In this document: in pieces, positions 1-64,000 of the stretch | Position numbering within the stretch: position 1 is the stretch's first letter | How the letters are laid out: every line of letters starts with the position of its first letter | From: an uncultured Methylococcaceae bacterium | GTDB lineage: Bacteria > Pseudomonadota > Gammaproteobacteria > Methylococcales > Methylomonadaceae | NCBI GenBank assembly: GCA_903938485.1 | Contig: CAJADF010000049.1 | Location: 20,544 to 84,543 of the forward strand | Length of the DNA: 64,000 nucleotides | Reading direction: 5' to 3' | Position numbers and translations under genes: made by a program | Notes under the pieces: generated by a model | Told to the model about the DNA's origin: nothing | Seen by the model: the letters and a program-made list of their open reading frames with translations, nothing else | The model's database searches: none

Positions 1-1
1 T

Positions 2-1318
2 GTCATGTTAGAAATTAATGACGACGAACCCAATCCTATCGAAGATTTTTTTAACATAGCTGATAAAAAAAATGAAAATATCGATAGTCTCACTAGCGAA
101 GGCTCTCAAAGTACTCTTCCTGATGAACTTCCGACGGACTCCTCTTGGGATGACACGTTCGAGAGTTCATTATTGTCTGAATCAAACATTACTGAAACCC
201 TAGAATTTGAATCCCAACGAAGTAACGCACCGACACTTCAAGATCATCTTCTATGGCAACTCGAATTAACCCACTTTTTAGATCGCGACCATGCAATTGC
301 TATTGCGATTATTGATTCCATTAATGAAGATGGATATTTAATCAGTTCCCCTGAAGAAATTTATGAAGGTCTTACAAATCAATTTGATGACCTAGACTTT
401 GATGAAGTTAATGCCGTTCTACATAGAATTCAACAATTTGATCCTACTGGCGTTGGCGCGATTGATTTAGCTGATTGTTTACGCTTACAACTACTTCAAT
501 TACCAGAATCTACAGCGCATAAAAAAGAAGCGCTGATTATTGTTACTCAACATCTAAAGTTACTGGCTAGTCAAGAACAGGCAAAACTACTTAAAAAATT
601 AAATGTTACAGAACAAGAACTCTCTAAAATAGTCGCTTTAATCCGCACGCTTGACCCAAAACCAGGTGCGAATATAGAAGAAAAACAATCTGAATATATT
701 ATTCCTGATGTTTATGTGAGTAAAAGAAATAATCAATGGCAAGTTAATTTAAACCCTGACATTGCCCCTAAATTACGTATTAATCCCTTTTATTCAACCC
801 TCATTAAACGTGCTGATAACAGCAAAGACAATGTGTTTATGAAAGATCACTTACAAGAAGCAAAGTGGTTTATTAAAAACTTACATAACAGAAATGACAC
901 GTTATTACGAGTGGCTCGCAGTATTATTGAGAAACAAACGGGGTTCTTAGATCATGGATCCATTGCTATGAAACCCATGGTACTTAGAGATATTGCCGAA
1001 GAACTAAAATTACATGAATCTACTATCTCTAGAGTTACAACGCATAAATATATGCACACGCCTAATGGTATAATTGAATTTAAATATTTCTTTTCCAGTC
1101 ATGTATCAACAAAAGACGGTGGAGAGTGCTCGTCCACAGCGATTAGATCCATCATTAAAGAATTAATCGACAATGAAAATCAAGGAAAGCCTTTAAGTGA
1201 CAGTAAAATTGCCGATTTTTTACAAGAAAAAGGTATTAATGTTGCCAGAAGAACTATTGCTAAATACAGAGAAGCAATGTTGATTGCCTCATCAAGTCAG
1301 CGTAAGCGCATTTTATAA
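2..1318 (+). CDS. rpoN: RNA polymerase sigma-54 factor (5' partial)
   Basis: Sigma-54, the alternative sigma factor that needs AAA+ activators to open -24/-12 promoters. The frame is open to the left edge (a Val codon precedes the first visible Met), so the glutamine-rich N-terminal activator region is cut off; the visible start falls in the NPMLE-like segment followed by a very acidic linker. The core-binding domain occupies about residues 70-260, the HTH follows, and the RpoN box ARRTIAKYRE lies near residue 420, almost at the C-terminus as usual. hpf follows 49 bases downstream, the standard rpoN neighbourhood. The identity is certain; the true start is outside the window. Confidence 0.97.
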   Translation, partial: VMLEINDDEPNPIEDFFNIADKKNENIDSLTSEGSQSTLPDELPTDSSWDDTFESSLLSESNITETLEFESQRSNAPTLQDHLLWQLELTHFLDRDHAIAIAIIDSINEDGYLISSPEEIYEGLTNQFDDLDFDEVNAVLHRIQQFDPTGVGAIDLADCLRLQLLQLPESTAHKKEALIIVTQHLKLLASQEQAKLLKKLNVTEQELSKIVALIRTLDPKPGANIEEKQSEYIIPDVYVSKRNNQWQVNLNPDIAPKLRINPFYSTLIKRADNSKDNVFMKDHLQEAKWFIKNLHNRNDTLLRVARSIIEKQTGFLDHGSIAMKPMVLRDIAEELKLHESTISRVTTHKYMHTPNGIIEFKYFFSSHVSTKDGGECSSTAIRSIIKELIDNENQGKPLSDSKIADFLQEKGINVARRTIAKYREAMLIASSSQRKRIL

Positions 1319-1367
1319 CATCACCCCAAAAATACTAAAAATTTAACAACAAAAGGAGTTCAAATCC

Positions 1368-1658
1368 ATGAGAGTAATCGTAACCGGCCACCATCTTGAA
1401 ATTACAGAAGCTTTACAAGCGCATATAGATACAAAATTTGAAAAATTAGCCCGTCACTTTGACAACGTTACAGATGTTCACGTTATTCTTAGCGTAGAAA
1501 AATTAATTCAAAAAGCTGAAGCAACTTTGCACCTAAGCGGCGCAAATATTTTTGCTGAAGACCACCAAGAAGACATGTATGTAGCCATTGATCATATGGT
1601 TGATAAATTGGATCGTCAAATTATCAAACATAAAGAAAAAACAAGTCAACACAGATAA
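1368..1658 (+). CDS. hpf: Ribosome hibernation promoting factor (short form)
   Basis: Short HPF/YfiA-family protein that binds the 30S decoding region and stabilises inactive 100S ribosomes in stationary phase. The 96 aa match the short form, without the dimerisation domain of long HPF. It begins MRVIVTGHHLEITEAL and shows the beta-alpha-beta-beta-beta-alpha pattern of the family with a basic C-terminus. An AGGAG ribosome binding site (1354-1358) lies 9 bases before the ATG. It sits directly after rpoN as in most gammaproteobacteria, so co-transcription is likely. The family call is firm. Confidence 0.95.
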   Translation: MRVIVTGHHLEITEALQAHIDTKFEKLARHFDNVTDVHVILSVEKLIQKAEATLHLSGANIFAEDHQEDMYVAIDHMVDKLDRQIIKHKEKTSQHR

Positions 1659-1671
1659 TATTACTGTAATA

Positions 1672-1703
1672 GGTGCAAGGTATAATCTATTCATCCTTGC
1701 ACC
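1672..1703 (+). terminator. Hairpin between hpf and rapZ
   Basis: Perfect 9-bp inverted repeat (GGTGCAAGG at 1672-1680 and CCTTGCACC at 1695-1703) with a 14-base AT-rich loop. No strong T-tract follows, so it may be a weak terminator, an attenuator or an mRNA processing or stability element in the position where ptsN normally lies. Confidence 0.4.
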
Positions 1704-1738
1704 CACATAATTATCCATTACCCTTAATCTATTAGCTT

Positions 1739-2596
1739 ATGAAACTACTAATAGTTAGTGCTTTATCAGGCTCAGGCAAAAGTATTGCTTTAGATACTTT
1801 AGAGGATTGTGGGTATTATTGTATTGATAACCTTCCGCTGTCATTATTACAAGATTTTATTAATCATGTTATGTCAGCCGATCAAAAAGCTTATGCAAAA
1901 ACAGCGATAGGTATTGATGCTCGTAATCAATATGAAAGCTTAGCGGACTTTTCAAGCAGTTTAGACCTTATTAAAGCAAAAGGCATAGAGTATGAAATTA
2001 TTTTCATACAAGCTGAAGAAGCTACTTTACTTAAAAGATACAGTGAAACTAGGCGCAGACACCCCCTAACTGATTACAACATCCCCCTTAAAGAAGCCTT
2101 AAAGATTGAGCGAGAAATGCTCACTCCTATTGCTCGTCACGCCAATGTTATTATTGACACCAGTCGCACGCACTATCATCAATTGCGTGACCTAATAAAA
2201 GATCAAATTGGGGAGCGCGATGTTAAACATATTTCTCTACAATTTCAATCTTTTGGCTTTAAACACGGTGTGCCTTTAGATGCAGACTTTGTGTTTGATG
2301 CAAGAAGCTTACCCAACCCTTATTGGGTTCCTGAATTAAGACCCTTCACAGGAAAAGATACCGCTGTAGCAGATTTTCTTCGCTCTGAATCACTAGTGGG
2401 TGAATTTTTGGCGGATATTATTAATTTTCTTGAGCGGTGGATTCCGAGATTTGAAGCAGAAGGTCGAAGCTATCTAACCATAGCAATAGGCTGTACCGGT
2501 GGCCAACATCGATCAGTTTATCTGGTTGATTTATTAATGGCACACTTTACAAGCCCAGCCGTTAATACGATAGTTAGGCATCGAGAATTAAATTAA
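1739..2596 (+). CDS. rapZ: RNase adapter protein RapZ
   Basis: RapZ (YvcJ family) is a nucleotide-binding protein that in E. coli binds the sRNA GlmZ and presents it to RNase E, tuning GlmS and amino-sugar synthesis. Walker A is ALSGSGKS (residues 8-15); the C-terminal half carries the conserved FGFKHG, DARSLPNP and GCTGGQHRSV segments. At 285 aa it has the normal length. It follows hpf, with only a hairpin in the 80-base gap; ptsN, which usually separates them, is absent, and no npr gene follows. No clear Shine-Dalgarno precedes the ATG. Confidence 0.95.
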   Translation: MKLLIVSALSGSGKSIALDTLEDCGYYCIDNLPLSLLQDFINHVMSADQKAYAKTAIGIDARNQYESLADFSSSLDLIKAKGIEYEIIFIQAEEATLLKRYSETRRRHPLTDYNIPLKEALKIEREMLTPIARHANVIIDTSRTHYHQLRDLIKDQIGERDVKHISLQFQSFGFKHGVPLDADFVFDARSLPNPYWVPELRPFTGKDTAVADFLRSESLVGEFLADIINFLERWIPRFEAEGRSYLTIAIGCTGGQHRSVYLVDLLMAHFTSPAVNTIVRHRELN

Positions 2597-2658
2597 TCTA
2601 GACATGTACTCAATCAACCATTAACTTCTGGTTCCGATTAATCCACATTTTTAATTTA

Positions 2659-4050
2659 TCACCATTGCGATTTACGCACCATAAAATTTCGACCTTTTAT
2701 TTTGCCTTTTTGTAGACAAACTAAAGCCTTATTTACACTGTCTTGTTTAATTGCAACATAAGCATGTGCATCAAATATATCAATTTTACCCACTTCAGTA
2801 CCCTCTATTCCACCTTCCCCTGTTAAGGCGCCTAAAATATCACCCGGCCGTACTTTATCTTTACGACCACCATCAATCCATAGAGTAACCATGGGTGGCT
2901 CAAACCGCGATTCATAGTCTATTTTAAAAGGCGCAACCTCATCCCACTTAACTGAAGTATTTAGATACGCTTCAATCGATTTAACCCTATCAAGTTCTTG
3001 CTCAGTGCATAAACTTAAGGCTAAGCCTTTATTACCCGCTCTACCCGTACGCCCAATCCGATGTACATAAACTTCTGGATCCCAAGGTAAATCATAATTA
3101 ATAACCGTTTGTAACTCTTTAATATCTAAACCGCGTGCAGCCACATCAGTTGCAACTAGAATAGAACAACTTTTATTAGCAAACCGAACCAAAACTTGAT
3201 CACGATGTTTTTGCTCTAAATCGCCATGTAAAGTTTGTACTGAAAAGCCACAATCTGATAATGTAAGGGTAATATCTTGACACTCTCTTCGGGTATTACA
3301 AAACACAACGCTCGATTCTGGGCGATGATAGGCTAATAAGTAACCTAAAGCATTCAGTCTTTTTGACTTGTCTACCTGATAAAAGCGCTGTTCAATAACA
3401 CTATCATGATGACTACTATCAACTGTCACTGAAATTGGCTGATATTGAAATTTTTGACTAATTTCTCGAATGGGATCGTTATAAGTAGCCGAAAAAAGTA
3501 GGGTTTGTCTATGCGTAGGCGCATAAGAAATAACATCAGAGATCACTTCTTCAAAGCCCATATCCAACATACGATCGGCTTCGTCTAAAACTAAAGTTTT
3601 TAAGTTACTTAATCGCAAACTACGTTTACGCAAATGTTCTTGAACACGCCCCGGTGTTCCAACCACAACATGCACCCCATGTTCTAAAGAACCTACTTGT
3701 GGACCAAATGGCACACCTCCACATAAGGACAATACTTTGATATTTTGGGTAAATCGAGCCAATGTGCGGATTTCTTTACAAACTTGATCAGCAAGCTCAC
3801 GCGTGGGACACAATATTAATGCTTGAACTCTAAAGCTAGTAAAATCTAAACGTGAAAGTAATCCAATTCCAAATGCCGCTGTTTTACCACTACCCGTTTT
3901 AGCTTGGGCGATGACATCCTTACCTGCCAAAATATGCGGCAAGGTTTCTGCCTGAATAGGCGTTAAATGGGTATACCCAATAGATTCAATATTTTCTAGT
4001 AAAGCAGGTTTTATGGGTAAAGAAGAAAATTCAACAATATTCACAAGCAC
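2659..4050 (-). CDS. dbpA: ATP-dependent RNA helicase DbpA
   Basis: DEAD-box helicase that acts on 23S rRNA hairpin 92 during 50S assembly. Motifs in order: Q-motif region GYTHLTPIQ, Walker A AKTGSGKT, PTRELA, DEAD (VLDEADRML), SAT (LFSAT), and motif [12 protein letters not shown]. The last roughly 75 residues form the DbpA-type RNA-binding domain (DILGALTGEGG and following), which separates DbpA from other DEAD proteins. The 463 aa match the family. The start is GTG at 4050 or GTG at 4044; neither has a strong ribosome binding site. It converges on rapZ. Confidence 0.93.
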   Translation of the reverse strand: MLVNIVEFSSLPIKPALLENIESIGYTHLTPIQAETLPHILAGKDVIAQAKTGSGKTAAFGIGLLSRLDFTSFRVQALILCPTRELADQVCKEIRTLARFTQNIKVLSLCGGVPFGPQVGSLEHGVHVVVGTPGRVQEHLRKRSLRLSNLKTLVLDEADRMLDMGFEEVISDVISYAPTHRQTLLFSATYNDPIREISQKFQYQPISVTVDSSHHDSVIEQRFYQVDKSKRLNALGYLLAYHRPESSVVFCNTRRECQDITLTLSDCGFSVQTLHGDLEQKHRDQVLVRFANKSCSILVATDVAARGLDIKELQTVINYDLPWDPEVYVHRIGRTGRAGNKGLALSLCTEQELDRVKSIEAYLNTSVKWDEVAPFKIDYESRFEPPMVTLWIDGGRKDKVRPGDILGALTGEGGIEGTEVGKIDIFDAHAYVAIKQDSVNKALVCLQKGKIKGRNFMVRKSQW

Positions 4051-4538
4051 TCTATATAAATGAATGGCGACGAAGTGCCGACATATGTGAGCTTATAATA
4101 CCAGAATAAGTTGATTAGATAAGCTCGTATAAATAATCTCCAGTAGCCCGCTGATTTAAATAACTAACTGACATAATCCTGAGAAATAATGGTCAGTTTT
4201 GAGTGCACAGGAATAATTAACGAAATAACAAGTTAAGCAATAAATATATGAATATAAAGAATATTTACCCTACTAAATCATTGAAACAATCAAAATATAA
4301 AAACTTATGTTAATAATTTAAAATCAATCTATTAATTTTTATTAAATATAATTAAAATTAAAAAGACAATAACAACATGTTTATATTAAACTATGTTTAA
4401 TTATTGAGTTAAATCAGCATCAATTTAGTTAATTACACACAAAAAAACAATTACCTAAGAATCCAGTGTAAAAAGATCTAATATTGACTAAAAATATTTT
4501 TTTACTCATGTTACCCGATATCGAATCTAGGCAATAAT
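4051..4538. other. Gene-free stretch before the sigma-factor operon
   Basis: About 490 AT-rich bases between divergent dbpA and the ECF sigma gene. They must hold both promoters. A small inverted repeat (AACTGAC at 4166-4172, GTCAGTT at 4192-4198) is the only structure noticed. No ORF looks real; the 61-aa reading frame on the minus strand at 4429-4614 overlaps the start of the sigma gene and resembles nothing. Confidence 0.5.
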
Positions 4539-5102
4539 GTGGAAATAACTGTCGATCATTCAAAACGAGACGCTGCTTTAATAGCTCGTATTTGTATGGC
4601 TGATCAAAAAGCATTAGAAATGCTTTATAGACATTATTACAATCAATTAGGCCGATTTATAACTCGAGTTACGGTTAGAGAAGATATAATTGATGAAGTG
4701 ATAAACGACGTTATGTTTGTAGTCTGGGAAAAAGCCAGTACCTACGATAATAACTGCAAACCATCAACTTGGATTTTTGGCATTGCGTATAACAAAGCAA
4801 GACAAGCAGTTAGAGATTCTACAAGAATACATGAAGAGTCTTTAAATGAGTTAGAAGAAGACAATTCGTTGTTCGAAGAGTTTAACGATAATCTAAAGCA
4901 ACTAGAAATGACAGACTGGATTACACCTGCTTTAGCGGAGTTATCAGCCGATCAAAGAGCTGTAATTGAATTAACTTATTTTCAAGGCTTGCCTTATAAT
5001 GAAATAGCTGTTTTAATGAACTGCCCAGAAAATACTGTAAAAACTAGAATGCATCATGCTAGAAAGAAATTAGCAACGATACTAACAGAAACAAGTAATT
5101 GA
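4539..5102 (+). CDS. ECF-type RNA polymerase sigma factor
   Basis: Group IV sigma-70 factor. Region 2 covers about residues 20-90 (YRHYYNQLGRFITR, then DIIDEVINDVMFVVWEKA and the STWIFGIAYNKAR segment). Region 4 covers about residues 125-180 (LSADQRAVIELTYFQGLPYNEIA, then NTVKTRMHHARKKL). The start is a GTG at 4539; no in-frame ATG exists upstream and the overlapping ATG is out of frame. The anti-sigma gene follows after 22 bases. It heads a run of six closely spaced genes through the RND pump, so it probably controls its own operon. Which ECF subgroup it belongs to is not determined here. Confidence 0.92.
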   Translation: MEITVDHSKRDAALIARICMADQKALEMLYRHYYNQLGRFITRVTVREDIIDEVINDVMFVVWEKASTYDNNCKPSTWIFGIAYNKARQAVRDSTRIHEESLNELEEDNSLFEEFNDNLKQLEMTDWITPALAELSADQRAVIELTYFQGLPYNEIAVLMNCPENTVKTRMHHARKKLATILTETSN

Positions 5103-5124
5103 TTTTAAACCGAAGGTAAATGTG

Positions 5125-5874
5125 ATGAGCTACGCAAATACTGATAAATACATTTTAAATACACCGTATAACTCTCATAAAGATATTATTCAATTGCTTC
5201 CGTGGCATGTTAATAACAGTCTAAATAGAGTAGAAAGTAAACGAGTAGAAAATCATTTAAAAGACTGCATAATCTGTCAGGAAGAAATATTAAGATTACA
5301 ACATCTTGCTTATTTAATAGCTAATGAAACTTACGAAATTTCAAGTGAGTCTAGCATAAAAGATAATTTTTCGATGCTAGAAAACCGCATCAAAATAAAT
5401 AGTGAAAATCAAAAATCTCACAATATTATTTCAAAAATCAGCCAAAAAACATTTGGTTTTAGAATGGGTAAAATTACCGATATAAGTTTACCAAAACCAG
5501 CACTGGCTATGGCAGCCACTGTATTTATTTCATTATTGCTTCCTAGACTCGAATTTAACTCAACTGCAGATCTTTCTGCTACTCAATTTCAAACCCTTTC
5601 TAGCTCAGAAATTGCTGTAGTATCAAAAAATACTGTACGAGTAATATTCTTAGATGATAGCCAAAAAATGGATATCAATAATTTATTATCTTCAGTGAAT
5701 GGCCACATAACAAGTGGACCGACCGAACAAGGCGAGTACGCCATCAGTATTGATGGCGTACTTAATGCCAATAACGTAAAAAACGTTATCGAAAATCTTA
5801 AAAAGAATAGTAATGTTTTATTTGCTGAACCGGCTTATACAACCCTAACTTCAGACAATAACTGCGAGTGTTAA
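5125..5874 (+). CDS. Zinc-finger anti-sigma factor with propeptide-like outer domain
   Basis: Transmembrane anti-sigma factor expected to hold the preceding ECF sigma at the membrane. The cytoplasmic part has a zf-HC2/ZAS motif, HLKDCIIC (H-x3-C-x2-C), around residue 50. One membrane segment lies near residues 127-145 (ALAMAATVFISLLLP). The outer part, about residues 165-245, resembles a subtilase N-terminal propeptide (I9 or fervidolysin type) and ends in SNVLFAEPAY, like the AEPNY end of such propeptides. ATG 5125 is preferred to GTG 5122 because GAAGG then lies 8 bases upstream. The protease gene starts 2 bases after its stop. The domain assignment of the outer part is by eye. Confidence 0.85.
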   Translation: MSYANTDKYILNTPYNSHKDIIQLLPWHVNNSLNRVESKRVENHLKDCIICQEEILRLQHLAYLIANETYEISSESSIKDNFSMLENRIKINSENQKSHNIISKISQKTFGFRMGKITDISLPKPALAMAATVFISLLLPRLEFNSTADLSATQFQTLSSSEIAVVSKNTVRVIFLDDSQKMDINNLLSSVNGHITSGPTEQGEYAISIDGVLNANNVKNVIENLKKNSNVLFAEPAYTTLTSDNNCEC

Positions 5875-5876
5875 TT

Positions 5877-7133
5877 ATGAAATCACTTAGATGCTTAACA
5901 TTGATATCTTTACTATCAATTTCAATACCGTCTTTAAGTCTTGAATTAGGTTCTGATAATGAATTGGCAACAATTCTTAATGTTAACAATGCTGAGAGAT
6001 TATTATTGGTCGGCTTTCCTGACCAATCCATGAATAGATCACAAAATGCCGCCGCCTCTTCATATCGACACAGAGGCAGCTATCAAAGCACTAGCTGGAG
6101 CAAGCGTATTTCTGACGAAATTGCTGATGAATATAGCATTCAGAAACTTGCAGAATGGCCTATGACTGAAATAGGCGTTCACTGTATCGTCTATTTAGTA
6201 CCCTCCAATAAATCTGTCCCCGAAGTTGTTGGAAAACTGACTCAAAACTCAAATATCAGCATTGTACAAAATATGCACTTGTACAAAACACAAGCCAATG
6301 CACATGATGACCCCTATCTAAAATTGCAATCAAATTTACGTGATATGCAAATTGATGAAGCGCACAATATTTCATCTGGAAAAAATATCACAATTGCTAT
6401 GATTGATACTGGTGTTGACTTAAATCACCCAGATTTAACAGATCAAATCACTAAGCACGAGAATTTTTCAGCTAGCATTTCAAATGGATTTGAAAATGAT
6501 CAGCATGGCACTGCCATCGCAGGCATCATGGTTGCAAAGCAAAATAATAAAACAGGTATTGTTGGAATTGCACCTGACGCAAAAGTAATTGCGTACAAAT
6601 CTTGCTGGCCAGCCAAAGAAAATAGCATGGAAGCAATATGTAATAGTTTCACACTCTCTTTAGCCATTAACAGTGCCATTAAATCAGGCGCAAAAATATT
6701 AAACATGAGCTTAGGTGGCCCTAAAGATGCATTTTTAGAAGAGCTACTTAAAAAAGCACAAGAAGATGGGATCATAATTGTGGCTGCTGATGAAGGTGCT
6801 GATAAAAAAGAAATTAGGTTTCCTGCTTCGTTATCTGGCGTAATAGGTGTTCAAAGTGCAAAATCTGGTATTGATTTATCTGGAATATCTGCACCGGGTG
6901 TTAAAATCCTAACAACTTTACCGCATGGTACATACGATTTTATATCTGGAAGCTCTATAGCAACGGCAGAAGTTTCGGGTGTAATTGCATTATTAATGCA
7001 ACTAAAACCGGACCTAACATTTGCAGAAGCTAAATCTATTTTAGAAAAATCATCTGTTAACACCGGCACATTCAATGGAATTAATGCCAATTTAGCTGTA
7101 TCTAATTTATGTAAAACAACTCATTGTTCTTAA
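5877..7133 (+). CDS. Secreted subtilisin-like serine protease (S8), atypical oxyanion site
   Basis: S8 family endopeptidase, 418 aa from ATG 5877. An N-terminal signal peptide (SLRCLTLISLLSISIPSLS) is followed by a pro-region to about residue 140, then the catalytic domain. The triad is visible: Asp177 in AMIDTGVD, His210 in DQHGTAIAG, Ser360 in SGSSIATAEVSG. The segment that normally reads VAAAGN-x-G and supplies the oxyanion-hole Asn reads VAADEGADKK here, so that Asn appears to be missing. The gene lies between its anti-sigma partner (2 bases) and the efflux genes (11 bases). It could process the anti-sigma factor, be inhibited by its propeptide-like domain, or be a weak or non-classical protease. 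Confidence 0.9.
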   Translation: MKSLRCLTLISLLSISIPSLSLELGSDNELATILNVNNAERLLLVGFPDQSMNRSQNAAASSYRHRGSYQSTSWSKRISDEIADEYSIQKLAEWPMTEIGVHCIVYLVPSNKSVPEVVGKLTQNSNISIVQNMHLYKTQANAHDDPYLKLQSNLRDMQIDEAHNISSGKNITIAMIDTGVDLNHPDLTDQITKHENFSASISNGFENDQHGTAIAGIMVAKQNNKTGIVGIAPDAKVIAYKSCWPAKENSMEAICNSFTLSLAINSAIKSGAKILNMSLGGPKDAFLEELLKKAQEDGIIIVAADEGADKKEIRFPASLSGVIGVQSAKSGIDLSGISAPGVKILTTLPHGTYDFISGSSIATAEVSGVIALLMQLKPDLTFAEAKSILEKSSVNTGTFNGINANLAVSNLCKTTHCS

Positions 7134-7144
7134 TTTAGTTGGCT

Positions 7145-8686
7145 ATGACAGGAAGTTGGCCAAATTCAAAAAACAAAAAATTATCCGTTGTCAGCAATAA
7201 AAGCTCAAATTTAATCACCTTATTAACGGCGGTCATAATAATTTCTGGATGTACTCTAGGCCCTGACTTTAAAAGCCCATCTTTACCAGAATCAGAAAAT
7301 TACTTTGAAAAACCATCTTCAGAAATAATCACTACAGTTAAACCATCATTTGGACCTGCTCAAACTATATCCTTAAGCAAAGATATTGAAACACAATGGT
7401 GGCGTGTATTTAAGTCTTCAAGACTGACTAATCTAATCGAAAAAGCGCTAAAGAAAAATCCAGATTTACAATCCGCTTTATCGGCTTTGCATAGAGCACA
7501 AGAAAACACTATTGCTATGCAGGGTTCATTGTTCCCTGCCTTAGACCTCGTCACAAGAAGCACCGCACAAAAAATTTCCGGCGCTCAATTTGGTAATCCC
7601 AACTTCCCTGGGTCTACTTACGCTGTTTCTAGCGGTTCAGTCCAAGTTGCCTACAGCTTGGATGTATTTGGCGCGATTAAACGCCAAATCGAAAGTTTTG
7701 AAGCCATTGAAGAATATCAACATTTTCAACTGGAAGGTGCTTACTTAACAATAACAACAAACGTTGTTACAACAGTTATACAAGCAGCAACACTTACAAC
7801 GCAAATTAGTGCCACCGAAGCTATTATAAAATCAAAAGAACGGCAAATTGATTTAGTCAATCAACAATTCAATTTGGGTAGCGTTTCAAAATCTAATATA
7901 TTAGCTTTGCAATCTAGCTTAGAAAAAACCCGTACTACACTGCCTCAACTTCAACAACAGCTAGCAAAAACGCATCATAAACTTAGCAACCTAACGGGTG
8001 ATGCACCGAATATAATTTTAGAAACCCCATTTGATTTAGAAGAAATACAGTTACCTGAAAACTTACCGTTGAGCTTACCTTCTAAACTGATAAAACAAAG
8101 ACCCGATATTAGAGCTCAGGAGTCATTATTGCATGATGCCAATGCTCAAATTGGAGTCACTACAGCACAACTGTTACCAGATTTTACGATCAGTGCAAAT
8201 CTAGGCACAATCGCCACACGCGCCGCTGATTTATTTGTACCCGGCAGTCTTATTTGGACGGTTGGTGGTAATATTATGCAACCTATTTTTCATGGAGGCG
8301 CGCTTATACATAAACGTCGCGCTGCAATTGCTGCTTATGAACAAGCTGCAACACATTACAAAAGCACGGTATTGCAAGCCTTACAAAATGTCGCCGACTG
8401 CTTAACAGCATTAGAATTCGACGCAATTGAACTTCAATCACAAGACAACGCTTTAAAAGCAGCAAAAGATGATCTCGACCTAACCAAAAATCAGTTCCAA
8501 TTAGGCGCCATTAACTATTTATCGTTACTCAATGCCGAGCAGAATTATCAAACGGCATTAATTGGCCAAATATCAGCAAAATCGATGAGATTCATTGACA
8601 CAGCCCTACTATTCCAAGCTTTGGGTGGTGGCTGGTGGAAACAAACTGATTTATTATCTGACGCTTTAAAAACTCAGCATCAATAA
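7145..8686 (+). CDS. Outer membrane efflux lipoprotein (NodT/OprM family)
   Basis: TolC-like outer membrane channel of a tripartite pump. The N-terminus has a lipobox (VIIISGC then TLGPDFKSP), typical of NodT-family lipoproteins, and the body holds two OEP repeats rich in coiled coil (residues about 80-290 and 295-490) with conserved LIKQRPDIRAQE and QPIFHGG segments. ATG 7145 is preferred over TTG 7139. It starts 11 bases after the protease stop and is followed by MFP and RND genes, so the six genes may form one transcript. Confidence 0.93.
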   Translation: MTGSWPNSKNKKLSVVSNKSSNLITLLTAVIIISGCTLGPDFKSPSLPESENYFEKPSSEIITTVKPSFGPAQTISLSKDIETQWWRVFKSSRLTNLIEKALKKNPDLQSALSALHRAQENTIAMQGSLFPALDLVTRSTAQKISGAQFGNPNFPGSTYAVSSGSVQVAYSLDVFGAIKRQIESFEAIEEYQHFQLEGAYLTITTNVVTTVIQAATLTTQISATEAIIKSKERQIDLVNQQFNLGSVSKSNILALQSSLEKTRTTLPQLQQQLAKTHHKLSNLTGDAPNIILETPFDLEEIQLPENLPLSLPSKLIKQRPDIRAQESLLHDANAQIGVTTAQLLPDFTISANLGTIATRAADLFVPGSLIWTVGGNIMQPIFHGGALIHKRRAAIAAYEQAATHYKSTVLQALQNVADCLTALEFDAIELQSQDNALKAAKDDLDLTKNQFQLGAINYLSLLNAEQNYQTALIGQISAKSMRFIDTALLFQALGGGWWKQTDLLSDALKTQHQ

Positions 8687-8737
8687 TCAACGTCAAAAAG
8701 ACACTTAAAACCAGCTTCCAATGGGATAGGACCAAAC

Positions 8738-9868
8738 ATGATTAAACGCATGATCATTATGCTAACAATAGTCGGTCTAATATTGATCGGTATATTTGGC
8801 TTTATAAATTTTAAAGCTCGAATGATCAAACAATACATGTCTGCTCAGGGCGAACCGCTGCAAACAGTATCTACAACAACGGCCAATTATTCAAAATGGA
8901 CTTCAATGTTAGACACTGTTGCAACGCTTAAAGCCGCACAAGGCATTAATATAAGCGCTGAAGTATCTGGTATGGTTGCAGAAATCTACTTTGAGGAAGG
9001 TGAGACGGTCACAAAAGGGACTCCTATAATACAACTACGTGACCACGACGACAAAGCTAAACTTGAAGCATTAAAGGCAACTGCAGAACTTACTAAAACC
9101 ACTTACAATCGAGATTTAGCTCAATTTAATATTAATGCCATTAGCAAACAAACACTTGATATTGACAAAGCAAACGTAGATATCGCGAATGCAAACATTT
9201 CCCAACAACAAGCGATTGTTAATAAAAAACTAATCCTTGCTCCTTTTTCAGGTAAACTCGGAATTCGACTTATAGACATAGGCCAATATATAGAACCCGG
9301 TACACCTATAACTACATTACAAGACTTAGATACCATTTTTGTAGACTTTTACCTACCGCAACAAGCATTAAGTAGATTAAAAATTGGTCAAAAAGTCACT
9401 ATTCAAACTGATTCATTTCCAAATCAAGAGTTTATAGCTGAAATTAAGGTTATTAATCCTAAAATTGAGGTTAATACACGCAATATCAGCATTCGAGCCG
9501 CACTAAAAAATCAACATTTTAAATTGTTACCCGGCATGTACGTCACTATAAAAATCAATTTGAATACAGATAAACAAATAATCACCCTACCGAGAACAGC
9601 CATTAGCTTTAATGCTTTTGGGGCTCATATTTATCGCATAGAAAACAACAACAAAGATAAAAAAGACCCCACAAATTTAATTGCCAAACAAAGTACAATT
9701 ACTACAGGTGAAACAAGAGGTGACCAAATAGCCATCCTTAGTGGTGTTAAAGAGGGGGACATTATTGTAACCACGGGTCAAATAAAATTACATAATGGTT
9801 CACCCGTCAGAATTGACAACTCAATACAACCCCTAAACGAAGCGACACCTCAACCTATTGATCAATAA
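8738..9868 (+). CDS. RND efflux periplasmic adaptor (MFP) subunit
   Basis: HlyD/AcrA-type membrane fusion protein. One N-terminal membrane anchor or signal (MLTIVGLILIGIFGFINF) is followed by the lipoyl half-motif (GINISAEVSGMVAEIYFEEG), a short alpha hairpin with Asn/Gln-rich helices (residues about 110-160), the second lipoyl half, the beta-barrel (PQQALSRLKIGQKV) and a membrane-proximal domain. Family length is normal at 376 aa. AGGA lies 8 bases before the ATG. The RND gene begins 6 bases after the stop. Confidence 0.94.
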   Translation: MIKRMIIMLTIVGLILIGIFGFINFKARMIKQYMSAQGEPLQTVSTTTANYSKWTSMLDTVATLKAAQGINISAEVSGMVAEIYFEEGETVTKGTPIIQLRDHDDKAKLEALKATAELTKTTYNRDLAQFNINAISKQTLDIDKANVDIANANISQQQAIVNKKLILAPFSGKLGIRLIDIGQYIEPGTPITTLQDLDTIFVDFYLPQQALSRLKIGQKVTIQTDSFPNQEFIAEIKVINPKIEVNTRNISIRAALKNQHFKLLPGMYVTIKINLNTDKQIITLPRTAISFNAFGAHIYRIENNNKDKKDPTNLIAKQSTITTGETRGDQIAILSGVKEGDIIVTTGQIKLHNGSPVRIDNSIQPLNEATPQPIDQ

Positions 9869-9874
9869 TAAGCC

Positions 9875-12800
9875 ATGAATTTTACCGATATTTTTATCCG
9901 TAGACCCATACTGGCCACAGTTGTCAGTATGATGTTACTAGTACTGGGCTTACGAGCACTAACTGAACTTCCTGTTCTACAATATCCTCGCACAGAAAAC
10001 GCAGTGGTCACAATCACAACCGCTTATTATGGTGCTGATCCTGACATTATCGCCGGTTTTATTACTACACCTCTTGAAAACAAGATCGCTCAAGCCAATG
10101 GCATTGACTATATAAGTTCAACTAGCCACAACAGCCTCAGTACCATCACAGCAAACCTCCGCTTAAATTTTGACCCCAATAAGGCGCTCACAGAGATTAA
10201 TACTAAAGTTAATGCCGTCTTAAACCAACTCCCACCTGAAGCCCAAACACCCGTTTTAAGTGTTAAAATTGGCCAAGATATTGACGCTATGTATATTGGA
10301 TTTTCTAGCGATGTAATACCCGCCAACAAGATAACAGATTATCTAATACGCTCAGTTCAACCTAGATTACAAGGCATTGAAGGCATCCAAACAGCTGAAT
10401 TACTGGGTGCTAAAAACTTCTCTTTGCGGGCTTGGCTAGATCCTAATAAACTTACCGCCTATGCACTGACTTCAAGCGACGTAAGTACTGCACTCACTAA
10501 AAACAATTACATCGCAGGCTTAGGAACCACTAAAGGTCAAATGGTACAAGTCAACTTAACGGCCTCAACCAGTTTACATTCTGTTAATGAATTTGAAAAC
10601 TTAATTATTAAACAAGAAAATGGTGCCATTATTCGTTTAAAAGATGTCGCAAATGTCACACTAGGTGCTGATGAATATGAATCGAGTGTCTCTTTCGATG
10701 GTAATAAAGCGGTATATATTGGGCTTCAAGTAGCTTCAAACTCTAATTTACTTGAAGTCATAGCAAGAGTAAGAAAGGTTTTCCCAGAAATTCAAGAACA
10801 GCTACCCAATGATATTAGTGGAAAAATTGTTTACGACTCAACTAAATTTGTAGATAGCTCAATTCATGAGGTGATTCATACTTTAATTGAAGCTTTATTA
10901 ATTGTAACTTTAGTAGTTTTTTCTTTTTTAGGCTCACCCAGATCAGTACTAATACCTGTTATTGCTATCCCTTTATCACTCATCGGCACATTCACTATAA
11001 TGTTGTTGTTAGGGTTTTCAATTAATCTGTTGACATTATTAGCACTCGTATTGGCTATTGGGTTAGTGGTCGACGATGCCATTATTGTAGTTGAAAACGT
11101 AAACCGCCATCTAGAAGATGGCATGCAACCATTGCAAGCTTCTCTATTGGCAGCTAAAGAATTAACGGGGCCAATTATCGCAATGACTATTGTGTTGATT
11201 GCCGTTTATGTGCCTGTAGGATTTCAAGATGGCCTTACCGGCGCATTATTTTCAGAATTTGCATTTACCGTTGTTGCTGCAGTCACAGTTTCTGCCATTG
11301 TGGCACTCACATTATCCCCTATGATGTGTTCAAAACTTTTAAAAGAACATACTCATGATCGAAGTGGCTGGGAAGAACGTCTGGTTGATTCCATTGATAA
11401 GCAGGTCTTAAAATTACAGAAAACTTATGCTAGCAGCCTCCAAAGCACTTTAAATTATTTACCCGTTACGGGCGTATTTGCCTTAATTATTCTATCCAGT
11501 ATTTATTTTTTATATACCAGTTCAAATAGAGAATTAGCGCCTCAAGAAGACCAAGGTGTCATTATTACTATGGCTACTTCAGCACCCGATGCAAGTTTAG
11601 AACAACGATTAGTCTACGCAGATCAAGTTTATAAAAAATTCATACAACACACAGAAACAGATCATGTTTTTCAACTAAATAGTCCAGGACAATCTATTGC
11701 CGGCACAGTGCTTAAACCCTGGAGTGAGCGGAAACTAAAGGCCAATGAACTTCAACCAATCATTCAAGAAGAAATGAATAGTATTGCAGGGGTGCGAGTC
11801 GCAGCATTCCAACCCCCTCCACTACCGGGAAGTAGCGGTTTACCCATTCAATTTGTTATTGAAAGTTCAGGATCATTTGCTGAGTTAAACGCAGTAGCTC
11901 AACAATTTATTCAAGAGGCTCAATCCAGTGGCCGCTTTATATTTCTTGATAAAGATTTAAAATTTGACCAACCTCAAGCAGAACTTATTATTGATAGAGA
12001 TAAAGCAGCCCTTTTAGGTTTAAGTATGCAAGACGTTGGTTCATCCTTAGCGTCGATTTTAGGCGGTGGATACGTCAATTACTTTAGTATGTCGGGACGA
12101 TCATACAAAGTTATACCTCAAGCTCAGCAGATTTTCCGTTTAAATGAAGATCAATTACTCAATTATCATATACGAGTTGCAGATGGAAGTACCGTAGCTC
12201 TTTCAACTATTGCAAATATCAGTACTAAAACAGTTCCTCAATCATTAAATCATTTTCAACAAGTTAATGCGGTAGTAATTTCAGGTGTACCTTTTCCAGG
12301 TGTTACAGTTGGAGATGCACTTAACTCCCTTAAAGATCTCGCAGCAAAATCACTGCCACTCACTTATACTGTAGACTATGCTGGCCAATCAAGACAACTT
12401 GAGCAAGAATCAAGTGGCTTTATATTTACCTTCGCTTTTGCTTTGATTATTATATTTTTAGCGTTATCCGCTCAATTTGAAAGCTTCAGGGATCCTTTAA
12501 TTATTCTAGTGTCAGTTCCCATGTCTATTGCAGGTGCACTTATATTCATCGCATTAGGCATTGGGAATGCTACTTTAAACATTTATACAGAAGTTGGTTT
12601 AGTGACCCTAATGGGGCTAATTAGCAAGCATGGAATTCTAATCGTTGAATTTGCAAACATAAAGCAAAAAGAAGGTATGAGCAAAAGAGCGGCGATTGAA
12701 AAAGCTGCAACCATAAGATTAAGACCCATCTTAATGACCACCGCTGCAATGGTTTTAGGCGTATTACCGTTAATTTTTGCAAGTGGTGCGGGAGCTGTAT

Positions 12801-12919
12801 CTCGCTTTAATATAGGAATAGTTATCGCCTCGGGTATTGCAATAGGGACCTTATTTACTTTATTTGTGGTACCAGCCGTATATCTTTTAATAGGCGAAAA
12901 TCATAATAAGTTAGAATAA
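9875..12919 (+). CDS. RND efflux pump inner membrane permease (HAE1 family)
   Basis: AcrB/MexB-type proton-driven multidrug transporter of 1014 aa, slightly shorter than AcrB. It begins MNFTDIFIRRPILATVVSM and shows twelve membrane segments in two halves separated by porter loops. The TM4 proton-relay Asp pair is present (AIGLVVDDAIIVVENV) and the matching TM10 Lys region is seen (GLISKHGILIVEFAN). No regulator of the TetR or MarR type is next to it; the ECF sigma factor at the start of the gene run is the best candidate regulator. The substrate cannot be told from sequence. Confidence 0.95.
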   Translation: MNFTDIFIRRPILATVVSMMLLVLGLRALTELPVLQYPRTENAVVTITTAYYGADPDIIAGFITTPLENKIAQANGIDYISSTSHNSLSTITANLRLNFDPNKALTEINTKVNAVLNQLPPEAQTPVLSVKIGQDIDAMYIGFSSDVIPANKITDYLIRSVQPRLQGIEGIQTAELLGAKNFSLRAWLDPNKLTAYALTSSDVSTALTKNNYIAGLGTTKGQMVQVNLTASTSLHSVNEFENLIIKQENGAIIRLKDVANVTLGADEYESSVSFDGNKAVYIGLQVASNSNLLEVIARVRKVFPEIQEQLPNDISGKIVYDSTKFVDSSIHEVIHTLIEALLIVTLVVFSFLGSPRSVLIPVIAIPLSLIGTFTIMLLLGFSINLLTLLALVLAIGLVVDDAIIVVENVNRHLEDGMQPLQASLLAAKELTGPIIAMTIVLIAVYVPVGFQDGLTGALFSEFAFTVVAAVTVSAIVALTLSPMMCSKLLKEHTHDRSGWEERLVDSIDKQVLKLQKTYASSLQSTLNYLPVTGVFALIILSSIYFLYTSSNRELAPQEDQGVIITMATSAPDASLEQRLVYADQVYKKFIQHTETDHVFQLNSPGQSIAGTVLKPWSERKLKANELQPIIQEEMNSIAGVRVAAFQPPPLPGSSGLPIQFVIESSGSFAELNAVAQQFIQEAQSSGRFIFLDKDLKFDQPQAELIIDRDKAALLGLSMQDVGSSLASILGGGYVNYFSMSGRSYKVIPQAQQIFRLNEDQLLNYHIRVADGSTVALSTIANISTKTVPQSLNHFQQVNAVVISGVPFPGVTVGDALNSLKDLAAKSLPLTYTVDYAGQSRQLEQESSGFIFTFAFALIIIFLALSAQFESFRDPLIILVSVPMSIAGALIFIALGIGNATLNIYTEVGLVTLMGLISKHGILIVEFANIKQKEGMSKRAAIEKAATIRLRPILMTTAAMVLGVLPLIFASGAGAVSRFNIGIVIASGIAIGTLFTLFVVPAVYLLIGENHNKLE

Positions 12920-13107
12920 AATAAGGAATAATTAATTATTTAAAGATATAATTACTTTAATAAAAATTAATTGTTTATATAAAATGCTGTAACCTTGATT
13001 TTTACTCAGAAAATACAATTAATTACCAACCATCAAACCTCCGAAGATTCAAACAAACATAGATCAATTGATTTATTTGTTATCTTAATCGACCTAGGAT
13101 ATTAATT

Positions 13108-14385
13108 TTGTATAAAAAAAATTCATTACTGATAATAGCGTATTTTTTTTCGTTAAATCCAGCTATTGCAGAAAGAACAAATGTAGATAGACAAACTGCC
13201 CAATATTTGCAACAAGGAAAATACCTTAGTTCTTTTCTTGTACTTCCTAGTTTTGATATATCTGAACAATACAATTCTAATATTTTTTATACAGATAAAT
13301 CAAATACAACCAACCCACCTAAAAGTAGTTATGTCACTCACTATCGACCTGGATTAATTGCACAATCAAATTGGAACAGACACGCCCTCCAGGTAAACTT
13401 TGACGCTGATATAGCGCAGTACGACATACTACCTAAACAAACTGATTATAATGATTTTCATAACTCTCTTAAAGGTAGACTAGATGTGGTTAGAGATAGT
13501 CATTTTGACGGCTCTTTAGCTTACAACAGCATTCATGAGAACAGATACTCACCGGATCAAACCAATGGTAAAGGTCCTACTTTTTATAGTAATTCAATTA
13601 TCGATACATTCTATACACATAAACTAAACCGTTTATCTTTTAACGGTGGCATTAACGCTCAAGATTACACTTATCAAGATGTACCCACCTCTACAAATTT
13701 GATTTTAAAAATGAGCACACGAAGTCACAAAGAATATCTGCCATCACTCAGAATAGGATATGAAATACAACCTGGTTATGAAGCGTTCGTAAAAGTGTTA
13801 TACAAACAAGCTCAATACGATCAAAAAGTACTGACCAACGGTTCTGGTATAGCTTATGACCGTAATTCAACTGGTTATAATTTTTTAGGTGGTATGGCAT
13901 TTGATTTAACTGATTTACTCAGCTCTGATGTCTCTTTTGGTTATATTGAACGTAGTTATGTTGACACTCGTCTACCGACTATTGCCGGTATTAATGGATT
14001 TATTAACTTAAAATGGAGACCTACCATGCTATCGACTATTAGCGGAAAAGTGAGTCGAGATATAAATGAAACTACACAAGCGGGAGTATCAGGTGTATTA
14101 GCAACCAGTTTTGGTTTAGATATTGATCATGAACTTCTTCGAAACTTGCATCTGTTGGCCGGCGGAAATTTTGCTAATAATGCCTATCAAGGAACCCCTA
14201 TTGATTACAATCATCAAAATAAACGCACCGATAATCTCTATGGAATAAATATCGGTAGTAAATATCTACTAAATAGATACTTTTCAACTGATATCGCCTA
14301 CACATTCCAAAATAGAAGCTCCAATTATAGCAACGGCAGTTATCAAGGTGACATATTCATGATTAACATCAGAGGTCAATATTAA
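13108..14385 (+). CDS. Outer membrane beta-barrel, polysaccharide export associated (VpsM-like)
   Basis: Predicted outer membrane barrel of the BBP2 type found in exopolysaccharide clusters. A signal peptide (LLIIAYFFSLNPAIA) is followed by SFLVLPSFDISEQYNSNIF and many alternating aromatic beta strands, ending in an aromatic strand (GDIFMINIRGQY). The start is an unusual TTG at 13108: the frame is closed by a stop at 13069 with no ATG between, and AGGA (13096-13099) lies 8 bases upstream. Followed by VpsN- and VpsO-like genes in the order seen in the vps-II cluster of Vibrio. It probably forms the pore that the short Wza-like protein cannot make. Confidence 0.85.
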   Translation: MYKKNSLLIIAYFFSLNPAIAERTNVDRQTAQYLQQGKYLSSFLVLPSFDISEQYNSNIFYTDKSNTTNPPKSSYVTHYRPGLIAQSNWNRHALQVNFDADIAQYDILPKQTDYNDFHNSLKGRLDVVRDSHFDGSLAYNSIHENRYSPDQTNGKGPTFYSNSIIDTFYTHKLNRLSFNGGINAQDYTYQDVPTSTNLILKMSTRSHKEYLPSLRIGYEIQPGYEAFVKVLYKQAQYDQKVLTNGSGIAYDRNSTGYNFLGGMAFDLTDLLSSDVSFGYIERSYVDTRLPTIAGINGFINLKWRPTMLSTISGKVSRDINETTQAGVSGVLATSFGLDIDHELLRNLHLLAGGNFANNAYQGTPIDYNHQNKRTDNLYGINIGSKYLLNRYFSTDIAYTFQNRSSNYSNGSYQGDIFMINIRGQY

Positions 14386-14615
14386 CGTAAATATGCAAAA
14401 CAATTATGGTGATAGGTAATATTCAACATAAGCAAAATAACAATAAAAAACTTTAGTAGTTTATTTTTATTTAAATCAGTTAAAATAAGCCGTTGCATAA
14501 TTTAACTCAAGCAATCAACTATCTAACATCCATTAATTATTGAAGATTAAATTACTCAAAACTGCTTCAATGGGTCACTATAGCCCTTTTAAATCGTCAA
14601 TTTTTGTGAGAAACA

Positions 14616-15194
14616 ATGCGTATTAAGCCAAGTCATACAATTTTAGTGCTAATTTTATCGGTATTTACCTTTAAGGGTATAGTTTCTGCTGATGAATCTA
14701 AAGAAAACACATCCTACAGCCGATTAACTGATAACCAAGAATATCAGCTAGGGTCTGGTGATTTAATAAAAATCACCGTTTTTAATCAAGAAGAATTGTC
14801 TGGCGAATACACAATCAATGGTGCAGGTAAAATTGCCCTACCCCTGATTGGCGATATAGAAACTAAAGACTTAACTGTAAAACAAGTTGAAGAGAAAATT
14901 GCTAATAAACTAAAACCAGATTATTTATTAAACCCAAAAGTTAACGTGCAAGTACTGAATTATCGGCCTTTCTATATAATTGGTGAAGTTAAAGAGCCTC
15001 AGTCTTACCCTTATGTTGATGGCATGACGTATCTTAACGCTGTAGCTATCGCGGGGGGATTTACTTATAGGGCAAAAGAAGATCATGTCATGGTAGTAAG
15101 AATGAAAGACCCTAAAAAACAGGAAATACGATTAAACATGGATGAAAAAGTAATGCCAGGGGATGTTATTAGAGTAGACGAACGATTTTTCTAA
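14616..15194 (+). CDS. Periplasmic polysaccharide export protein (Wza/VpsN-like)
   Basis: Polysaccharide biosynthesis/export family protein. A signal peptide (TILVLILSVFTFKGIVSA) precedes a Poly_export domain (YQLGSGDLIKITVFNQEELS, residues about 43-125) and one SLBB domain (FYIIGEVKEPQSYPYVDGM, residues about 127-190). At 192 aa it lacks the second SLBB and the C-terminal membrane helix of Wza, so it should work with a separate outer membrane barrel, which lies just upstream. Part of a vpsMNOP-like run. Confidence 0.92.
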   Translation: MRIKPSHTILVLILSVFTFKGIVSADESKENTSYSRLTDNQEYQLGSGDLIKITVFNQEELSGEYTINGAGKIALPLIGDIETKDLTVKQVEEKIANKLKPDYLLNPKVNVQVLNYRPFYIIGEVKEPQSYPYVDGMTYLNAVAIAGGFTYRAKEDHVMVVRMKDPKKQEIRLNMDEKVMPGDVIRVDERFF

Positions 15195-15249
15195 AACCTG
15201 TCAAACCACATTCATATTATCAACCTTTATTAATTAATTCGAGCCTACT

Positions 15250-17499
15250 GTGTACGAGCCTAAAGAAAAACAATTTCAAACTGATGACTCATCTCAAGCT
15301 GATAATACAGAAATATCATTAAGCAGCATAATCAATGTAATCTGGCTTAGAAGAAAATTACTAATTAGTGTCACATTACTAATTAGTTTAGCAGCAATCT
15401 TAACTATTTATCAATTGATACCCAGATATACAGCCACTACACAATTATTAATTGGCATTAATTCTGCAAAAGTAGTAGATATACAAGAAGTTATGACAGG
15501 AAACCTAAACGGTGACTCTGCGGTTATTGGTGAAATGGAAGTCATTAAGTCACGTGAATTGGCAAGAAAAATAATCGAGCACCTTCAACTCGATCAATAT
15601 GAAGAATTTAACCCTAAACTCAAAAAACCAGGGTTTTTAGCTCAATTAAATCCCAAAAACTGGATTCCAGATAACTGGAAAGAATCAATGGGGTTTGAAG
15701 AAGTTAAAACTGGCAGTGACGATGAAAAAGAAGAAGCTAGACTGACTAATTTAACAAACACTTTTCTTAGTAAATTAACCGTTTCTCAAATTAAACGATC
15801 ACAAGTCATTAACATAGCAGTTGAATCTGAGGATCCAAAATTAGCGGCAAAAATTGCTAACGAAGTAGCTGATAAATATATAGTTGGTCAATTACAAGCA
15901 AAATTTGATGCTACCAAAAAAGCGACTGATTGGTTAAATGACCAATTAGGCGAATTAAAAGAAAAACTAGAATCATCTGAAAGAGCTGTAGAAAACTATC
16001 GTAAATCACACGACTTAGTTGAAGTGAGTAAAGGTACTGGATTAACACAACAACAACTCTCTGAAATTAACAGCCAATTAATTATAGCCCGTGCTCAAAG
16101 AGCAGAAGCGGAAGCAAAATACCAACAAGTAGAATCTATTCTTCGCAGTGGACGAGAAATTGACAGTGTTTCTGAAGTATTAAATTCAAGTTTAATTGCT
16201 ACTTTACGCTCTCAAGAATCTGAAGTTCAGAGAAAATATTCGGAAATGCTTGTTGAATATGGGGCTCGCCATCCCCGTATGATTCAAATGCAAGCCGAAT
16301 TAACAGATGTTAAAAATAAAATAGATTCCGAAGTTAAGAAGATAGCTGCAGGATTACGCCATAGCCTTGATGTAGCTCATGCTCGGGAAGATAGCCTTTC
16401 AACCAGCTTGAAACAAATGGAAACAAAAACCTCAGGAAACAATCAGGCCGAGGTTGATTTACATGCGCTAGAACGTGAAGCAACTGCAAATAAAGCGTTA
16501 TTTGAAACTTTTCTTGGAAGATTTAAAGAAACTGCATCAACACAAGGTATAGAACAAGCAGATGCTAGGGTCATTTCATTTGCAGAAGTTCCTTTATTAG
16601 CATCATTCCCTAAGAAAAATTTAATGATTTCTGTAAGTATCATTGGCGCATTATTCTTTGGAGTATTTCTAATCTTTGTATTAGAAATGTTACACCCAGG
16701 TATACGCTCACCGGAGCAAGTACAAGAGTTATTTAATATGGCAACCCTAGGTATTGTTCCAAAGGTAGGCGATATTAAAGTAGCACCACATCAATATTTA
16801 CTAGATAAACCCCACTCTTCTCTTGCAGAAGCAATTAATACCCTTAGAATTTCGCTTTCATTACTTAATCCAGACACGGATGTTAAAACGGTATTAGTTA
16901 CGTCATCCGTTCCAGGTGAAGGCAAATCAACATTATGTAGTCTACTTGCCCGTCACTCTGCTGCTGCAGGTAAGAAGGTAGTTCTGATTGACTGTGATTT
17001 ACGCCGCCCTTCTATAGGTAAAATATTCAATATTGATAAAACGACTTTAGGTTTAACTGATTTATTAATGAATCATGACTTATCAATAAACGATTTACTC
17101 GTTAATGACCCAGCAACTGGAATGAAAATATTAACTCGGGGACATTCAGCTTTTGTAAACCCCAGTGATTTATTTGCGTCTCATCGCATGAAATCAATCA
17201 TAGATAACTTATACAAAGATTATGATCTTATTATTCTAGATTCTGCACCAATAATGGCTGTTCCGGATACGCGCATTATTGCAAAGCTTGCTGACAAAAC
17301 ATTATTTGTATTGAATTGGGACGACACACCTAAAAAAGTAGTTGCAAGCGCATTAAGCATATTAAACAAAGATGATAAGAGCAATGTTGCAGGCATAGTG
17401 CTACAAAAAGTAAATTTAGAGCAATATGGTCGTTATGGATATGGTGACTCAGGCTATTATTACTCTTACGGTCGATACAAAGAGTATTACACTAGCTAA
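15250..17499 (+). CDS. Polysaccharide chain-length regulator with tyrosine autokinase (Wzc/VpsO-like)
   Basis: Wzz domain plus bacterial tyrosine kinase in one inner membrane protein. Two membrane segments (residues about 37-58 and 457-480) flank a long periplasmic coiled coil with the GNVR segment. The kinase domain has Walker A (SSVPGEGKSTL), Walker A' (VLIDCDLRRPS) and Walker B (LIILDSAP). The C-terminus is a tyrosine cluster (YGRYGYGDSGYYYSYG, then RYKEYY), the autophosphorylation tail. The start is GTG at 15250 with only a weak ribosome binding site. It controls polymer length and export together with the neighbouring barrel and export protein. Confidence 0.95.
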   Translation: MYEPKEKQFQTDDSSQADNTEISLSSIINVIWLRRKLLISVTLLISLAAILTIYQLIPRYTATTQLLIGINSAKVVDIQEVMTGNLNGDSAVIGEMEVIKSRELARKIIEHLQLDQYEEFNPKLKKPGFLAQLNPKNWIPDNWKESMGFEEVKTGSDDEKEEARLTNLTNTFLSKLTVSQIKRSQVINIAVESEDPKLAAKIANEVADKYIVGQLQAKFDATKKATDWLNDQLGELKEKLESSERAVENYRKSHDLVEVSKGTGLTQQQLSEINSQLIIARAQRAEAEAKYQQVESILRSGREIDSVSEVLNSSLIATLRSQESEVQRKYSEMLVEYGARHPRMIQMQAELTDVKNKIDSEVKKIAAGLRHSLDVAHAREDSLSTSLKQMETKTSGNNQAEVDLHALEREATANKALFETFLGRFKETASTQGIEQADARVISFAEVPLLASFPKKNLMISVSIIGALFFGVFLIFVLEMLHPGIRSPEQVQELFNMATLGIVPKVGDIKVAPHQYLLDKPHSSLAEAINTLRISLSLLNPDTDVKTVLVTSSVPGEGKSTLCSLLARHSAAAGKKVVLIDCDLRRPSIGKIFNIDKTTLGLTDLLMNHDLSINDLLVNDPATGMKILTRGHSAFVNPSDLFASHRMKSIIDNLYKDYDLIILDSAPIMAVPDTRIIAKLADKTLFVLNWDDTPKKVVASALSILNKDDKSNVAGIVLQKVNLEQYGRYGYGDSGYYYSYGRYKEYYTS

Positions 17500-17504
17500 T
17501 AAAC

Positions 17505-18197
17505 ATGCTAAAACACTATCTAGATAATAGCCCATCTAAAATTGCTACTATAGGTGTCATTTTATGTTGCTGGCTATTATCCTTAGCAACCCCCCGTTTA
17601 CTTGCTAACTTATACACACTCTATCCTGATACAGTATCACAACAAATTAACAAAGAATTTACATCTAATGTCTATGAAATTTGTATTAATGATATAAATA
17701 AAAGCATTAACTTAATAAATGACTCTAAAAACTCAGACTTATTAAGTCTGTTTTATTTAAAACTTTATGACATCACACCGAGAGAAAAATTTACAATTAG
17801 ACATGATATATTACAAAAATCTTATGAAGCGCTAATCCAAAGTCTGTCCATCAACCCGATTTCACCATCCGACTGGCTACAATTAGCCTCTTTAAATTCA
17901 CAGCTAAACAAACCCAACCAAACTATTATAAGCGCTCTCCGCTTATCCTTTTACACGGGTCCTGTAGAGCCAGAACTAACGTTAGATAGACTAAAATTCA
18001 GCTACAAATATTACGCTGATTTTGATGATGAAATGCGTAACCTATTTAATTATCAACTGATAGTACTCTGGAACTTATATCCTGCAGAGTTAGTTAAGTT
18101 TGTAAAAACACATCCTGATTCAAAATCCATAGCACTTAACGCTTTAATAAATTCACCAGAAGCTTTAGAAAACCTAAGTAAAGCGCTGAACCCATAA
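17505..18197 (+). CDS. Membrane-anchored VpsP-like protein
   Basis: 230-aa protein with one N-terminal membrane segment (IATIGVILCCWLLSLATP) and a mostly helical remainder with a TPR-like segment (SINPISPSDWLQLASLNSQL). It begins 5 bases after the tyrosine kinase stop, so it is surely co-transcribed. Position and shape match VpsP, the poorly understood fourth gene of vpsMNOP clusters; sequence similarity was judged by eye only, so the name is an inference. Confidence 0.6.
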   Translation: MLKHYLDNSPSKIATIGVILCCWLLSLATPRLLANLYTLYPDTVSQQINKEFTSNVYEICINDINKSINLINDSKNSDLLSLFYLKLYDITPREKFTIRHDILQKSYEALIQSLSINPISPSDWLQLASLNSQLNKPNQTIISALRLSFYTGPVEPELTLDRLKFSYKYYADFDDEMRNLFNYQLIVLWNLYPAELVKFVKTHPDSKSIALNALINSPEALENLSKALNP

Positions 18198-18413
18198 GTC
18201 AACTTAGTCTAAATGTAGAATTTGTTTGCAATAAACTATTTTACGCAGTAGAATCAGTTCTAGACCTTCAAACACTTACCTCTAAAAAAGTGTGTTCCAT
18301 TAAATGCCGTAGACCACCCGACCTCTTTATTAGTTTAGCCTCACTAATATTGTTTCTGTTTTTTAACAAATATCAATGTAAGAACCCATTGCTATACTAA
18401 CAAAAGGTTTATT

Positions 18414-20660
18414 ATGTCAAACTCACTTCTAATCAATAAGCTAATTACAAACCCAAACATCCTTAATCAATTAATACAACCTAACTTTTACGAAATAACG
18501 GCATCTGAACCTTTGCCTTTGATTGTAACAAGTGACAAATCCTACACACTTAATAGTTTACAAGATGGTCTTGTTCTTACAGGTATAAATGCTATTAACG
18601 GAACAGGAAATTATAAAAGCAACAGCATAATAGGCAATAGTGCCGCAAACATAATCAATGGCAAAGGCGGCGCAGACTATATGCTCGGCGGCTTGGGCAA
18701 TGATCTCTATATAGTAGATAATATCAATGACATAGTCTTCGAAGACTCATCAAAACTTACAGAAATTGATACGATAGCAAGCTCAGTAACTTACACCCTT
18801 CCAGAAAATGTAGAAATCTTAATACTCACAGGGACTGCAAATATTAACGGAACGGGTAATAATATAAACGATTCAATTAAAGGAAATACATCTAATAACA
18901 GTCTATTAGGCGGCATAGGAAATGATACCCTTAATGGTGGTGGAGGTAGAGATACCTTAACGGGAGGAACTGGTGACACCACATTCATTGTTAACACAGG
19001 TATCAGCTCAATATTAGATCTAGGAGATGGAGAAGATTCGTTAACTATAGCAAAAAATGCTATTGCAAATGCAATCATACATTCAGATTGGACAGCGACT
19101 AATAATACTCAAAATAATGGTACGACAAATATCATCACCGACGGATATAGCGTTGATCTAACATCAACCATAGGGAACAACGGCTTCAAACTCACTAATA
19201 TGGGTAGAGGTACTTTTTTAAATGGGTCTATAAATGCAGATACCATCATTGGAGGGACCGGTAACGATACCATGAATGGTGGCTATGGAAAAAATCAACT
19301 AACCGGCGGATCGGGAGACACCACATTTATAGTTAACAATGGCTATAGCACAATATCAGATTTAGGAAATGGAGCCGATAGTTTAGTAGTTGGCTCCAGT
19401 GGAACAGCAGAAGCGACCTTATATGCCGATTGGACAGCCGATACAACAACAAGTAATGAGGGTACTGCACAATTAACCACAAATGGTTTCTATGTAGATT
19501 TAAAAGAAACATCTGGACACTCTGGTTTTAAATTAAGAAATTTAAGCCATACGGCTACACATCTTACCGGCTCATCAAACTCTGATAGCATCAGTTGTGG
19601 ATCAGGAAATGACACTATCTATGGGTTTATTGGAACAGATACATTGATAGGCGGTAAAGGTATTGATTCATTAGTCATCTCAGGCATTGATAACACAGAC
19701 CTAAACATTGCAACGGATACTCAAATAACCAAGATTTTGGAAATTAATGCCTATAACTCAATAACCGCTAATAATATAAATTTATTACATCAATCAGAAG
19801 GTTTCACCATTCTTGCAAGTACTCATGGCGACACCATAGTCGGCGGCATGGGGTCTGACAATATTACCGGAAGTCAAGGGATTGATAAAATAACTGGCGC
19901 CGATGGTGATACCTTAACCGGTGGACTAGGATCAGATCAATTTATTATCATTACCCCTGTATCTATTCCATACAAAAATGCTGGGGCTACCTCTATCACA
20001 GATCTTGGTAATGGCGAAGATACGTTAATAGTCCATTCTAATGCCATATTAAACGCTACTTTGACTAATAACTGGACTGCAACCGCAGATACTATTAACG
20101 AAGGTAAAGTAACACTGACAAGTAATGGCTACGATGTTGAATTAAGTAACGCTACAGGAGGAGACGGTTATACTCTTATTAATACTGGAACTAGCGCCTT
20201 ATTAGTGGGTTCTGCATACGCAGACACTATCATTGGAGGAAAAAGTAATGATACATTGGAGGGTGGAGCATCAAAAAATATTTTAACGGGGGGGTTGGGT
20301 AACGATACCTTCTGGTTTAATACTGAAATGAGTAGTGGACAACCCAACACTAACACAAATACTATCACTGACTTTAACACCACAACCCAACGAGATATTC
20401 TGTTATTTTCAGAATCAATTTATTTATCCTTAACACCAAAAAGCACAATTGATCAAAATATATTAAGTAAAGATTTTTTCTCGGGACCCTCTACAAAAAA
20501 TACAGATTACGGACAGGCCTACATCATTTACAATACCAAAACAGGGATATTAAGTTACGACTCCCATGATATGGGATCTTCAGCAACAATTATCGGTACA
20601 CTCGGTATTTATAGCCACCCTGCACTTGCATATACTGATATATATATTTTAACTACTTAA
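18414..20660 (+). CDS. RTX-type calcium-binding secreted protein 1
   Basis: 748-aa acidic protein with many nonapeptide Ca-binding repeats of the GGxGxDxhx type (GGLGNDLYIVD, GGIGNDTLNGG, GGTGNDTMNGG, GGLGNDTFWFN). Three copies of a unit of about 120 aa alternate a repeat block with a segment like DWTATADTINEG followed by a GF/GY-containing strand, so it grew by tandem duplication. There is no N-terminal signal peptide, as expected for type I secretion, but no T1SS genes lie nearby. It follows the polysaccharide export genes and could be a biofilm matrix or surface-layer protein. It ends at a strong terminator. Confidence 0.88.
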   Translation: MSNSLLINKLITNPNILNQLIQPNFYEITASEPLPLIVTSDKSYTLNSLQDGLVLTGINAINGTGNYKSNSIIGNSAANIINGKGGADYMLGGLGNDLYIVDNINDIVFEDSSKLTEIDTIASSVTYTLPENVEILILTGTANINGTGNNINDSIKGNTSNNSLLGGIGNDTLNGGGGRDTLTGGTGDTTFIVNTGISSILDLGDGEDSLTIAKNAIANAIIHSDWTATNNTQNNGTTNIITDGYSVDLTSTIGNNGFKLTNMGRGTFLNGSINADTIIGGTGNDTMNGGYGKNQLTGGSGDTTFIVNNGYSTISDLGNGADSLVVGSSGTAEATLYADWTADTTTSNEGTAQLTTNGFYVDLKETSGHSGFKLRNLSHTATHLTGSSNSDSISCGSGNDTIYGFIGTDTLIGGKGIDSLVISGIDNTDLNIATDTQITKILEINAYNSITANNINLLHQSEGFTILASTHGDTIVGGMGSDNITGSQGIDKITGADGDTLTGGLGSDQFIIITPVSIPYKNAGATSITDLGNGEDTLIVHSNAILNATLTNNWTATADTINEGKVTLTSNGYDVELSNATGGDGYTLINTGTSALLVGSAYADTIIGGKSNDTLEGGASKNILTGGLGNDTFWFNTEMSSGQPNTNTNTITDFNTTTQRDILLFSESIYLSLTPKSTIDQNILSKDFFSGPSTKNTDYGQAYIIYNTKTGILSYDSHDMGSSATIIGTLGIYSHPALAYTDIYILTT

Positions 20661-20692
20661 GTATTAAAGCATCTTATAGATGCGTTCATTTT

Positions 20693-20725
20693 AAAAAAAA
20701 GGGAGTGTTAACTCCCTTTTTTTTT
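20693..20725 (+). terminator. Rho-independent terminator after RTX gene 1
   Basis: A8, then GGGAGT (20701-20706), loop GTTA, ACTCCC (20711-20716), then T9. Textbook intrinsic terminator 33 bases after the stop codon. Confidence 0.93.
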
Positions 20726-20950
20726 GTCATAAATAATTAATATTTAAAAATAGATAATTTAATAAAAAAACTTAATTAACATTTGGAGAATAGTAAGTAA
20801 TAACAATACTCAAAATTTAATTGTAAAAATAAATTTATTTGTTATAGTACGAAAAAAATTATGGTTAATTATCTGATTTAAATTAAGATGAATTGACAAA
20901 GTATTAAACCAAAAGATCTGTTAAAGGGATCTAATACTCAATAAATTTTC

Positions 20951-20985
20951 AGGGTGCATTAATTTTTCATAACTAATGACACCCT
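20951..20985 (+). promoter_or_regulatory. Hairpin in the leader of RTX gene 2
   Basis: Inverted repeat AGGGTGCATTA (20951-20961) and TAATGACACCCT (20974-20985), complementary apart from one bulged base, 35 bases before the ATG at 21021. It has no T-tract, so it is more likely a 5' leader structure affecting stability or translation than a terminator. The rest of 20726-20950 is AT-rich and presumably holds the promoter; nothing else was seen there. Confidence 0.4.
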
Positions 20986-21020
20986 GATTGAACATTTACA
21001 ATCTAAATAAAGAGCCTACT

Positions 21021-23069
21021 ATGTCAGAAAATAATGTTAGCACTCCAACCTATAAAACTGTGTACAAAAACCAATCGTACACCTTGAAAAACAATGAGGA
21101 TGCACTTAGCCTGACGGGCACACAAGCCATTAATGGCACAGGAAATGACAAACCCAACTTTATCGAAGGTAATAACGCAGCAAACATCCTTGATGGTAAA
21201 GGAAATGCAGACACTTTGTATGGTGGTTTAGGCAATGATTTATACATCGTTGACAATGCGAATGATTACATTGATGACTCAATTATCACTGATGCAACAA
21301 TTGACCCATCAACGGTTGACAGATCAAATGAAATCAATAGGGTTGCAAGTTCAGTAGATTACACTTTGCTTGATAATCAGCATTTTAAAATCTTAATGCT
21401 TACTGGTTCTGCAGATATTAATGGCACGGGTAACCAGGAAGATTTCAACTACATCAAAGGCAACAGTGGAAATAATATTTTAACGGGCTTTGCTGTTAAT
21501 GAAACACTTGACGGTGGCGCTGGACATGATACTTTAAACGGTAGCACTGGTAATGATACTTATGTGATTAATGATGTCGCAGACGTTATTAATGAACCGA
21601 GTGGTAGCAGTATTGATACAGTTGTAAGTTCTGTAACTTACACTCTTGGATCAAACTTAGAAAACCTTACGCTTACAGGCAAAAATACAACGGGAACTGG
21701 TAATGACTTAGCTAACACGCTAATAAGTGATGCAAAAAACACTACCTTAACAGGCGGAAATGGTGCAGCAAGTTTTATTATCAAAAGTGGCTCAAGCACA
21801 ATTACAAACTTCGGCGGATTAAAAGGTGACTCATTATCTGTATCTAAAGCAGCTTCCGCTTCGGTTACCCTTAACTCCCGCCTAGATTCAAATAATAATA
21901 GTATCGTAAACAATGGGTCAGTAACCATTATTTCAAATGGGGCACCTGTTGATTTAAGCCATGCATCAGGTTCATCAGGTTTCAAAATTGTTAGTAATGG
22001 GACGAGTGGTATTTTAATTTCCGGATCGGTAAACGCAGACACCATTATCGGTGGACTAGGTAATGACACAATTCAAGGATACACAATAGGTGACATTATT
22101 GATGGTGGGAAAGACTCAGGATCATCACAAACAAATTATTTAGTGCTTAATGGGAATCTTAATAACCCTACTGATCAACAAATCAATAATATTGATCAAA
22201 TTAGTATTGATCCAAATTTTAGTAATGTTGATACGGGCATCACTATTAATTTAGCGAATCAATCAGAAGGTTTTACCAGCATTACTGGAGGAATGGGTGA
22301 TGATACAATCACCGGTGGAAAAGGCAATGACACTTTACGCGGTAACGGCGGAAGTAACACATTCAATGTATTAAGTGGTAAAGATACTATTTTAGATTTC
22401 AACCCGGATAGTAATGATGGTGATACTTTGCATGTCGCTAGTAAAGCAACAGCAACTATAGTGCTAACTCAAAATTTAACTCCAACTAACAATATAACTT
22501 TAGATAAAACAGCCAGTTTAACTATTTTACTAAATGACTATAATGATATTACTTCTGTTGATGTTAGCTGGCAAGAGACCGGTTCAAAAGGGTTCGTAAT
22601 CCAAAATAGTAAAACACAAGGAGTGGTTATCATTGGCTCTGATAATGCTGACAGCATTGTAGCTGGAGCCGGTGGAGATACTATATCAAGTGGCCTTGGT
22701 AACGACACTTTAATAGGTGGAAGCGGATCAGATACTTTCGTTTTTGATAGCGCTATCAATTCTAAAACTAATGTTGATAAGATATCTGGTTTCACATCAG
22801 GACAAGATACTATCGAATTGCTTAGTTCAATTTTTGGTGGAACAACAACTCCCGCAATATCTTCTATTACTGATTCAAACTTTATTTCTAATGAAAGAGG
22901 ATCACAACCTAACCATGGAAACTATAATTTCCTTTATAGCACAAGCAAAGGCACGTTAAGTTACGACGCTGATGGTGCTGGTCATTCCTTTTCTCCTGTA
23001 GTTATTGCAATATTAGGTACTGGGAATGATCACCCAGCTCTTAAAGCAAGTGACCTTTCATTAGTATGA
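21021..23069 (+). CDS. RTX-type calcium-binding secreted protein 2
   Basis: Paralogue of the preceding RTX protein, 682 aa from ATG 21021 (MSENNVSTPTYKTVYK); the in-frame TTG at 20988 lies just after the leader hairpin and is less likely. Repeats such as GGLGNDLYIVDN, GSTGNDTYVIND and GGKGNDTLRGNGG bind Ca in beta-roll parallel helices. The C-terminal block (SGSDTFVFD, then GTLSYDADGAG) matches the end of the first protein (TGILSYDSHDMG) and likely carries the type I secretion signal. No secretion ATPase or HlyD gene is near. Its own promoter is likely, since a terminator separates the two genes. Confidence 0.88.
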   Translation: MSENNVSTPTYKTVYKNQSYTLKNNEDALSLTGTQAINGTGNDKPNFIEGNNAANILDGKGNADTLYGGLGNDLYIVDNANDYIDDSIITDATIDPSTVDRSNEINRVASSVDYTLLDNQHFKILMLTGSADINGTGNQEDFNYIKGNSGNNILTGFAVNETLDGGAGHDTLNGSTGNDTYVINDVADVINEPSGSSIDTVVSSVTYTLGSNLENLTLTGKNTTGTGNDLANTLISDAKNTTLTGGNGAASFIIKSGSSTITNFGGLKGDSLSVSKAASASVTLNSRLDSNNNSIVNNGSVTIISNGAPVDLSHASGSSGFKIVSNGTSGILISGSVNADTIIGGLGNDTIQGYTIGDIIDGGKDSGSSQTNYLVLNGNLNNPTDQQINNIDQISIDPNFSNVDTGITINLANQSEGFTSITGGMGDDTITGGKGNDTLRGNGGSNTFNVLSGKDTILDFNPDSNDGDTLHVASKATATIVLTQNLTPTNNITLDKTASLTILLNDYNDITSVDVSWQETGSKGFVIQNSKTQGVVIIGSDNADSIVAGAGGDTISSGLGNDTLIGGSGSDTFVFDSAINSKTNVDKISGFTSGQDTIELLSSIFGGTTTPAISSITDSNFISNERGSQPNHGNYNFLYSTSKGTLSYDADGAGHSFSPVVIAILGTGNDHPALKASDLSLV

Positions 23070-23090
23070 GGATAACTGGTAATTATAATG

Positions 23091-23125
23091 CCATAAAAAA
23101 GGGGGCTTAGCCCCCTTTTTTATGG
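23091..23125 (+). terminator. Bidirectional terminator between RTX gene 2 and rhlE
   Basis: Perfect 16-bp stem: left arm 23091-23106, loop TTA, right arm 23110-23125, with a GGGGGC/GCCCCC core flanked by A6 and T6. It works in both orientations and lies between convergent genes, although it is about 165 bases from the rhlE end. Confidence 0.93.
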
Positions 23126-23291
23126 CTAAAATTATTCCCAAACATTTAACCTTTAATTACTAATAAAAGCAGCGTTTAGCAAACTGAGAGTTAAGCGACA
23201 GATTTATTAACAAACACGAACTATTAAATTCTGATAAAGACTATTATTTTTAATGTTATTAATAACAAACCTATCCATGTTATTTAATACA

Positions 23292-24572
23292 CTACTTAGA
23301 AGTTTTCACTTTTCCAGTTGCATTAATAATAGACTTTACCTTATCCATTGCCTTACCAGTTGACTTAACATTTCTATTGTTTCTTGGAGCCCTTTGTGGC
23401 CTAGGTTCTTCAGGCGGCATTGGAGGAGCAATCTTATCTGCCTCATAACCACTGACCTGCTCTCGTTTAATAGCCGCACCAATTAACTTTTCAACTTGTT
23501 TTAATGCCGGTAATTCATCGTGTGACACTAAAGAAATGGCCTTACCTTCTTCACCCGCTCTACCGGTACGACCAATCCTGTGGACATAATCTGCAGAAGA
23601 GCGGGGTAGTTCATAATTAACCACATAAGGTAACAAGGCAATATCAATCCCTCTAGCAGCAACATCGGTAGCCACCAACACTCTAACGTGTCCCGCTTTA
23701 AAACCGGCTAAGGCACTCGTTCTAGCCCCTTGACTTTTATTACCGTGGATAGCTGCCGCTTTAATATCGATTTTATTAAGCTTTTCAGTTAATCGATTTG
23801 CGCCATGTTTAGTACTTGTAAAGACTAACACCTGTTGCCATTGCTCTGTTTTAATTAGATGACAAAGCAATTCAGCTTTTTGAGTTTTATTGCATAAATA
23901 CGCTACTTGCTCTACAGTTTCTGCGGCGATATTTCTGGCGGCCACTTCAATTTTAATCGGATTAACTAATAAACCGGTAGTCAACTTACGAATTTCTTCA
24001 GAAAAAGTTGCAGAAAACAATAAGTTTTGACGTTTTTTGGGTAATAAAGCAATAATTTTCTTAATATCTCGAATAAAGCCCATATCCAACATACGATCAG
24101 CTTCATCTAAAACTAAACTTTCTACTTTATCCAACTTAACTGCATTTTGATTAACTAAATCAATTAATCGACCCGGTGTTGCGACTAACACGTCTACCCC
24201 ACCTCTAAGCCTCATCATTTGAGGATTAATTTTAACGCCACCAAATACAACTTCTGTTTTTAATCTAGGATGGACATGTGCGCCATATTGACTGACAGAC
24301 TCACCTACTTGCGCGGCTAATTCACGCGTGGGTGTTAAAATTAACACTCTAATAGGCCTATTAGAACTGTAGTGTTGTTGAGATAAACGATGTAATAGTG
24401 GTAAAGCAAAGCCTGCAGTCTTACCAGTACCTGTTTGGGCTGCAGCTAAAAGATCATGGCCTTTTAAAACCGCAGGAATCGCTTGTTCTTGTATTGGCGA
24501 CGGATGAGTATAACCCGCTTCTGCAATAGCTCTTAATAACGGATCTGATAGTCCGAGTTTAGTAAATGGCAT
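23292..24572 (-). CDS. rhlE: DEAD-box RNA helicase RhlE-like
   Basis: ATP-dependent RNA helicase of 426 aa, involved in ribosome maturation or RNA decay in this family. Motifs: Q motif [14 protein letters not shown], Walker [22 protein letters not shown] ([13 protein letters not shown]), SAT (LFSATF), [16 protein letters not shown]. The tail beyond residue 370 is basic and proline-rich ([19 protein letters not shown]), as in RhlE. The ATG at 24572 has only a weak purine stretch upstream. Second DEAD-box gene of the window besides dbpA. Confidence 0.92.
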
Positions 24573-24860
24573 TTAATTTCCTCTGAATGGAATGCATCAC
24601 TTGAATATTTAAAAGCATTACTTAACAATAGAATTTTAAATTAACAAGGACTTAAGGGGGGCTTATACAAGCAATCTTACTAGACTAGCGGGGTATTTGA
24701 ACTAACGCTGCGCTTGTTGATCAAGCAATTGATTTATTAGACTAACTTAGCAACTAACTTCGTCTATAATAAAAATGTATTTTAATCTAACCTTGAATGC
24801 AATAATAGCATGAACACACTCAAGGTAACAGTGTAAATCGTCATAACCACATAAAGCACA

Positions 24861-25637
24861 TTGAAAACTCTTATTAAAAACCTTTTTAAATCTAAATCCA
24901 TACCCCCCTTATTAACTGGCTTGGCAGATCAACAACGTATTTATTGTATTGGTGATATTCACGGTCGAGTTGATTTACTTTATCAATTACACAAACTTAT
25001 TATCGCAGACAGTGATAATTATCATGGGACTAAAACTCTCGTTTACTTAGGTGATTATATTGATAGAGGATCAGAATCAAAACAGGTGTTAGACTGTTTA
25101 CTTGATGAAACTCAACTAACAAGCTTTAAAAAAGTGTATTTGCTAGGCAACCACGAACAAGTTTTATTGCAATTTCTTTATACAGATGATGCGCATATTG
25201 CAAATGATTGGTTTAAATTTGGCGGCCTTGCTACTTTAATGAGTTATGGTGTTGAATTACGTGGCATACCAACACTGAAAGATTTAGCCCGAATACGAAC
25301 TGAACTACATAATAAAATTCCTAAACAACATTTAGACTTTTATAAAAACCTATCATTTTATTACGAGGCAGGCGATTATTTCTTTGTACACGCAGGCATT
25401 AAACCAAAATTAAAACTCGATAAACAAAGACCAGAAGATTTATTGTGGATTCGTGATGAATTTATTACCAGTCAATTATTTCATGGCAAAATAATTGTAC
25501 ATGGTCACACTGTTAGTCCAGAACCCGAATTACTTAGCAATCGCATTGGTATCGATACCGGTGCCTATAGCAGTGGAAAATTGACTTGTGCTGTTTTAGA
25601 GAATTTAAACTGTAACTTTATACAAACGAGTCAATAA
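24861..25637 (+). CDS. PPP-family metallophosphatase (Ser/Thr phosphatase type)
   Basis: Calcineurin-like phosphoesterase of 258 aa with all PPP metal motifs: GDIHGR (residue about 32), GDYIDRGSES (about 67), GNHE (about 97), a later HAG (VHAGIKPK) and HGHT near 215. Such proteins act as protein phosphatases or diadenosine tetraphosphatases; the GDYIDRG form favours the protein phosphatase group. The start appears to be TTG at 24861, as no Met codon precedes the first motif and no better start lies upstream. Confidence 0.85.
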   Translation: MKTLIKNLFKSKSIPPLLTGLADQQRIYCIGDIHGRVDLLYQLHKLIIADSDNYHGTKTLVYLGDYIDRGSESKQVLDCLLDETQLTSFKKVYLLGNHEQVLLQFLYTDDAHIANDWFKFGGLATLMSYGVELRGIPTLKDLARIRTELHNKIPKQHLDFYKNLSFYYEAGDYFFVHAGIKPKLKLDKQRPEDLLWIRDEFITSQLFHGKIIVHGHTVSPEPELLSNRIGIDTGAYSSGKLTCAVLENLNCNFIQTSQ

Positions 25638-25784
25638 TCAATTCAATTAACAGATCATTAATTGATATTACTCACATTTGTATAATCTAGACATAATATT
25701 TTATTTATTTAATTTAATTAATTAATTATAATTAAACGACCACTTATAGTATGCCACCCTTACTATTAACAAATTAAAATATCT

Positions 25785-26816
25785 ATGACAATTAGCTTAA
25801 TACTGACAACTCTATTGCTGACAATTGGCTTCATTTTTGCTTTAAGACCTTTAGCTATCAAGATAGGTTTCTTCGATCACCCTGACGAAAGAAAACAACA
25901 TACTAATCCAACCCCACCCATTGGGGGATTAGCCATCTTTTTAGGCTGTCTATTACCATTATCGCTATTCGATATACACTTACCTCAAAATTATGCTTTT
26001 ATAGGTGCAATCAGTTTATTAGTATTAGTGGGTTTAATTGATGATCATCGGACGCTAACGGTAAAAACTCGCTTATCGGCACAAATCATAGCGGCGCTTA
26101 TCATGACTGAATTAGCCGATGTCAGAATTACAGAACTTGGCGATTTAGTCGGTACAGGCACTATTCATTTAGGTAAATATTCTACCTTAATGACTATTTT
26201 TGCTGTTGTCGGAGGAATTAACGCCTTCAATATGATAGATGGTATTGATGGCTTATCAAGTAGTTCGGCACTCTTATCAATTGGAATAATGACAATTTTA
26301 GCCGCATTCTTCGGTAACGATTCAATTTTAAATCTTGGCTTGATATTTATTGGGGCTTTAAGCGCTTTTCTATGTTTTAACTTACGCGCATTTGGTCGCA
26401 AAAAAGCGGCCATATTCTTAGGTGACTCCGGTAGTACCTTAGTTGGATTTGTAGTTTGTTGGCTGATTATCAAAGGTTCTCAAGGTCAAAATACGCTAAT
26501 TTCACCCACACTAGTTTTATGGGTGATTGCCCTGCCCTTATTCGACTCTATCTGTATAATGATGCGTCGCCTACACAAAGGCAAATCACCCTTTGCTCCC
26601 GATCGTGAGCATTTACATCACCTACTGCCCATGAAAGGATTTAGTGTTAATGAAACTTTGATTATCATATTAACACTTTCTACCATACTATCTTTCACAG
26701 CCATAATAGCAAGCTTATTTTTCAACATCAGCGACAAGATTTTATTTGCCACTTTTTTACTTTGTTTCTGCTTATTTTATGGTTTTATGCATAAAACGAT
26801 CAACGCAGACACTTAA
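25785..26816 (+). CDS. wecA: Undecaprenyl-phosphate GlcNAc-1-phosphate transferase (WecA-like)
   Basis: Glycosyltransferase family 4 membrane enzyme that loads a sugar-1-phosphate on undecaprenyl phosphate, the first step of O-antigen, common antigen or EPS synthesis. About 10-11 membrane segments; motifs DHPDERKQH, the LIDDHRTL Asp pair, NAFNMIDGIDGLSS, FLGDSGSTLVGF and the cytosolic DREHLHHLL. 343 aa is normal. It may initiate the polymer exported by the genes at 13-18 kb, though no other glycosyltransferase lies in the window. Its stop codon overlaps the end of the convergent 44-aa gene. Confidence 0.92.
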   Translation: MTISLILTTLLLTIGFIFALRPLAIKIGFFDHPDERKQHTNPTPPIGGLAIFLGCLLPLSLFDIHLPQNYAFIGAISLLVLVGLIDDHRTLTVKTRLSAQIIAALIMTELADVRITELGDLVGTGTIHLGKYSTLMTIFAVVGGINAFNMIDGIDGLSSSSALLSIGIMTILAAFFGNDSILNLGLIFIGALSAFLCFNLRAFGRKKAAIFLGDSGSTLVGFVVCWLIIKGSQGQNTLISPTLVLWVIALPLFDSICIMMRRLHKGKSPFAPDREHLHHLLPMKGFSVNETLIIILTLSTILSFTAIIASLFFNISDKILFATFLLCFCLFYGFMHKTINADT

Positions 26817-26947
26817 GCACAAGAAGGGTGCTTAATCATATTTTTTAATACATATACAATTTGTTCAACTGGTTTTCTTTTGTAGTGACGCATTATTTCA
26901 TTCACTTTGTTACTCACTTGATCGTGCATATGAATTTTATGTTGCAT
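26813..26947 (-). CDS. 44-aa protein of unrecognised family, lexA operon member
   Basis: Short gene missed by usual length cut-offs. It begins MQHKIHMHDQVSNKVNEIM and ends MIKHPSCA; AGGAG lies just upstream of the ATG at 26947. It starts 36 bases after the lexA stop on the same strand, so it should be co-transcribed with lexA. A paralogue at 51886-52020 has exactly the same length and 20 of 44 identical residues (H3, K4, H6, M7, D9, Q10, N13, V15, I18, M19, Y22, K23, K25, P26, E28, Q29 among them) and heads the cho operon. The product is basic, helical, without membrane segment. Function is unknown; an SOS role is inferred only from operon position. Confidence 0.8.
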   Translation of the reverse strand: MQHKIHMHDQVSNKVNEIMRHYKRKPVEQIVYVLKNMIKHPSCA

Positions 26948-26983
26948 GGTATTTCTCCTAGTATTAAAAATTAATTTACACAG

Positions 26984-27604
26984 CTATCTATAACTACGCA
27001 TTTGTCCGACTAACACCCCTTGTATTTGTACCTGCTCAGGGTGATAGGTAAAAGCACTCATACTTACATTTGCAGGCACTAACATAATTTTTTCGGAACT
27101 TTGTTGATCAATATATTTAAGTGTTGCTTCAGTATTTTCAATTAAAGCCACCACTATCTCACCGTTTCTGGCGTGGTCACGCTGTTCAATAACTACCCAG
27201 TCACCATCATAAATTCCGGCATCAATCATAGACTCACCTTTTACTTGTAAAACATAACAAGGCTTATTAGTCTTTAAAGCATCAGGTACAGCCATATAAC
27301 CGACTGTCGCCAAAGCCTCTATCGGTTTACCAGCGGCAATTGAACCTATAAAAGGCAGACCATCTGGCAACTCATCTTCTGCTTCATATGGTAACGTTAA
27401 CCTAACCCCTGCTTGTTTATTTCCGGCAAAAGGTTCTACTAAACCTGCATTTATAAGTGCCATTATGTGTTTATATAAAGATCCCCTAGATGCCATGCCT
27501 AAATGTACACATAATTCATCTAAGCTAGGTGCACATGCAAAACTATCAGCGTTATCTCTTAGATAATTATAAATTTCTGTTTGGCGTCTAGTGAGTACAG
27601 TCAT
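26984..27604 (-). CDS. lexA: LexA repressor
   Basis: SOS repressor and self-cleaving S24 protease, 206 aa. The winged HTH covers residues 1-70, with recognition helix ASRGSLYKHIMAL unlike the E. coli helix. The cleavage site Ala91-Gly92 (GSIAAGKPIEA), Ser125 (VKGESMIDAG) and Lys163 (EATLKYI) are all present, so RecA-stimulated self-cleavage should work. The promoter upstream carries a direct-repeat element also found before the cho operon. A 44-aa gene follows 36 bases downstream; in many gammaproteobacteria sulA has that place. Confidence 0.95.
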   Translation of the reverse strand: MTVLTRRQTEIYNYLRDNADSFACAPSLDELCVHLGMASRGSLYKHIMALINAGLVEPFAGNKQAGVRLTLPYEAEDELPDGLPFIGSIAAGKPIEALATVGYMAVPDALKTNKPCYVLQVKGESMIDAGIYDGDWVVIEQRDHARNGEIVVALIENTEATLKYIDQQSSEKIMLVPANVSMSAFTYHPEQVQIQGVLVGQMRSYR

Positions 27605-27637
27605 TGCTAATCTTATTTCTCTACGTTCGTTGGTATT

Positions 27638-27688
27638 ATCTTATCAAGTTAATTTCAAAAAGCAAGAAAAAGAGAACAAAAAGAAAAC
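27638..27688 (-). promoter_or_regulatory. lexA promoter with candidate LexA operator
   Basis: On the lexA strand, a direct repeat GTTTTCTTTTT followed at once by GTTCTCTTTTT (11-bp period, one mismatch) and then CTTGC occupies 27688 down to 27662. It overlaps a -35 (TTGCTT, 27660-27665), with a 16-base spacer and a -10 (TAAGAT, 27638-27643). The same 27 bases and the same spacing occur at 52045-52095. The repeat fits the GTTC-N7-GTTC box known for alphaproteobacterial LexA with one mismatch; no E. coli type CTGT-N8-ACAG box was seen. Function is inferred. Confidence 0.7.
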
Positions 27689-27811
27689 AAATTAATATAC
27701 ACCACAATCATTTCACTTATTCAGTAGCCGAATACTCATAGAAAACTGCTGTTACCGCAGCGTTTTATTCTGCTATCATCCTTATTAACCCCCCCATCAC
27801 TCTTCACTTTT

Positions 27812-28807
27812 ATGCCCCCACTTTCATCACAAACAAAACCCAATCGAAATGAGTTACTACAAATGCTTAGGCAATGGGGGGGCGTTAGTACGGGGGGGAT
27901 ATTAGACGAAAACTGCCTTTATTTTACTAACTCAGAGATCCCTGGCTTAATTGGCTATCGATTAATTGATAATATTGCTGTTGTATTAGGAGATCCCGTT
28001 TGCGCTCCCGAATATAAAGGCCCTTTATCTCTAGCCTTTAAACACTATTGTTCAACCCAAAACACTGATTTTATATATATTATTGCTACTGAAGATTTTG
28101 CCTTATGGGCTAAGCTACATTTAAATCCCGTATTAATTGAATTTGGTGCGACTTTATTTTTAAATCCTAGTGATAACCCTTACCATCACACTGGATCCCA
28201 ATTTAAAGCCTTACGCAAGAAAGTACATAATTGTTTACATAAAGGAGTGGTGATTAAAGAATACACAGATAACGATATCAAGATTGAATCCGCTATAACT
28301 GATATTGTAAGCAATTGGCAAAAAGCTAGAAAAGGGCCTCAGATTCATTTATGTAAACCGACCCCATTTAAAGATAAGTTAGGTAAACGTTGGTTTTATG
28401 CCTTACAAGGCGAGCAGATTCTCGGCTGTTTGATACTAACCGACATTAAATCAAATAATAGTTGGTTACTAAATAATGTCATGATCAGAGAAAATAGCCC
28501 GAATGGGCTATCTGAATTACTGGTTGTATCGGCACTCAATGTTTTAGAATCAGAAAAATGCACATCGGTAACCATCGGTCCAGTACCTAGAAATCAACTA
28601 GGTAAGGTCATAGGGCTTAACAAATTTTCTCATTTTATAACCCAACTTATTTATAAAGCCGCACAATACTTTTTTAATTTAAGTGGCCATGAAACTTTCT
28701 GGGAAAAATTTCAACCTTGCCGACAAGGCTCTTATTTAATATTTCCAAACCAAAATCTAAGTTTTACGTCGATTAGAGCTCTCATAAAATCATTACGCAA
28801 TGAATAA
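27812..28807 (+). CDS. DUF2156 / phosphatidylglycerol lysyltransferase-domain protein
   Basis: 331-aa protein resembling the cytosolic acyltransferase-fold domain of MprF (DUF2156), without the membrane flippase part. Segments GYRLIDNIAVVLGDPVCAPE and SQFKALRKKVH, and the late WEKFQPCRQGSYLIF, are typical. Such proteins may transfer aminoacyl groups to lipids or act as GNAT-like acyltransferases; substrate unknown. ATG 27812 lacks a ribosome binding site; the in-frame Met17 (27863) is an alternative. Two G7 runs (27876-27882, 27892-27898) lie in the first 30 codons and a C7 run precedes the start. Confidence 0.78.
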   Translation: MPPLSSQTKPNRNELLQMLRQWGGVSTGGILDENCLYFTNSEIPGLIGYRLIDNIAVVLGDPVCAPEYKGPLSLAFKHYCSTQNTDFIYIIATEDFALWAKLHLNPVLIEFGATLFLNPSDNPYHHTGSQFKALRKKVHNCLHKGVVIKEYTDNDIKIESAITDIVSNWQKARKGPQIHLCKPTPFKDKLGKRWFYALQGEQILGCLILTDIKSNNSWLLNNVMIRENSPNGLSELLVVSALNVLESEKCTSVTIGPVPRNQLGKVIGLNKFSHFITQLIYKAAQYFFNLSGHETFWEKFQPCRQGSYLIFPNQNLSFTSIRALIKSLRNE

Positions 28808-28827
28808 ACGGCTTTAAACGTTATCAA

Positions 28828-29733
28828 CTAATTATTCTGAACAACTCGTATTAGGCCATCACGCGACTGTGGACTCGCTAATACTGGACCACTCATCAAA
28901 TGCTGTATAAAAAAACCTACTGTCGCCCTCCTAGTTATTATCCTGACTTGCTTAGAGCCTGCAGTACCACATCGACAAATACCATATCCAATACGTTCAG
29001 GGTCATCAAGCATTTGAACATGATCAGCACCTTTTAATGTTAACTCCACTGTTCCCGCAGGGGCTTGTTCGTAAAAGCGTTGATAATTATTTTTCTTAGG
29101 CGCGCAAACACTAGCCGCTTGCCAAGCCACTTCTGCCCCAATTATTAATAAAGGTGCTTTTAAAGAAGCAACATAGTTACGTACTACCGATAGGGTCCCA
29201 TTATCATCAGGATCAATTGCCACTACACTATTAAATAAACCCGATTTAGTTGCTGCTAATACTGCATCTTTTCCACCCATTGAATGCCCAGCTATACCTA
29301 TTTTTTTAGCATCAACACCCTGTTTTACAACCAACCAATCAGCCATTACCTCTGCATCATGCGCCAACTCAAGATCCGTCATAAATAATGAATACCAACC
29401 ACGCACGGCTACAATAAATCCTCTTGATGCCAAGGCTCGCGCATAACTTTCATATTGATCATCCGTTGCCATACGACCGGGTAAAAATACTATGGCAGGT
29501 TTAGCAACTTGTGAAGATATTGGTTGATATAAAGCAACTAAAAGACTTTCGCCCTGATGATCAATATTGATTCGAGTAGAAATAACTTCCATTTGACCAA
29601 GTCCCGCTAAATCATCTGTTATCATACCAACAGTGTCATTAGCTAAAGTAGAACTCGCATTCATGTGACCTAAAGCACTGCAACCGATTGCCAATGAAAT
29701 TATGACACTAACAAAAATAAGTTTAAGAGGCAT
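28828..29733 (-). CDS. Dienelactone hydrolase-like alpha/beta hydrolase lipoprotein
   Basis: Putative envelope hydrolase of 301 aa. An N-terminal lipobox (ISLAIGCS) suggests lipidation. The alpha/beta-hydrolase nucleophile elbow is GIAGHSMGGKDA (Ser near 160), a likely acid is in VAIDPDDN or GAEVAWQAA, and the late His is in KGADHVQML. Resembles DLH or PAF-acetylhydrolase-type enzymes; the substrate is unknown. It converges on the DUF2156 gene with a 20-base gap. Confidence 0.8.
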   Translation of the reverse strand: MPLKLIFVSVIISLAIGCSALGHMNASSTLANDTVGMITDDLAGLGQMEVISTRINIDHQGESLLVALYQPISSQVAKPAIVFLPGRMATDDQYESYARALASRGFIVAVRGWYSLFMTDLELAHDAEVMADWLVVKQGVDAKKIGIAGHSMGGKDAVLAATKSGLFNSVVAIDPDDNGTLSVVRNYVASLKAPLLIIGAEVAWQAASVCAPKKNNYQRFYEQAPAGTVELTLKGADHVQMLDDPERIGYGICRCGTAGSKQVRIITRRATVGFFIQHLMSGPVLASPQSRDGLIRVVQNN

Positions 29734-29997
29734 TAAAATCCTAAATGATAAACACTAAGTAAACAAAAAATTTAATAAACTAACTTGGCTGAATTTACAC
29801 TGCTTTATGCACACATAATTCATAAGACTTTAATGTTTATATTAAGTTCATTTACCCAAAACGGTTTCATCCTATAACCCAATTAATAACTATCGCTTAA
29901 CTTGCTGGATTAATGCAAATGCGCCACCAATTGAATTTTAAATTCCTCATGCTAAGAACCTAAATGGTTATCACAAAGATCACATCAAACCAAAAGA

Positions 29998-31017
29998 ATG
30001 CTTATGTTGAATAAATTCAAATTGCTCGGGTTCATATGTATAACGACTATCATTCATTGTCCTTATGTATTTGCCCAAATGCCCACACCTCAAGCATTAT
30101 TTACACAAATTGGCATTAATCAAAAAGACATACAGCTCATAAATCAGGGAGAAACTGTCTTATTCAATGTAACTAGCAATATAGAAACTGAACTGACAGC
30201 GGGAGTAATTATTTATGTGCCCGCCACACCAATACAAGTCAGCGCATTAATTAAAAAAGACGGTTTAGCCTCCTTGGATCCACTTGCTATTTCTGGGGGT
30301 GTAACGCCCTTAAATGCTTTTTCCCTAAACACCCTCAACAGCTTTAATTTTGCACAGGGCTCAACAGAAGAACATGACTTTTTAAACGCTACCCCAGGTG
30401 AACAATTTAATTTTTCACCCGAAGAATATCAATCGATTAAAGCCCAAGCATCGACACAATCGCTCAATGCATCTGACATCTACAGACAACTTTTATGGCA
30501 ACGCTGGCAATCTTATCGTCATTTAGGCTTAAAAGGTATTGCTTCGTATGATAGAGGGAATAATAGGCTCATTAATCCGGGTACTGACTTAACTACTGCG
30601 GCTCTAGCCCATGACATTGCTTCTGACTATTTCCCTGAGGTATTCAAAGCTTGGCTTAATTATCCAACTGCAAATTTACCAAAGGGCGTCGAAGAATCAT
30701 ATACATGGAGCAATCGATTAGTACAAAGTCGCCCATCAGCCATACTGACACACCGTTTTATAATCAGTGAACCCAATGGAGAGTTAATCTTGGGTAGACA
30801 GTTCTATTCAGGCCACTCTTTTAATGTTAACCAACTCACGATTACTTGTTTGCCTTATAGGGATGGAGCGATACTGTTTTACACCAATCGTAATTTTACT
30901 GATCAAGTAATTGGTTTTGGCAGTGCGTTAAAACATCTCATTGGCAATAACTTAGCGCAAAACCAGGTTGTAGATTTATTAAAGACCTTACAACAAAATT
31001 TTAAAAATCACCGATAA
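29998..31017 (+). CDS. Secreted protein of unknown function upstream of fae homologue
   Basis: 339 aa with a signal peptide (LLGFICITTIIHCPYVFA) and no membrane segment afterwards. No known domain recognised. Notable segments: ALAHDIASDYFPEVFKAWLN and LVQSRPSAILTHRFI. ATG at 29998 or 30004 could start it. The fae homologue starts 71 bases after its stop on the same strand, so they may share a transcript. No function is proposed. Confidence 0.75.
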   Translation: MLMLNKFKLLGFICITTIIHCPYVFAQMPTPQALFTQIGINQKDIQLINQGETVLFNVTSNIETELTAGVIIYVPATPIQVSALIKKDGLASLDPLAISGGVTPLNAFSLNTLNSFNFAQGSTEEHDFLNATPGEQFNFSPEEYQSIKAQASTQSLNASDIYRQLLWQRWQSYRHLGLKGIASYDRGNNRLINPGTDLTTAALAHDIASDYFPEVFKAWLNYPTANLPKGVEESYTWSNRLVQSRPSAILTHRFIISEPNGELILGRQFYSGHSFNVNQLTITCLPYRDGAILFYTNRNFTDQVIGFGSALKHLIGNNLAQNQVVDLLKTLQQNFKNHR

Positions 31018-31088
31018 AATATCTAATTAATTAAAATTTACATTTCACCTAAAACACAAATACACTATCACCTTAACAGGAAAAATCT

Positions 31089-31637
31089 ATGAATAACAAG
31101 ATTATCATGCGTACCGGAGAAGCACTTATTGCAGGTGGCCCTGCAGGCACAGCCGCAGAACCGGAAATTATAATTGGGGAATTAGATGGGCCTGTCGGCA
31201 CAGCGATAGCCACAATGACAGCAGGCCAAACAGATGGTCATACTCGCGTATTCGCTATATTGAATACAGATATCCAAGTAAGGCCCGTGACATTAATGGT
31301 CAGTAAAGTGACCGTTAAAAACACGCGCTATACCAATATCTTAATGGGCACCGTACAAGCGGCTATTGCCAATGGGGTTTTAGATGCTGTTCGAGCTGGC
31401 GATATTCCTAAAGAAAAAGCGAATGACCTTGGTATCATCGTATCGGTATGGCTTAACCCTAGCGTTATTAAAGACGATAATTTAGATCATCAAATATTGT
31501 TTGATATACATAGAAAAGCCATGTCTACCGCAATCCATAAAGCCATGAATAATAAACCGGATATTGATTGGTTATTAGAGAATCAACATAAGATTACCCA
31601 TAAATATTTCCAAATGGGCTTAGACGGAAAAATTTAA
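31089..31637 (+). CDS. Formaldehyde-activating enzyme homologue (Fae-like)
   Basis: Fae condenses formaldehyde with tetrahydromethanopterin in C1 oxidation. This 182-aa protein keeps the fold signature (TGEALI, then EIIIGELDGPVGTA, LMVSKVTVKN, and GTVQAAIANGVLDAVRAG, IPKEKANDL). Canonical Fae has AHIDLIIG with the proposed catalytic His; here the matching stretch reads AAEPEIIIG, so that His is replaced by an acidic residue. It may thus be a Fae2/Fae3-type paralogue with another role, such as formaldehyde or cofactor binding. GG-containing ribosome binding site (ACAGGAAAAATCT) precedes the ATG. It ends at an intrinsic terminator. Confidence 0.85.
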   Translation: MNNKIIMRTGEALIAGGPAGTAAEPEIIIGELDGPVGTAIATMTAGQTDGHTRVFAILNTDIQVRPVTLMVSKVTVKNTRYTNILMGTVQAAIANGVLDAVRAGDIPKEKANDLGIIVSVWLNPSVIKDDNLDHQILFDIHRKAMSTAIHKAMNNKPDIDWLLENQHKITHKYFQMGLDGKI

Positions 31638-31687
31638 TGTTAAGGGTAACAAAACTAGCCAAAATAATTGAGTTTTTAGCTAAAAAT

Positions 31688-31718
31688 AACCCCTTTACCT
31701 AAAACGTTAAGGGGTTTT
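31688..31718 (+). terminator. Rho-independent terminator after fae homologue
   Basis: AACCCCTT (31688-31695) pairs with AAGGGGTT (31709-31716), followed by more T. It lies 50 bases after the fae stop and just before the end of the convergent acyltransferase gene. Confidence 0.75.
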
Positions 31719-31730
31719 GAATGTTATAAC

Positions 31731-32849
31731 CTATTCCTTTAAAGCCTTTATTAGCTTTTTACCCAAGTTAATACTGGGTATCTCTAAAACATAATAAAAT
31801 AAGCACGCTAATAATTGCACAACAGTAATAGTCAATAATAAGCCGCCTAACCATAAAATTTGCTGATTTTGTGTTACCCATTCAAGAGAACATAACAAAT
31901 AAGGTGTAACACAAATTAATACTGCCATATGCAATAAATAAGCGCTATAAGATACTTTACCCATTTGGCGCAAAACCACATTTGATAAAACAGACTGTAT
32001 GTTTTTAGAACTTAGTACAACCATAATAATAAGACCTGCACCCAATCCAGTAGTGATCCAAAGTACAGATTCCCCGACTATGTTGGGAATGATGTTACCT
32101 GAAGTCATTAAAGCCAATCCCAACAACATGACACCATTACGTTGCAATATTCGTTGACTTAAATAATCAACAATTTGCTTAGAGTGCCTAGCAATGATTA
32201 AACCTAATAAAAAATGCCATAAAAATGGTGTTACCCCTAAAAAAAACACGGCTATAAAACTAAAGAATATCAACCAAGCTAAACATTGTTCAGCTAGCAA
32301 TAAACCGATGGGTAGTAACAGCGATAATACCAACTCAATGGATAAAGTCCATGACTGCGGTAACAACACAACAACGGGTGGTAACTTCAACAAAAAAGCT
32401 TCTTGTATCATGTTCATAAAGCTTAAAGGATGCCCACGCCACAGTGTATTTACCCAATCACTTGTCATCAATAACGTCTTTAAAACAGGGGATTGAAGTG
32501 TGTAACGATATAAAAAAACACTCATAACTACCAATACCACATAAGGTAGCCAAATTCTAAATAGTCGCCCGATAACATAAGGCATCAACTGTAAGTTTTT
32601 TATATCAGGATGTTGGGTTAAGCGGAAATACTTAAGCGCTAAGACAAAGCCACTTAATACAAAAAACATAGATACCGCAGCTCCACCATCCCACCAAAAA
32701 TGTAAGGGTGAGAAGTCTAAAATAGACTGACAGAACTGATCTTTACAAGGCAAGCCATAAGCAATCACAAAGTGCTCATTAATAACAGCCAGCGCGGCAA
32801 GGCCTCTGATACTATCTAAATAAGCAATATGATTATTGTTTGACACCAT
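31731..32849 (-). CDS. Acyltransferase family 3 membrane protein
   Basis: OafA/NodX-type membrane O-acyltransferase of 372 aa with about ten membrane segments. N-terminal RGLAALAVINEHF holds the conserved catalytic His, and FVLSGFVLALKYFR is the usual second motif. Such enzymes O-acetylate LPS, EPS or other glycans. It has its own transcription unit between fae (convergent) and the desaturase (same strand, 69-base gap). The glycan target is unknown. Confidence 0.88.
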   Translation of the reverse strand: MVSNNNHIAYLDSIRGLAALAVINEHFVIAYGLPCKDQFCQSILDFSPLHFWWDGGAAVSMFFVLSGFVLALKYFRLTQHPDIKNLQLMPYVIGRLFRIWLPYVVLVVMSVFLYRYTLQSPVLKTLLMTSDWVNTLWRGHPLSFMNMIQEAFLLKLPPVVVLLPQSWTLSIELVLSLLLPIGLLLAEQCLAWLIFFSFIAVFFLGVTPFLWHFLLGLIIARHSKQIVDYLSQRILQRNGVMLLGLALMTSGNIIPNIVGESVLWITTGLGAGLIIMVVLSSKNIQSVLSNVVLRQMGKVSYSAYLLHMAVLICVTPYLLCSLEWVTQNQQILWLGGLLLTITVVQLLACLFYYVLEIPSINLGKKLIKALKE

Positions 32850-32918
32850 TCATAAACCAATAATTAAAAATACCCGACATAGATCAAAAACAATCTATAT
32901 CAACGAATAGGCTATTGC

Positions 32919-34088
32919 TTAAACGGGTTGATATTTAAGCATCGAAGTCTTGCCCACCATAATATCCACAGCTTTTAACAAACGCTTGAATACAGGTTGT
33001 TGAATATAAGGAATATTATGTTTCTTACACAAAGCCTGTACCTGAGGTTGCACTTTTTGATATTGACTTAAAGGCATATCCGGCCACAAATGATGTTCAA
33101 TTTGATAATTTAACCAGCCATAGAAAAAATCATTTAAATTAGAACCCGTTGGATAATTAACAGAACCCAAAATTTGGCGTAAATAAAACTCACCTTTACC
33201 ATCGGTTTTATCGTCAAAGGCCATCACATCATCACCCGCATGATTAGGCATCATCACTAAAAAGCTATGCATATTAGTTAATATTTCAGCTAAAACAGAG
33301 TTAATCAACACACTCATAACCGCCGTAGTACCCAAAGGCAAAAATAACGCAGGTAACAATACAAAACGATAAGCCGTATAAGGCAAAACACTCTGTAACC
33401 ACAGGGCTCTGCCTTGCGGCGTAAAAAAACTCCAAGCACCCAATCGCGTCATAACAGGTTCTGGCTCACCCATTTTCTGAGCGGCTTCCAAACACAGTTC
33501 TTTATGGGTTCTGGGGGTGTAATAAACAATTTTCCAAATACCCGAAAACAATGCCACTATCAAGTAACGTTGCCACATGGGTCTATTGGATTGTCTTAAC
33601 CATTCCATATTGTGCTGAGCATTATTAGGGTCTTTCTTTTCACCCAAACTGTAATGATGTAACTTGTCATGCTCATAATGCCAGCCAGCTAGGGTCATCC
33701 AATCTGGCCAATCTAAAAATCTACGCCAACCTTGAGCAAACTTCTTACTGGTATAGTTCACTTTTTCGCCCGCAATTTTGTTGTAAGCTCTATGACTAAT
33801 AGGGTGACCTACTTGGGTCCAACGCGTAAAACTCCCCTGACTAATCAATAAAGCTGATATTGGATTAGGCATAAACCAAGCTGTCGCATACCCTAAAATA
33901 GTACAACACTTACCCCAGCGCTCCATTTTTGCTAAATGCTTAAAATCAGCGTCCCCTGTATTAGCTAACGATTGTTGATGTATCTCACTAATGTCTTTAG
34001 CCAATTGCATACGATCGACTGCTTGATAACTCTGTAAACTCAAAACGAGGTGTCCTTTTAATAAAATGATGGGTAAATCGTCAGACAT
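32919..34088 (-). CDS. Membrane fatty acid desaturase
   Basis: Di-iron membrane desaturase, all three His boxes visible: HPISH, WHYEHDKLHH and QIEHHLWP, with paired hydrophobic segments (residues about 60-85 and 240-285). QIEHH resembles front-end type desaturases, but there is no cytochrome b5 domain. The start is uncertain: the upstream Met at 34106 lies inside a terminator hairpin, so it is rejected; ATG 34088 sits in the T-tract after the hairpin; a TTG at 34043 has AAAAGGA 9 bases upstream and may be the real start. The substrate lipid is unknown. Confidence 0.88.
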   Translation of the reverse strand: MSDDLPIILLKGHLVLSLQSYQAVDRMQLAKDISEIHQQSLANTGDADFKHLAKMERWGKCCTILGYATAWFMPNPISALLISQGSFTRWTQVGHPISHRAYNKIAGEKVNYTSKKFAQGWRRFLDWPDWMTLAGWHYEHDKLHHYSLGEKKDPNNAQHNMEWLRQSNRPMWQRYLIVALFSGIWKIVYYTPRTHKELCLEAAQKMGEPEPVMTRLGAWSFFTPQGRALWLQSVLPYTAYRFVLLPALFLPLGTTAVMSVLINSVLAEILTNMHSFLVMMPNHAGDDVMAFDDKTDGKGEFYLRQILGSVNYPTGSNLNDFFYGWLNYQIEHHLWPDMPLSQYQKVQPQVQALCKKHNIPYIQQPVFKRLLKAVDIMVGKTSMLKYQPV

Positions 34089-34119
34089 AAAAAAAGCCTT
34101 ACACATCCATGTAAGGCTT
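34087..34119 (-). terminator. Rho-independent terminator between GNAT and desaturase
   Basis: On the minus strand AAGCCTTACA (34119-34110) and TGTAAGGCTT (34103-34094) form a perfect 10-bp stem, 6-base loop, followed by a run of T. It ends the small-membrane-protein/GNAT transcript and overlaps the upstream candidate starts of the desaturase. Confidence 0.88.
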
Positions 34120-34181
34120 CTAATCTAAAAACTGTACAATCGTTTGTATTTTAAATGAGAACCCAGATAATATCGACCTTT

Positions 34182-34784
34182 CTAAACATAATCCTTTAAA
34201 TCTAAATTTAATTGCAACAACCAATAGCTGCGATCTGGATAATTAACATCTAATACAGGTAATTCGACAAAGCCTTGCTTAACATATAAATTACGCATGC
34301 CACTGGCTTGCAGATCAGTACGGCCGATGCGATAATCAAAGTGCTGTTTACGTAACTCCGTAACCAATTTTGCAGACATCTGCTCTGCAACACCCAATCT
34401 TCTATATTGTGTTCTTACCCCTAAACCACCTACATAAAAAGTTCTGTGATTATCTTTAGCCAAATAATCTAAATCATAGGCACCAGAAATTTTAAAAAAA
34501 GTCTGGTCACGGGGATCAGCAGACTGAGCAACCAACTCTTGCCCCAGCAAATACCCGATCAAATGGCATTGCGGTTTATGCCTTGCAATAATAAGTAGAG
34601 GGTTTTTTCGCATCATTTCAACACCTAAGCCAAACATAATACGCGCAGGGGAATAACGTTCGTTCCAGGGGGGCTCACTAAAAACTTCGCAAATAATGTC
34701 TGCTAGTTCTGCTATTAAAACACCCTGTTGATCTGCTCTTATATCCGCTAAAGAAATAACTTGAACATCAAAAACCTCACTCAT
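34182..34784 (-). CDS. GNAT-family N-acetyltransferase
   Basis: 200-aa acyl-CoA-dependent acetyltransferase. The acetyl-CoA loop is in VGGLGVRTQYRRLGVAEQMS (R/Q-x-x-G-x-A type), preceded by LIGYLLGQELV and followed by the late ASGMRNLYVKQGFVE motif. The target, small molecule or protein, is unknown. It starts 6 bases after a 53-aa membrane protein gene on the same strand, so the two are probably translated together, and it ends before a strong terminator. Confidence 0.85.
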   Translation of the reverse strand: MSEVFDVQVISLADIRADQQGVLIAELADIICEVFSEPPWNERYSPARIMFGLGVEMMRKNPLLIIARHKPQCHLIGYLLGQELVAQSADPRDQTFFKISGAYDLDYLAKDNHRTFYVGGLGVRTQYRRLGVAEQMSAKLVTELRKQHFDYRIGRTDLQASGMRNLYVKQGFVELPVLDVNYPDRSYWLLQLNLDLKDYV

Positions 34785-34790
34785 AAGGCA

Positions 34791-34952
34791 TTATGATTTT
34801 TTGGTAAATAATCGATAAGCAATAAAACCGGCTATTAAGATGATTGGAAATAAAGCCACCGTGAACATGGCGGGAGAACAACTCTTAGTACAATTAGTTA
34901 ACATAATAAAAAAAACAAAAATTAAAACCCCCAATGCAGTTAGCACTCTCAT
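34791..34952 (-). CDS. 53-aa small membrane protein
   Basis: Short gene below usual cut-offs. It begins MRVLTALGVLIFVFFIM, has a central Cys-containing turn (NCTKSCSPA), a second hydrophobic stretch (LFPIILIAGFIAY) and a basic tail (RLFTKKS): a two-segment membrane hairpin. A near-perfect AGGAGG ribosome binding site lies 7-8 bases before the ATG at 34952, strong support for translation. The GNAT gene follows after 6 bases. Family and function unknown. Confidence 0.75.
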   Translation of the reverse strand: MRVLTALGVLIFVFFIMLTNCTKSCSPAMFTVALFPIILIAGFIAYRLFTKKS

Positions 34953-35537
34953 TAAAAACCCTCCTCTGTAAAATTAATAGCCACAGTCTTTATAGTATAA
35001 AAGATATACAAGCAATTTTTATAAAAGCAACTAGCCCACATAAAGCCCCCCCCCCCCGAAACCAATTAGTTCTTGTTATTGCGTTAGTTAAATAGTTGAG
35101 GCCCTAATTTTCCCGTGAAAAAGGAATAAAATTATGCGTTGTGAGTCTGCGAATTCTGAATGCTATTCTCGGATTACCTGTCTCCTTGGCTTATTGCGAA
35201 GGTAATAAAAAAGATGGTATCTCTCATTCTCGAATTTCGTATGATATCCGCATAAATCTCTTAAATTTTAGATATAAAATCACCTTTCTTACATCAGCCA
35301 ACGCCCCCCTATAAGGCTTTCTTAAAGTGATTTTTTATACAAATTTTAAGAGATATTGAGTCTTCTTTATCTAAACGATCAAGCATTGCTATAGATCACG
35401 ATCCAATTGATCTTCATTTTCAAGCCATCGCACATTTCAAAATATCGAACTTATTTTACCCGTCAATGCTAAACGAATAATTTTAATAAACAATTTGTTA
35501 ACTCAATATTTTAATATCTAAACAGAACAAGAAAGCT
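34953..35537. other. Gene-free region with a C12 run and a long imperfect inverted repeat
   Basis: About 585 bases without a credible ORF. It holds a run of 12 C (35046-35057) and an imperfect inverted repeat of about 30 bases per arm (listed separately). The rest shows no recognisable gene remnant or RNA gene. Confidence 0.5.
35254..35357. repeat. MITE-like inverted repeat
   Basis: Left arm 35254-35283 (AAATCTCTTAAA ... ATATAAAATCAC) and right arm 35327-35357 (GTGATTTTTTATAC ... TTAAGAGATATT) are complementary over most of 30 bases, separated by about 43 bases. It could be a short non-autonomous transposon or a structured RNA. No second copy was noticed in the window and no target duplication is clear. 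Confidence 0.4.
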
Positions 35538-36287
35538 TTACTTATTATCACGTTTCGCAACTAAGAACGCCGCATAATGATAAGTTAATTGATCATGTGC
35601 ATTGCCATTAGGATTTTTTAAATATTCTTGTTCTAAAGTACCCTGCACTGCCTGAGCCCATGGAGTTTTAGGAATATAATCATAAAGGACATAACCTGAC
35701 AAACCGATCATCTTTTGACCTAGACTATTATCAGCTTTAACCGCGACACCGTAAGGATTAGCCTGAGGTAAACTCACATTGGGCAATTGAATATCTTCCC
35801 AATTATTATCGGGTAATAATGTTAAATCTTGCGTATTAGCAAAAGAAATCAACACCGCTGGCATACCCAAAATAACTATTAAAAACTGTATAACAAACCT
35901 GCCGTTTAACGCACAAGATAACGCATAACTGATCAGTGCAAAAAATACAGTTGCACTGACAAACAGCTCAGGAAATATTTTTATAGCGATATCAATGCCT
36001 AATTTTTGCAACAATAACTCTGTGTAACATGACACCGTTGCTGAAAATACCACAACAGGAAAATAAGCAATTCTAAAAGCCAATAATTGCAAACCAATAA
36101 ACCAATAACGTTTTGCTAGCGGCAATTGTTTTGCCCACCTTAAAGACACAGTGGTAATAGCAAACAATCCAGCTAAATGAAAACCCAATAACAGTTGCCA
36201 TGCTTGGGCATTTGAGTTTAATTCAACACTCAAACCAAATAACGCTAAAAGTATTAAAAACAGTATCGAGAGATATTTCATTTGCAT
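35538..36287 (-). CDS. Multi-spanning membrane protein of unknown function
   Basis: 249 aa; five or so hydrophobic segments (residues about 5-23, 30-50, 63-85, 105-127, 133-150) followed by a soluble C-terminal part of about 95 aa (LTLLPDNNWEDIQLPNVSLP onward) likely outside the membrane. No family recognised. Its N-terminus MQMKYLSILFL looks like that of the HupE gene at 54380-54967, but the rest differs. Stand-alone gene. Confidence 0.7.
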   Translation of the reverse strand: MQMKYLSILFLILLALFGLSVELNSNAQAWQLLLGFHLAGLFAITTVSLRWAKQLPLAKRYWFIGLQLLAFRIAYFPVVVFSATVSCYTELLLQKLGIDIAIKIFPELFVSATVFFALISYALSCALNGRFVIQFLIVILGMPAVLISFANTQDLTLLPDNNWEDIQLPNVSLPQANPYGVAVKADNSLGQKMIGLSGYVLYDYIPKTPWAQAVQGTLEQEYLKNPNGNAHDQLTYHYAAFLVAKRDNK

Positions 36288-36589
36288 CTAATTAGTAATT
36301 CAAAAGTTATTATCTATTTCATTAATTTACTTAATAGACTAAATAATTGAGGTAAAAATTAATAGTAATACGCTTTATTAGAAGTACTTTATGTTAAACG
36401 TAGATATTATAAAGAATTAAAGCAAATCGCCTCAATAAACCTAGTATTTCATGGTTTTTATCACGCAGTTATTCTTATAAAATTAGAAAAAACCGTGTTA
36501 GAGTTTACCTCGTCTTGTTACGCTGATTAGCAATAATATCTCAGTAGTCACAGACACCATAATAATAATTACAACGAGGTTTACATACC
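36288..36589. other. Intergenic region between divergent genes
   Basis: 302 AT-rich bases, presumably promoters for the membrane protein on the left and the secreted helical protein on the right; GAGG about 10 bases before ATG 36590 is the only clear site. Confidence 0.4.
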
Positions 36590-37102
36590 ATGAAATTTTT
36601 AAAATACGCTGTTGTAACAACAACATTAGTACTCTCTATTGAGCCAGCAATCGTTAATGCCGAAGTCTGTTTAGGTATGGCATGTATGTACAATAGAATG
36701 ACTGCTAGCGAAGGCATTGATGCCACATTAGTGCAAATTAATGAGTCTTTAAAAGCCATTCAAGCTAGAGTTAATGGCGATTCAGCCGACGGCAATACGG
36801 CCAGTGATGAGATCATTATTGAAAATATTAAAGATGCTTTAAAACTCAGTAAAGAGATTAATGCCAATGATAAAGTCGATAGAAACCGTAATCGTGCTAA
36901 CGGTGATTTAAAGAAAGCCAGAGAAGCCGTTCAATCAGGTGATTTAAATAAGGCGACTGAAGAACTTAAAGTTGCCGAAAAACGTTTTAAAGATCTTAAA
37001 GGGATGATTGACTTAACTTTAGATGATAGAGAATCTCAACAGACTCACATGTTGAATCGAATCTTAAATACTGAAGATAAAAAAGCCGGTTCGCGTAAAT
37101 AA
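36590..37102 (+). CDS. Secreted helical protein of unknown function
   Basis: 170 aa with signal peptide (VVTTTLVLSIEPAIVNA), two Cys soon after cleavage (EVCLGMACMYNRM) and a long charged helical region, probably coiled coil (DLKKAREAVQSGDLNKATEE). No known domain recognised, though the spacing recalls small metal-binding or chaperone-like periplasmic proteins. Monocistronic, ending at a strong hairpin. Confidence 0.75.
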   Translation: MKFLKYAVVTTTLVLSIEPAIVNAEVCLGMACMYNRMTASEGIDATLVQINESLKAIQARVNGDSADGNTASDEIIIENIKDALKLSKEINANDKVDRNRNRANGDLKKAREAVQSGDLNKATEELKVAEKRFKDLKGMIDLTLDDRESQQTHMLNRILNTEDKKAGSRK

Positions 37103-37113
37103 TATCTGTATGT

Positions 37114-37147
37114 GTACTAGTTTCGGAAAATATACCGAAACTAGTAC
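37114..37147 (+). terminator. Strong hairpin after the secreted helical protein gene
   Basis: Perfect 13-bp stem (GTACTAGTTTCGG at 37114-37126, CCGAAACTAGTAC at 37135-37147) with an 8-base loop; T-rich sequence follows about 8 bases later. Likely terminator. Confidence 0.7.
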
Positions 37148-37245
37148 AACACTCTTATTTTTGATCAAGTTTGACAATCAACAAATTTCAGATATTTTGT
37201 TATTTAATAAAAAATAATATAAAAACAATAAGATGGAAATTAAAA

Positions 37246-37638
37246 ATGAAACAATTAAATTATTTTTATATGCTTGTTTTAATACTGATGAGCTTTAACT
37301 CATGGGCATATGGTGGCGGGAGCAGTAGTAGTACAAAAGCCTGCGCTAAACCTAAATTTAGTGAATTTGTACCCATTGAAAATGCTGAAGTGGCATCAGG
37401 ATCTAACTTTTCATTTACAGCATCTGCAAACACATACCCTGAAAGCATTAAGGTAAGTATTAAGGGACTTCCCTCCACCATCAAAGTGACTCCCCAAAAC
37501 GCGGGTAATAGCTTAAAAATTAGCGGAAAACTTCCTGACTCATTAAAAGGCACTTATGCAAGAATAGCCATTGATGCCTCAGCACAAAACAACTGCAATG
37601 GCTCGGGAGGATGGCTAATAAAAATAGCTGAACACTAA
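37246..37638 (+). CDS. Small secreted beta-rich protein, paralogue A
   Basis: 130 aa from ATG 37246; the frame is open further upstream, but those codons do not look coding and the signal peptide begins here (MLVLILMSFNSWA). The mature part (about 110 aa) starts with YGGGSSSS and has a beta-sandwich look: KPKFSEFVPIENAEVASG, ESIKVSIKGLPSTIKV, then a last NNCNGSGGWLIKIAE strand. Two Cys (in KACAKP and NNCNG) could form a disulfide. A paralogue on the opposite strand lies at 40596-40988 with the same layout. Function unknown; the fold recalls SoxZ- or Ig-like carriers, not proven. Confidence 0.75.
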   Translation: MKQLNYFYMLVLILMSFNSWAYGGGSSSSTKACAKPKFSEFVPIENAEVASGSNFSFTASANTYPESIKVSIKGLPSTIKVTPQNAGNSLKISGKLPDSLKGTYARIAIDASAQNNCNGSGGWLIKIAEH

Positions 37639-37711
37639 AAACCTAGTAATTTACTTTGTTTTTGAATAGACTATTTAGCATTAGTGTCGATTAACCAATG
37701 AGGATCACATC

Positions 37712-38179
37712 ATGTTAGAAATAAATCAACCCGCCCCCTTATTTAACACACCAAACCAATCAAATGAATTGGTTAATTTAGCTGATTATGCAGGAAAAAA
37801 TAATGTAGTACTCTATTTTTATCCTAAAGATGACACTCCAGGTTGTACCATTGAAGCCAATGATTTTACGCGCTTAGCCGATGAATTTTCTAAATTAGAT
37901 ACCATCGTTATGGGTGTCAGTAAAGACAGTTGTGAAAGCCACGTCGACTTTATTGATAAGTTTGGTTTAAAGGTCATATTACTGGCTGATACTACGGGTG
38001 AGCTTTGTGAAAGTTATGGCGTGTGGAGAGAAAGAGAGAAAAATGGAGTCAAAATGATGGCAATTTTTCGCTCAACTTTCATTATTAATAAAGCGGGTAT
38101 TTTAATTGATGTCGAATATGGCGTTAATCATGAAGGTCATGCCGAAGCCGTTTTAGAAAAAATAAGCAGATTAACTTAA
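37712..38179 (+). CDS. bcp: Thiol peroxidase Bcp (PrxQ family)
   Basis: Thioredoxin-dependent peroxiredoxin of 155 aa. The peroxidatic Cys is in DDTPGCTIEAND (residue about 47). The Cys five residues later seen in E. coli Bcp is missing, but a Cys in SKDSCESHVDF could serve as the resolving one, as in the alternative PrxQ type. It removes hydrogen and lipid peroxides in the cytosol. GAGGA lies before the ATG. An SDR gene follows after 13 bases. Confidence 0.92.
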   Translation: MLEINQPAPLFNTPNQSNELVNLADYAGKNNVVLYFYPKDDTPGCTIEANDFTRLADEFSKLDTIVMGVSKDSCESHVDFIDKFGLKVILLADTTGELCESYGVWREREKNGVKMMAIFRSTFIINKAGILIDVEYGVNHEGHAEAVLEKISRLT

Positions 38180-38192
38180 TTTGGTGACTTAC

Positions 38193-38963
38193 ATGATTCC
38201 AGAACAAACCTTAAACCTAACAGGTAAAGTCGCTCTAGTCAGTGGAGCAGGTGTTGGGATAGGTAGAGCTGTGGCTTTAGCATTAGGTCAAGCGGGTGCC
38301 TTTGTGGGGATTCATTACCATTCAAGTAAAGCAGGTGCAGAACAACTTCATAAAGAGCTAATGTCAAAAGGCATTTCATGCATGTTACTTCCTGCCGATC
38401 TAACCAAAGAAAGTGAAGCCAATAGTATTGTTGATAAACTTGTGACCAAAACAAGCCGGCTAGATATTTTAGTTAATAATGGTGGCGGGCTTATCAAACG
38501 CGCAAAAATTGAAGATTGCACCTTGGAAAACTGGAATAAATCGATAGATGTTAATTTAACAAGTGCCTTTTTATTAACCAAGCAGTCCATCCCACACTTA
38601 CGAGCCACTAGTTCCGGACGTATCATTAACATATTGTCCCTGTCTGTGCAAACGGGCGGGGCTAATGGTGGAGGCGCTTATGCTGCAGCAAAAGGTGGGC
38701 TGATGGTTTTTACCCACACCTTAGCGAAAGAACTTGCACCTGAGGTCAGAACTAATTCTGTTATGCCAGGCACAGTTGAAACACAACATCATGAAGTTCA
38801 TTCAACCGAAGAAATGCTGGAAAACTATCGTAAGCAAACGCCGTTAGGTCGAAATACCCACGCAGAAGAAGTCGCGAGCTCAGTACTATTTCTAGCAAGC
38901 GATATGTCATCTCATATCAATGGAGCATTAATTGACATTAGTGGGGGACGATTTTTGCGTTAA
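38193..38963 (+). CDS. Short-chain dehydrogenase/reductase
   Basis: Classical SDR, 256 aa from ATG 38193 (the TTG/GTG codons just upstream are less likely). The NAD(P) site is SGAGVGIGRAVA, NNGG-type motif LVNNGGG, and the active site has Ser in ILSLSVQTGG with Tyr-x3-Lys in AYAAAKGG. C-terminal NGALIDISGG is typical. Co-directional with bcp, likely one operon. Possible roles are 3-oxoacyl-ACP reductase-like or sugar dehydrogenase; not decided. Confidence 0.88.
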   Translation: MIPEQTLNLTGKVALVSGAGVGIGRAVALALGQAGAFVGIHYHSSKAGAEQLHKELMSKGISCMLLPADLTKESEANSIVDKLVTKTSRLDILVNNGGGLIKRAKIEDCTLENWNKSIDVNLTSAFLLTKQSIPHLRATSSGRIINILSLSVQTGGANGGGAYAAAKGGLMVFTHTLAKELAPEVRTNSVMPGTVETQHHEVHSTEEMLENYRKQTPLGRNTHAEEVASSVLFLASDMSSHINGALIDISGGRFLR

Positions 38964-39011
38964 TCTGTAACTTTAACTGTAACTCTGGGGATTATAGAAA
39001 ATAACAAAAAT

Positions 39012-39632
39012 ATGTTCGGTTATTTTAGTCATTACGCTACTATAAAAAAAATAGTAATACCTGTTTTTTGTGTTTTCCACATGACAGCGATAGCCTGGTG
39101 GACACTACCACGCAGCTTCGCTGGCATGGTTGCAGAAAATCATAATCAAATTACACTAGAAACAAATCTGTTTAAATGGTTTAACTTTACAGAAAAAAAC
39201 TGGCCATCCATTATATTAACTCGCTATATTGATATTACCGCTAGCCAACAATATTGGGATTTTTTTGCCCCACAAAGCCCAAAGTTCCATCAATACTTAT
39301 CTGTTTGCAGTAGCCTAGACACTGATAAATCTTCTGAAGAAATCAATTGTGCTGGCGCTACTTTATTTAGCAACTTAAAGCCTAACATGGATACTTATGC
39401 GTTTTTTAGCAGCAGCAGCCGATACTATCGTTTAACAGAAACCTTAATCAATCAAAATAATCCAGAATTATTTAAAGCATTTACCCACTATTATTTAACG
39501 CATCAAGCTAACAACTTTTCTAATAAATCTTCTAGTCAATTAGTGTTGCATCAATTCGAACTCTACCCAGACCTTAAAGAATTATCTAAAGCGGGTTATC
39601 GGACTGATACGATACTTTGGGAGACTTATTAA
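39012..39632 (+). CDS. Membrane-anchored protein coupled to HTTM gene
   Basis: 206 aa with one N-terminal membrane segment (KKIVIPVFCVFHMTAIAWW) and a soluble remainder likely outside. No domain of its own recognised. Its TAA overlaps the ATG of the following HTTM gene (TAATG), so the two are translationally coupled and probably work together. Confidence 0.75.
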   Translation: MFGYFSHYATIKKIVIPVFCVFHMTAIAWWTLPRSFAGMVAENHNQITLETNLFKWFNFTEKNWPSIILTRYIDITASQQYWDFFAPQSPKFHQYLSVCSSLDTDKSSEEINCAGATLFSNLKPNMDTYAFFSSSSRYYRLTETLINQNNPELFKAFTHYYLTHQANNFSNKSSSQLVLHQFELYPDLKELSKAGYRTDTILWETY

Positions 39633-40555
39633 TGCAGAAGACTTGGCACTGGTTTTGGTTCAAACTAATCGACGCGAGACAATATGCGACCTTAAGAATT
39701 TTAATCGGAAGCTTTTCGGGAATATATTTTTCAGAACTTTTACCTTATATAGACAGTCAGTTTAGTCATACAGGATGGTTAAGCAATAGACAACAAATTA
39801 CGAATCAAAATGGTGGTAGTTGGTCTGTGTTTTTTATAGATTTAGACTGGCAACCTAATATAATCGCCAATATTATTCTTGGCATAGGCATTGTTGCAGC
39901 CTTTCTTATGATGATAGGTTGGAAGAGTCGTGTCAGCACCTTTATAACTTGGTTAATTTGGGTCTCTTTATGGAATCGAAATCCTTTAATACTGGATGGG
40001 GATGATGCGATACTTAAAATAATGTGCTTTTATTTAATGCTGGCACCCTGCGGAAACGCTTGGTCAGTTGATGCCCATCTCTATAAAACCCATCAACAAG
40101 TTATCGTTTGGCCATTACGGCTCATACAGTTTCAAATTGCTTTAGTTTATTTTGTCTCAGGCTGGGTTAAACTCCATAGCCTAGAATGGGATAACGGTAG
40201 CATCATGGAATACGTGTTAATTCATCCTGAATACTCACGCTGGAATGGTTGGTTGCTAATGGATTCTGCTTTAGTAAAGCAATTATTAGCCATACTGGCT
40301 TGGTTTATTAGAGATTGGGAGTTGTTATTTCCGATACTACTGCTCAACCGCTACACTCGCAGATTGAGCATTATAATAGGTCTACTATTCCACACTGGAT
40401 TACTACTCACCCTGCATTTACGATGGTTTCCAGTGGTTATGCTTGCAACTTATCCGGCATTAATTTCAAATAGTTTTTTTATAAGAATTGAAAAAAAATA
40501 CCTACAACTCGACAAAAACCAGAAATCAATCAAGCAAATAATTAAACACTCATAA
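39632..40555 (+). CDS. HTTM-domain membrane protein
   Basis: 307 aa from ATG 39632. Several membrane segments with the horizontally transferred transmembrane domain pattern related to vitamin K-dependent gamma-carboxylase: an N-terminal ARQYATLRILIG, a central LDGDDAILKIMCFYLMLAP, then LIQFQIALVYFVSGWVKL. Bacterial members lack known carboxylation targets. The coupled upstream gene is the most likely partner. Confidence 0.82.
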   Translation: MQKTWHWFWFKLIDARQYATLRILIGSFSGIYFSELLPYIDSQFSHTGWLSNRQQITNQNGGSWSVFFIDLDWQPNIIANIILGIGIVAAFLMMIGWKSRVSTFITWLIWVSLWNRNPLILDGDDAILKIMCFYLMLAPCGNAWSVDAHLYKTHQQVIVWPLRLIQFQIALVYFVSGWVKLHSLEWDNGSIMEYVLIHPEYSRWNGWLLMDSALVKQLLAILAWFIRDWELLFPILLLNRYTRRLSIIIGLLFHTGLLLTLHLRWFPVVMLATYPALISNSFFIRIEKKYLQLDKNQKSIKQIIKHS

Positions 40556-40595
40556 TCATAATATAAGTCTTAAATCTCAACTAGGGCTTATATAG

Positions 40596-40988
40596 TTATT
40601 CAGTTATTTTTACTAACCAACTACCACTCCCTTTACAATTACTTTGTGCCTCAATCAGAATTTTGGCATAAGTGTCTTTTAATTCAATAGGCAGTGTGCC
40701 ATGCACTGTCACGCTCGTACCCGGATTTTTTGGTCCTACTTCAATAACAGCAGGAACACCCTTAACACTCACCTTGATTGTCTCGGGATGCGTATTACCT
40801 GATGCTCTAAAAGAAAAACTAGCACCGGGTGCAATCTCTGATTTATCTACTGGAATAAAATCAGTAAAACGAGGTTTATTACACGTATTAACACTGCCAC
40901 TACGACTATTATCACCCACGCCATAAGCACTAGCATTGCTAACGACGGTCACTAAAATTAAAAAACCTAAACCATGATATCGTGTCAT
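40596..40988 (-). CDS. Small secreted beta-rich protein, paralogue B
   Basis: 130 aa from ATG 40988, which has GGAG upstream; an ATG at 41018 is less likely. Signal peptide (LGFLILVTVVSNASA) then YGVGDN. The mature part matches paralogue A at 37246-37638 throughout: KPRFTDFIPVDKSEIAPG, PETIKVSVKGVPAVIEV and SNCKGSGSWLVKITE. Two Cys are conserved. Opposite strand, 3 kb away from A. Function unknown. Confidence 0.75.
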   Translation of the reverse strand: MTRYHGLGFLILVTVVSNASAYGVGDNSRSGSVNTCNKPRFTDFIPVDKSEIAPGASFSFRASGNTHPETIKVSVKGVPAVIEVGPKNPGTSVTVHGTLPIELKDTYAKILIEAQSNCKGSGSWLVKITE

Positions 40989-41072
40989 TATCAGACTCCA
41001 TTGTATTGTTATTATCAATACAAAATATCTGAATAAATCGGATTGTCAAACGGGTTAACTAAGGGCTAGTCT

Positions 41073-41708
41073 TTACTTATTAATCGTCTTTTTTCCAGTC
41101 AACATGGTTTTCACTAAATTTTCTTTATGCAATCTACTTGAAACAACAACGCCAACAATATGCAAGACAATCAAAATTAACATCAGTTTAGTATATTCTT
41201 CGTGGAGTTCTTTCCAATAATCCTCACCAACTTCATCTTTCTCTTTTATTAAATATTGTTCAACATCATCTTGCGCATATGCTGATCTAATAGGACTGAT
41301 TGATTGCATTTGTATAGCTAAGGGGCCTTCAGCGTCTTCAATCGCGATTATTTTAAGACCACTATAGGTAATCATAAATAACGTAAATAGCATGGCTATA
41401 ACCATCCAACCGCCTAATGGATTATGTCCGATATAATGTTTGGGTGTTTTACTAAAAAGACTTTTTAAATACACCACAACTTTACTATATGACGTTACAA
41501 AACTGTTGAACTTAGCATGTTTACTGCCAAAAAAACCCCAAACAATTCTAAATATTACTAGACCCAGTACGGTATAACCCGCATAAATATGTATTTCATT
41601 TTTTTCTTCACTCGTAAAATAAGTCGTGATAAAACTAACGACTAAAGACCAATGAAAAATACGTATACAAATATCCCAAACGTATACATTTTGTTGATTA
41701 TTATTCAT
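41073..41708 (-). CDS. Cytochrome b561 family protein
   Basis: Di-haem membrane cytochrome b (Ni-Fe hydrogenase/b561 type), 211 aa. Four membrane segments with haem-ligand candidates in IFHWSLV, EIHIYAGYT and LIVLHIVGVVVSSRLH. A loop after the third segment (about residues 125-175) is unusually charged. It would pass electrons between quinol and a periplasmic partner, often a c-type cytochrome; none lies next to it. Confidence 0.87.
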   Translation of the reverse strand: MNNNQQNVYVWDICIRIFHWSLVVSFITTYFTSEEKNEIHIYAGYTVLGLVIFRIVWGFFGSKHAKFNSFVTSYSKVVVYLKSLFSKTPKHYIGHNPLGGWMVIAMLFTLFMITYSGLKIIAIEDAEGPLAIQMQSISPIRSAYAQDDVEQYLIKEKDEVGEDYWKELHEEYTKLMLILIVLHIVGVVVSSRLHKENLVKTMLTGKKTINK

Positions 41709-41747
41709 ATTAAAGTCCTAGAAATACTTTAATTAGTTTGACCTAGT

Positions 41748-42659
41748 TCATTCTGCCCATTGCTGAATACCATCCAGCAACCATTTAGTTTGCACTCCCG
41801 ACTTAGGTTTAACAAAATGCCAGACTTCTTTAACGTGCTCTATTGGGCCATTAAGCTCTTCACGCATAACCGCTTCAAACACCACGGTAGCGATAAGCTC
41901 TGAACCTAATTCACGTAGTTCTAACAAATTAGCTTCAACATTTAAAATATCCGTCTGATTATCTGTGGTTGTAGCTTTAAGTTGAATTTGAATTTCAGCA
42001 AAAACTTTATCGGTAGTTAACCCTCTAATTTCGTATAAATCTCTAGTATCCCAAGCATTTTGCAAGGTTGTATAGGCAATTTTTGCACCTGTTAAAAAGC
42101 TATGAGTATCAAAGCCTGCAAGCAAATTAGTTGCATTCATTTGGTTGCCCGCAGCATTAGTTGACTTCTTAAATAAAAGATCCGTATTAAACCCTTCGGA
42201 ACGAGAAGGTGTTTGTGTGGAATGAGAAAAATCTACATTACGTTGATATCCTTGTGGCTGTGACTGTGCCGACCTAAATTTAGATAAAAAGAATCTAATC
42301 ATAAAAAAGGCCATAACCAGTAAAAGGATATCCATAAACTTAAAACTCTCGAACGCACCACCAAAAAACATTGAGCCTAATAAGCCCCCAATGGCTAAAC
42401 CGCCAAGCATGCCCACTAAACCTCCGCGCTGAGCAAAACCTTGTCTAGATATTTGATTTTGAGCAGTTGCCTGTTGTTGACTAGCAGATCTTATGGGTGC
42501 TGACGTTGCAGATGAACCTGAGAAAGCAGTACTGTGAGAAGGTCGACTTCCGAAAGAAGTTCCGCCACCAAAACGTTTTGCTTCTGCATCGTGTGTTCCA
42601 AACGACAACACCGCGATACTTATAACCAGAACAGCAGATAAACAATGAAATTTTTTCAT
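41748..42659 (-). CDS. Tim44-like domain membrane protein
   Basis: 303 aa from ATG 42659 (GTG 42671 possible). Signal peptide, then the AKRFGGGTSFGSRPS stretch typical of bacterial Tim44-like proteins, a Ser/Gln-rich linker, one or two membrane segments (GLVGMLGGLAIGGLLGSMFF and ILLLVMAFFMIRFF), then the Tim44/MBA1 domain from residue 170 to the end (WDTRDLYEIRGLTTDKVF). Function in bacteria is not established. Confidence 0.85.
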   Translation of the reverse strand: MKKFHCLSAVLVISIAVLSFGTHDAEAKRFGGGTSFGSRPSHSTAFSGSSATSAPIRSASQQQATAQNQISRQGFAQRGGLVGMLGGLAIGGLLGSMFFGGAFESFKFMDILLLVMAFFMIRFFLSKFRSAQSQPQGYQRNVDFSHSTQTPSRSEGFNTDLLFKKSTNAAGNQMNATNLLAGFDTHSFLTGAKIAYTTLQNAWDTRDLYEIRGLTTDKVFAEIQIQLKATTTDNQTDILNVEANLLELRELGSELIATVVFEAVMREELNGPIEHVKEVWHFVKPKSGVQTKWLLDGIQQWAE

Positions 42660-43116
42660 AAAACAACCCACATAATTATATTTAAAAGTAAGAAATTAAA
42701 ACTATCCGATTAGATATTAACCCAATTGTTAAACCCACCATAAAGCACAATACACCAAACTACTACACGTATCCTTGTTATTAAAATATTTATAGCAATA
42801 TAACTTTATATTTAACTTATACAACAGCGTCAAAATGTATTAACCCTATTTAAGCGTTAATGAATCAATTATACGTTGATTACTCTACCATAAACACCGT
42901 CATGTCGGCGCTGGTAGTCTATTTAACAAAAAGATTGTAAACAATGACGAACGCACCATCTTAGAAATAAATCAATCTGTTATTAACAAGTGATCTGTTA
43001 TCTCATTTTAATGATGCATTGACTGAGAGTAATGGCTAATTCTTTTTGCGATCAAAATGACAGAATTTGGTCGAACAATGTGTTAGTCTGACGATTATTT
43101 AACTTTTAAAAAAAAC
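42660..43116. other. Gene-free stretch
   Basis: About 457 AT-rich bases between divergent Tim44-like and nucleotidyltransferase genes. No gene remnant, RNA or clear repeat seen. Confidence 0.4.
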
Positions 43117-43590
43117 ATGTTGGAATTTAATATTAATAAAGTATCGGAATTGATTAACAAACTAACTTCAATAATACCGACTGACAATCTGCTAGAAGCC
43201 GTTATTTTCGGTTCCTCTGCGATTACTTTATACGATATAAACTTAGAGCGAAGAATTAATGATCTAGATATTTTTGTTTCAGATACAGATTATGAAAAAT
43301 TAAAACAACTTACTCCTATTGAAGAATTAAAGAAAATAAGCAAGAACATAGAAAACAAAACACTAACACTTAAAATAAATGGAGTTCAACACATAGAAAT
43401 CTTAAAAGCTTTTCCAGGTGTTAACCATAAAGAAGTTTTATCAAAAGCTTCACTTAAAAATCACTCTAACACACTAAAAGTTGCGAGTATCGAGGATTTA
43501 GTAACTTGGAAAACTGTTCAAGGGCGCCCAAAAGACGTTTGTGATCTTATAATCATAAACAACTATTTAAAATCATTACCGACTATATGA
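43117..43590 (+). CDS. Nucleotidyltransferase-fold protein
   Basis: 157 aa with the polymerase-beta-type nucleotidyltransferase motif: VIFGSSAITLYDINLERR followed by INDLDIFV (GS...D-x-D). C-terminal IEDLVTWKTVQGRPKDVCDL is the part usually seen in the AbiEii or NTP_transf families. No HEPN or antitoxin partner lies next to it, so it is not called a toxin. The single gene may be a remnant of an accessory system. Confidence 0.72.
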   Translation: MLEFNINKVSELINKLTSIIPTDNLLEAVIFGSSAITLYDINLERRINDLDIFVSDTDYEKLKQLTPIEELKKISKNIENKTLTLKINGVQHIEILKAFPGVNHKEVLSKASLKNHSNTLKVASIEDLVTWKTVQGRPKDVCDLIIINNYLKSLPTI

Positions 43591-43611
43591 GTAGTGCTAG
43601 CCATTAGTTGC

Positions 43612-44580
43612 TTAGCAACTGGCTTCGCTAAGCCTATGCTCAATTACCTTAGCAACATCACCCGTTGGATCTAAAGGCAAATATGACCAAGCTTCATATT
43701 TATCACTCAGTACTTTGACGGCCCCATAATCAATAAGCTTACCGATAAGTTCCCTATGATAAATTTCAGTAGCTCCTTCACTTAAATCAACTAAAACGGG
43801 CTTACCTGTATAAGCGGCTTCAGAACACATAGATAAAGAGTCACCAGTAGTTATAAACAAATCAGCATGAGCAAGCAGCGCATGATAGAAGCTCTTTTCT
43901 TTTTGCTGCCAGTTGAAAAAAAAATAGTCTATTCCCTCTAAATTTTCTAGTAAGCTAATCAACGCAGATTCGGGGGTTCTACGACTATTTGTTATCACCA
44001 GAAACCCGCCCAATGAATGAACTAAACGAGTAATACGTTGTGCCAATTGTATGGCATGAATCTCATCAAACCCATCACAGTAGCGGGTATTACCTCCCAT
44101 TAACACGGCAATAACTGGCTTTGGTAAGCTACTAAAGTAATCTTCATGTTGTTGGTACGCCTCAGAAAGCAGGTGAGGGTTAAGATTATGCAGCACTGAA
44201 ACCAGAGGTACTATATTGGCTCCGTTAAACTGAGGGGAAGCAACCAAATCATATTCAGAAAGTCGTGGGTGAGGTAAATCTGGCAGAATGGATGCAAGAT
44301 AAATATTTAGACAATCGTCAAACTGCATTTTTAAATCAGCAATTTCTGCAATGGTATCCTCACCGGTTCCACTAATGATGAGTAGTTTTTGTTTATTACC
44401 TTGGGTACTCAGAATATAGCGCTCTTTAAGAATATGTTTGTATTCATTGTGATTATTACTACTTGGCAAGGGTATAACATCATAACCATAGCCCAAGCGT
44501 TCTGCGAGTCCAATACGGGCATTTAATTCACCTGTGAAAGCACTGTCTACAATCCATACTAATGGCACTAACATCGACAC
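43612..44580 (-). CDS. Mitochondrial fission ELM1-like family protein
   Basis: 322 aa, DUF1022/ELM1-like with glycosyltransferase-B-like fold: SLPKPVIAVLMGGNTRY, GGFLVITNSRRTPESAL and LFITTGDSLSMCSEAAYTGK are the family motifs. The plant member acts in mitochondrial fission; bacterial roles are unknown. It overlaps the upstream flavoprotein gene by 13 bases, so the pair must be co-expressed. Confidence 0.85.
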   Translation of the reverse strand: MSMLVPLVWIVDSAFTGELNARIGLAERLGYGYDVIPLPSSNNHNEYKHILKERYILSTQGNKQKLLIISGTGEDTIAEIADLKMQFDDCLNIYLASILPDLPHPRLSEYDLVASPQFNGANIVPLVSVLHNLNPHLLSEAYQQHEDYFSSLPKPVIAVLMGGNTRYCDGFDEIHAIQLAQRITRLVHSLGGFLVITNSRRTPESALISLLENLEGIDYFFFNWQQKEKSFYHALLAHADLFITTGDSLSMCSEAAYTGKPVLVDLSEGATEIYHRELIGKLIDYGAVKVLSDKYEAWSYLPLDPTGDVAKVIEHRLSEASC

Positions 44581-45608
44581 ACCCCATGATTATCAATATC
44601 TTTTGCAATAGTACGAGCTGCAATTGCCCCATCTGCGATTGCAGTAACAACCGATTGTAATGCTAGATTAGCAACATCTCCAACAGCATAAACTGATTCT
44701 ATTGAAGTACGGCGCTCAGTATCTATTTCAATATATCCACCGGTTTGAGTCTTTATGCTTTTAAGATTATCGAGCGTAAGCAGAAACTCGGTATTAGCTG
44801 CATATCCAATGCGGACAAAAACCCTATCAACGGGTATCGTAATAAAATCCGCGTTTAATGATCTTAAAGTCAATTCGATTCTACCTTCAATTTGACTAAA
44901 TTCACTAATCTGTACCGGTGAATATTTAATAATCCGTCCCTGATCGATCAGGCGGTTAACTTCATTACGAATTTTTATTTGGGATTTTGGCTGCGAACGC
45001 ATTAGCAAATAGGTTTGTGTTGCAACTTTTGCAACATCATTTGCAGTGAAATGAGCATTATCGCCTCCACCGATGACAGCAACAGTTTTATCTCGTAAAC
45101 TTTCTAGTTGGTCAAGGTGATCAGTGGGAAAACAGCCAATCAGTCCTGCAAAAAACAACGAATTAAACCCAGGTATTTTAGAGAATACTTCTGATCCTAT
45201 TGTGCGCGCACCCGAAGCAATTACAATCCCTTTAACTGAAAACAAGCTTTGATTTCCACGATTTTTTTTCACATAAACCTGAAAACAAGATGCTGTTTTT
45301 TCGATAGCTACGATTTTTGAATCGCATATAACGGGGATATTTTCTGCGATAATATGATTACTGTATTCTTGGGCAAGTTCTTGACTTGTTAGACCTTGAA
45401 AGCCCAATACCCAACGATTTATTCTATCAATCTCTTGTAACTGGCCACCGAGTGATGCATTTTTCTCAATAATCACCGGGAGCAAACCCAGTTGTTTTAA
45501 CCATAAGGCACAAGACATACCCGCTACACCGCCACCAATTATAAGAACTGGTGAGTCGCTATTTGATAAATCACTACTTGCATTTACACTGTTCAGTTTT
45601 AAAGTCAT
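44568..45608 (-). CDS. FAD-dependent thioredoxin reductase-like oxidoreductase
   Basis: 346 aa, two Rossmann folds: FAD site IIGGGVAGMSCALWL (residues about 22-36), NAD(P) site AVIGGGDNAHFTA (about 170), and late FAD motif VYAVGDVAN. No CxxC redox pair was seen, so it is closer to ferredoxin-NADP reductase or other TrxR-fold oxidases than to true TrxB. It overlaps the ELM1-like gene. The electron acceptor is unknown. Confidence 0.85.
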   Translation of the reverse strand: MTLKLNSVNASSDLSNSDSPVLIIGGGVAGMSCALWLKQLGLLPVIIEKNASLGGQLQEIDRINRWVLGFQGLTSQELAQEYSNHIIAENIPVICDSKIVAIEKTASCFQVYVKKNRGNQSLFSVKGIVIASGARTIGSEVFSKIPGFNSLFFAGLIGCFPTDHLDQLESLRDKTVAVIGGGDNAHFTANDVAKVATQTYLLMRSQPKSQIKIRNEVNRLIDQGRIIKYSPVQISEFSQIEGRIELTLRSLNADFITIPVDRVFVRIGYAANTEFLLTLDNLKSIKTQTGGYIEIDTERRTSIESVYAVGDVANLALQSVVTAIADGAIAARTIAKDIDNHGVCRC

Positions 45609-45921
45609 TTTAGCTTTATATCTATAATTACTATATCTTCAAAGTATTAATCACAACCAAACTGACTCTGATTTGCCATAACGGAACCGTATGAATCTCT
45701 ACATCTTCTAATGAACATTATTATAGTTATGTGTAATTATTATTAATTTTTTAAAATTTTAATAATTAATTTGTCTTCAATGTATCAGCTAAATAATTAA
45801 TAGCAAAAACATACTATCTTAGCATTACAAAATACATCATTTTATATCTCATCATGATATAATACATATAATTATCAATATGTTGTGACTATTAAAATCA
45901 CCCTCTCCACTTGGAAAATAA
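45609..45921. other. Divergent promoter region
   Basis: 313 very AT-rich bases between the flavoprotein gene and trhO, with several AT-rich palindromic stretches around 45734-45770. No ORF or RNA recognised. Confidence 0.4.
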
Positions 45922-46899
45922 ATGCCACCTGTTGTAGTTTGCGCCTTATACAAATTTGTTACCCTTGATAATTACCAAGATTTACGTAAACCTCTACATA
46001 ATGAAATGGAAAAATTCGATATTCGAGGTACCTTATTACTTGCTTGTGAAGGCATTAATGGCACTATTGCCGGCACAGAACAGGGGATTAATCATTTATT
46101 AGCTTGGTTAAAATCAGACCCTCGTCTTAATGAAATTGATTATAAATTATCATTTACAGACACTATGCCGTTTAACCGAACCAAGGTAAAACTCAAAAAA
46201 GAAATAGTTACCATGGGTATTGAGGGTATAGATCCCAAGCAAGTAGTTGGCACCTATGTCGATCCACTGGACTGGAATGCTTTAATTTCAGATCCTGAAG
46301 TGATACTTATTGACACCCGCAACGATTACGAATTTACTGTCGGTACGTTTAAAAACGCTATCAACCCAAACACCGAAAGTTTTCGGGAGTTTCCTGACTA
46401 CATAGAAAAAAACTTTAACCCGGAGCAACATAAAAAAGTAGCTATGTTTTGCACGGGCGGTATTCGTTGTGAAAAATCCACTGCTTATTTAAAAGAACAA
46501 GGCTTCGAAGAGGTCTACCATTTGAAAGGCGGCATTTTAAAATACTTAGAAGTCGTCCCAGAAGAACAAACCTTATGGCAAGGTGAATGTTTTGTTTTTG
46601 ACGACAGAATCACTGTTAATCATCAACTAAAAAAAGGGCAGTATGACCAGTGTAATGCTTGTCGATTACCGATTACAGAAGCCGATAAAACTAGCCCTCA
46701 TTATGAACAAGGCGTCAGTTGCCCTCACTGTTATGACAAAGTAACTGCCGAACAAAAAACGCGTTTTATGGAGCGAGAAAAGCAAATTGCCTTAGCCCAC
46801 CAACGAGGTGAAACTCATATAGGCAAGGACGCCGCTAAAATATTGGCTGATAAACGAGCCGCCAAAATTAAAAAACAACAAGCTATGCAACAGCAATAG
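45922..46899 (+). CDS. trhO: tRNA uridine(34) hydroxylase TrhO
   Basis: YceA-type rhodanese that makes the 5-hydroxyuridine at tRNA position 34 using oxygen. The N-terminal acylphosphatase-like domain contains [13 protein letters not shown]; the rhodanese domain has LIDTRNDYE and the active Cys in [16 protein letters not shown]; a C-terminal zinc-binding-type region follows ([17 protein letters not shown]). 325 aa is normal. The stop codon lies inside a hexanucleotide repeat. Confidence 0.94.
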
Positions 46900-46920
46900 C
46901 AATAGCAATAGCAATAGCAA
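46892..46920 (+). repeat. Tandem AGCAAT hexamer at the end of trhO
   Basis: Nearly five copies of AGCAAT. In frame it reads Gln-stop repeatedly, so the first TAG always ends the protein and gain or loss of a unit would not change the product length beyond it. Confidence 0.85.
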
Positions 46921-46934
46921 AACAAGGATTATAA

Positions 46935-47489
46935 ATGTCACAACCCCAATCACTTCCACAACATCTTGAATTAATTAGAGATGAAGTTATTGAACTTGCT
47001 GTAGGTCGCTCAGATATCCAACCTATTGAGTTAGATAAACTTTTAGCATGGTTAGAAACAGACGGATGGGAAGTTCTAATCGAACCTGTTTATAAAGATA
47101 ACTATGCTGTTGATATCTTATATTTGGCAAAGTTATATTTTAATGATCACCAACTAGAATCTTGGTGGGGCATAGACTTAATAGCAATAAATGATGAATT
47201 AAGACTTAAATTTGCTAGAGAAAGAATACATAATGTTTTCGACGATGAAGCGTTTGTAGTTAAATCAATTTGCGCCGCTTATTTCGAAAACGAGCATAAT
47301 GAAGGCGCTTTGATTGGTGCTTATATAGAAATTCAGGGGCAAGGTGGTGCTATCCCTTTCTGGTTAGGAATATTTAGAGATTACGAACATTATTTAGAAT
47401 ACATTAGAGAATCAGAAAATCTGGTTTTGTTAGATGACTGCCCTAACCTTTCTGATGAAGATCTGCTAAAACTATGGAATCATGTATAA
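46935..47489 (+). CDS. Protein of unknown function downstream of trhO
   Basis: 184-aa acidic soluble protein, no recognised domain; SQPQSLPQHLELIRDEVIEL at the start and a late EDLLKLWNHV. AAGGA lies before the ATG. Its 35-base distance from trhO suggests the same transcript. No membrane segment or signal peptide. No function proposed. Confidence 0.75.
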   Translation: MSQPQSLPQHLELIRDEVIELAVGRSDIQPIELDKLLAWLETDGWEVLIEPVYKDNYAVDILYLAKLYFNDHQLESWWGIDLIAINDELRLKFARERIHNVFDDEAFVVKSICAAYFENEHNEGALIGAYIEIQGQGGAIPFWLGIFRDYEHYLEYIRESENLVLLDDCPNLSDEDLLKLWNHV

Positions 47490-47596
47490 ACAGCCTCTAA
47501 TAATAAGGGCTATTGCTTATCACGACCCATCTTTACCACAAACGTTTTTTTTAAAATGCACATATTGGGTTATTTACCCAGTGAAACACTATCAAT

Positions 47597-48538
47597 TTAT
47601 GTAACAGGAATCTGATAGTTTTTTTCTTTAAATAAACGTAAACAGGCATCTACTACGCTTTCATCAAATAAAGTCCCCTTGCCCTCTTCTATAACCTTTA
47701 GAGCTTGATCCAAACCAATAGCCGCGCGATATGGCCGATGTGAAGCCATAGCTTCAATCGTATCAGCAAGCGCTATAATTCTTGACTCTAAGATAATATA
47801 GTTGGTTTTTAAGCCATTCGGATAGCCGGAGCCCTCTAATCGTTCATGATGTTGGTATGCCATTTCTGCAATTGACCAGCAGGACCTAATCCATAGGGTG
47901 TTTCAGCAAACCAACTTACAATAATGTCTTCTGTATAAGCTTTTGCATAGCCAGAGACGCCCGCAATCCGTATTGTTTTATTTTTATCATTTTCAGCTAA
48001 TCCAACCCAAGAAACTAAGTATGGCGGTTGTTCTGCAATCGCATTACACACATTTTGAATTAAATTTTCGACTGTATCTGCATGAAACAAAGCTAAAGCC
48101 GCTTGCGCATAAGCCAACACTGCCCAGTTACGTTTTTCTAATTGCACTTGAGATGCTTGCAATTCAACTTCAACTTTTTTTCTTGCAGTGATATCACGAA
48201 TATTGCATTGAATAACACGTGTATCGCCCACATCATAAGCGTTACTTACAAACTCAACATTTATAATCAAGTCTTGCTTTGTCTTTAAAGGAATATCTTC
48301 ATAACGAATGTAACCTGATGCCTTTAAGGCAGAAAAAGCAGAGATTGCAGACTCTTTATCAACAATTGCACCAATTTCCCAAAGTGCTTTGCCAACAACT
48401 TCATCTTTTGTGTAGCGTAGCAAAATTAACAAAAATGGATTTGCGTCTTGAATTTTACCCGATAAAAAATCAATAATTAAAATGCAACTTGTGCTGTTTC
48501 AAACAACCGTTGTTAGCGTAATTCTGATGAGTTTAAAG
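47597..48538 (-). pseudogene. Degraded PAS-GAF-HD-GYP signalling gene
   Basis: Remnant of a sensor c-di-GMP phosphodiesterase. Reading down the minus strand: LNSSELR, a TAA, then QRLFETAQVA, a frameshift near 48481, a PAS domain (LIIDFLSGKIQDANPFLL onward), the start of a GAF domain (ETPYGLGPAG), then at about 47875 an out-of-frame joint into SIAEMAYQHHERLEGSGYP, the second half of an HD-GYP domain. The HD half of HD-GYP and most of GAF are deleted. One stop, one small frameshift and one deletion joint prove decay. Confidence 0.85.
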
Positions 48539-48700
48539 CGAATATAATCTGTGACAACGCAAAACTCCATTAAAATAAATAATTTAGTTAATTGAGTATA
48601 CGCCTATCCATTAAAATACCTACGGTATTTATTGATAGACAAACATATGCTATAAAACCCTTTAATATAATTACACATGTCATTTATAGGAGTTTAAGCC

Positions 48701-49639
48701 TTGCTCTCGCAGCCGAATCACCACGATAACCCGTTCCCCTTTTTTTATGTTGATTCTGCATTCTCTGAGGAACAATGTGCCGCACTTAAGGCTTTATTTT
48801 TGCAAGACACTGATTGGCAGCATCGGGATGGGGCTTTTTATAGGTGTTCTCTTCGGGATGTTACCGAGGAAATTTCCGCAACATTTCAAACAGAAATACT
48901 TAGTAGAATGCGTGAGATTACAGGTTTGCCACTGATAAATCGTGTTTTAATTACAGCTCAACGAATGTTGCCAGGACAAGTGATCGGTATACACAGTGAT
49001 CGGCCACTATTAGGCTATGAAATCGCTAGACTAGTATTACAACTCAATAAAGAATGGCAAGTTGAACATGGAGGTGTGCTGGAATTATTCTCATCTCCAC
49101 AGAGTGGCGTCGTTTTTAGTGTTAATCCCGAATACAACAAGGCCTTTGGCTTTACACTGAACGTAAATTCATATCATGGTGTCACAGAGGTTACCCATCC
49201 GCGACAAACTGTCGTCTTTAACTTCTGGCATGCGGCCAATACGCCTGAACTTGCGGCACACATTCAAACTTTATTTACCCATGTTAAATTCTCTGAATTG
49301 CCCAGCGCTCTTGATCCAGTGGCTTCGGATGCAGAATCAATTCTTCCCGAAGAGACAACATTACGCGCTGGCACAGCAGCGATTGCACTCCATCGCTGGG
49401 GCTACGATGCACAAACTATAATAAATGGGTACCAGCATAGTGCTGGACTACCTAGCTGCGAGCCAGAGGATGTGGAAATATACGCCGCCGTGCTACTGGC
49501 AGATTGGGTTGCGTATTTACATAGAAATTCGTTTGATCTAACACGCTGGAAAATCTTAAACGACAAACTTGAAGGGATAGAGGTTTTTAAACGCCTAGAA
49601 CCTACATGGCAACTTTGTTTTCCGGAAAAAATAAGCTAA
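48701..49639 (+). CDS. 2-oxoglutarate/Fe(II)-dependent oxygenase
   Basis: 312 aa from TTG 48701, chosen because AGGAG (48688-48692) lies 8 bases upstream. A double-stranded beta-helix with iron ligands HSD (IGIHSDRPLLG) and a distal His (NSYHGVTEVTHPRQTVVFNFW); Arg in HPRQTVVF fits the 2OG site. The C-terminal roughly 100 aa form a helical extension. Similar oxygenases modify ribosomal proteins or peptides; one thought is a RiPP-type peptide oxygenase, but no precursor or radical SAM gene is nearby. Substrate unknown. Confidence 0.82.
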   Translation: MLSQPNHHDNPFPFFYVDSAFSEEQCAALKALFLQDTDWQHRDGAFYRCSLRDVTEEISATFQTEILSRMREITGLPLINRVLITAQRMLPGQVIGIHSDRPLLGYEIARLVLQLNKEWQVEHGGVLELFSSPQSGVVFSVNPEYNKAFGFTLNVNSYHGVTEVTHPRQTVVFNFWHAANTPELAAHIQTLFTHVKFSELPSALDPVASDAESILPEETTLRAGTAAIALHRWGYDAQTIINGYQHSAGLPSCEPEDVEIYAAVLLADWVAYLHRNSFDLTRWKILNDKLEGIEVFKRLEPTWQLCFPEKIS

Positions 49640-49689
49640 CATTGCTTAACAATCTATGTCAATAATCATGAACCAATACTAGCTAAATA

Positions 49690-50346
49690 TTAACCTTCAC
49701 CGTTCATCACCATCGCACCGTATTCTTCTGGCGTAATGATACCCCCTAATTTTTCTGTAATACCTTGATCACATTTGGGTAATACATCTTGTAAGGCATC
49801 AATTCGCTTCCATTGTGGGGCAAAAGTATCCTGACCTTTTTGCGGGATATATTTTGAAGATTCCACACGCTCCATACGGTGGATATAGCGTGGACAGTTA
49901 ATAAATATTTCACTGATCTTTACTCTGATAATCATATCTGCGCTCGGATACTCTGATAGCAGTGGATCATAATCCTGAATAAAAGCATCACCATGCACAC
50001 GAATACGATGTGGCGTTTCAAAATCGATAAACAGCATACCGATCTTAGCATTGCCTTGGATGTTACCCATAGACAGGAACATACCGTTGCCATCATAATT
50101 TGGAAAAATCAATGTCTCTGGATCTAATACTCGAACGAAACCAAGGTTACCTCCTTTATAAGAGCAAGTGGGATAACCTCGATGATCAACAGTAGTAAGA
50201 AAGAAAAAATCTCGGCTCTCAATAAAATACTGATGTTGTTCACTTATCTGGTTTTCGACGATTATTTCTTGGAGTCGATCTGCTAATTGATGGGTATCAT
50301 TTAGTCCCTGCAATTGCCGATGCTCTTTACTGTAAAAATCGCTCAT
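49690..50346 (-). CDS. Pyridoxamine 5'-phosphate oxidase-like FMN-binding protein
   Basis: 218-aa split-barrel flavoprotein of the PPOX family. FFFLTTVDHRGYPTCSYKGG and LIFPNYDGNGMFLSMGNIQ are typical flavin-site segments; INCPRYIHRMERV is near the C-terminal part. True PdxH residues are not evident. Such proteins act on flavins, F420 or haem; the function is not assigned. Monocistronic. Confidence 0.85.
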   Translation of the reverse strand: MSDFYSKEHRQLQGLNDTHQLADRLQEIIVENQISEQHQYFIESRDFFFLTTVDHRGYPTCSYKGGNLGFVRVLDPETLIFPNYDGNGMFLSMGNIQGNAKIGMLFIDFETPHRIRVHGDAFIQDYDPLLSEYPSADMIIRVKISEIFINCPRYIHRMERVESSKYIPQKGQDTFAPQWKRIDALQDVLPKCDQGITEKLGGIITPEEYGAMVMNGEG

Positions 50347-50445
50347 AAAATAGTTCTCTTAATGATTGTGAAAGGCAAAATCGTCAGGGTCTGACGAGTA
50401 TCATTATAATGCAAACCTCATGCGATTATGATTTTACACATTCTC

Positions 50446-51816
50446 TTACGATCTTTTTAAATAAACAACCTCGAGGGACGCCTTTAAGGCTTTATTCAAA
50501 ATCATATAGATATCTTTATCAAAAGCAGCTCTGGCGCTGTCTAGTAAGGTAGGAATCTCCGATTTAGTTTGCACAGTACCTAAGTAACACCATTGATCAA
50601 TCACGTGCAGATCTTCTGCTTCTTTAATTCCAATAACACCGTCGTAGGGCCAATGACTGACTTTTAACTTGGCCATGGCCTGTTGTAACCTAAGTGAATG
50701 GCTCAACATTGATTCTTCACCTACACAACCCCCTTGGCATTTATGCAACTGTCTTGCAAAACAGGGGCGACCCTTTGTTACTTTTTCTAAGCCTAGCATA
50801 CCTAAACAAAGACTATTATCTCGTGCCAATTTACGTAACGCATTATGGGCGTCTCGCTGTGAACGAAACAAACCATATAGATTCTCTTGACCGCCAAAAT
50901 CCAAATCCTCTGCCCATGTCAGCATAGGGATAACACAATCTATTTTTTGTTGTAACTGCCAAGTACATAAATTATTGCTACGTCTTAAACGACGATTATG
51001 CGTGGGTTGCAAGGTCTTAATTAATTGCGCTTCTTTTAATAAAGCCCCTATTTCACCCGCCGTTTCTATATAGTCAATCCGGCGCAATTGCTGAGATAAA
51101 CTCATTTCTTTACCATGCCGGTGATCGGATGAAAAATGTGATAATACTCGCTGTCTAATATGATTACTTTTACCAACATACAAAGGCAAATCATTTTCAC
51201 CGTAAAATAAATACACTCCTGGCGTATCAGGCAACCCTTGAATTAAAGCATCATCGACCTGTGAGGGAATACTGGGATGACCTACCAATTTTTTAACTGA
51301 GGCGGCAATATGTTCAGGATCTGAGGTTTTATGGATGTCTTGCCAAAATTGATAGATTAATTGCGCATCACCCAAGGCTCTGTGTCTGTCCGATACAGTT
51401 AAACCATGCCGATCGATAAGACTATCGAGGTTGTGGTGTTTATGTTCTGGAAATAAAGCTCTGGACAGTTTTACACTGCATAATATAGTGGGTCTAAAGA
51501 CCATATCAAGGCGTTTAAACTCATTTTTTAAGAAACCATAATCAAAACGTGCATTGTGGGCAATTAATAGATATCCCTCCAACAAACCGTTAAGAACATA
51601 TGCTATGTCTTCAAATCTTGGTTGGTGTAAGACCATCTCGTTACTTATGCCCGTTAACCGCTCAATAAAAGCAGGTATACGGGTTTGAGGATTAAGTAAC
51701 TGACTCCATTCTCGCACACCGTCTTCATCTACTAAAACAACACCAACTTCGGTGATACGATCCACCAAAGGATTACCGCCGGTTGTTTCAAGATCTACAA
51801 AAGCTAAACGCAACAA
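50446..51816 (-). CDS. DnaQ-like exonuclease fused to GIY-YIG nuclease (Cho-like)
   Basis: 456-aa DNA-repair nuclease. An N-terminal DEDDh exonuclease has ExoI (FVDLETTGG), ExoII (AHNARFDYGFL) and ExoIII (HRALGDAQ). From about residue 195 a GIY-YIG endonuclease domain follows (PGVYLFYGENDLPLYVGKS, HIRQRVLSHF), as in UvrC and Cho. In E. coli cho is SOS-induced; here the gene lies 69 bases after a 44-aa gene whose promoter shares a 27-bp element with lexA, fitting LexA control. Confidence 0.92.
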   Translation of the reverse strand: MLRLAFVDLETTGGNPLVDRITEVGVVLVDEDGVREWSQLLNPQTRIPAFIERLTGISNEMVLHQPRFEDIAYVLNGLLEGYLLIAHNARFDYGFLKNEFKRLDMVFRPTILCSVKLSRALFPEHKHHNLDSLIDRHGLTVSDRHRALGDAQLIYQFWQDIHKTSDPEHIAASVKKLVGHPSIPSQVDDALIQGLPDTPGVYLFYGENDLPLYVGKSNHIRQRVLSHFSSDHRHGKEMSLSQQLRRIDYIETAGEIGALLKEAQLIKTLQPTHNRRLRRSNNLCTWQLQQKIDCVIPMLTWAEDLDFGGQENLYGLFRSQRDAHNALRKLARDNSLCLGMLGLEKVTKGRPCFARQLHKCQGGCVGEESMLSHSLRLQQAMAKLKVSHWPYDGVIGIKEAEDLHVIDQWCYLGTVQTKSEIPTLLDSARAAFDKDIYMILNKALKASLEVVYLKRS

Positions 51817-51885
51817 TGAATTTAAGATATTAACGCCTTTAATCCCTGAGTACTAAAATCAAGATGATCATTAAATTTACTTAAT

Positions 51886-52020
51886 TTAAGCCGGAACAGA
51901 GTGATGAAATAGGTGTTTCACAAAATGTCTTAATTGCTCACAAGGCTTTTTCTTATAAGCGTTCATGATATCTTGCACTTGGTTAAAAGCTTGATCTCGC
52001 ATGTGTACTTTATGTTTCAT
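51886..52020 (-). CDS. 44-aa protein of unrecognised family, cho operon leader
   Basis: Paralogue of the 44-aa gene after lexA. It begins MKHKVHMRDQAFNQVQDIM and ends FHHSVPA. AGGAG lies 6 bases before ATG 52020; an in-frame ATG at 52026 is too close to it. It has the same length and 20 of 44 identical residues; the shared core is H-K-x-H-M-x-D-Q, I-M, Y-K-x-K-P and E-Q. It precedes the Cho-like gene by 69 bases and follows the shared promoter element. Basic, His-rich, no membrane segment. Unknown function; a small SOS effector, toxin or cell-division regulator is possible. Confidence 0.8.
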   Translation of the reverse strand: MKHKVHMRDQAFNQVQDIMNAYKKKPCEQLRHFVKHLFHHSVPA

Positions 52021-52044
52021 TTTCATCTCCTTTTTGTTTCTATA

Positions 52045-52095
52045 AGTTTATCGCAATTACTTTAAAATGCAAGAAAAAGAGAACAAAAAGAAAAC
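52045..52095 (-). promoter_or_regulatory. cho-operon promoter with candidate LexA operator
   Basis: The 27 bases at 52069-52095 are identical to 27662-27688 before lexA. On the minus strand the repeat pair (GTTTTCTTTTT, GTTCTCTTTTT) runs into a -35 (TTGCAT, 52067-52072), a 16-base spacer and a -10 (TAAACT, 52045-52050). Geometry equals that at lexA although the sequences beyond the 27 bases differ, so the identity reflects function rather than a recent copied segment. Confidence 0.7.
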
Positions 52096-52307
52096 ACAAA
52101 TACACTTGAAGGTTTTATAAGTGGTAAGAACTAATCATTGAATAATATTTCATACTAGACTTAATCATATCTTTACACTGTACTTATGGGGGTATATAGT
52201 GACTTTGAAATAAAAAACCCTATATAAAATATGATTTTTTATTCGATACGCAAAGCTTGATTTATACAGTTTTTGTCTAATCATTAACTAACCTTAGGAA
52301 TTCAGGT

Positions 52308-53066
52308 ATGCAGCAACACAATCTTAGCCCACTAATATTCGCTTTATTAGTTGGCATCGCTACAACGCAAACCTCTGCAATTGCGGCATCAGCAGATAAC
52401 TCAATAGAATCCAACCAAGAAACACCTTATGAATGGACAGGTACCTATGCCGGTGTCAACTTGGGAGCTGTATGGAGCGGCTCAGAATTTAACGCTTACC
52501 ATCCCAACATGGTACCTGCTAATCCAAATGGTGCTTATAATGGTGCTATAGCTGGCGCTGAAGTTAACCCAGGCTTGCAATTTGGTTATCTAAAGCAATT
52601 TCAAAATAACTATGTAGTAGGGGCTGAAGCAGACTTTAGCTATCCCAATAGTAGTACTCATTTTCAACAAAACGACCCCGATGTCAATGCCATGTATGAT
52701 CGCTTTACGCTCCACAACAACTTACAAGGTTCTTTAAGGCTGAGAGCAGGTTATGCCATTGAACGTTTTCTGCCCTACATTACTGCCGGCATTAGCTTTG
52801 CAAGTATGGGACTCAGTTATAACAACGAAAATAGCCAAGAAGCCTACTCTAAAACAACCACTCAAACGGGTTGGGTTTTAGGTGGCGGCTTAGAATATGG
52901 TTTACTCAGTAATTTATCGATACGTACTGAATATCTGTACACGGATTATGGGAAAGCACTTAACTTATCCATCCCTACTGTACAAAACACGGTTGATAAT
53001 TTGGGGGCCGCCCATGCAAGTCTTTACAGTAATGTAGTCAGAGTAGCGATTAACTATCGTTTTTAA
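52308..53066 (+). CDS. Outer membrane beta-barrel protein (Omp25/OmpA-like barrel)
   Basis: 252 aa with signal peptide (FALLVGIATTQTSAIAA) and eight-stranded barrel pattern: EWTGTYAGVNLGAVWSGS, NPGLQFGYLKQF, YVVGAEADFSY, GSLRLRAGYAIERFLPYITAG, and final VVRVAINYRF ending in Phe. Family: porin-like outer membrane beta-barrel (COG3637). AGGA lies near the ATG. It probably has a surface role; no ligand is known. The collagen-like gene follows after 51 bases. Confidence 0.87.
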   Translation: MQQHNLSPLIFALLVGIATTQTSAIAASADNSIESNQETPYEWTGTYAGVNLGAVWSGSEFNAYHPNMVPANPNGAYNGAIAGAEVNPGLQFGYLKQFQNNYVVGAEADFSYPNSSTHFQQNDPDVNAMYDRFTLHNNLQGSLRLRAGYAIERFLPYITAGISFASMGLSYNNENSQEAYSKTTTQTGWVLGGGLEYGLLSNLSIRTEYLYTDYGKALNLSIPTVQNTVDNLGAAHASLYSNVVRVAINYRF

Positions 53067-53117
53067 AGACCTAACCAAACATTTTGAAATTTCATCTCTT
53101 CCTAATAGGAAATCATC

Positions 53118-53801
53118 ATGAGCACTAATCATCAAAAAGCCATCACTCTATTAGCAACGCTAATAACACTTACTGCGACACAAGCTGAAGCTCAACGAAT
53201 CGGCCCCAGAGGACCAACCGGCCCACAAGGTATTCAAGGAGCTACGGGTCCGCAAGGTAATCAAGGTGAACAAGGTGCTACTGGCCCTTCAGGCTCCACA
53301 GGAGCAACCGGTTCGACTGGACCTACAGGAGCTACAGGCCCAATTGGAGAGACGGGAGCAACCGGCGCAACTGGTCCAGCAGCCCAACAGGGATGGATTT
53401 ATTTAACCAGTCAAGATGGAAGCACACTCCCAGCAAGCTTCACTCAAATTACAGCAGGGGGAACGCTTTCATTTGATACTGGACAAATTAAAGCTACCAG
53501 TGATGGTGTTTATCAATTTAATTATACAATTGATCTAAGTTCTGATCCGTTTCAACCGCAATGCTCAGTCTATCTAACTAAGAATGCGACTACAATTCCA
53601 GGATCACAGAAGAACGCTAGTAACTTTTTCATTGGTCCCGGTGGTGGTAACAATAATTTAACTAATACAATGATGATAAGCCTATTAAATGGTGAAAGCG
53701 TATCACTAACTACAAATTGCTTTTCGAGCTCAGGCGATCCAAATGTAGCTGCTATTCAGTTTTCTGCCATACAAGTTGGTTCGACACTGCCACCAAATTG
53801 A
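53118..53801 (+). CDS. Secreted collagen-like protein
   Basis: 227 aa. A signal peptide ([12 protein letters not shown] hydrophobic stretch ending TQAEA) is followed by about 20 uninterrupted Gly-X-Y triplets ([19 protein letters not shown] and on; many GAT and GPT) and a C-terminal domain of about 135 aa resembling the C1q/BclA jelly-roll ([46 protein letters not shown]). Collagen-like proteins trimerise and act as surface fibres. It may share the transcript of the barrel gene before it and ends at a hairpin. Confidence 0.85.
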
Positions 53802-53829
53802 TTACTTAGACAACACAAAGTAAAAGTTA

Positions 53830-53850
53830 GGGGCGGCTACTTGCCGCCCC
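53830..53850 (+). terminator. GC-rich hairpin after collagen-like gene
   Basis: GGGGCGGC (53830-53837), loop TACTT, GCCGCCCC (53843-53850), followed by CTTCTTAAAT. Strong stem, poor T-tract; probable terminator. Confidence 0.7.
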
Positions 53851-53882
53851 CTTCTTAAATTAAAAGGAGATAGAACATGGCA

Positions 53883-54143
53883 TCAAAGAATATGTAATGG
53901 CGGAAAACCATTGGCAGTCCCATTCAAAATATCCAATTTGTGTGCAATTTCATGAATTACCACGTTTAAGCCAATCTGATAAGCCGTCATGTCCTTCTCA
54001 ACATCATGCCACGACAATTAGAGGGCCTCACCCCCAAGATTCCCCGATAAATATTCTTTCTTGATGATGCACAACACCTGAGAAATCAGTCACATTTCTA
54101 TTAACGCTGAAGGCAGTTGGGTAAACAATTATTTACAGCCATT
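53883..54143 (-). pseudogene. Remnant of a zinc peptidase gene (MtfA-like)
   Basis: On the minus strand the sequence reads in successive frames VYPTAFSVNRNVTDFSG, VVHHQERIFIGESWG, then after a frameshift LSWHDVEKDM and NVVIHEIAHKLDILNGT ending FPPLHIL and a stop. These are the conserved segments of MtfA-type peptidases, with the HEIAH zinc site intact. Stop and frameshift are present and the N- and C-terminal parts are lost, so it is a broken gene. Confidence 0.82.
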
Positions 54144-54156
54144 CAGATAAACACAA

Positions 54157-54351
54157 ATGAAGTATTCCCTATTATTTATTGATAAAACACATATTGATAA
54201 GCTTCATAAACAAGGAGCGATCTTTTATCTGTGGAATACCCCTCGAGACAAAATGGGTATAGTTGGTAAAAAAGAAGTTTTAATTCGATCGGTCACTAGT
54301 TTTGCCACTGAAAAAGCAGATGGGGAAAGGTTTATAGCATTATTGGATTGA
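54157..54351 (+). CDS. Possible short protein of unknown function
   Basis: 64-aa frame (MKYSLLFIDKTHIDKLHK and on) without a ribosome binding site or known relatives. It lies between the mtfA remnant and the hupE end, within a decayed stretch; it could be a real small gene or chance. Confidence 0.3.
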   Translation: MKYSLLFIDKTHIDKLHKQGAIFYLWNTPRDKMGIVGKKEVLIRSVTSFATEKADGERFIALLD

Positions 54352-54379
54352 TATAGTTGGATTTACAAGGCCCAAACAA

Positions 54380-54967
54380 TCAAGAATTGCTATAGACCAG
54401 CAATGACAATCCAACAAGAGTGCAAACTAAACTAAACACGGTTCTCATCATTTTCATTTTAGATTTGGCAAACACACTCAACACAATACCTACCAGCATC
54501 AGAAGCGAAGTTGTTGTTAAAAAACCCAGTGTATAAACCACCAAATTAGCGCTACCAGTTAACTCAGTAGCATGCGCAAACCCGTGATAAACAGCAAAGG
54601 TTGCACTGGTAGCTACGGCCAATACGGGTGAGAAACGTTCCTTTCGCCAAACTATCCACCCTGACACAAGTACGCTTAAAGTAACCCAAAGTTCTACTGC
54701 ATCTAAGAAAAAACCATGATGTTGTAGTTCAGCACCTAAAATCATAAAAGCTAAAAAGCTCATAGGAATTAACCATAATGACTGACCACCTTGTTTAACG
54801 GCCAAAAACCCCATCGCAATCATCACTAAAAAATGATCCAATCCTATTAGAGGATGTATAAAGCCGTCTAACAATCCATGCACAGTACCGACACGCGTAT
54901 GAGCATCAACGGGTAACGATGTTATTGAAATTATGGAACTTAATATAACTAGATATTTCATTTGCAT
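54380..54967 (-). CDS. HupE/UreJ family protein (putative nickel/cobalt transporter)
   Basis: 195 aa with a signal peptide or first membrane segment, then about six membrane segments. The family signature is HPLIGLDHFLVMIAMGFLA, followed by AVYHGFAHATEL; these His residues bind Ni or Co. It probably imports nickel or cobalt for a metalloenzyme. No hydrogenase or urease gene is nearby. A possible FNR/CRP-type site lies about 120 bases upstream. Confidence 0.86.
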   Translation of the reverse strand: MQMKYLVILSSIISITSLPVDAHTRVGTVHGLLDGFIHPLIGLDHFLVMIAMGFLAVKQGGQSLWLIPMSFLAFMILGAELQHHGFFLDAVELWVTLSVLVSGWIVWRKERFSPVLAVATSATFAVYHGFAHATELTGSANLVVYTLGFLTTTSLLMLVGIVLSVFAKSKMKMMRTVFSLVCTLVGLSLLVYSNS

Positions 54968-55400
54968 AAATTTTCCTTAGATAAATATTAATTTGCATTC
55001 GAGGCTAACCATCTTGTAATGTATCAGATGATGAAAAACTCATTGTTGCCATGATGGCGCCAATGTTGATTAAATTAAAGAGGAAGTTTGACAAAAATCA
55101 ACAAATATTGTCAAAACATCATTGATATAAGATAACCCAAAATCAAAAATAAAAACAAGGGGGAAACACCCCAACACTAACCTCCAAACCACAGAGAAGC
55201 CTCTTGTTGCAGAAAACAATTGCAGAAATGCGGGTGACTGATAAAAATAGCAGAATGAGAATGTTATTGCTTATAAAAATTTAACAGATACATTAAAAAT
55301 GTGGCGCAATGATTATTGTAATTTAAAATAAATTAAACATCCTTATTACTTAAATTAAATGATTATTTGTCACAATTCTAATAACATTCAGGAGAAGATA
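54968..55400. other. Intergenic region between hupE and a secreted-protein gene
   Basis: About 430 AT-rich bases with an inverted repeat TTTGACAA (55087-55094) and TTGTCAAA (55108-55115) and no gene. Confidence 0.5.
55088..55101. promoter_or_regulatory. FNR-like site upstream of hupE
   Basis: TTGACAAAAATCAA resembles TTGAT-N4-ATCAA with one mismatch. It might bind an FNR/CRP regulator of hupE. The larger inverted repeat around it makes the reading uncertain. Confidence 0.3.
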
Positions 55401-55829
55401 ATGAGCAATATCACTACAAATAAATTATTAAAATCTATCACAATAGTAAGTTTTCTTGCAGTAACCTATTCCAATCCAGTGACAGCAAACCAACGGGAGT
55501 CAGGCTGTGCACAACACATTCAAGATAAAGTTGCATGGGACAATAAAGGACACACCCAATGGGAACAAGTTAACATTATCAAACTATGCCAAGGTACAAC
55601 AAACCCTAAAGAACCTGGTGAATGTTTCGATAAAGTCATGAATGGTCATATAAAATGGGGTGAAGGAGACGTATGGAAATGGGAAAATGCAATAAGTTTA
55701 TGTGCAGGAACAAGTGATGCTGAAAAGACAATTGATTGCTTCCAGAAACAAATTCATGCAAGTACTGCATGGGATAAAGCCATTCAACAATGCCAATTTA
55801 AAGATGCGTCTACTACTAATATAAAATAA
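55401..55829 (+). CDS. Secreted cysteine-rich repeat protein
   Basis: 142 aa from ATG 55401, with AGGAG (55390-55394) seven bases upstream; the more distal start at 55359 is unlikely. Signal peptide (SITIVSFLAVTYSNPVTA), then three imperfect repeats: each has a Cys, an h-x-W-D/G, then W-x-x-h-I-x-h-C-x-G (KLCQGTTNPKEPGEC, SLCAGTSDAEKTIDC, then AIQQC). Six Cys likely form disulfides. No family name recognised. Ends at a strong hairpin. Confidence 0.8.
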   Translation: MSNITTNKLLKSITIVSFLAVTYSNPVTANQRESGCAQHIQDKVAWDNKGHTQWEQVNIIKLCQGTTNPKEPGECFDKVMNGHIKWGEGDVWKWENAISLCAGTSDAEKTIDCFQKQIHASTAWDKAIQQCQFKDASTTNIK

Positions 55830-55870
55830 AAAATTAATATTGTTAAGTTAATATAAGCAGTTAATTTGAT

Positions 55871-55903
55871 AAAAGTTATTAATCAATTTGATTAATAACT
55901 TTT
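55871..55903 (+). terminator. Hairpin after the cysteine-rich protein gene
   Basis: Perfect 15-bp stem (55871-55885 with 55889-55903), loop of 3, with A4 at the left and T4 at the right edge of the stem: an intrinsic-terminator-like structure usable in both directions. Confidence 0.75.
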
Positions 55904-55939
55904 AAATATTAGCACACTAGTTGTACTAGCTAAGACCTG

Positions 55940-55978
55940 ATCTGACAGTTACCGATTTTTTTAGGCTGACTGTCAGAT
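55940..55978. repeat. Second inverted repeat between convergent genes
   Basis: ATCTGACAGT (55940-55949) and ACTGTCAGAT (55969-55978), perfect 10-bp arms with a 19-base T-rich loop. It may end the Sel1 gene transcript from the minus strand, whose stop lies at 56027. Confidence 0.5.
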
Positions 55979-56026
55979 TAAGTCGAGTCCTAGTTCATCT
56001 TAACACTTTAGTAACTTTGTTTTAAA

Positions 56027-56644
56027 TTAATGACTAACGACTAATAAACAATTATTTACTTGCTTACCCGCGCTTGTGGTTAATAATGCAAAGTTGTTTA
56101 CAATTTTATTACACGCCTTTCTATATAATAGCTTTGCTTTAGCGTAATCTTGCTTAACACCTTGCCCTTTTTCATACATTGAAGCCAAGTTATCACAGGC
56201 TAATTCGTTTCCACCATTACATGCTTTTGAGAATAACCTTGCCGCTTTAAAGTAGTCTTGATTTATAACATTTCCACTTTCATACATAAAACCCAAGTTA
56301 TAACAAGCATCGGAAACATTTGCATTACAAGCTATAAAATATAGTACTGCAGCTAACTGATGATCTTTCTTAACACCTATTTCAGTGTCATACATCGTGC
56401 CAAGTCGATAACATGCTATTTCATTAAATCCTTTACAAGAAATTGAGTATGATTCAGCTGCTTTATGAAAATCCTGCGGCACTTTTTTTCCTTTGCTATA
56501 CATTTCACCTAAACTGTAACAAGCCTCTGCATAATTCCCTACGCCTTTAATACAGGTATCAGTTAAATCAGTTGCTGTATTTGCGTAACAGTAACTAGTC
56601 AAAAAAACAAAATAAAATATAATCAATGCACTGGGTAATTTCAT
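56027..56644 (-). CDS. Sel1-like repeat secreted protein (Hcp type)
   Basis: 205 aa with signal peptide (SALIIFYFVFLTSYCYA) and four Sel1 repeats, each with a Cys pair as in Helicobacter cysteine-rich proteins: GNYAEACYSLGEMYSKGKKV, EIACYRLGTMYDTE, SDACYNLGFMYESGNV and ELACDNLASMYEKGQGV. Each repeat would be locked by a disulfide in the periplasm. The last helix ends in CNKIVNNF plus an unrelated tail (ALLTTSAGKQVNNCLLVVSH), suggesting truncation of further repeats. Confidence 0.85.
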   Translation of the reverse strand: MKLPSALIIFYFVFLTSYCYANTATDLTDTCIKGVGNYAEACYSLGEMYSKGKKVPQDFHKAAESYSISCKGFNEIACYRLGTMYDTEIGVKKDHQLAAVLYFIACNANVSDACYNLGFMYESGNVINQDYFKAARLFSKACNGGNELACDNLASMYEKGQGVKQDYAKAKLLYRKACNKIVNNFALLTTSAGKQVNNCLLVVSH

Positions 56645-57131
56645 TACTAAATCCCCCTACCCGTTATTTATTAACCAATTTAGCTTAACATTTAACACAC
56701 ACCATTTTTATAATCACTTAATTATTTAAAAGACTGCAAACAAAACCGTTTAAAAACTAAAAAACATGGCATGTTGATCCGTTTATGTTGTTTCGAACAT
56801 GCTGAGTAGATAACATATCACGACTATTAAAATACACAAATCATATAACTTACAATATGATAAAAGATTTATACAGATTAAGCCGAACCTTGTTTTTCAA
56901 AAGAGCCTAGCAAATATATAGCGTAGATAAACAATTAACATTAGATAATCCAAAATCAAAAATAAACTCCTTATTTGCTTTATTTAAGAAATCGGTTAAA
57001 TCTAATATCGGAGATTGTGTTACAAGCAGAAAAATTGATTGGATTGATATATTACCTGTCAATCCATTCATTAATTAACATGTTATCCTTGAAATAAAAT
57101 CGTTTTTCAATAATTTATTAATGGTATTTAT
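56645..57131. other. Gene-free stretch with a dispersed repeat
   Basis: About 487 AT-rich bases. The segment around 56848-56876 (TAACTTACAATATGATAAAAG core) closely matches 63301-63329. No gene recognised. Confidence 0.4.
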
Positions 57132-57455
57132 ATGAAATTAGATTATCAGTATTCAGATGAGCAACTTGAGAAAATAAAAAACCAAGGTTTAATTTATGCC
57201 TGTGTTTGTCCTAGTCAAGTCAGCGAGCAAATTTTAAGCCTTAGATTACTTTTAAATTATCAGGCTCAATGTCAAAAAGAAGTAGATGAGAGAACAATTG
57301 ATACCCATCATCTAATTGTTGATGCATCGGTGAAAGCACATGAAATTATGGAAAAATGCTTGCATGATATTCTAATTCGTGAAGGTTGGGATTTGGAAAC
57401 TCTTCAAATGCCAGATTATATTCGCGATTTAATTGTTGAAAAATTATTGGGTTAA
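57132..57455 (+). CDS. Small conserved-looking protein of unknown function
   Basis: 107 aa, soluble, helical, with three Cys (YACVCPSQ and EKCLHDI) and no recognised domain. The start ATG has a weak ribosome binding site. It lies 64 bases before the CRY-DASH gene and may share its transcript. Confidence 0.6.
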   Translation: MKLDYQYSDEQLEKIKNQGLIYACVCPSQVSEQILSLRLLLNYQAQCQKEVDERTIDTHHLIVDASVKAHEIMEKCLHDILIREGWDLETLQMPDYIRDLIVEKLLG

Positions 57456-57519
57456 TCACATTCTAGTGGCTGGATTCTAAAATAAACGTATTACTCAGCA
57501 CCAAATAAGTAAAAATTTA

Positions 57520-58848
57520 ATGACAATGGGTAAAGTTGGGCTTTACTGGTTTGGTAATGACTTGCGTCTTCATGATAATGCTAGTTTATTAAAAGCTGCG
57601 CTTGAAGTTGATGAGTTACTCTGCATATATTGTCTTGATCCGCAGTGGCTAATGCCTAATCGTTATGGTTTGGCGACGATGTCACATCATCGTTGGCGGT
57701 TCATTAAAGAATCGTTGATCGACCTAGATAAGCAATTACATAAACTGGGGCAACATCTTATAGTTTGTTATCAATCGCCCGTAAAAGCCATCTACGATAT
57801 CGCCAGTTCGTATCAAGTTTCTTATCTGTATCGTAGTCGCCAAACCGGTTATTATGAGAATCAACAATGGTTATCTCTACAAAAACAGTTACCATTAGTG
57901 CAATTTATAGAAACAGATACACATACTTTGTTTGCTCTGGATCAATTACCTTTTCCCTTAGCAAAATTGCCTGACACATTTACGCAATTTAAAAACGCAG
58001 TTGAGCAATGCACAATCGCCAAACCGCGGTCACCTGTGGGTTTTCTACCATCAAGTCCAGCAATGAAAACAGACTGGCTAAACCGTTTTCCAGATTATTC
58101 TAAATCTGAGCATGAAATATTTTTTTATGGTGGAGAAATAGCCGGGCTAACGCAATTAAAAAATTATTTAGCTTCGGAAAATGCAAGTCACTACAAAAAA
58201 CAGCGCAATGAATTGGACGGTTGGCAGAATTCAAGTAAGTTATCTCCTTGGCTGGCTAACGGCAATCTCTCAGTCCGGCAAATTTGTTTCAATCTTAATC
58301 ATTACGAACAACAAACCGGTGCTAACGAATCAACCTACTGGCTATTTTTTGAATTGTTATGGCGCGAATATTTTCAATGGTATGCCCATCATCATGGAAA
58401 GCACTTGTTTCGTTTTAAGGGTATCAAGCAGCAAAAACCCTTAACCAGCTTTTATCCCGAGCGCTTTCAGAAATGGTGCAATGGTAATACACCTTATCCG
58501 CTGGTTAACGCTTGTATGAAACAACTGAATGCAACAGGCTTTATGTCAAATCGTGGTCGTCAGATAGTTGCTAGTTGTCTAGTCAATGAATTAACTGTGG
58601 ACTGGCGTTACGGCGCAGCCTATTTTGAGCAGCAACTGCTGGATTATGATGTGGCTTCAAATTGGGGTAATTGGCAATATCTGGCTGGAGTGGGTGCCGA
58701 TCCTCGTGGCAAACGGCATTTCGATTTAAATAAACAAACACAGCAATACGATCTGGACGGGCTGTTTATAAATAAATGGCAAGGCGGTATTCAAAATTTG
58801 CCACTGGATTCAGTTGACGTCGCTGATTGGCCTGCTGTTGCCGAGTAA
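57520..58848 (+). CDS. Cryptochrome DASH
   Basis: 442-aa DASH-family cryptochrome/single-strand DNA photolyase. N-terminal alpha/beta antenna domain starts GLYWFGNDLRLHDNAS; the FAD-binding helical domain has STYWLFFELLWREYFQW, GFMSNRGRQIVASCLVNEL, and the DASH-type end NWGNWQYLAGVGADPRGKRHF. It repairs CPDs in single-stranded DNA in this family or acts as a light sensor. It converges with a second photolyase-family gene (57-base gap). Confidence 0.93.
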   Translation: MTMGKVGLYWFGNDLRLHDNASLLKAALEVDELLCIYCLDPQWLMPNRYGLATMSHHRWRFIKESLIDLDKQLHKLGQHLIVCYQSPVKAIYDIASSYQVSYLYRSRQTGYYENQQWLSLQKQLPLVQFIETDTHTLFALDQLPFPLAKLPDTFTQFKNAVEQCTIAKPRSPVGFLPSSPAMKTDWLNRFPDYSKSEHEIFFYGGEIAGLTQLKNYLASENASHYKKQRNELDGWQNSSKLSPWLANGNLSVRQICFNLNHYEQQTGANESTYWLFFELLWREYFQWYAHHHGKHLFRFKGIKQQKPLTSFYPERFQKWCNGNTPYPLVNACMKQLNATGFMSNRGRQIVASCLVNELTVDWRYGAAYFEQQLLDYDVASNWGNWQYLAGVGADPRGKRHFDLNKQTQQYDLDGLFINKWQGGIQNLPLDSVDVADWPAVAE

Positions 58849-58905
58849 ATATCCAACCTATTAATATTGCTGTGTTTTTGATAAACATCAGGATTCTAGA
58901 TGAGC

Positions 58906-60387
58906 TTATGACTTGTCTAGTTTCATTAGAAAGCTTTTCGCAACAGCGATATGATTATTTTGTTTCTCTTCTGACATATTATCAAACATTTTTACCATCA
59001 TGCGCATACGTGGGTTTTTTAAAAAGAAATCCCTGTGAACATTTATGAAACGCCAGAACAAGCCATCCCATATTTCAATCCAGACACCTTTTGGATAGTC
59101 ACTCATTTTTAACAGGTAATGACTTCCGCTGATATAGGGTTTGGTCGTCATTAGACCACCATCAGAAAATTGACTCATACCATAAACATTTGGCACCATC
59201 ACCCAATCATAGGCATCCACATACATTTCCATAAACCAGTGGTAAACATCATCAGGATGAAACTCACAAAGCAACATAAAGTTACCCATGACCATCAAAC
59301 GTTCAATATGATGGCTGTAACCTGTTTGGAGTAGTTTTTGTATCACATTGTCGACTGGTAAAATTCCCGTTGTACCTAACCAAAAACTTTTTGGAATCTT
59401 TCTTTCGAACCCCCAGAAGTTTTGGGTTCGTTGATAACTACCCTCTCGTTCATAGACTATCCGGATAAACTCGCGCCACCCCATAATCTGTCTGATAAAG
59501 CCTTCTAAAGAATTCAATGGAATATTTTTTCGTTCGCTTATTTGTAATGCGCTATCAATAATTTGTTGTGGAGAAAGTAAGCCAATATTCAACATCGGGG
59601 TTAACACAGAATGATGCAAATAATGTTCATTTGCTACCATCGCATCTTCATAACTACCGAACTTTTCAAAACGCGTCTCTAAAAACTCATCCAGCCAGAG
59701 GGAAGCACCCGCATGGTCGGTTGGATAAATAAAATGCATCGTACTGGAATAATTGTTAGGGAAATACGTTTCTACATAAGCCTCGGCTTCTTTTAAGTAG
59801 CAATCGTATTTTGCAACAGTGACTTCGGGTGACTGGGTGTTTTTTGGATACTTGAGCCGATTTTCTGTATCAAAAGTCCATTGACCTGCAAGGGGATGTC
59901 CTGCTGCATCTAGTAAAGTTAAACGTTGCTTACGTTGCTCAATATAAAAGGCTGTTTGAAAATAAGTTTTCTTTTTATCGAAATAGGGTTTTACCTCATC
60001 AAGCGTATTTAAAAAATTGGGTGATCGCATCTCCGTCATCTTGATTTGACATCTGTTACAACTTTTTTTGATGCGGGTCTTTAACCAGTTATCGGCAACA
60101 TCGGCACACTGTATTTCGGTAATGTTTTGTTGAGCCAAGTGATTGATCAAATTCCTGACGTCACTTAAATCATCTTGGCTGTCAATATAGTTCACCTTTA
60201 CATTGAACTGACCTAGTCCGTGGGCATACTTTTTCATGCTAGCCCGGTGTAATACCAACTTATGCTGATGAAAACAGTATTGATTGAAAAATAGAAATTC
60301 TTCAATCAGATAAACATCCTGGTCTTTTACGATGCAGGGATGGTCGACAAAAAGTTGATGAGGAAAAATCAATGTGACAGTGGTCAT
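58906..60387 (-). CDS. Prokaryotic (6-4) photolyase-like protein lacking most FeS cysteines
   Basis: 493 aa of the PhrB/FeS-BCP class, formerly DPRP. Begins TVTLIFPHQLFVDHPC; the class-typical GMSQFSDGGLMTTKPY FAD region is present near 415. Fe4S4 members carry Cys at about position 350 and three more in a SDYCKGCR...C stretch. Here only Cys374 (LLCEFHPDD) matches; the other segment reads SDYPKGVWIEIWDGLFWRF, so the cluster is probably absent. Likely repairs (6-4) lesions or is a photoreceptor. Tail-to-tail with CRY-DASH. Confidence 0.9.
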   Translation of the reverse strand: MTTVTLIFPHQLFVDHPCIVKDQDVYLIEEFLFFNQYCFHQHKLVLHRASMKKYAHGLGQFNVKVNYIDSQDDLSDVRNLINHLAQQNITEIQCADVADNWLKTRIKKSCNRCQIKMTEMRSPNFLNTLDEVKPYFDKKKTYFQTAFYIEQRKQRLTLLDAAGHPLAGQWTFDTENRLKYPKNTQSPEVTVAKYDCYLKEAEAYVETYFPNNYSSTMHFIYPTDHAGASLWLDEFLETRFEKFGSYEDAMVANEHYLHHSVLTPMLNIGLLSPQQIIDSALQISERKNIPLNSLEGFIRQIMGWREFIRIVYEREGSYQRTQNFWGFERKIPKSFWLGTTGILPVDNVIQKLLQTGYSHHIERLMVMGNFMLLCEFHPDDVYHWFMEMYVDAYDWVMVPNVYGMSQFSDGGLMTTKPYISGSHYLLKMSDYPKGVWIEIWDGLFWRFINVHRDFFLKNPRMRMMVKMFDNMSEEKQNNHIAVAKSFLMKLDKS

Positions 60388-61449
60388 ACAGTTTTATTCT
60401 CTTGATTTTAAGAAGCTAATATATTGCTTATTTTCTATAAAACATAATGTATACCAATTCCCGTTGGACTAAATGAAAATAATAAGTTGCTACACTTTCA
60501 GTCTAACTCAGCAATTGCGATAAATTTTGGATATTGACCGTAATCAACACTCACTCTTGTTAATAAATTAATGTTAAGGAAAAGGCTCGGATGGTTCTGG
60601 ATTTATGAGCAATAATTATTAGAAACGGTATGGTGTATTTTAGTTGAGAATTATGCATTAGTATTTTGATATTTTTTATCTTTAATATCAGAGAAAAAAT
60701 ATAAAATACAACAATCAATTTAATTTGATTGTATTTGACAGCCGTTTCAAATAAATTAATTATAATAATAGTTGGATTATCAAATAATTTATTTTATTTC
60801 AGAGATTTATGGTTTCCCGTTAGAACTTAAGGGGGGCTTGCTAAAAGGTATGCTCGAGTATTAAAACTTCGGCTATTGAAATGCCGCACGAGTATTTGTG
60901 TTAGAACTTTAATTTGTATACTGAAACTTAAATAATAAAAATTAATCTTAAGTATTATTAATAACACATAGGTTTTATGTATTAGTCCTCAAGTTTAAAT
61001 ACTGACAAAATAAATTGATTGTTAAACCTAAGATTTAAGTAAGGAACTTTTTGTATTTAATATTTCAACTTTCGTTTGAGAACCAGAACACAAGCTTGGC
61101 TATTGAAATGTAAATTTTTGTTCGAGAAAAGAAGTTTTAGTGTAATTACTCAAGATTTAAGACAAGCCAATATGTTTTTAGATTGATCCCTGGGTAATAT
61201 TACTAACACCCTAGTTTATTTGTTTAACCTTGGGTTTGTGAAACATTCCAAATATCACAATATTAAACCTAAAGTACGGAAAGCAACTCTAAATTCGGTT
61301 TATTGTCATTAATACGTTGAACGTTAAAAGCCCCATACCATAACGCCTCTTTAAAAGGCGCGCAAAATTAAATATGATTCTCACCCGGTTCAATAATGCA
61401 CTACACATTTCCAGACTTTCTTTTATTTGACACCCCCGGATAGGGATCA
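60388..61449. other. 1.06-kb gene-free stretch with short repeats
   Basis: No ORF with coding character on either strand. It contains a 13-base direct repeat (GGCTATTGAAATG at 60871-60883 and 61098-61110), a hairpin-like stretch around 60708-60735, and the 15-base word ACTTAAGGGGGGCTT at 60825-60839 that recurs at 24650-24664. It may hold decayed mobile DNA or a regulatory RNA; neither could be identified. Confidence 0.45.
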
Positions 61450-61905
61450 CTATTTATTACAGTTGTGTTTCATCAAGAATTTATCCAACTGATTAGCAAA
61501 ACATTGAACGTCACGTGAACTTAATGCAGCAGGTCCCCCAGTATCGATGCCGCTAGAACGCAACGTATCCATCAAGTCGCGCATATTCAAACGATCACTA
61601 ATATTGTCTTGTGTATAAAGCTCACCGCGTGGATTGATTGCATGACCACCGGCAGATAGCACTTCATAGGCTAGCGGAATGTCACTAGTAATCACTAGAT
61701 CCCCAACTTCTAATCTTTTGACAATCTCATTGTCAGCCACATCAAACCCAGATTTTACCTGTAAAAACCTGATATAGCGGGATGGGGGGATTTGTAATGG
61801 ATGATTGGCCACTAAAGTCGTAGTTAAACTCAACCGCTCTGATACCCGAAATAAAATGTCTTTTATTGCTTTGGGACAAGCATCGGCATCAACCAAAATA
61901 TGCAT
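61450..61905 (-). CDS. UPF0178 family protein (YaiI/YqxD)
   Basis: 151 aa of the YaiI/YqxD (DUF188) PIN-like nuclease-fold family. Signature segments: [36 protein letters not shown] and later [16 protein letters not shown]. Conserved acidic residues suggest a metal-dependent nuclease, biochemically uncharacterised. Length normal; stand-alone. Confidence 0.93.
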
Positions 61906-62072
61906 TAATTATTCCCGATTAGTAAAAAAATACATTACGCTGAAAACAGCTCCAAACATTGACTAGTTACAACAATTGTTTTTGTCTTATATTAACAATT
62001 AAACTTTAAAAGACATAAAAAAACTAAATTTACACACGAACCCACTTCCAAGACGCCCGAGACGCAACGAGT

Positions 62073-62315
62073 TTGCAGCTTAGTCATATCCAAGCTAAAA
62101 CATCGGAAGGTCAATTGGAGTTATTTGATTTTGAGGATGATGACTTACCGACAGAAAATAGCGCATTGATGGTGACCATTGATAAGATCAATAAACGCTT
62201 TCCCAAGAAGATAGCCATTGCCGCCACAGGCTTTGATAAATCCTGGCAACCCAAAGCAGAACGTATCTCTCAGCGTTACACCACTGATTGGAAAGAATTG
62301 GTGTTGGTTCAATAG
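62073..62315 (+). pseudogene. C-terminal remnant of umuC (DUF4113)
   Basis: About 80 codons matching the C-terminal end of UmuC: EGQLELFDFEDDD, TIDKINKRFPKKIAIAATGF, DKSWQPKAERISQRYTTDW. UmuC is an error-prone Y-family polymerase; the catalytic part and umuD are absent from the window. The open frame starts from a TTG by chance, so it is read as a fragment left by a deletion or element loss. Confidence 0.82.
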
Positions 62316-62386
62316 ACACTACTCTCGATTTAACGTTACTTCCATTCAGTTTAAAATTTACCAACAGACTGTTAATTAAATAAATT

Positions 62387-62785
62387 TTAACGCAACTGAA
62401 TCACATTAATTTCAGGTGTTATCCCTACCGCTCGTGCAGTTTTACAAAAACCTTTATCAAACGTATGCATTAGGGCTGAACCGCATACGGAAAGATGTAA
62501 AGAATCAGCAAAATCAGCACCCAATTCATAAAAGTCTAATGCTTGAGACACTGCAACCGAGTCTTCAATTTCAGTATTATCTACTTCAAGAAGCGCCCTA
62601 AAGAAATTAAGAATATCAGTGCGTTTATTTTTATAAACCGTGCGTAAAACCCATTCAGTTTCTAACAAAACAGTTCGAGAAATAAATACACTATGTTGAC
62701 TTATCAGATTACGGACAATCGCGGCCTGCTTTGGTTCATCAATGACCACAAGGCGAACTAAAAGGTTGGTATCAAAAGCTATCAT
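62387..62785 (-). CDS. vapC: VapC-like PIN-domain toxin
   Basis: 132-aa PIN ribonuclease toxin of a type II toxin-antitoxin pair. Acid residues: Asp5 (IAFDTNLLVR), Glu near 43 (VLLETEWVLR), Asp near 94 (ADFADSLHL) and Asp near 110 (TFDKGFCK). It would cleave tRNA or rRNA when freed. Its ATG overlaps the antitoxin stop by 4 bases (ATGA). Confidence 0.9.
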   Translation of the reverse strand: MIAFDTNLLVRLVVIDEPKQAAIVRNLISQHSVFISRTVLLETEWVLRTVYKNKRTDILNFFRALLEVDNTEIEDSVAVSQALDFYELGADFADSLHLSVCGSALMHTFDKGFCKTARAVGITPEINVIQLR

Positions 62786-63057
62786 TTACTTTGATACTCA
62801 GTGTCTTCCCAATCACTACCATATTCAACAGGTTTACAAAGTTCTTCAATAGGCACAGAGGGGCCATCATATTTAAGCATTCCCATTAAGTCTTCCAATT
62901 TACGCCCTGTTTTTTTCGGTGTAGCTTTAAGCATTACACCCGCAGATGAAGACACCAAAGAGAGTTCTGTACCGGCTTGCCAAGACAACTCATCCCGTAT
63001 TTCTTTAGGTATAACGATTTGACCTTTAGTGGATAATTTAATGGTTGCTACAGACAT
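62782..63057 (-). CDS. vapB: VapB-like AbrB/SpoVT antitoxin
   Basis: 91 aa. The N-terminal swapped-hairpin AbrB fold (IKLSTKGQIVIPKEIRDEL) binds the operon promoter; the C-terminal tail (LEDLMGMLKYDGPSVPIEE) wraps VapC. It precedes and overlaps vapC, the standard order, and autoregulation is expected. GAGGA lies before the ATG at 63057. Confidence 0.9.
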   Translation of the reverse strand: MSVATIKLSTKGQIVIPKEIRDELSWQAGTELSLVSSSAGVMLKATPKKTGRKLEDLMGMLKYDGPSVPIEELCKPVEYGSDWEDTEYQSK

Positions 63058-63480
63058 AAATTCCTCGGTAAGACAGTGAGTAAGACTTAATTATCAATTT
63101 ATTGCGCAGAAAAAGCAACATTCACTTTATGATTTTCACCTGCTTCTAATATGTGCTGTATAACAAACAGGGGTTTAAAGCCAAGCACCTTATCCTTCCT
63201 GCAGTAATGATAGCGTTTTATTGGATATCCGTTGATAGCTTTATGTTATTTACAACATTCAAAGTTAATAACATATCTAAAATATGTATATAAAAATCAT
63301 GTAACTAACAATATGATAAAAGATATCTACTGGTAAATATACAAGGCTGATTAACACATTCCTGAACGTGAGGGGCAGTTGCCTGTTTTGATGACCGTGA
63401 TGTTTGATGTTTCTTTTTTCATATAACCTCCAGAATGAGTTGACTTAAATTATTTACATAAAAAAAAATTGCGCGTGAGA
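63058..63480. other. Intergenic region with a copy of a dispersed repeat
   Basis: About 420 bases. AT-rich to about 63340, with the TAACTAACAATATGATAAAAG core at 63301-63329; further right the composition shifts upward in GC. No gene recognised; the shift may mark an island edge. Confidence 0.4.
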
Positions 63481-63846
63481 TTAGACCGGCCAAATTGCGA
63501 ATGTCTCACACATCGACAACAACACCGGATCCCCTCCCCGCTTGGGAATGATGATCTCGATACCGTCATCGTCGAACACATACAACATGACGTAGAACGT
63601 GCCATGGTCTTCCAGCACCTCACAGCTGGGCACAAAATCTGGATCTGGATATCGGCATTCACCGAACACATCGGATAATAAACAACAGCCAGTTTCGTCT
63701 TCAATAGTGGTCACGTCATCACCGGGCTCAACGATAAAAATGGACACATTGATGCCTGCGTCCAATTTCGCTTGCCGTAACTTCAGTAAATCCAGCACAT
63801 CGTTGTCGATATTGTTGGTGGTAGTCGCTCTTCTGTGCGTCGGCAT
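63481..63846 (-). CDS. Acidic protein of unknown function in a GC-richer segment
   Basis: 121 aa, strongly acidic with several Cys (GCCLLSDVFGECRYPDPDF, YVFDDDGIEIIIPKRGGDP). No family recognised. It starts 25 bases after the stop of a frame entering from the right edge on the same strand, so the two look like one operon. The base composition is visibly higher in GC than the rest of the window, pointing to acquired DNA. Confidence 0.6.
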   Translation of the reverse strand: MPTHRRATTTNNIDNDVLDLLKLRQAKLDAGINVSIFIVEPGDDVTTIEDETGCCLLSDVFGECRYPDPDFVPSCEVLEDHGTFYVMLYVFDDDGIEIIIPKRGGDPVLLSMCETFAIWPV

Positions 63847-63871
63847 GGCGGGCTACGACAGCTTCATTGGG

Positions 63872-64000
63872 TCACATGATGATCCGGGTCACTCGCTTCA
63901 CCAAGAGCTCATTGGCGCTGTGGTATTCGTGCTCTTGGGGGTGGTATTCCGTGAGAAGATATATTTTCGATTCGACCCAGTCGAAAAGCTGATCACCTGG
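63872..64000 (-). CDS. 3' end of a gene running off the right edge
   Basis: 42 codons and a stop in an open frame that continues beyond the window: PGDQLFDWVESKIYLLTEY, then HSANELLVKRVTRIIM. Coding character and composition match the neighbouring acidic-protein gene. Too short to identify; a genomic-island gene is likely. Confidence 0.5.
   Translation of the reverse strand, partial: PGDQLFDWVESKIYLLTEYHPQEHEYHSANELLVKRVTRIIM

Follow-up and report, generated by a model that had tools for sequence, protein, structure and literature searches.

Two related 44-residue ORFs next to lexA and a cho-like gene

The window analysed here is a stretch of 64,000 nucleotides of contig CAJADF010000049.1 from an uncultured Methylococcaceae bacterium (order Methylococcales, assembly GCA_903938485.1), whose genome comprises 2.51 Mb in 134 contigs and is estimated to be 99.95% complete. 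It carries two ORFs of 44 codons, ORF1 and ORF2, located directly behind lexA and in front of a cho-like gene, respectively (Table 1). The first-pass annotation had placed the two genes at these positions, with 20 of 44 residues identical and a good ribosome binding site at both, and all of this was confirmed, the site being AGGAG in each case; BLASTP gave an E-value of 1e-13 for the pair, as calculated for that single comparison. An alternative ATG of ORF2 at 52026, two codons earlier, would yield a protein of 46 aa. We prefer the 44-aa start because a GGAG sequence abuts the earlier ATG, while it lies 6 nt from the start of the 44-aa frame. No other member of the family was detected in this genome at an E-value of 10 or better.

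The cho-like gene begins with a TTG codon 69 nt past the end of ORF2, and excinuclease Cho is the best NCBIfam match of its DnaQ-exonuclease/GIY-YIG product, with a score below the model's cut-off. On the other side of ORF1 lies a convergent gene of the glycosyltransferase-4 family (25785-26816, + strand), whose end overlaps the ORF1 stop by 4 bp (26813-26816). Near the ORF2 locus, an ORF of 227 aa with collagen-like GPxGPQG repeats occupies positions 53118-53801.

Table 1. Features of the lexA-ORF1 and ORF2-cho loci in window coordinates.
Feature	Position	Strand	Evidence or remark
ORF1, 44-aa family member directly 3' of lexA	26813..26947	-	ATG start, 36 nt past lexA stop
AGGAG ribosome binding site of ORF1	26955..26959	-	sequence
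lexA, 206 aa	26984..27604	-	TIGR00498, PF00717 and PF01726 matches
Predicted LexA-type operator GTTTTCTTTTTGTTCTC 5' of lexA-ORF1	27672..27688 (contig C49 48215-48231)	-	motif match
cho-like gene, DnaQ-type exonuclease + GIY-YIG nuclease, 456 aa	50446..51816	-	family matches
ORF2, 44-aa family member 5' of cho	51886..52020	-	sequence, identity to ORF1, dN/dS
AGGAG ribosome binding site of ORF2	52027..52031	-	sequence
Predicted LexA-type operator GTTTTCTTTTTGTTCTC 5' of ORF2-cho, 58 nt before ORF2 ATG	52079..52095 (contig C49 72622-72638)	-	motif match

A new family of small proteins in Methylococcales

Neither ORF gave a convincing match in Pfam, NCBIfam or PHROGs (the NCBIfam search covered these two window proteins and the PHROGs search six proteins, with a best E-value of 0.091). 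Only chance matches were returned by a sequence search of the PDB (best E-value 0.59), and when Pfam was searched with 53 members of the transmembrane (TM) type the best match, at 0.012 in one member, was also due to chance. Protein searches yielded 359 and 208 homologous proteins at an E-value of 0.01 or better, and the best 120 of each set were devoid of Pfam domains. One homologue (P0008) is labelled 'predicted nucleic acid-binding Zn ribbon protein', an assignment that no Pfam domain supports. Nothing on the family was found in the literature on lexA and the SOS response of methanotrophs or on small proteins encoded 3' of lexA, a search that covered few subscription papers. The family is new, in that we found neither a family model nor a solved structure nor a paper for it. 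The first-pass annotation had also expected both genes to be missed by length cut-offs, which is partly wrong, since some members are present in RefSeq as hypothetical proteins.

A two-row profile detected the family in 107 of the 301 Methylococcales genomes searched, with up to four members per genome; among 151 genomes that are at least 90% complete, a 30-row profile detected it in 55. Carriers among 61 loci include Methylobacter psychrophilus, Methylovulum miyakonense, M. psychrotolerans and Methylotuvimicrobium buryatense, as well as Methyloprofundus and Bathymodiolus symbionts. Two plasmids bear members, and none was found in the phage records searched. In a sample of the class, 9 of 369 genomes matched, two of them from the same family as the window and seven from other orders, one match being weak (E-value 9.9e-4), and in a sample of 397 genomes of the phylum the window's genome was the only match. 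One Methylobacter psychrophilus genome (G100) has three lexA copies, each followed by a member (L045, L046 and L019). Divergent members that lack an operator, 51-63 aa long, occur at five loci (L052, L055, L060, L066 and L071), and the same purine-synthesis-like gene lies near L066 and L071, which belong to two genomes.

We then looked at selection on the coding sequence. On alignments of 44-aa members from hand-picked groups, the median dN/dS (Nei-Gojobori) was 0.166 for lexA/umu-type pairs (145 of 210 pairs, 65 being dropped for unusable dS) and 0.162 for cho-type pairs (43 of 45, two dropped), values that are rough because dS is near saturation. Most changes between members fall on codon position 3. 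GGAG-like ribosome binding sites and gene position recur across the family's loci. Homologues are thus at hand in related genomes, frame-shifting changes were not found, and these alignments indicate that purifying selection acts on the family protein.

The family is linked to lexA, cho and umuD

Among the 151 genomes sampled, 73 contain a lexA of the window's type (88 genes, E-value below 1e-60), and the profile detected a member 3' of 60 of these 88 genes, on the same strand and at a distance of 21-128 nt (median 38 nt). Counted by genome, 54 have both lexA and a member, one has a member only, and 19, all of genus g5, have lexA without a profile match. In that genus, 19 of the 20 lexA loci sampled had no linked profile match. 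Nineteen of the 28 genes that lacked a match were read, and in 15 of these 19 a divergent ORF of the same plan lies directly after lexA, with 49-50 aa, an HMRDQ-type head and a hydrophobic end. Profile comparison related this g5 type to the TM type at an E-value of 7e-7; the corresponding values were 1.6e-22 for the soluble type against the TM type and 3.7e-12 for the out-of-order type.

Gene context was counted for 102 members, which were extracted from their loci with a head-motif profile and are weighted to the window's genus. Sixty-four follow lexA and 15 have cho downstream, ten of the latter preceding cho without lexA and five, which have both, sitting between lexA and cho. A divergent umuD is found at 100-413 nt from eight members that do not follow lexA, and within 1 kb of lexA, again divergent, at 21 lexA-linked loci. 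The arrangement seen most often has lexA and the small gene but no cho within the sequence examined. The first-pass annotation had proposed a new small-protein family tied to both SOS operons of the window and had asked whether homologues follow lexA, cho or other repair genes. Related genomes do carry members, often beside lexA, cho or umuD; naming two operons was right for lexA and cho but too narrow, for there are also members in divergent orientation to umuD, members borne by two plasmids and members in a few gammaproteobacteria that do not belong to the order.

As read from gene order, the recurring unit is umuD / operator / lexA - small gene - (cho), which is incomplete in different ways in different lineages. 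In the window's genome this unit is split in three, lexA-ORF1, ORF2-cho and umuDC, with the same 17-bp operator at each. The ORF2 promoter resembles that of lexA, and ORF2-cho therefore likely arose from a lexA promoter that was copied together with the small gene. Two of the out-of-order members follow a lexA, and at L012 an intact member has been retained behind a lexA remnant. The plasmid of Methylotuvimicrobium alcaliphilum 20Z (L221, NC_016108.1, 3447-4144) has a member divergent from umuD, and a plasmid of Methylobacter sp. YRD-M1 (L222, NZ_CP091426.1, 1510-4150) a umuC-umuD / lexA-member unit.

A predicted LexA operator precedes lexA and many members

The motif shared by the regions upstream of lexA is GTTCTCTTTTTGTTCTC (67 sites in 60 promoters), which has the form of a direct repeat, GTTCTC-N5-GTTCTC (GTTC-N7-GTTC). 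The operator of the window's lineage is thus a direct repeat and not the E. coli palindrome; the Caulobacter SOS box is given as GTTCN7GTTC in the relevant part of PMC9578287. Our assignment of the motif as an operator rests on its position before lexA, and the sites are predicted ones. In the window's genome the exact 17-mer occurs in three copies, before lexA-ORF1, ORF2-cho and umuDC, and nowhere else among the matches; the zero-mismatch pattern gave five matches, namely these three of exact consensus, one inside a gene (L106) and one at L110. Allowing one mismatch was uninformative in this genome (39 matches compared with 58 for the reversed control).

We scored 99 loci (883,500 strand positions) with a matrix and found 92 sites of at least 19 bits, a threshold chosen after a first operator scoring had been seen. 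Of these sites, 69 lie at most 200 nt from a lexA start and 21 at most 200 nt from the start of a member; the remaining two are 321 and 384 nt from a member (L012 and L038), and there was none elsewhere. This site census replaced a control with random windows from the same loci, 3-5% of which scored as high, with operators among them. As the matrix was trained on the lexA promoters of these very loci, only the members that are not behind lexA provide an independent test, and 20 of these 37 have an operator within 200 nt upstream. The other 17 have none within that distance; they comprise the two at 321 and 384 nt and 15 members without any site, including the cho-linked L049 and L051 and the paralogues L060, L066 and L071. 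Members lacking a site may not belong to the regulon, or a different repressor may control them. Outside the order, all five members that are not next to lexA have an operator 67-115 nt upstream. At L012 (about 1640-1960) and L038 (2608-3133), intact members lie 321 and 384 nt behind an operator, and the gap at L012 holds the lexA remnant.

Taken together, the operators and the operon position suggest that members are repressed by LexA and induced in the SOS response, and we consider it almost certain that the family belongs to the SOS regulon as predicted from these sites.

A conserved head is joined to exchangeable C-terminal helices

The 102 members measure 34-66 aa, the 34-aa copy being truncated. 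The motif M-x-D-Q is present near the N-terminus in 101 of them and H-M-x-D-Q in 90, a conservation that is partly circular because the search profile was built on the head motif. The head consensus reads HMxDQVxN[KR]VxxIM, and the head is amphipathic in 50 of 53 members, judging by helix prediction and heptad-like spacing. Past residue 22, the sequences split into two kinds, with either a hydrophobic helix or a basic amphipathic one. Outside the window's genus (g1), a hydrophobic segment exceeds the hydropathy threshold in 33 of 46 members; inside it only 3 of 56 have such a segment, ORF1 and ORF2 being without one, and the usual ending is a basic amphipathic helix. Members of the hydrophobic type often end in GVYW or GVVW; G44 and W47 hardly vary across an alignment of 53 members. 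In the soluble type, all 53 members analysed have a C-terminal helix above the usual lipid-binding score, and 44 of them outscore 95% of their own shuffles; these members had been filtered by score and length, and the best 18-residue window was picked by a score that favours charge.

The hydrophobic C-terminal helix is likely transmembrane, and membrane association of the family as a whole is likely on these predictions. Positive residues before the hydrophobic segment suggest that the head is cytosolic. The helix lies at or close to the C-terminal end of the protein, no Pfam domain was matched, and there is neither an extracellular C-terminal domain nor a LysM domain. AlphaFold2 models of two proteins, one per type, show a single long helix (pLDDT 76 and 81) and carry no fold information. 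On a LexA tree the type of anchor changes at least 4-5 times, as counted on a quick tree of 62 rows in which the amphipathic label means no more than the lack of a hydrophobic segment. The simplest reading of this pattern would be that membrane attachment is kept while its means changes.

Comparison with known SOS proteins

The sulA gene takes the slot after lexA in some gammaproteobacteria. Its product in E. coli is SOS-induced, as the family is predicted to be, and an analogy with SulA made in the first-pass annotation stands as regards position and regulation. It does not extend to the proteins, since neither ORF1 nor ORF2 matches PF03846 (SulA) even at an E-value of 10; the family proteins are a third of the size of SulA and their residues differ. 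SulA (PF03846) was not found in the window's genome either. In the order, PF03846 matches occur in 11 of 101 genomes, nine of them over the cut-off. We read four of these loci (L136-L139) and rejected SulA at all four: by eye, an ImuB-like frame follows the PF03846 match, and two of the four proteins pass the SulA cut-off by a narrow margin. These four of the 11 matches are taken as ImuA because of the ImuB-like frame, and PF03846 is known to catch ImuA as well (PMC9578287, in part). The four loci are lexA-imuA-imuB-like clusters or similar, and in several genomes a second LexA, 33-38% identical, lies alongside.

SosA of Staphylococcus, YneA of Bacillus and ChiZ are likewise small, adjacent to lexA, LexA-controlled (here predicted), lineage-specific and unrelated in sequence across phyla (parts of PMC6851548 and PMC13396833). 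In SosA and YneA the TM helix is N-terminal and an extracellular part is present; in the family, the head comes first and the protein stops at the helix or just past it. No sequence relation of SosA, YneA or ChiZ to the family was found, and the window's genus generally lacks the TM helix.

The Caulobacter gene sidA is not known to belong to the lexA operon. SidA and DidA are, like the family proteins, very small; they are induced by DNA damage, as is predicted for the family, and have a single TM helix, SidA being a 29-aa inner-membrane protein and DidA having 71 aa (PMC4211646, in part). The comparison with SidA, which had also been made at first pass, is the closer one: a single TM helix is predicted in most relatives outside the window's genus, but it is absent from ORF1 and ORF2. 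The family further differs from SidA and DidA by the conserved head before the helix, by the exchangeable anchor and by its multiple copies linked to lexA, cho and umuD.

TisB and DinQ are small, hydrophobic, SOS-induced membrane toxins, whereas the family members keep a conserved polar head. ImpC is linked to umuD-type genes, and none of DinI, ImpC and DdrR is known to have a membrane anchor. These three are, like the family, small SOS proteins linked to umuD-type genes (for DdrR, PMC11332147, in part). By kind, then, the family resembles the lexA-linked SOS inhibitors; its build, with a conserved head, an exchangeable anchor and copies across SOS operons, differs from theirs.

Candidate function and alternatives

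We propose, with a probability of about 0.45, that the family protein halts cell division, as SosA, YneA and SidA do. Anchored SOS proteins encoded next to lexA and unrelated across phyla are typically division inhibitors, and a block of division is therefore the most likely function. That lexA neighbours of unrelated sequence with one TM helix act in this way is usual (PMC6851548, in part). The proposal comes from the gene neighbours and not from homology, and the division machinery as the target is a guess. DNA damage would lead to RecA-assisted cleavage of LexA, whose loss would de-repress lexA-ORF1 and ORF2-cho (and umuDC). The peptides would gather at the inner face of the cytoplasmic membrane via the C-terminal helix, and the conserved N-terminal head would contact a membrane-bound divisome component so that septation waits, with shut-off once LexA recovers. 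YneA binds FtsW through its TM helix (PMC13396833, in part). YneA recognises its target with this helix; in the family, conservation lies in the head and the TM helix is replaceable, so the mode of action would be a different one. A division role is favoured by the absence of SulA from the window's genome and by the ImuA-like nature of the four PF03846 matches read in the order. Against it stand the lack of a TM segment in ORF1 and ORF2, whose basic amphipathic helix could instead bind nucleic acid or protein, and the several copies per genome with their umuD and cho partnership, which are atypical of known division inhibitors.

Other functions have to be weighed against this one. The peptide might adjust the SOS switch itself, its head binding RecA, LexA or UmuD and altering cleavage or the activity of polymerase V in the manner of DinI/ImpC or DdrR, an explanation that we regard as unlikely but that stays in play because umuD and lexA are so close by. 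Both are constant neighbours (eight members are divergent from umuD and 21 lexA-linked loci have a divergent umuD), the plasmid copies accompany umuD or umuCD-lexA, and conservation is concentrated in the head, which is presumably cytosolic. Moreover, DinI (PF06183) is absent from all 61 genomes of the order sampled, and the niche is therefore open. Comparable small proteins are known elsewhere, DdrR being a corepressor with UmuDAb in another lineage (PMC11332147, in part) and GIL01 encoding one that affects LexA (PMC9700832, in part). A membrane-binding or transmembrane tail would be unexpected in a modulator of RecA or LexA, however, neither ORF1 nor ORF2 matches DinI, and the five out-of-order members that adjoin neither a window-type lexA nor, among the frames listed, umuD have kept the operator. 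The small size, the hydrophobic or amphipathic basic helices and the SOS-type operators would also fit a membrane-active peptide of the TisB/DinQ kind, which lowers the membrane potential and promotes dormancy. This we hold to be rather improbable: the ribosome binding sites are strong and conserved, 35-40 nt behind lexA, co-transcription with the autoregulated lexA would imply basal toxicity, and conservation sits in the N-terminal head and not in the hydrophobic part. A structured leader with an antisense RNA is the hallmark of TisB and DinQ.

The ten members before cho without lexA and the five between lexA and cho could speak for an accessory of the linked repair enzymes, such as a protein that tethers Cho or UmuC to the membrane or stabilises it. 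We give this little credence, as lexA with the small gene and no cho is the commonest arrangement (64 lexA-linked members, five with cho) and members without lexA, cho or umuD keep the operator. That the ORFs are mere leader or spacer sequences, as their small size could suggest, is highly implausible in view of a dN/dS of about 0.16, the bias to codon position 3, the conserved start and ribosome binding site, and a family that spans genera and plasmids.

Returning to the division checkpoint, we put forward as a more tentative extension that the family may represent SOS effectors of a new class, portable peptides delivered to the membrane. The head of such a peptide would be the active part and its anchor interchangeable; with one copy per SOS operon (lexA, cho, umuD), the dose of the checkpoint would track the opening of the regulon, and plasmids would carry it together with mutagenesis genes.

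The operator set defines a compact SOS regulon with a LexA box of the alphaproteobacterial type, by which chromosomal and plasmid umuD-lexA units are recognisable. The cultured carriers, Methylotuvimicrobium buryatense and alcaliphilum, Methylovulum and Methylobacter, make the checkpoint testable, and the swap between TM and amphipathic anchors on one conserved head would uncouple location from activity in a very small effector. In a methanotroph order without a free-standing SulA among the matches examined, the family is a candidate SOS checkpoint protein.
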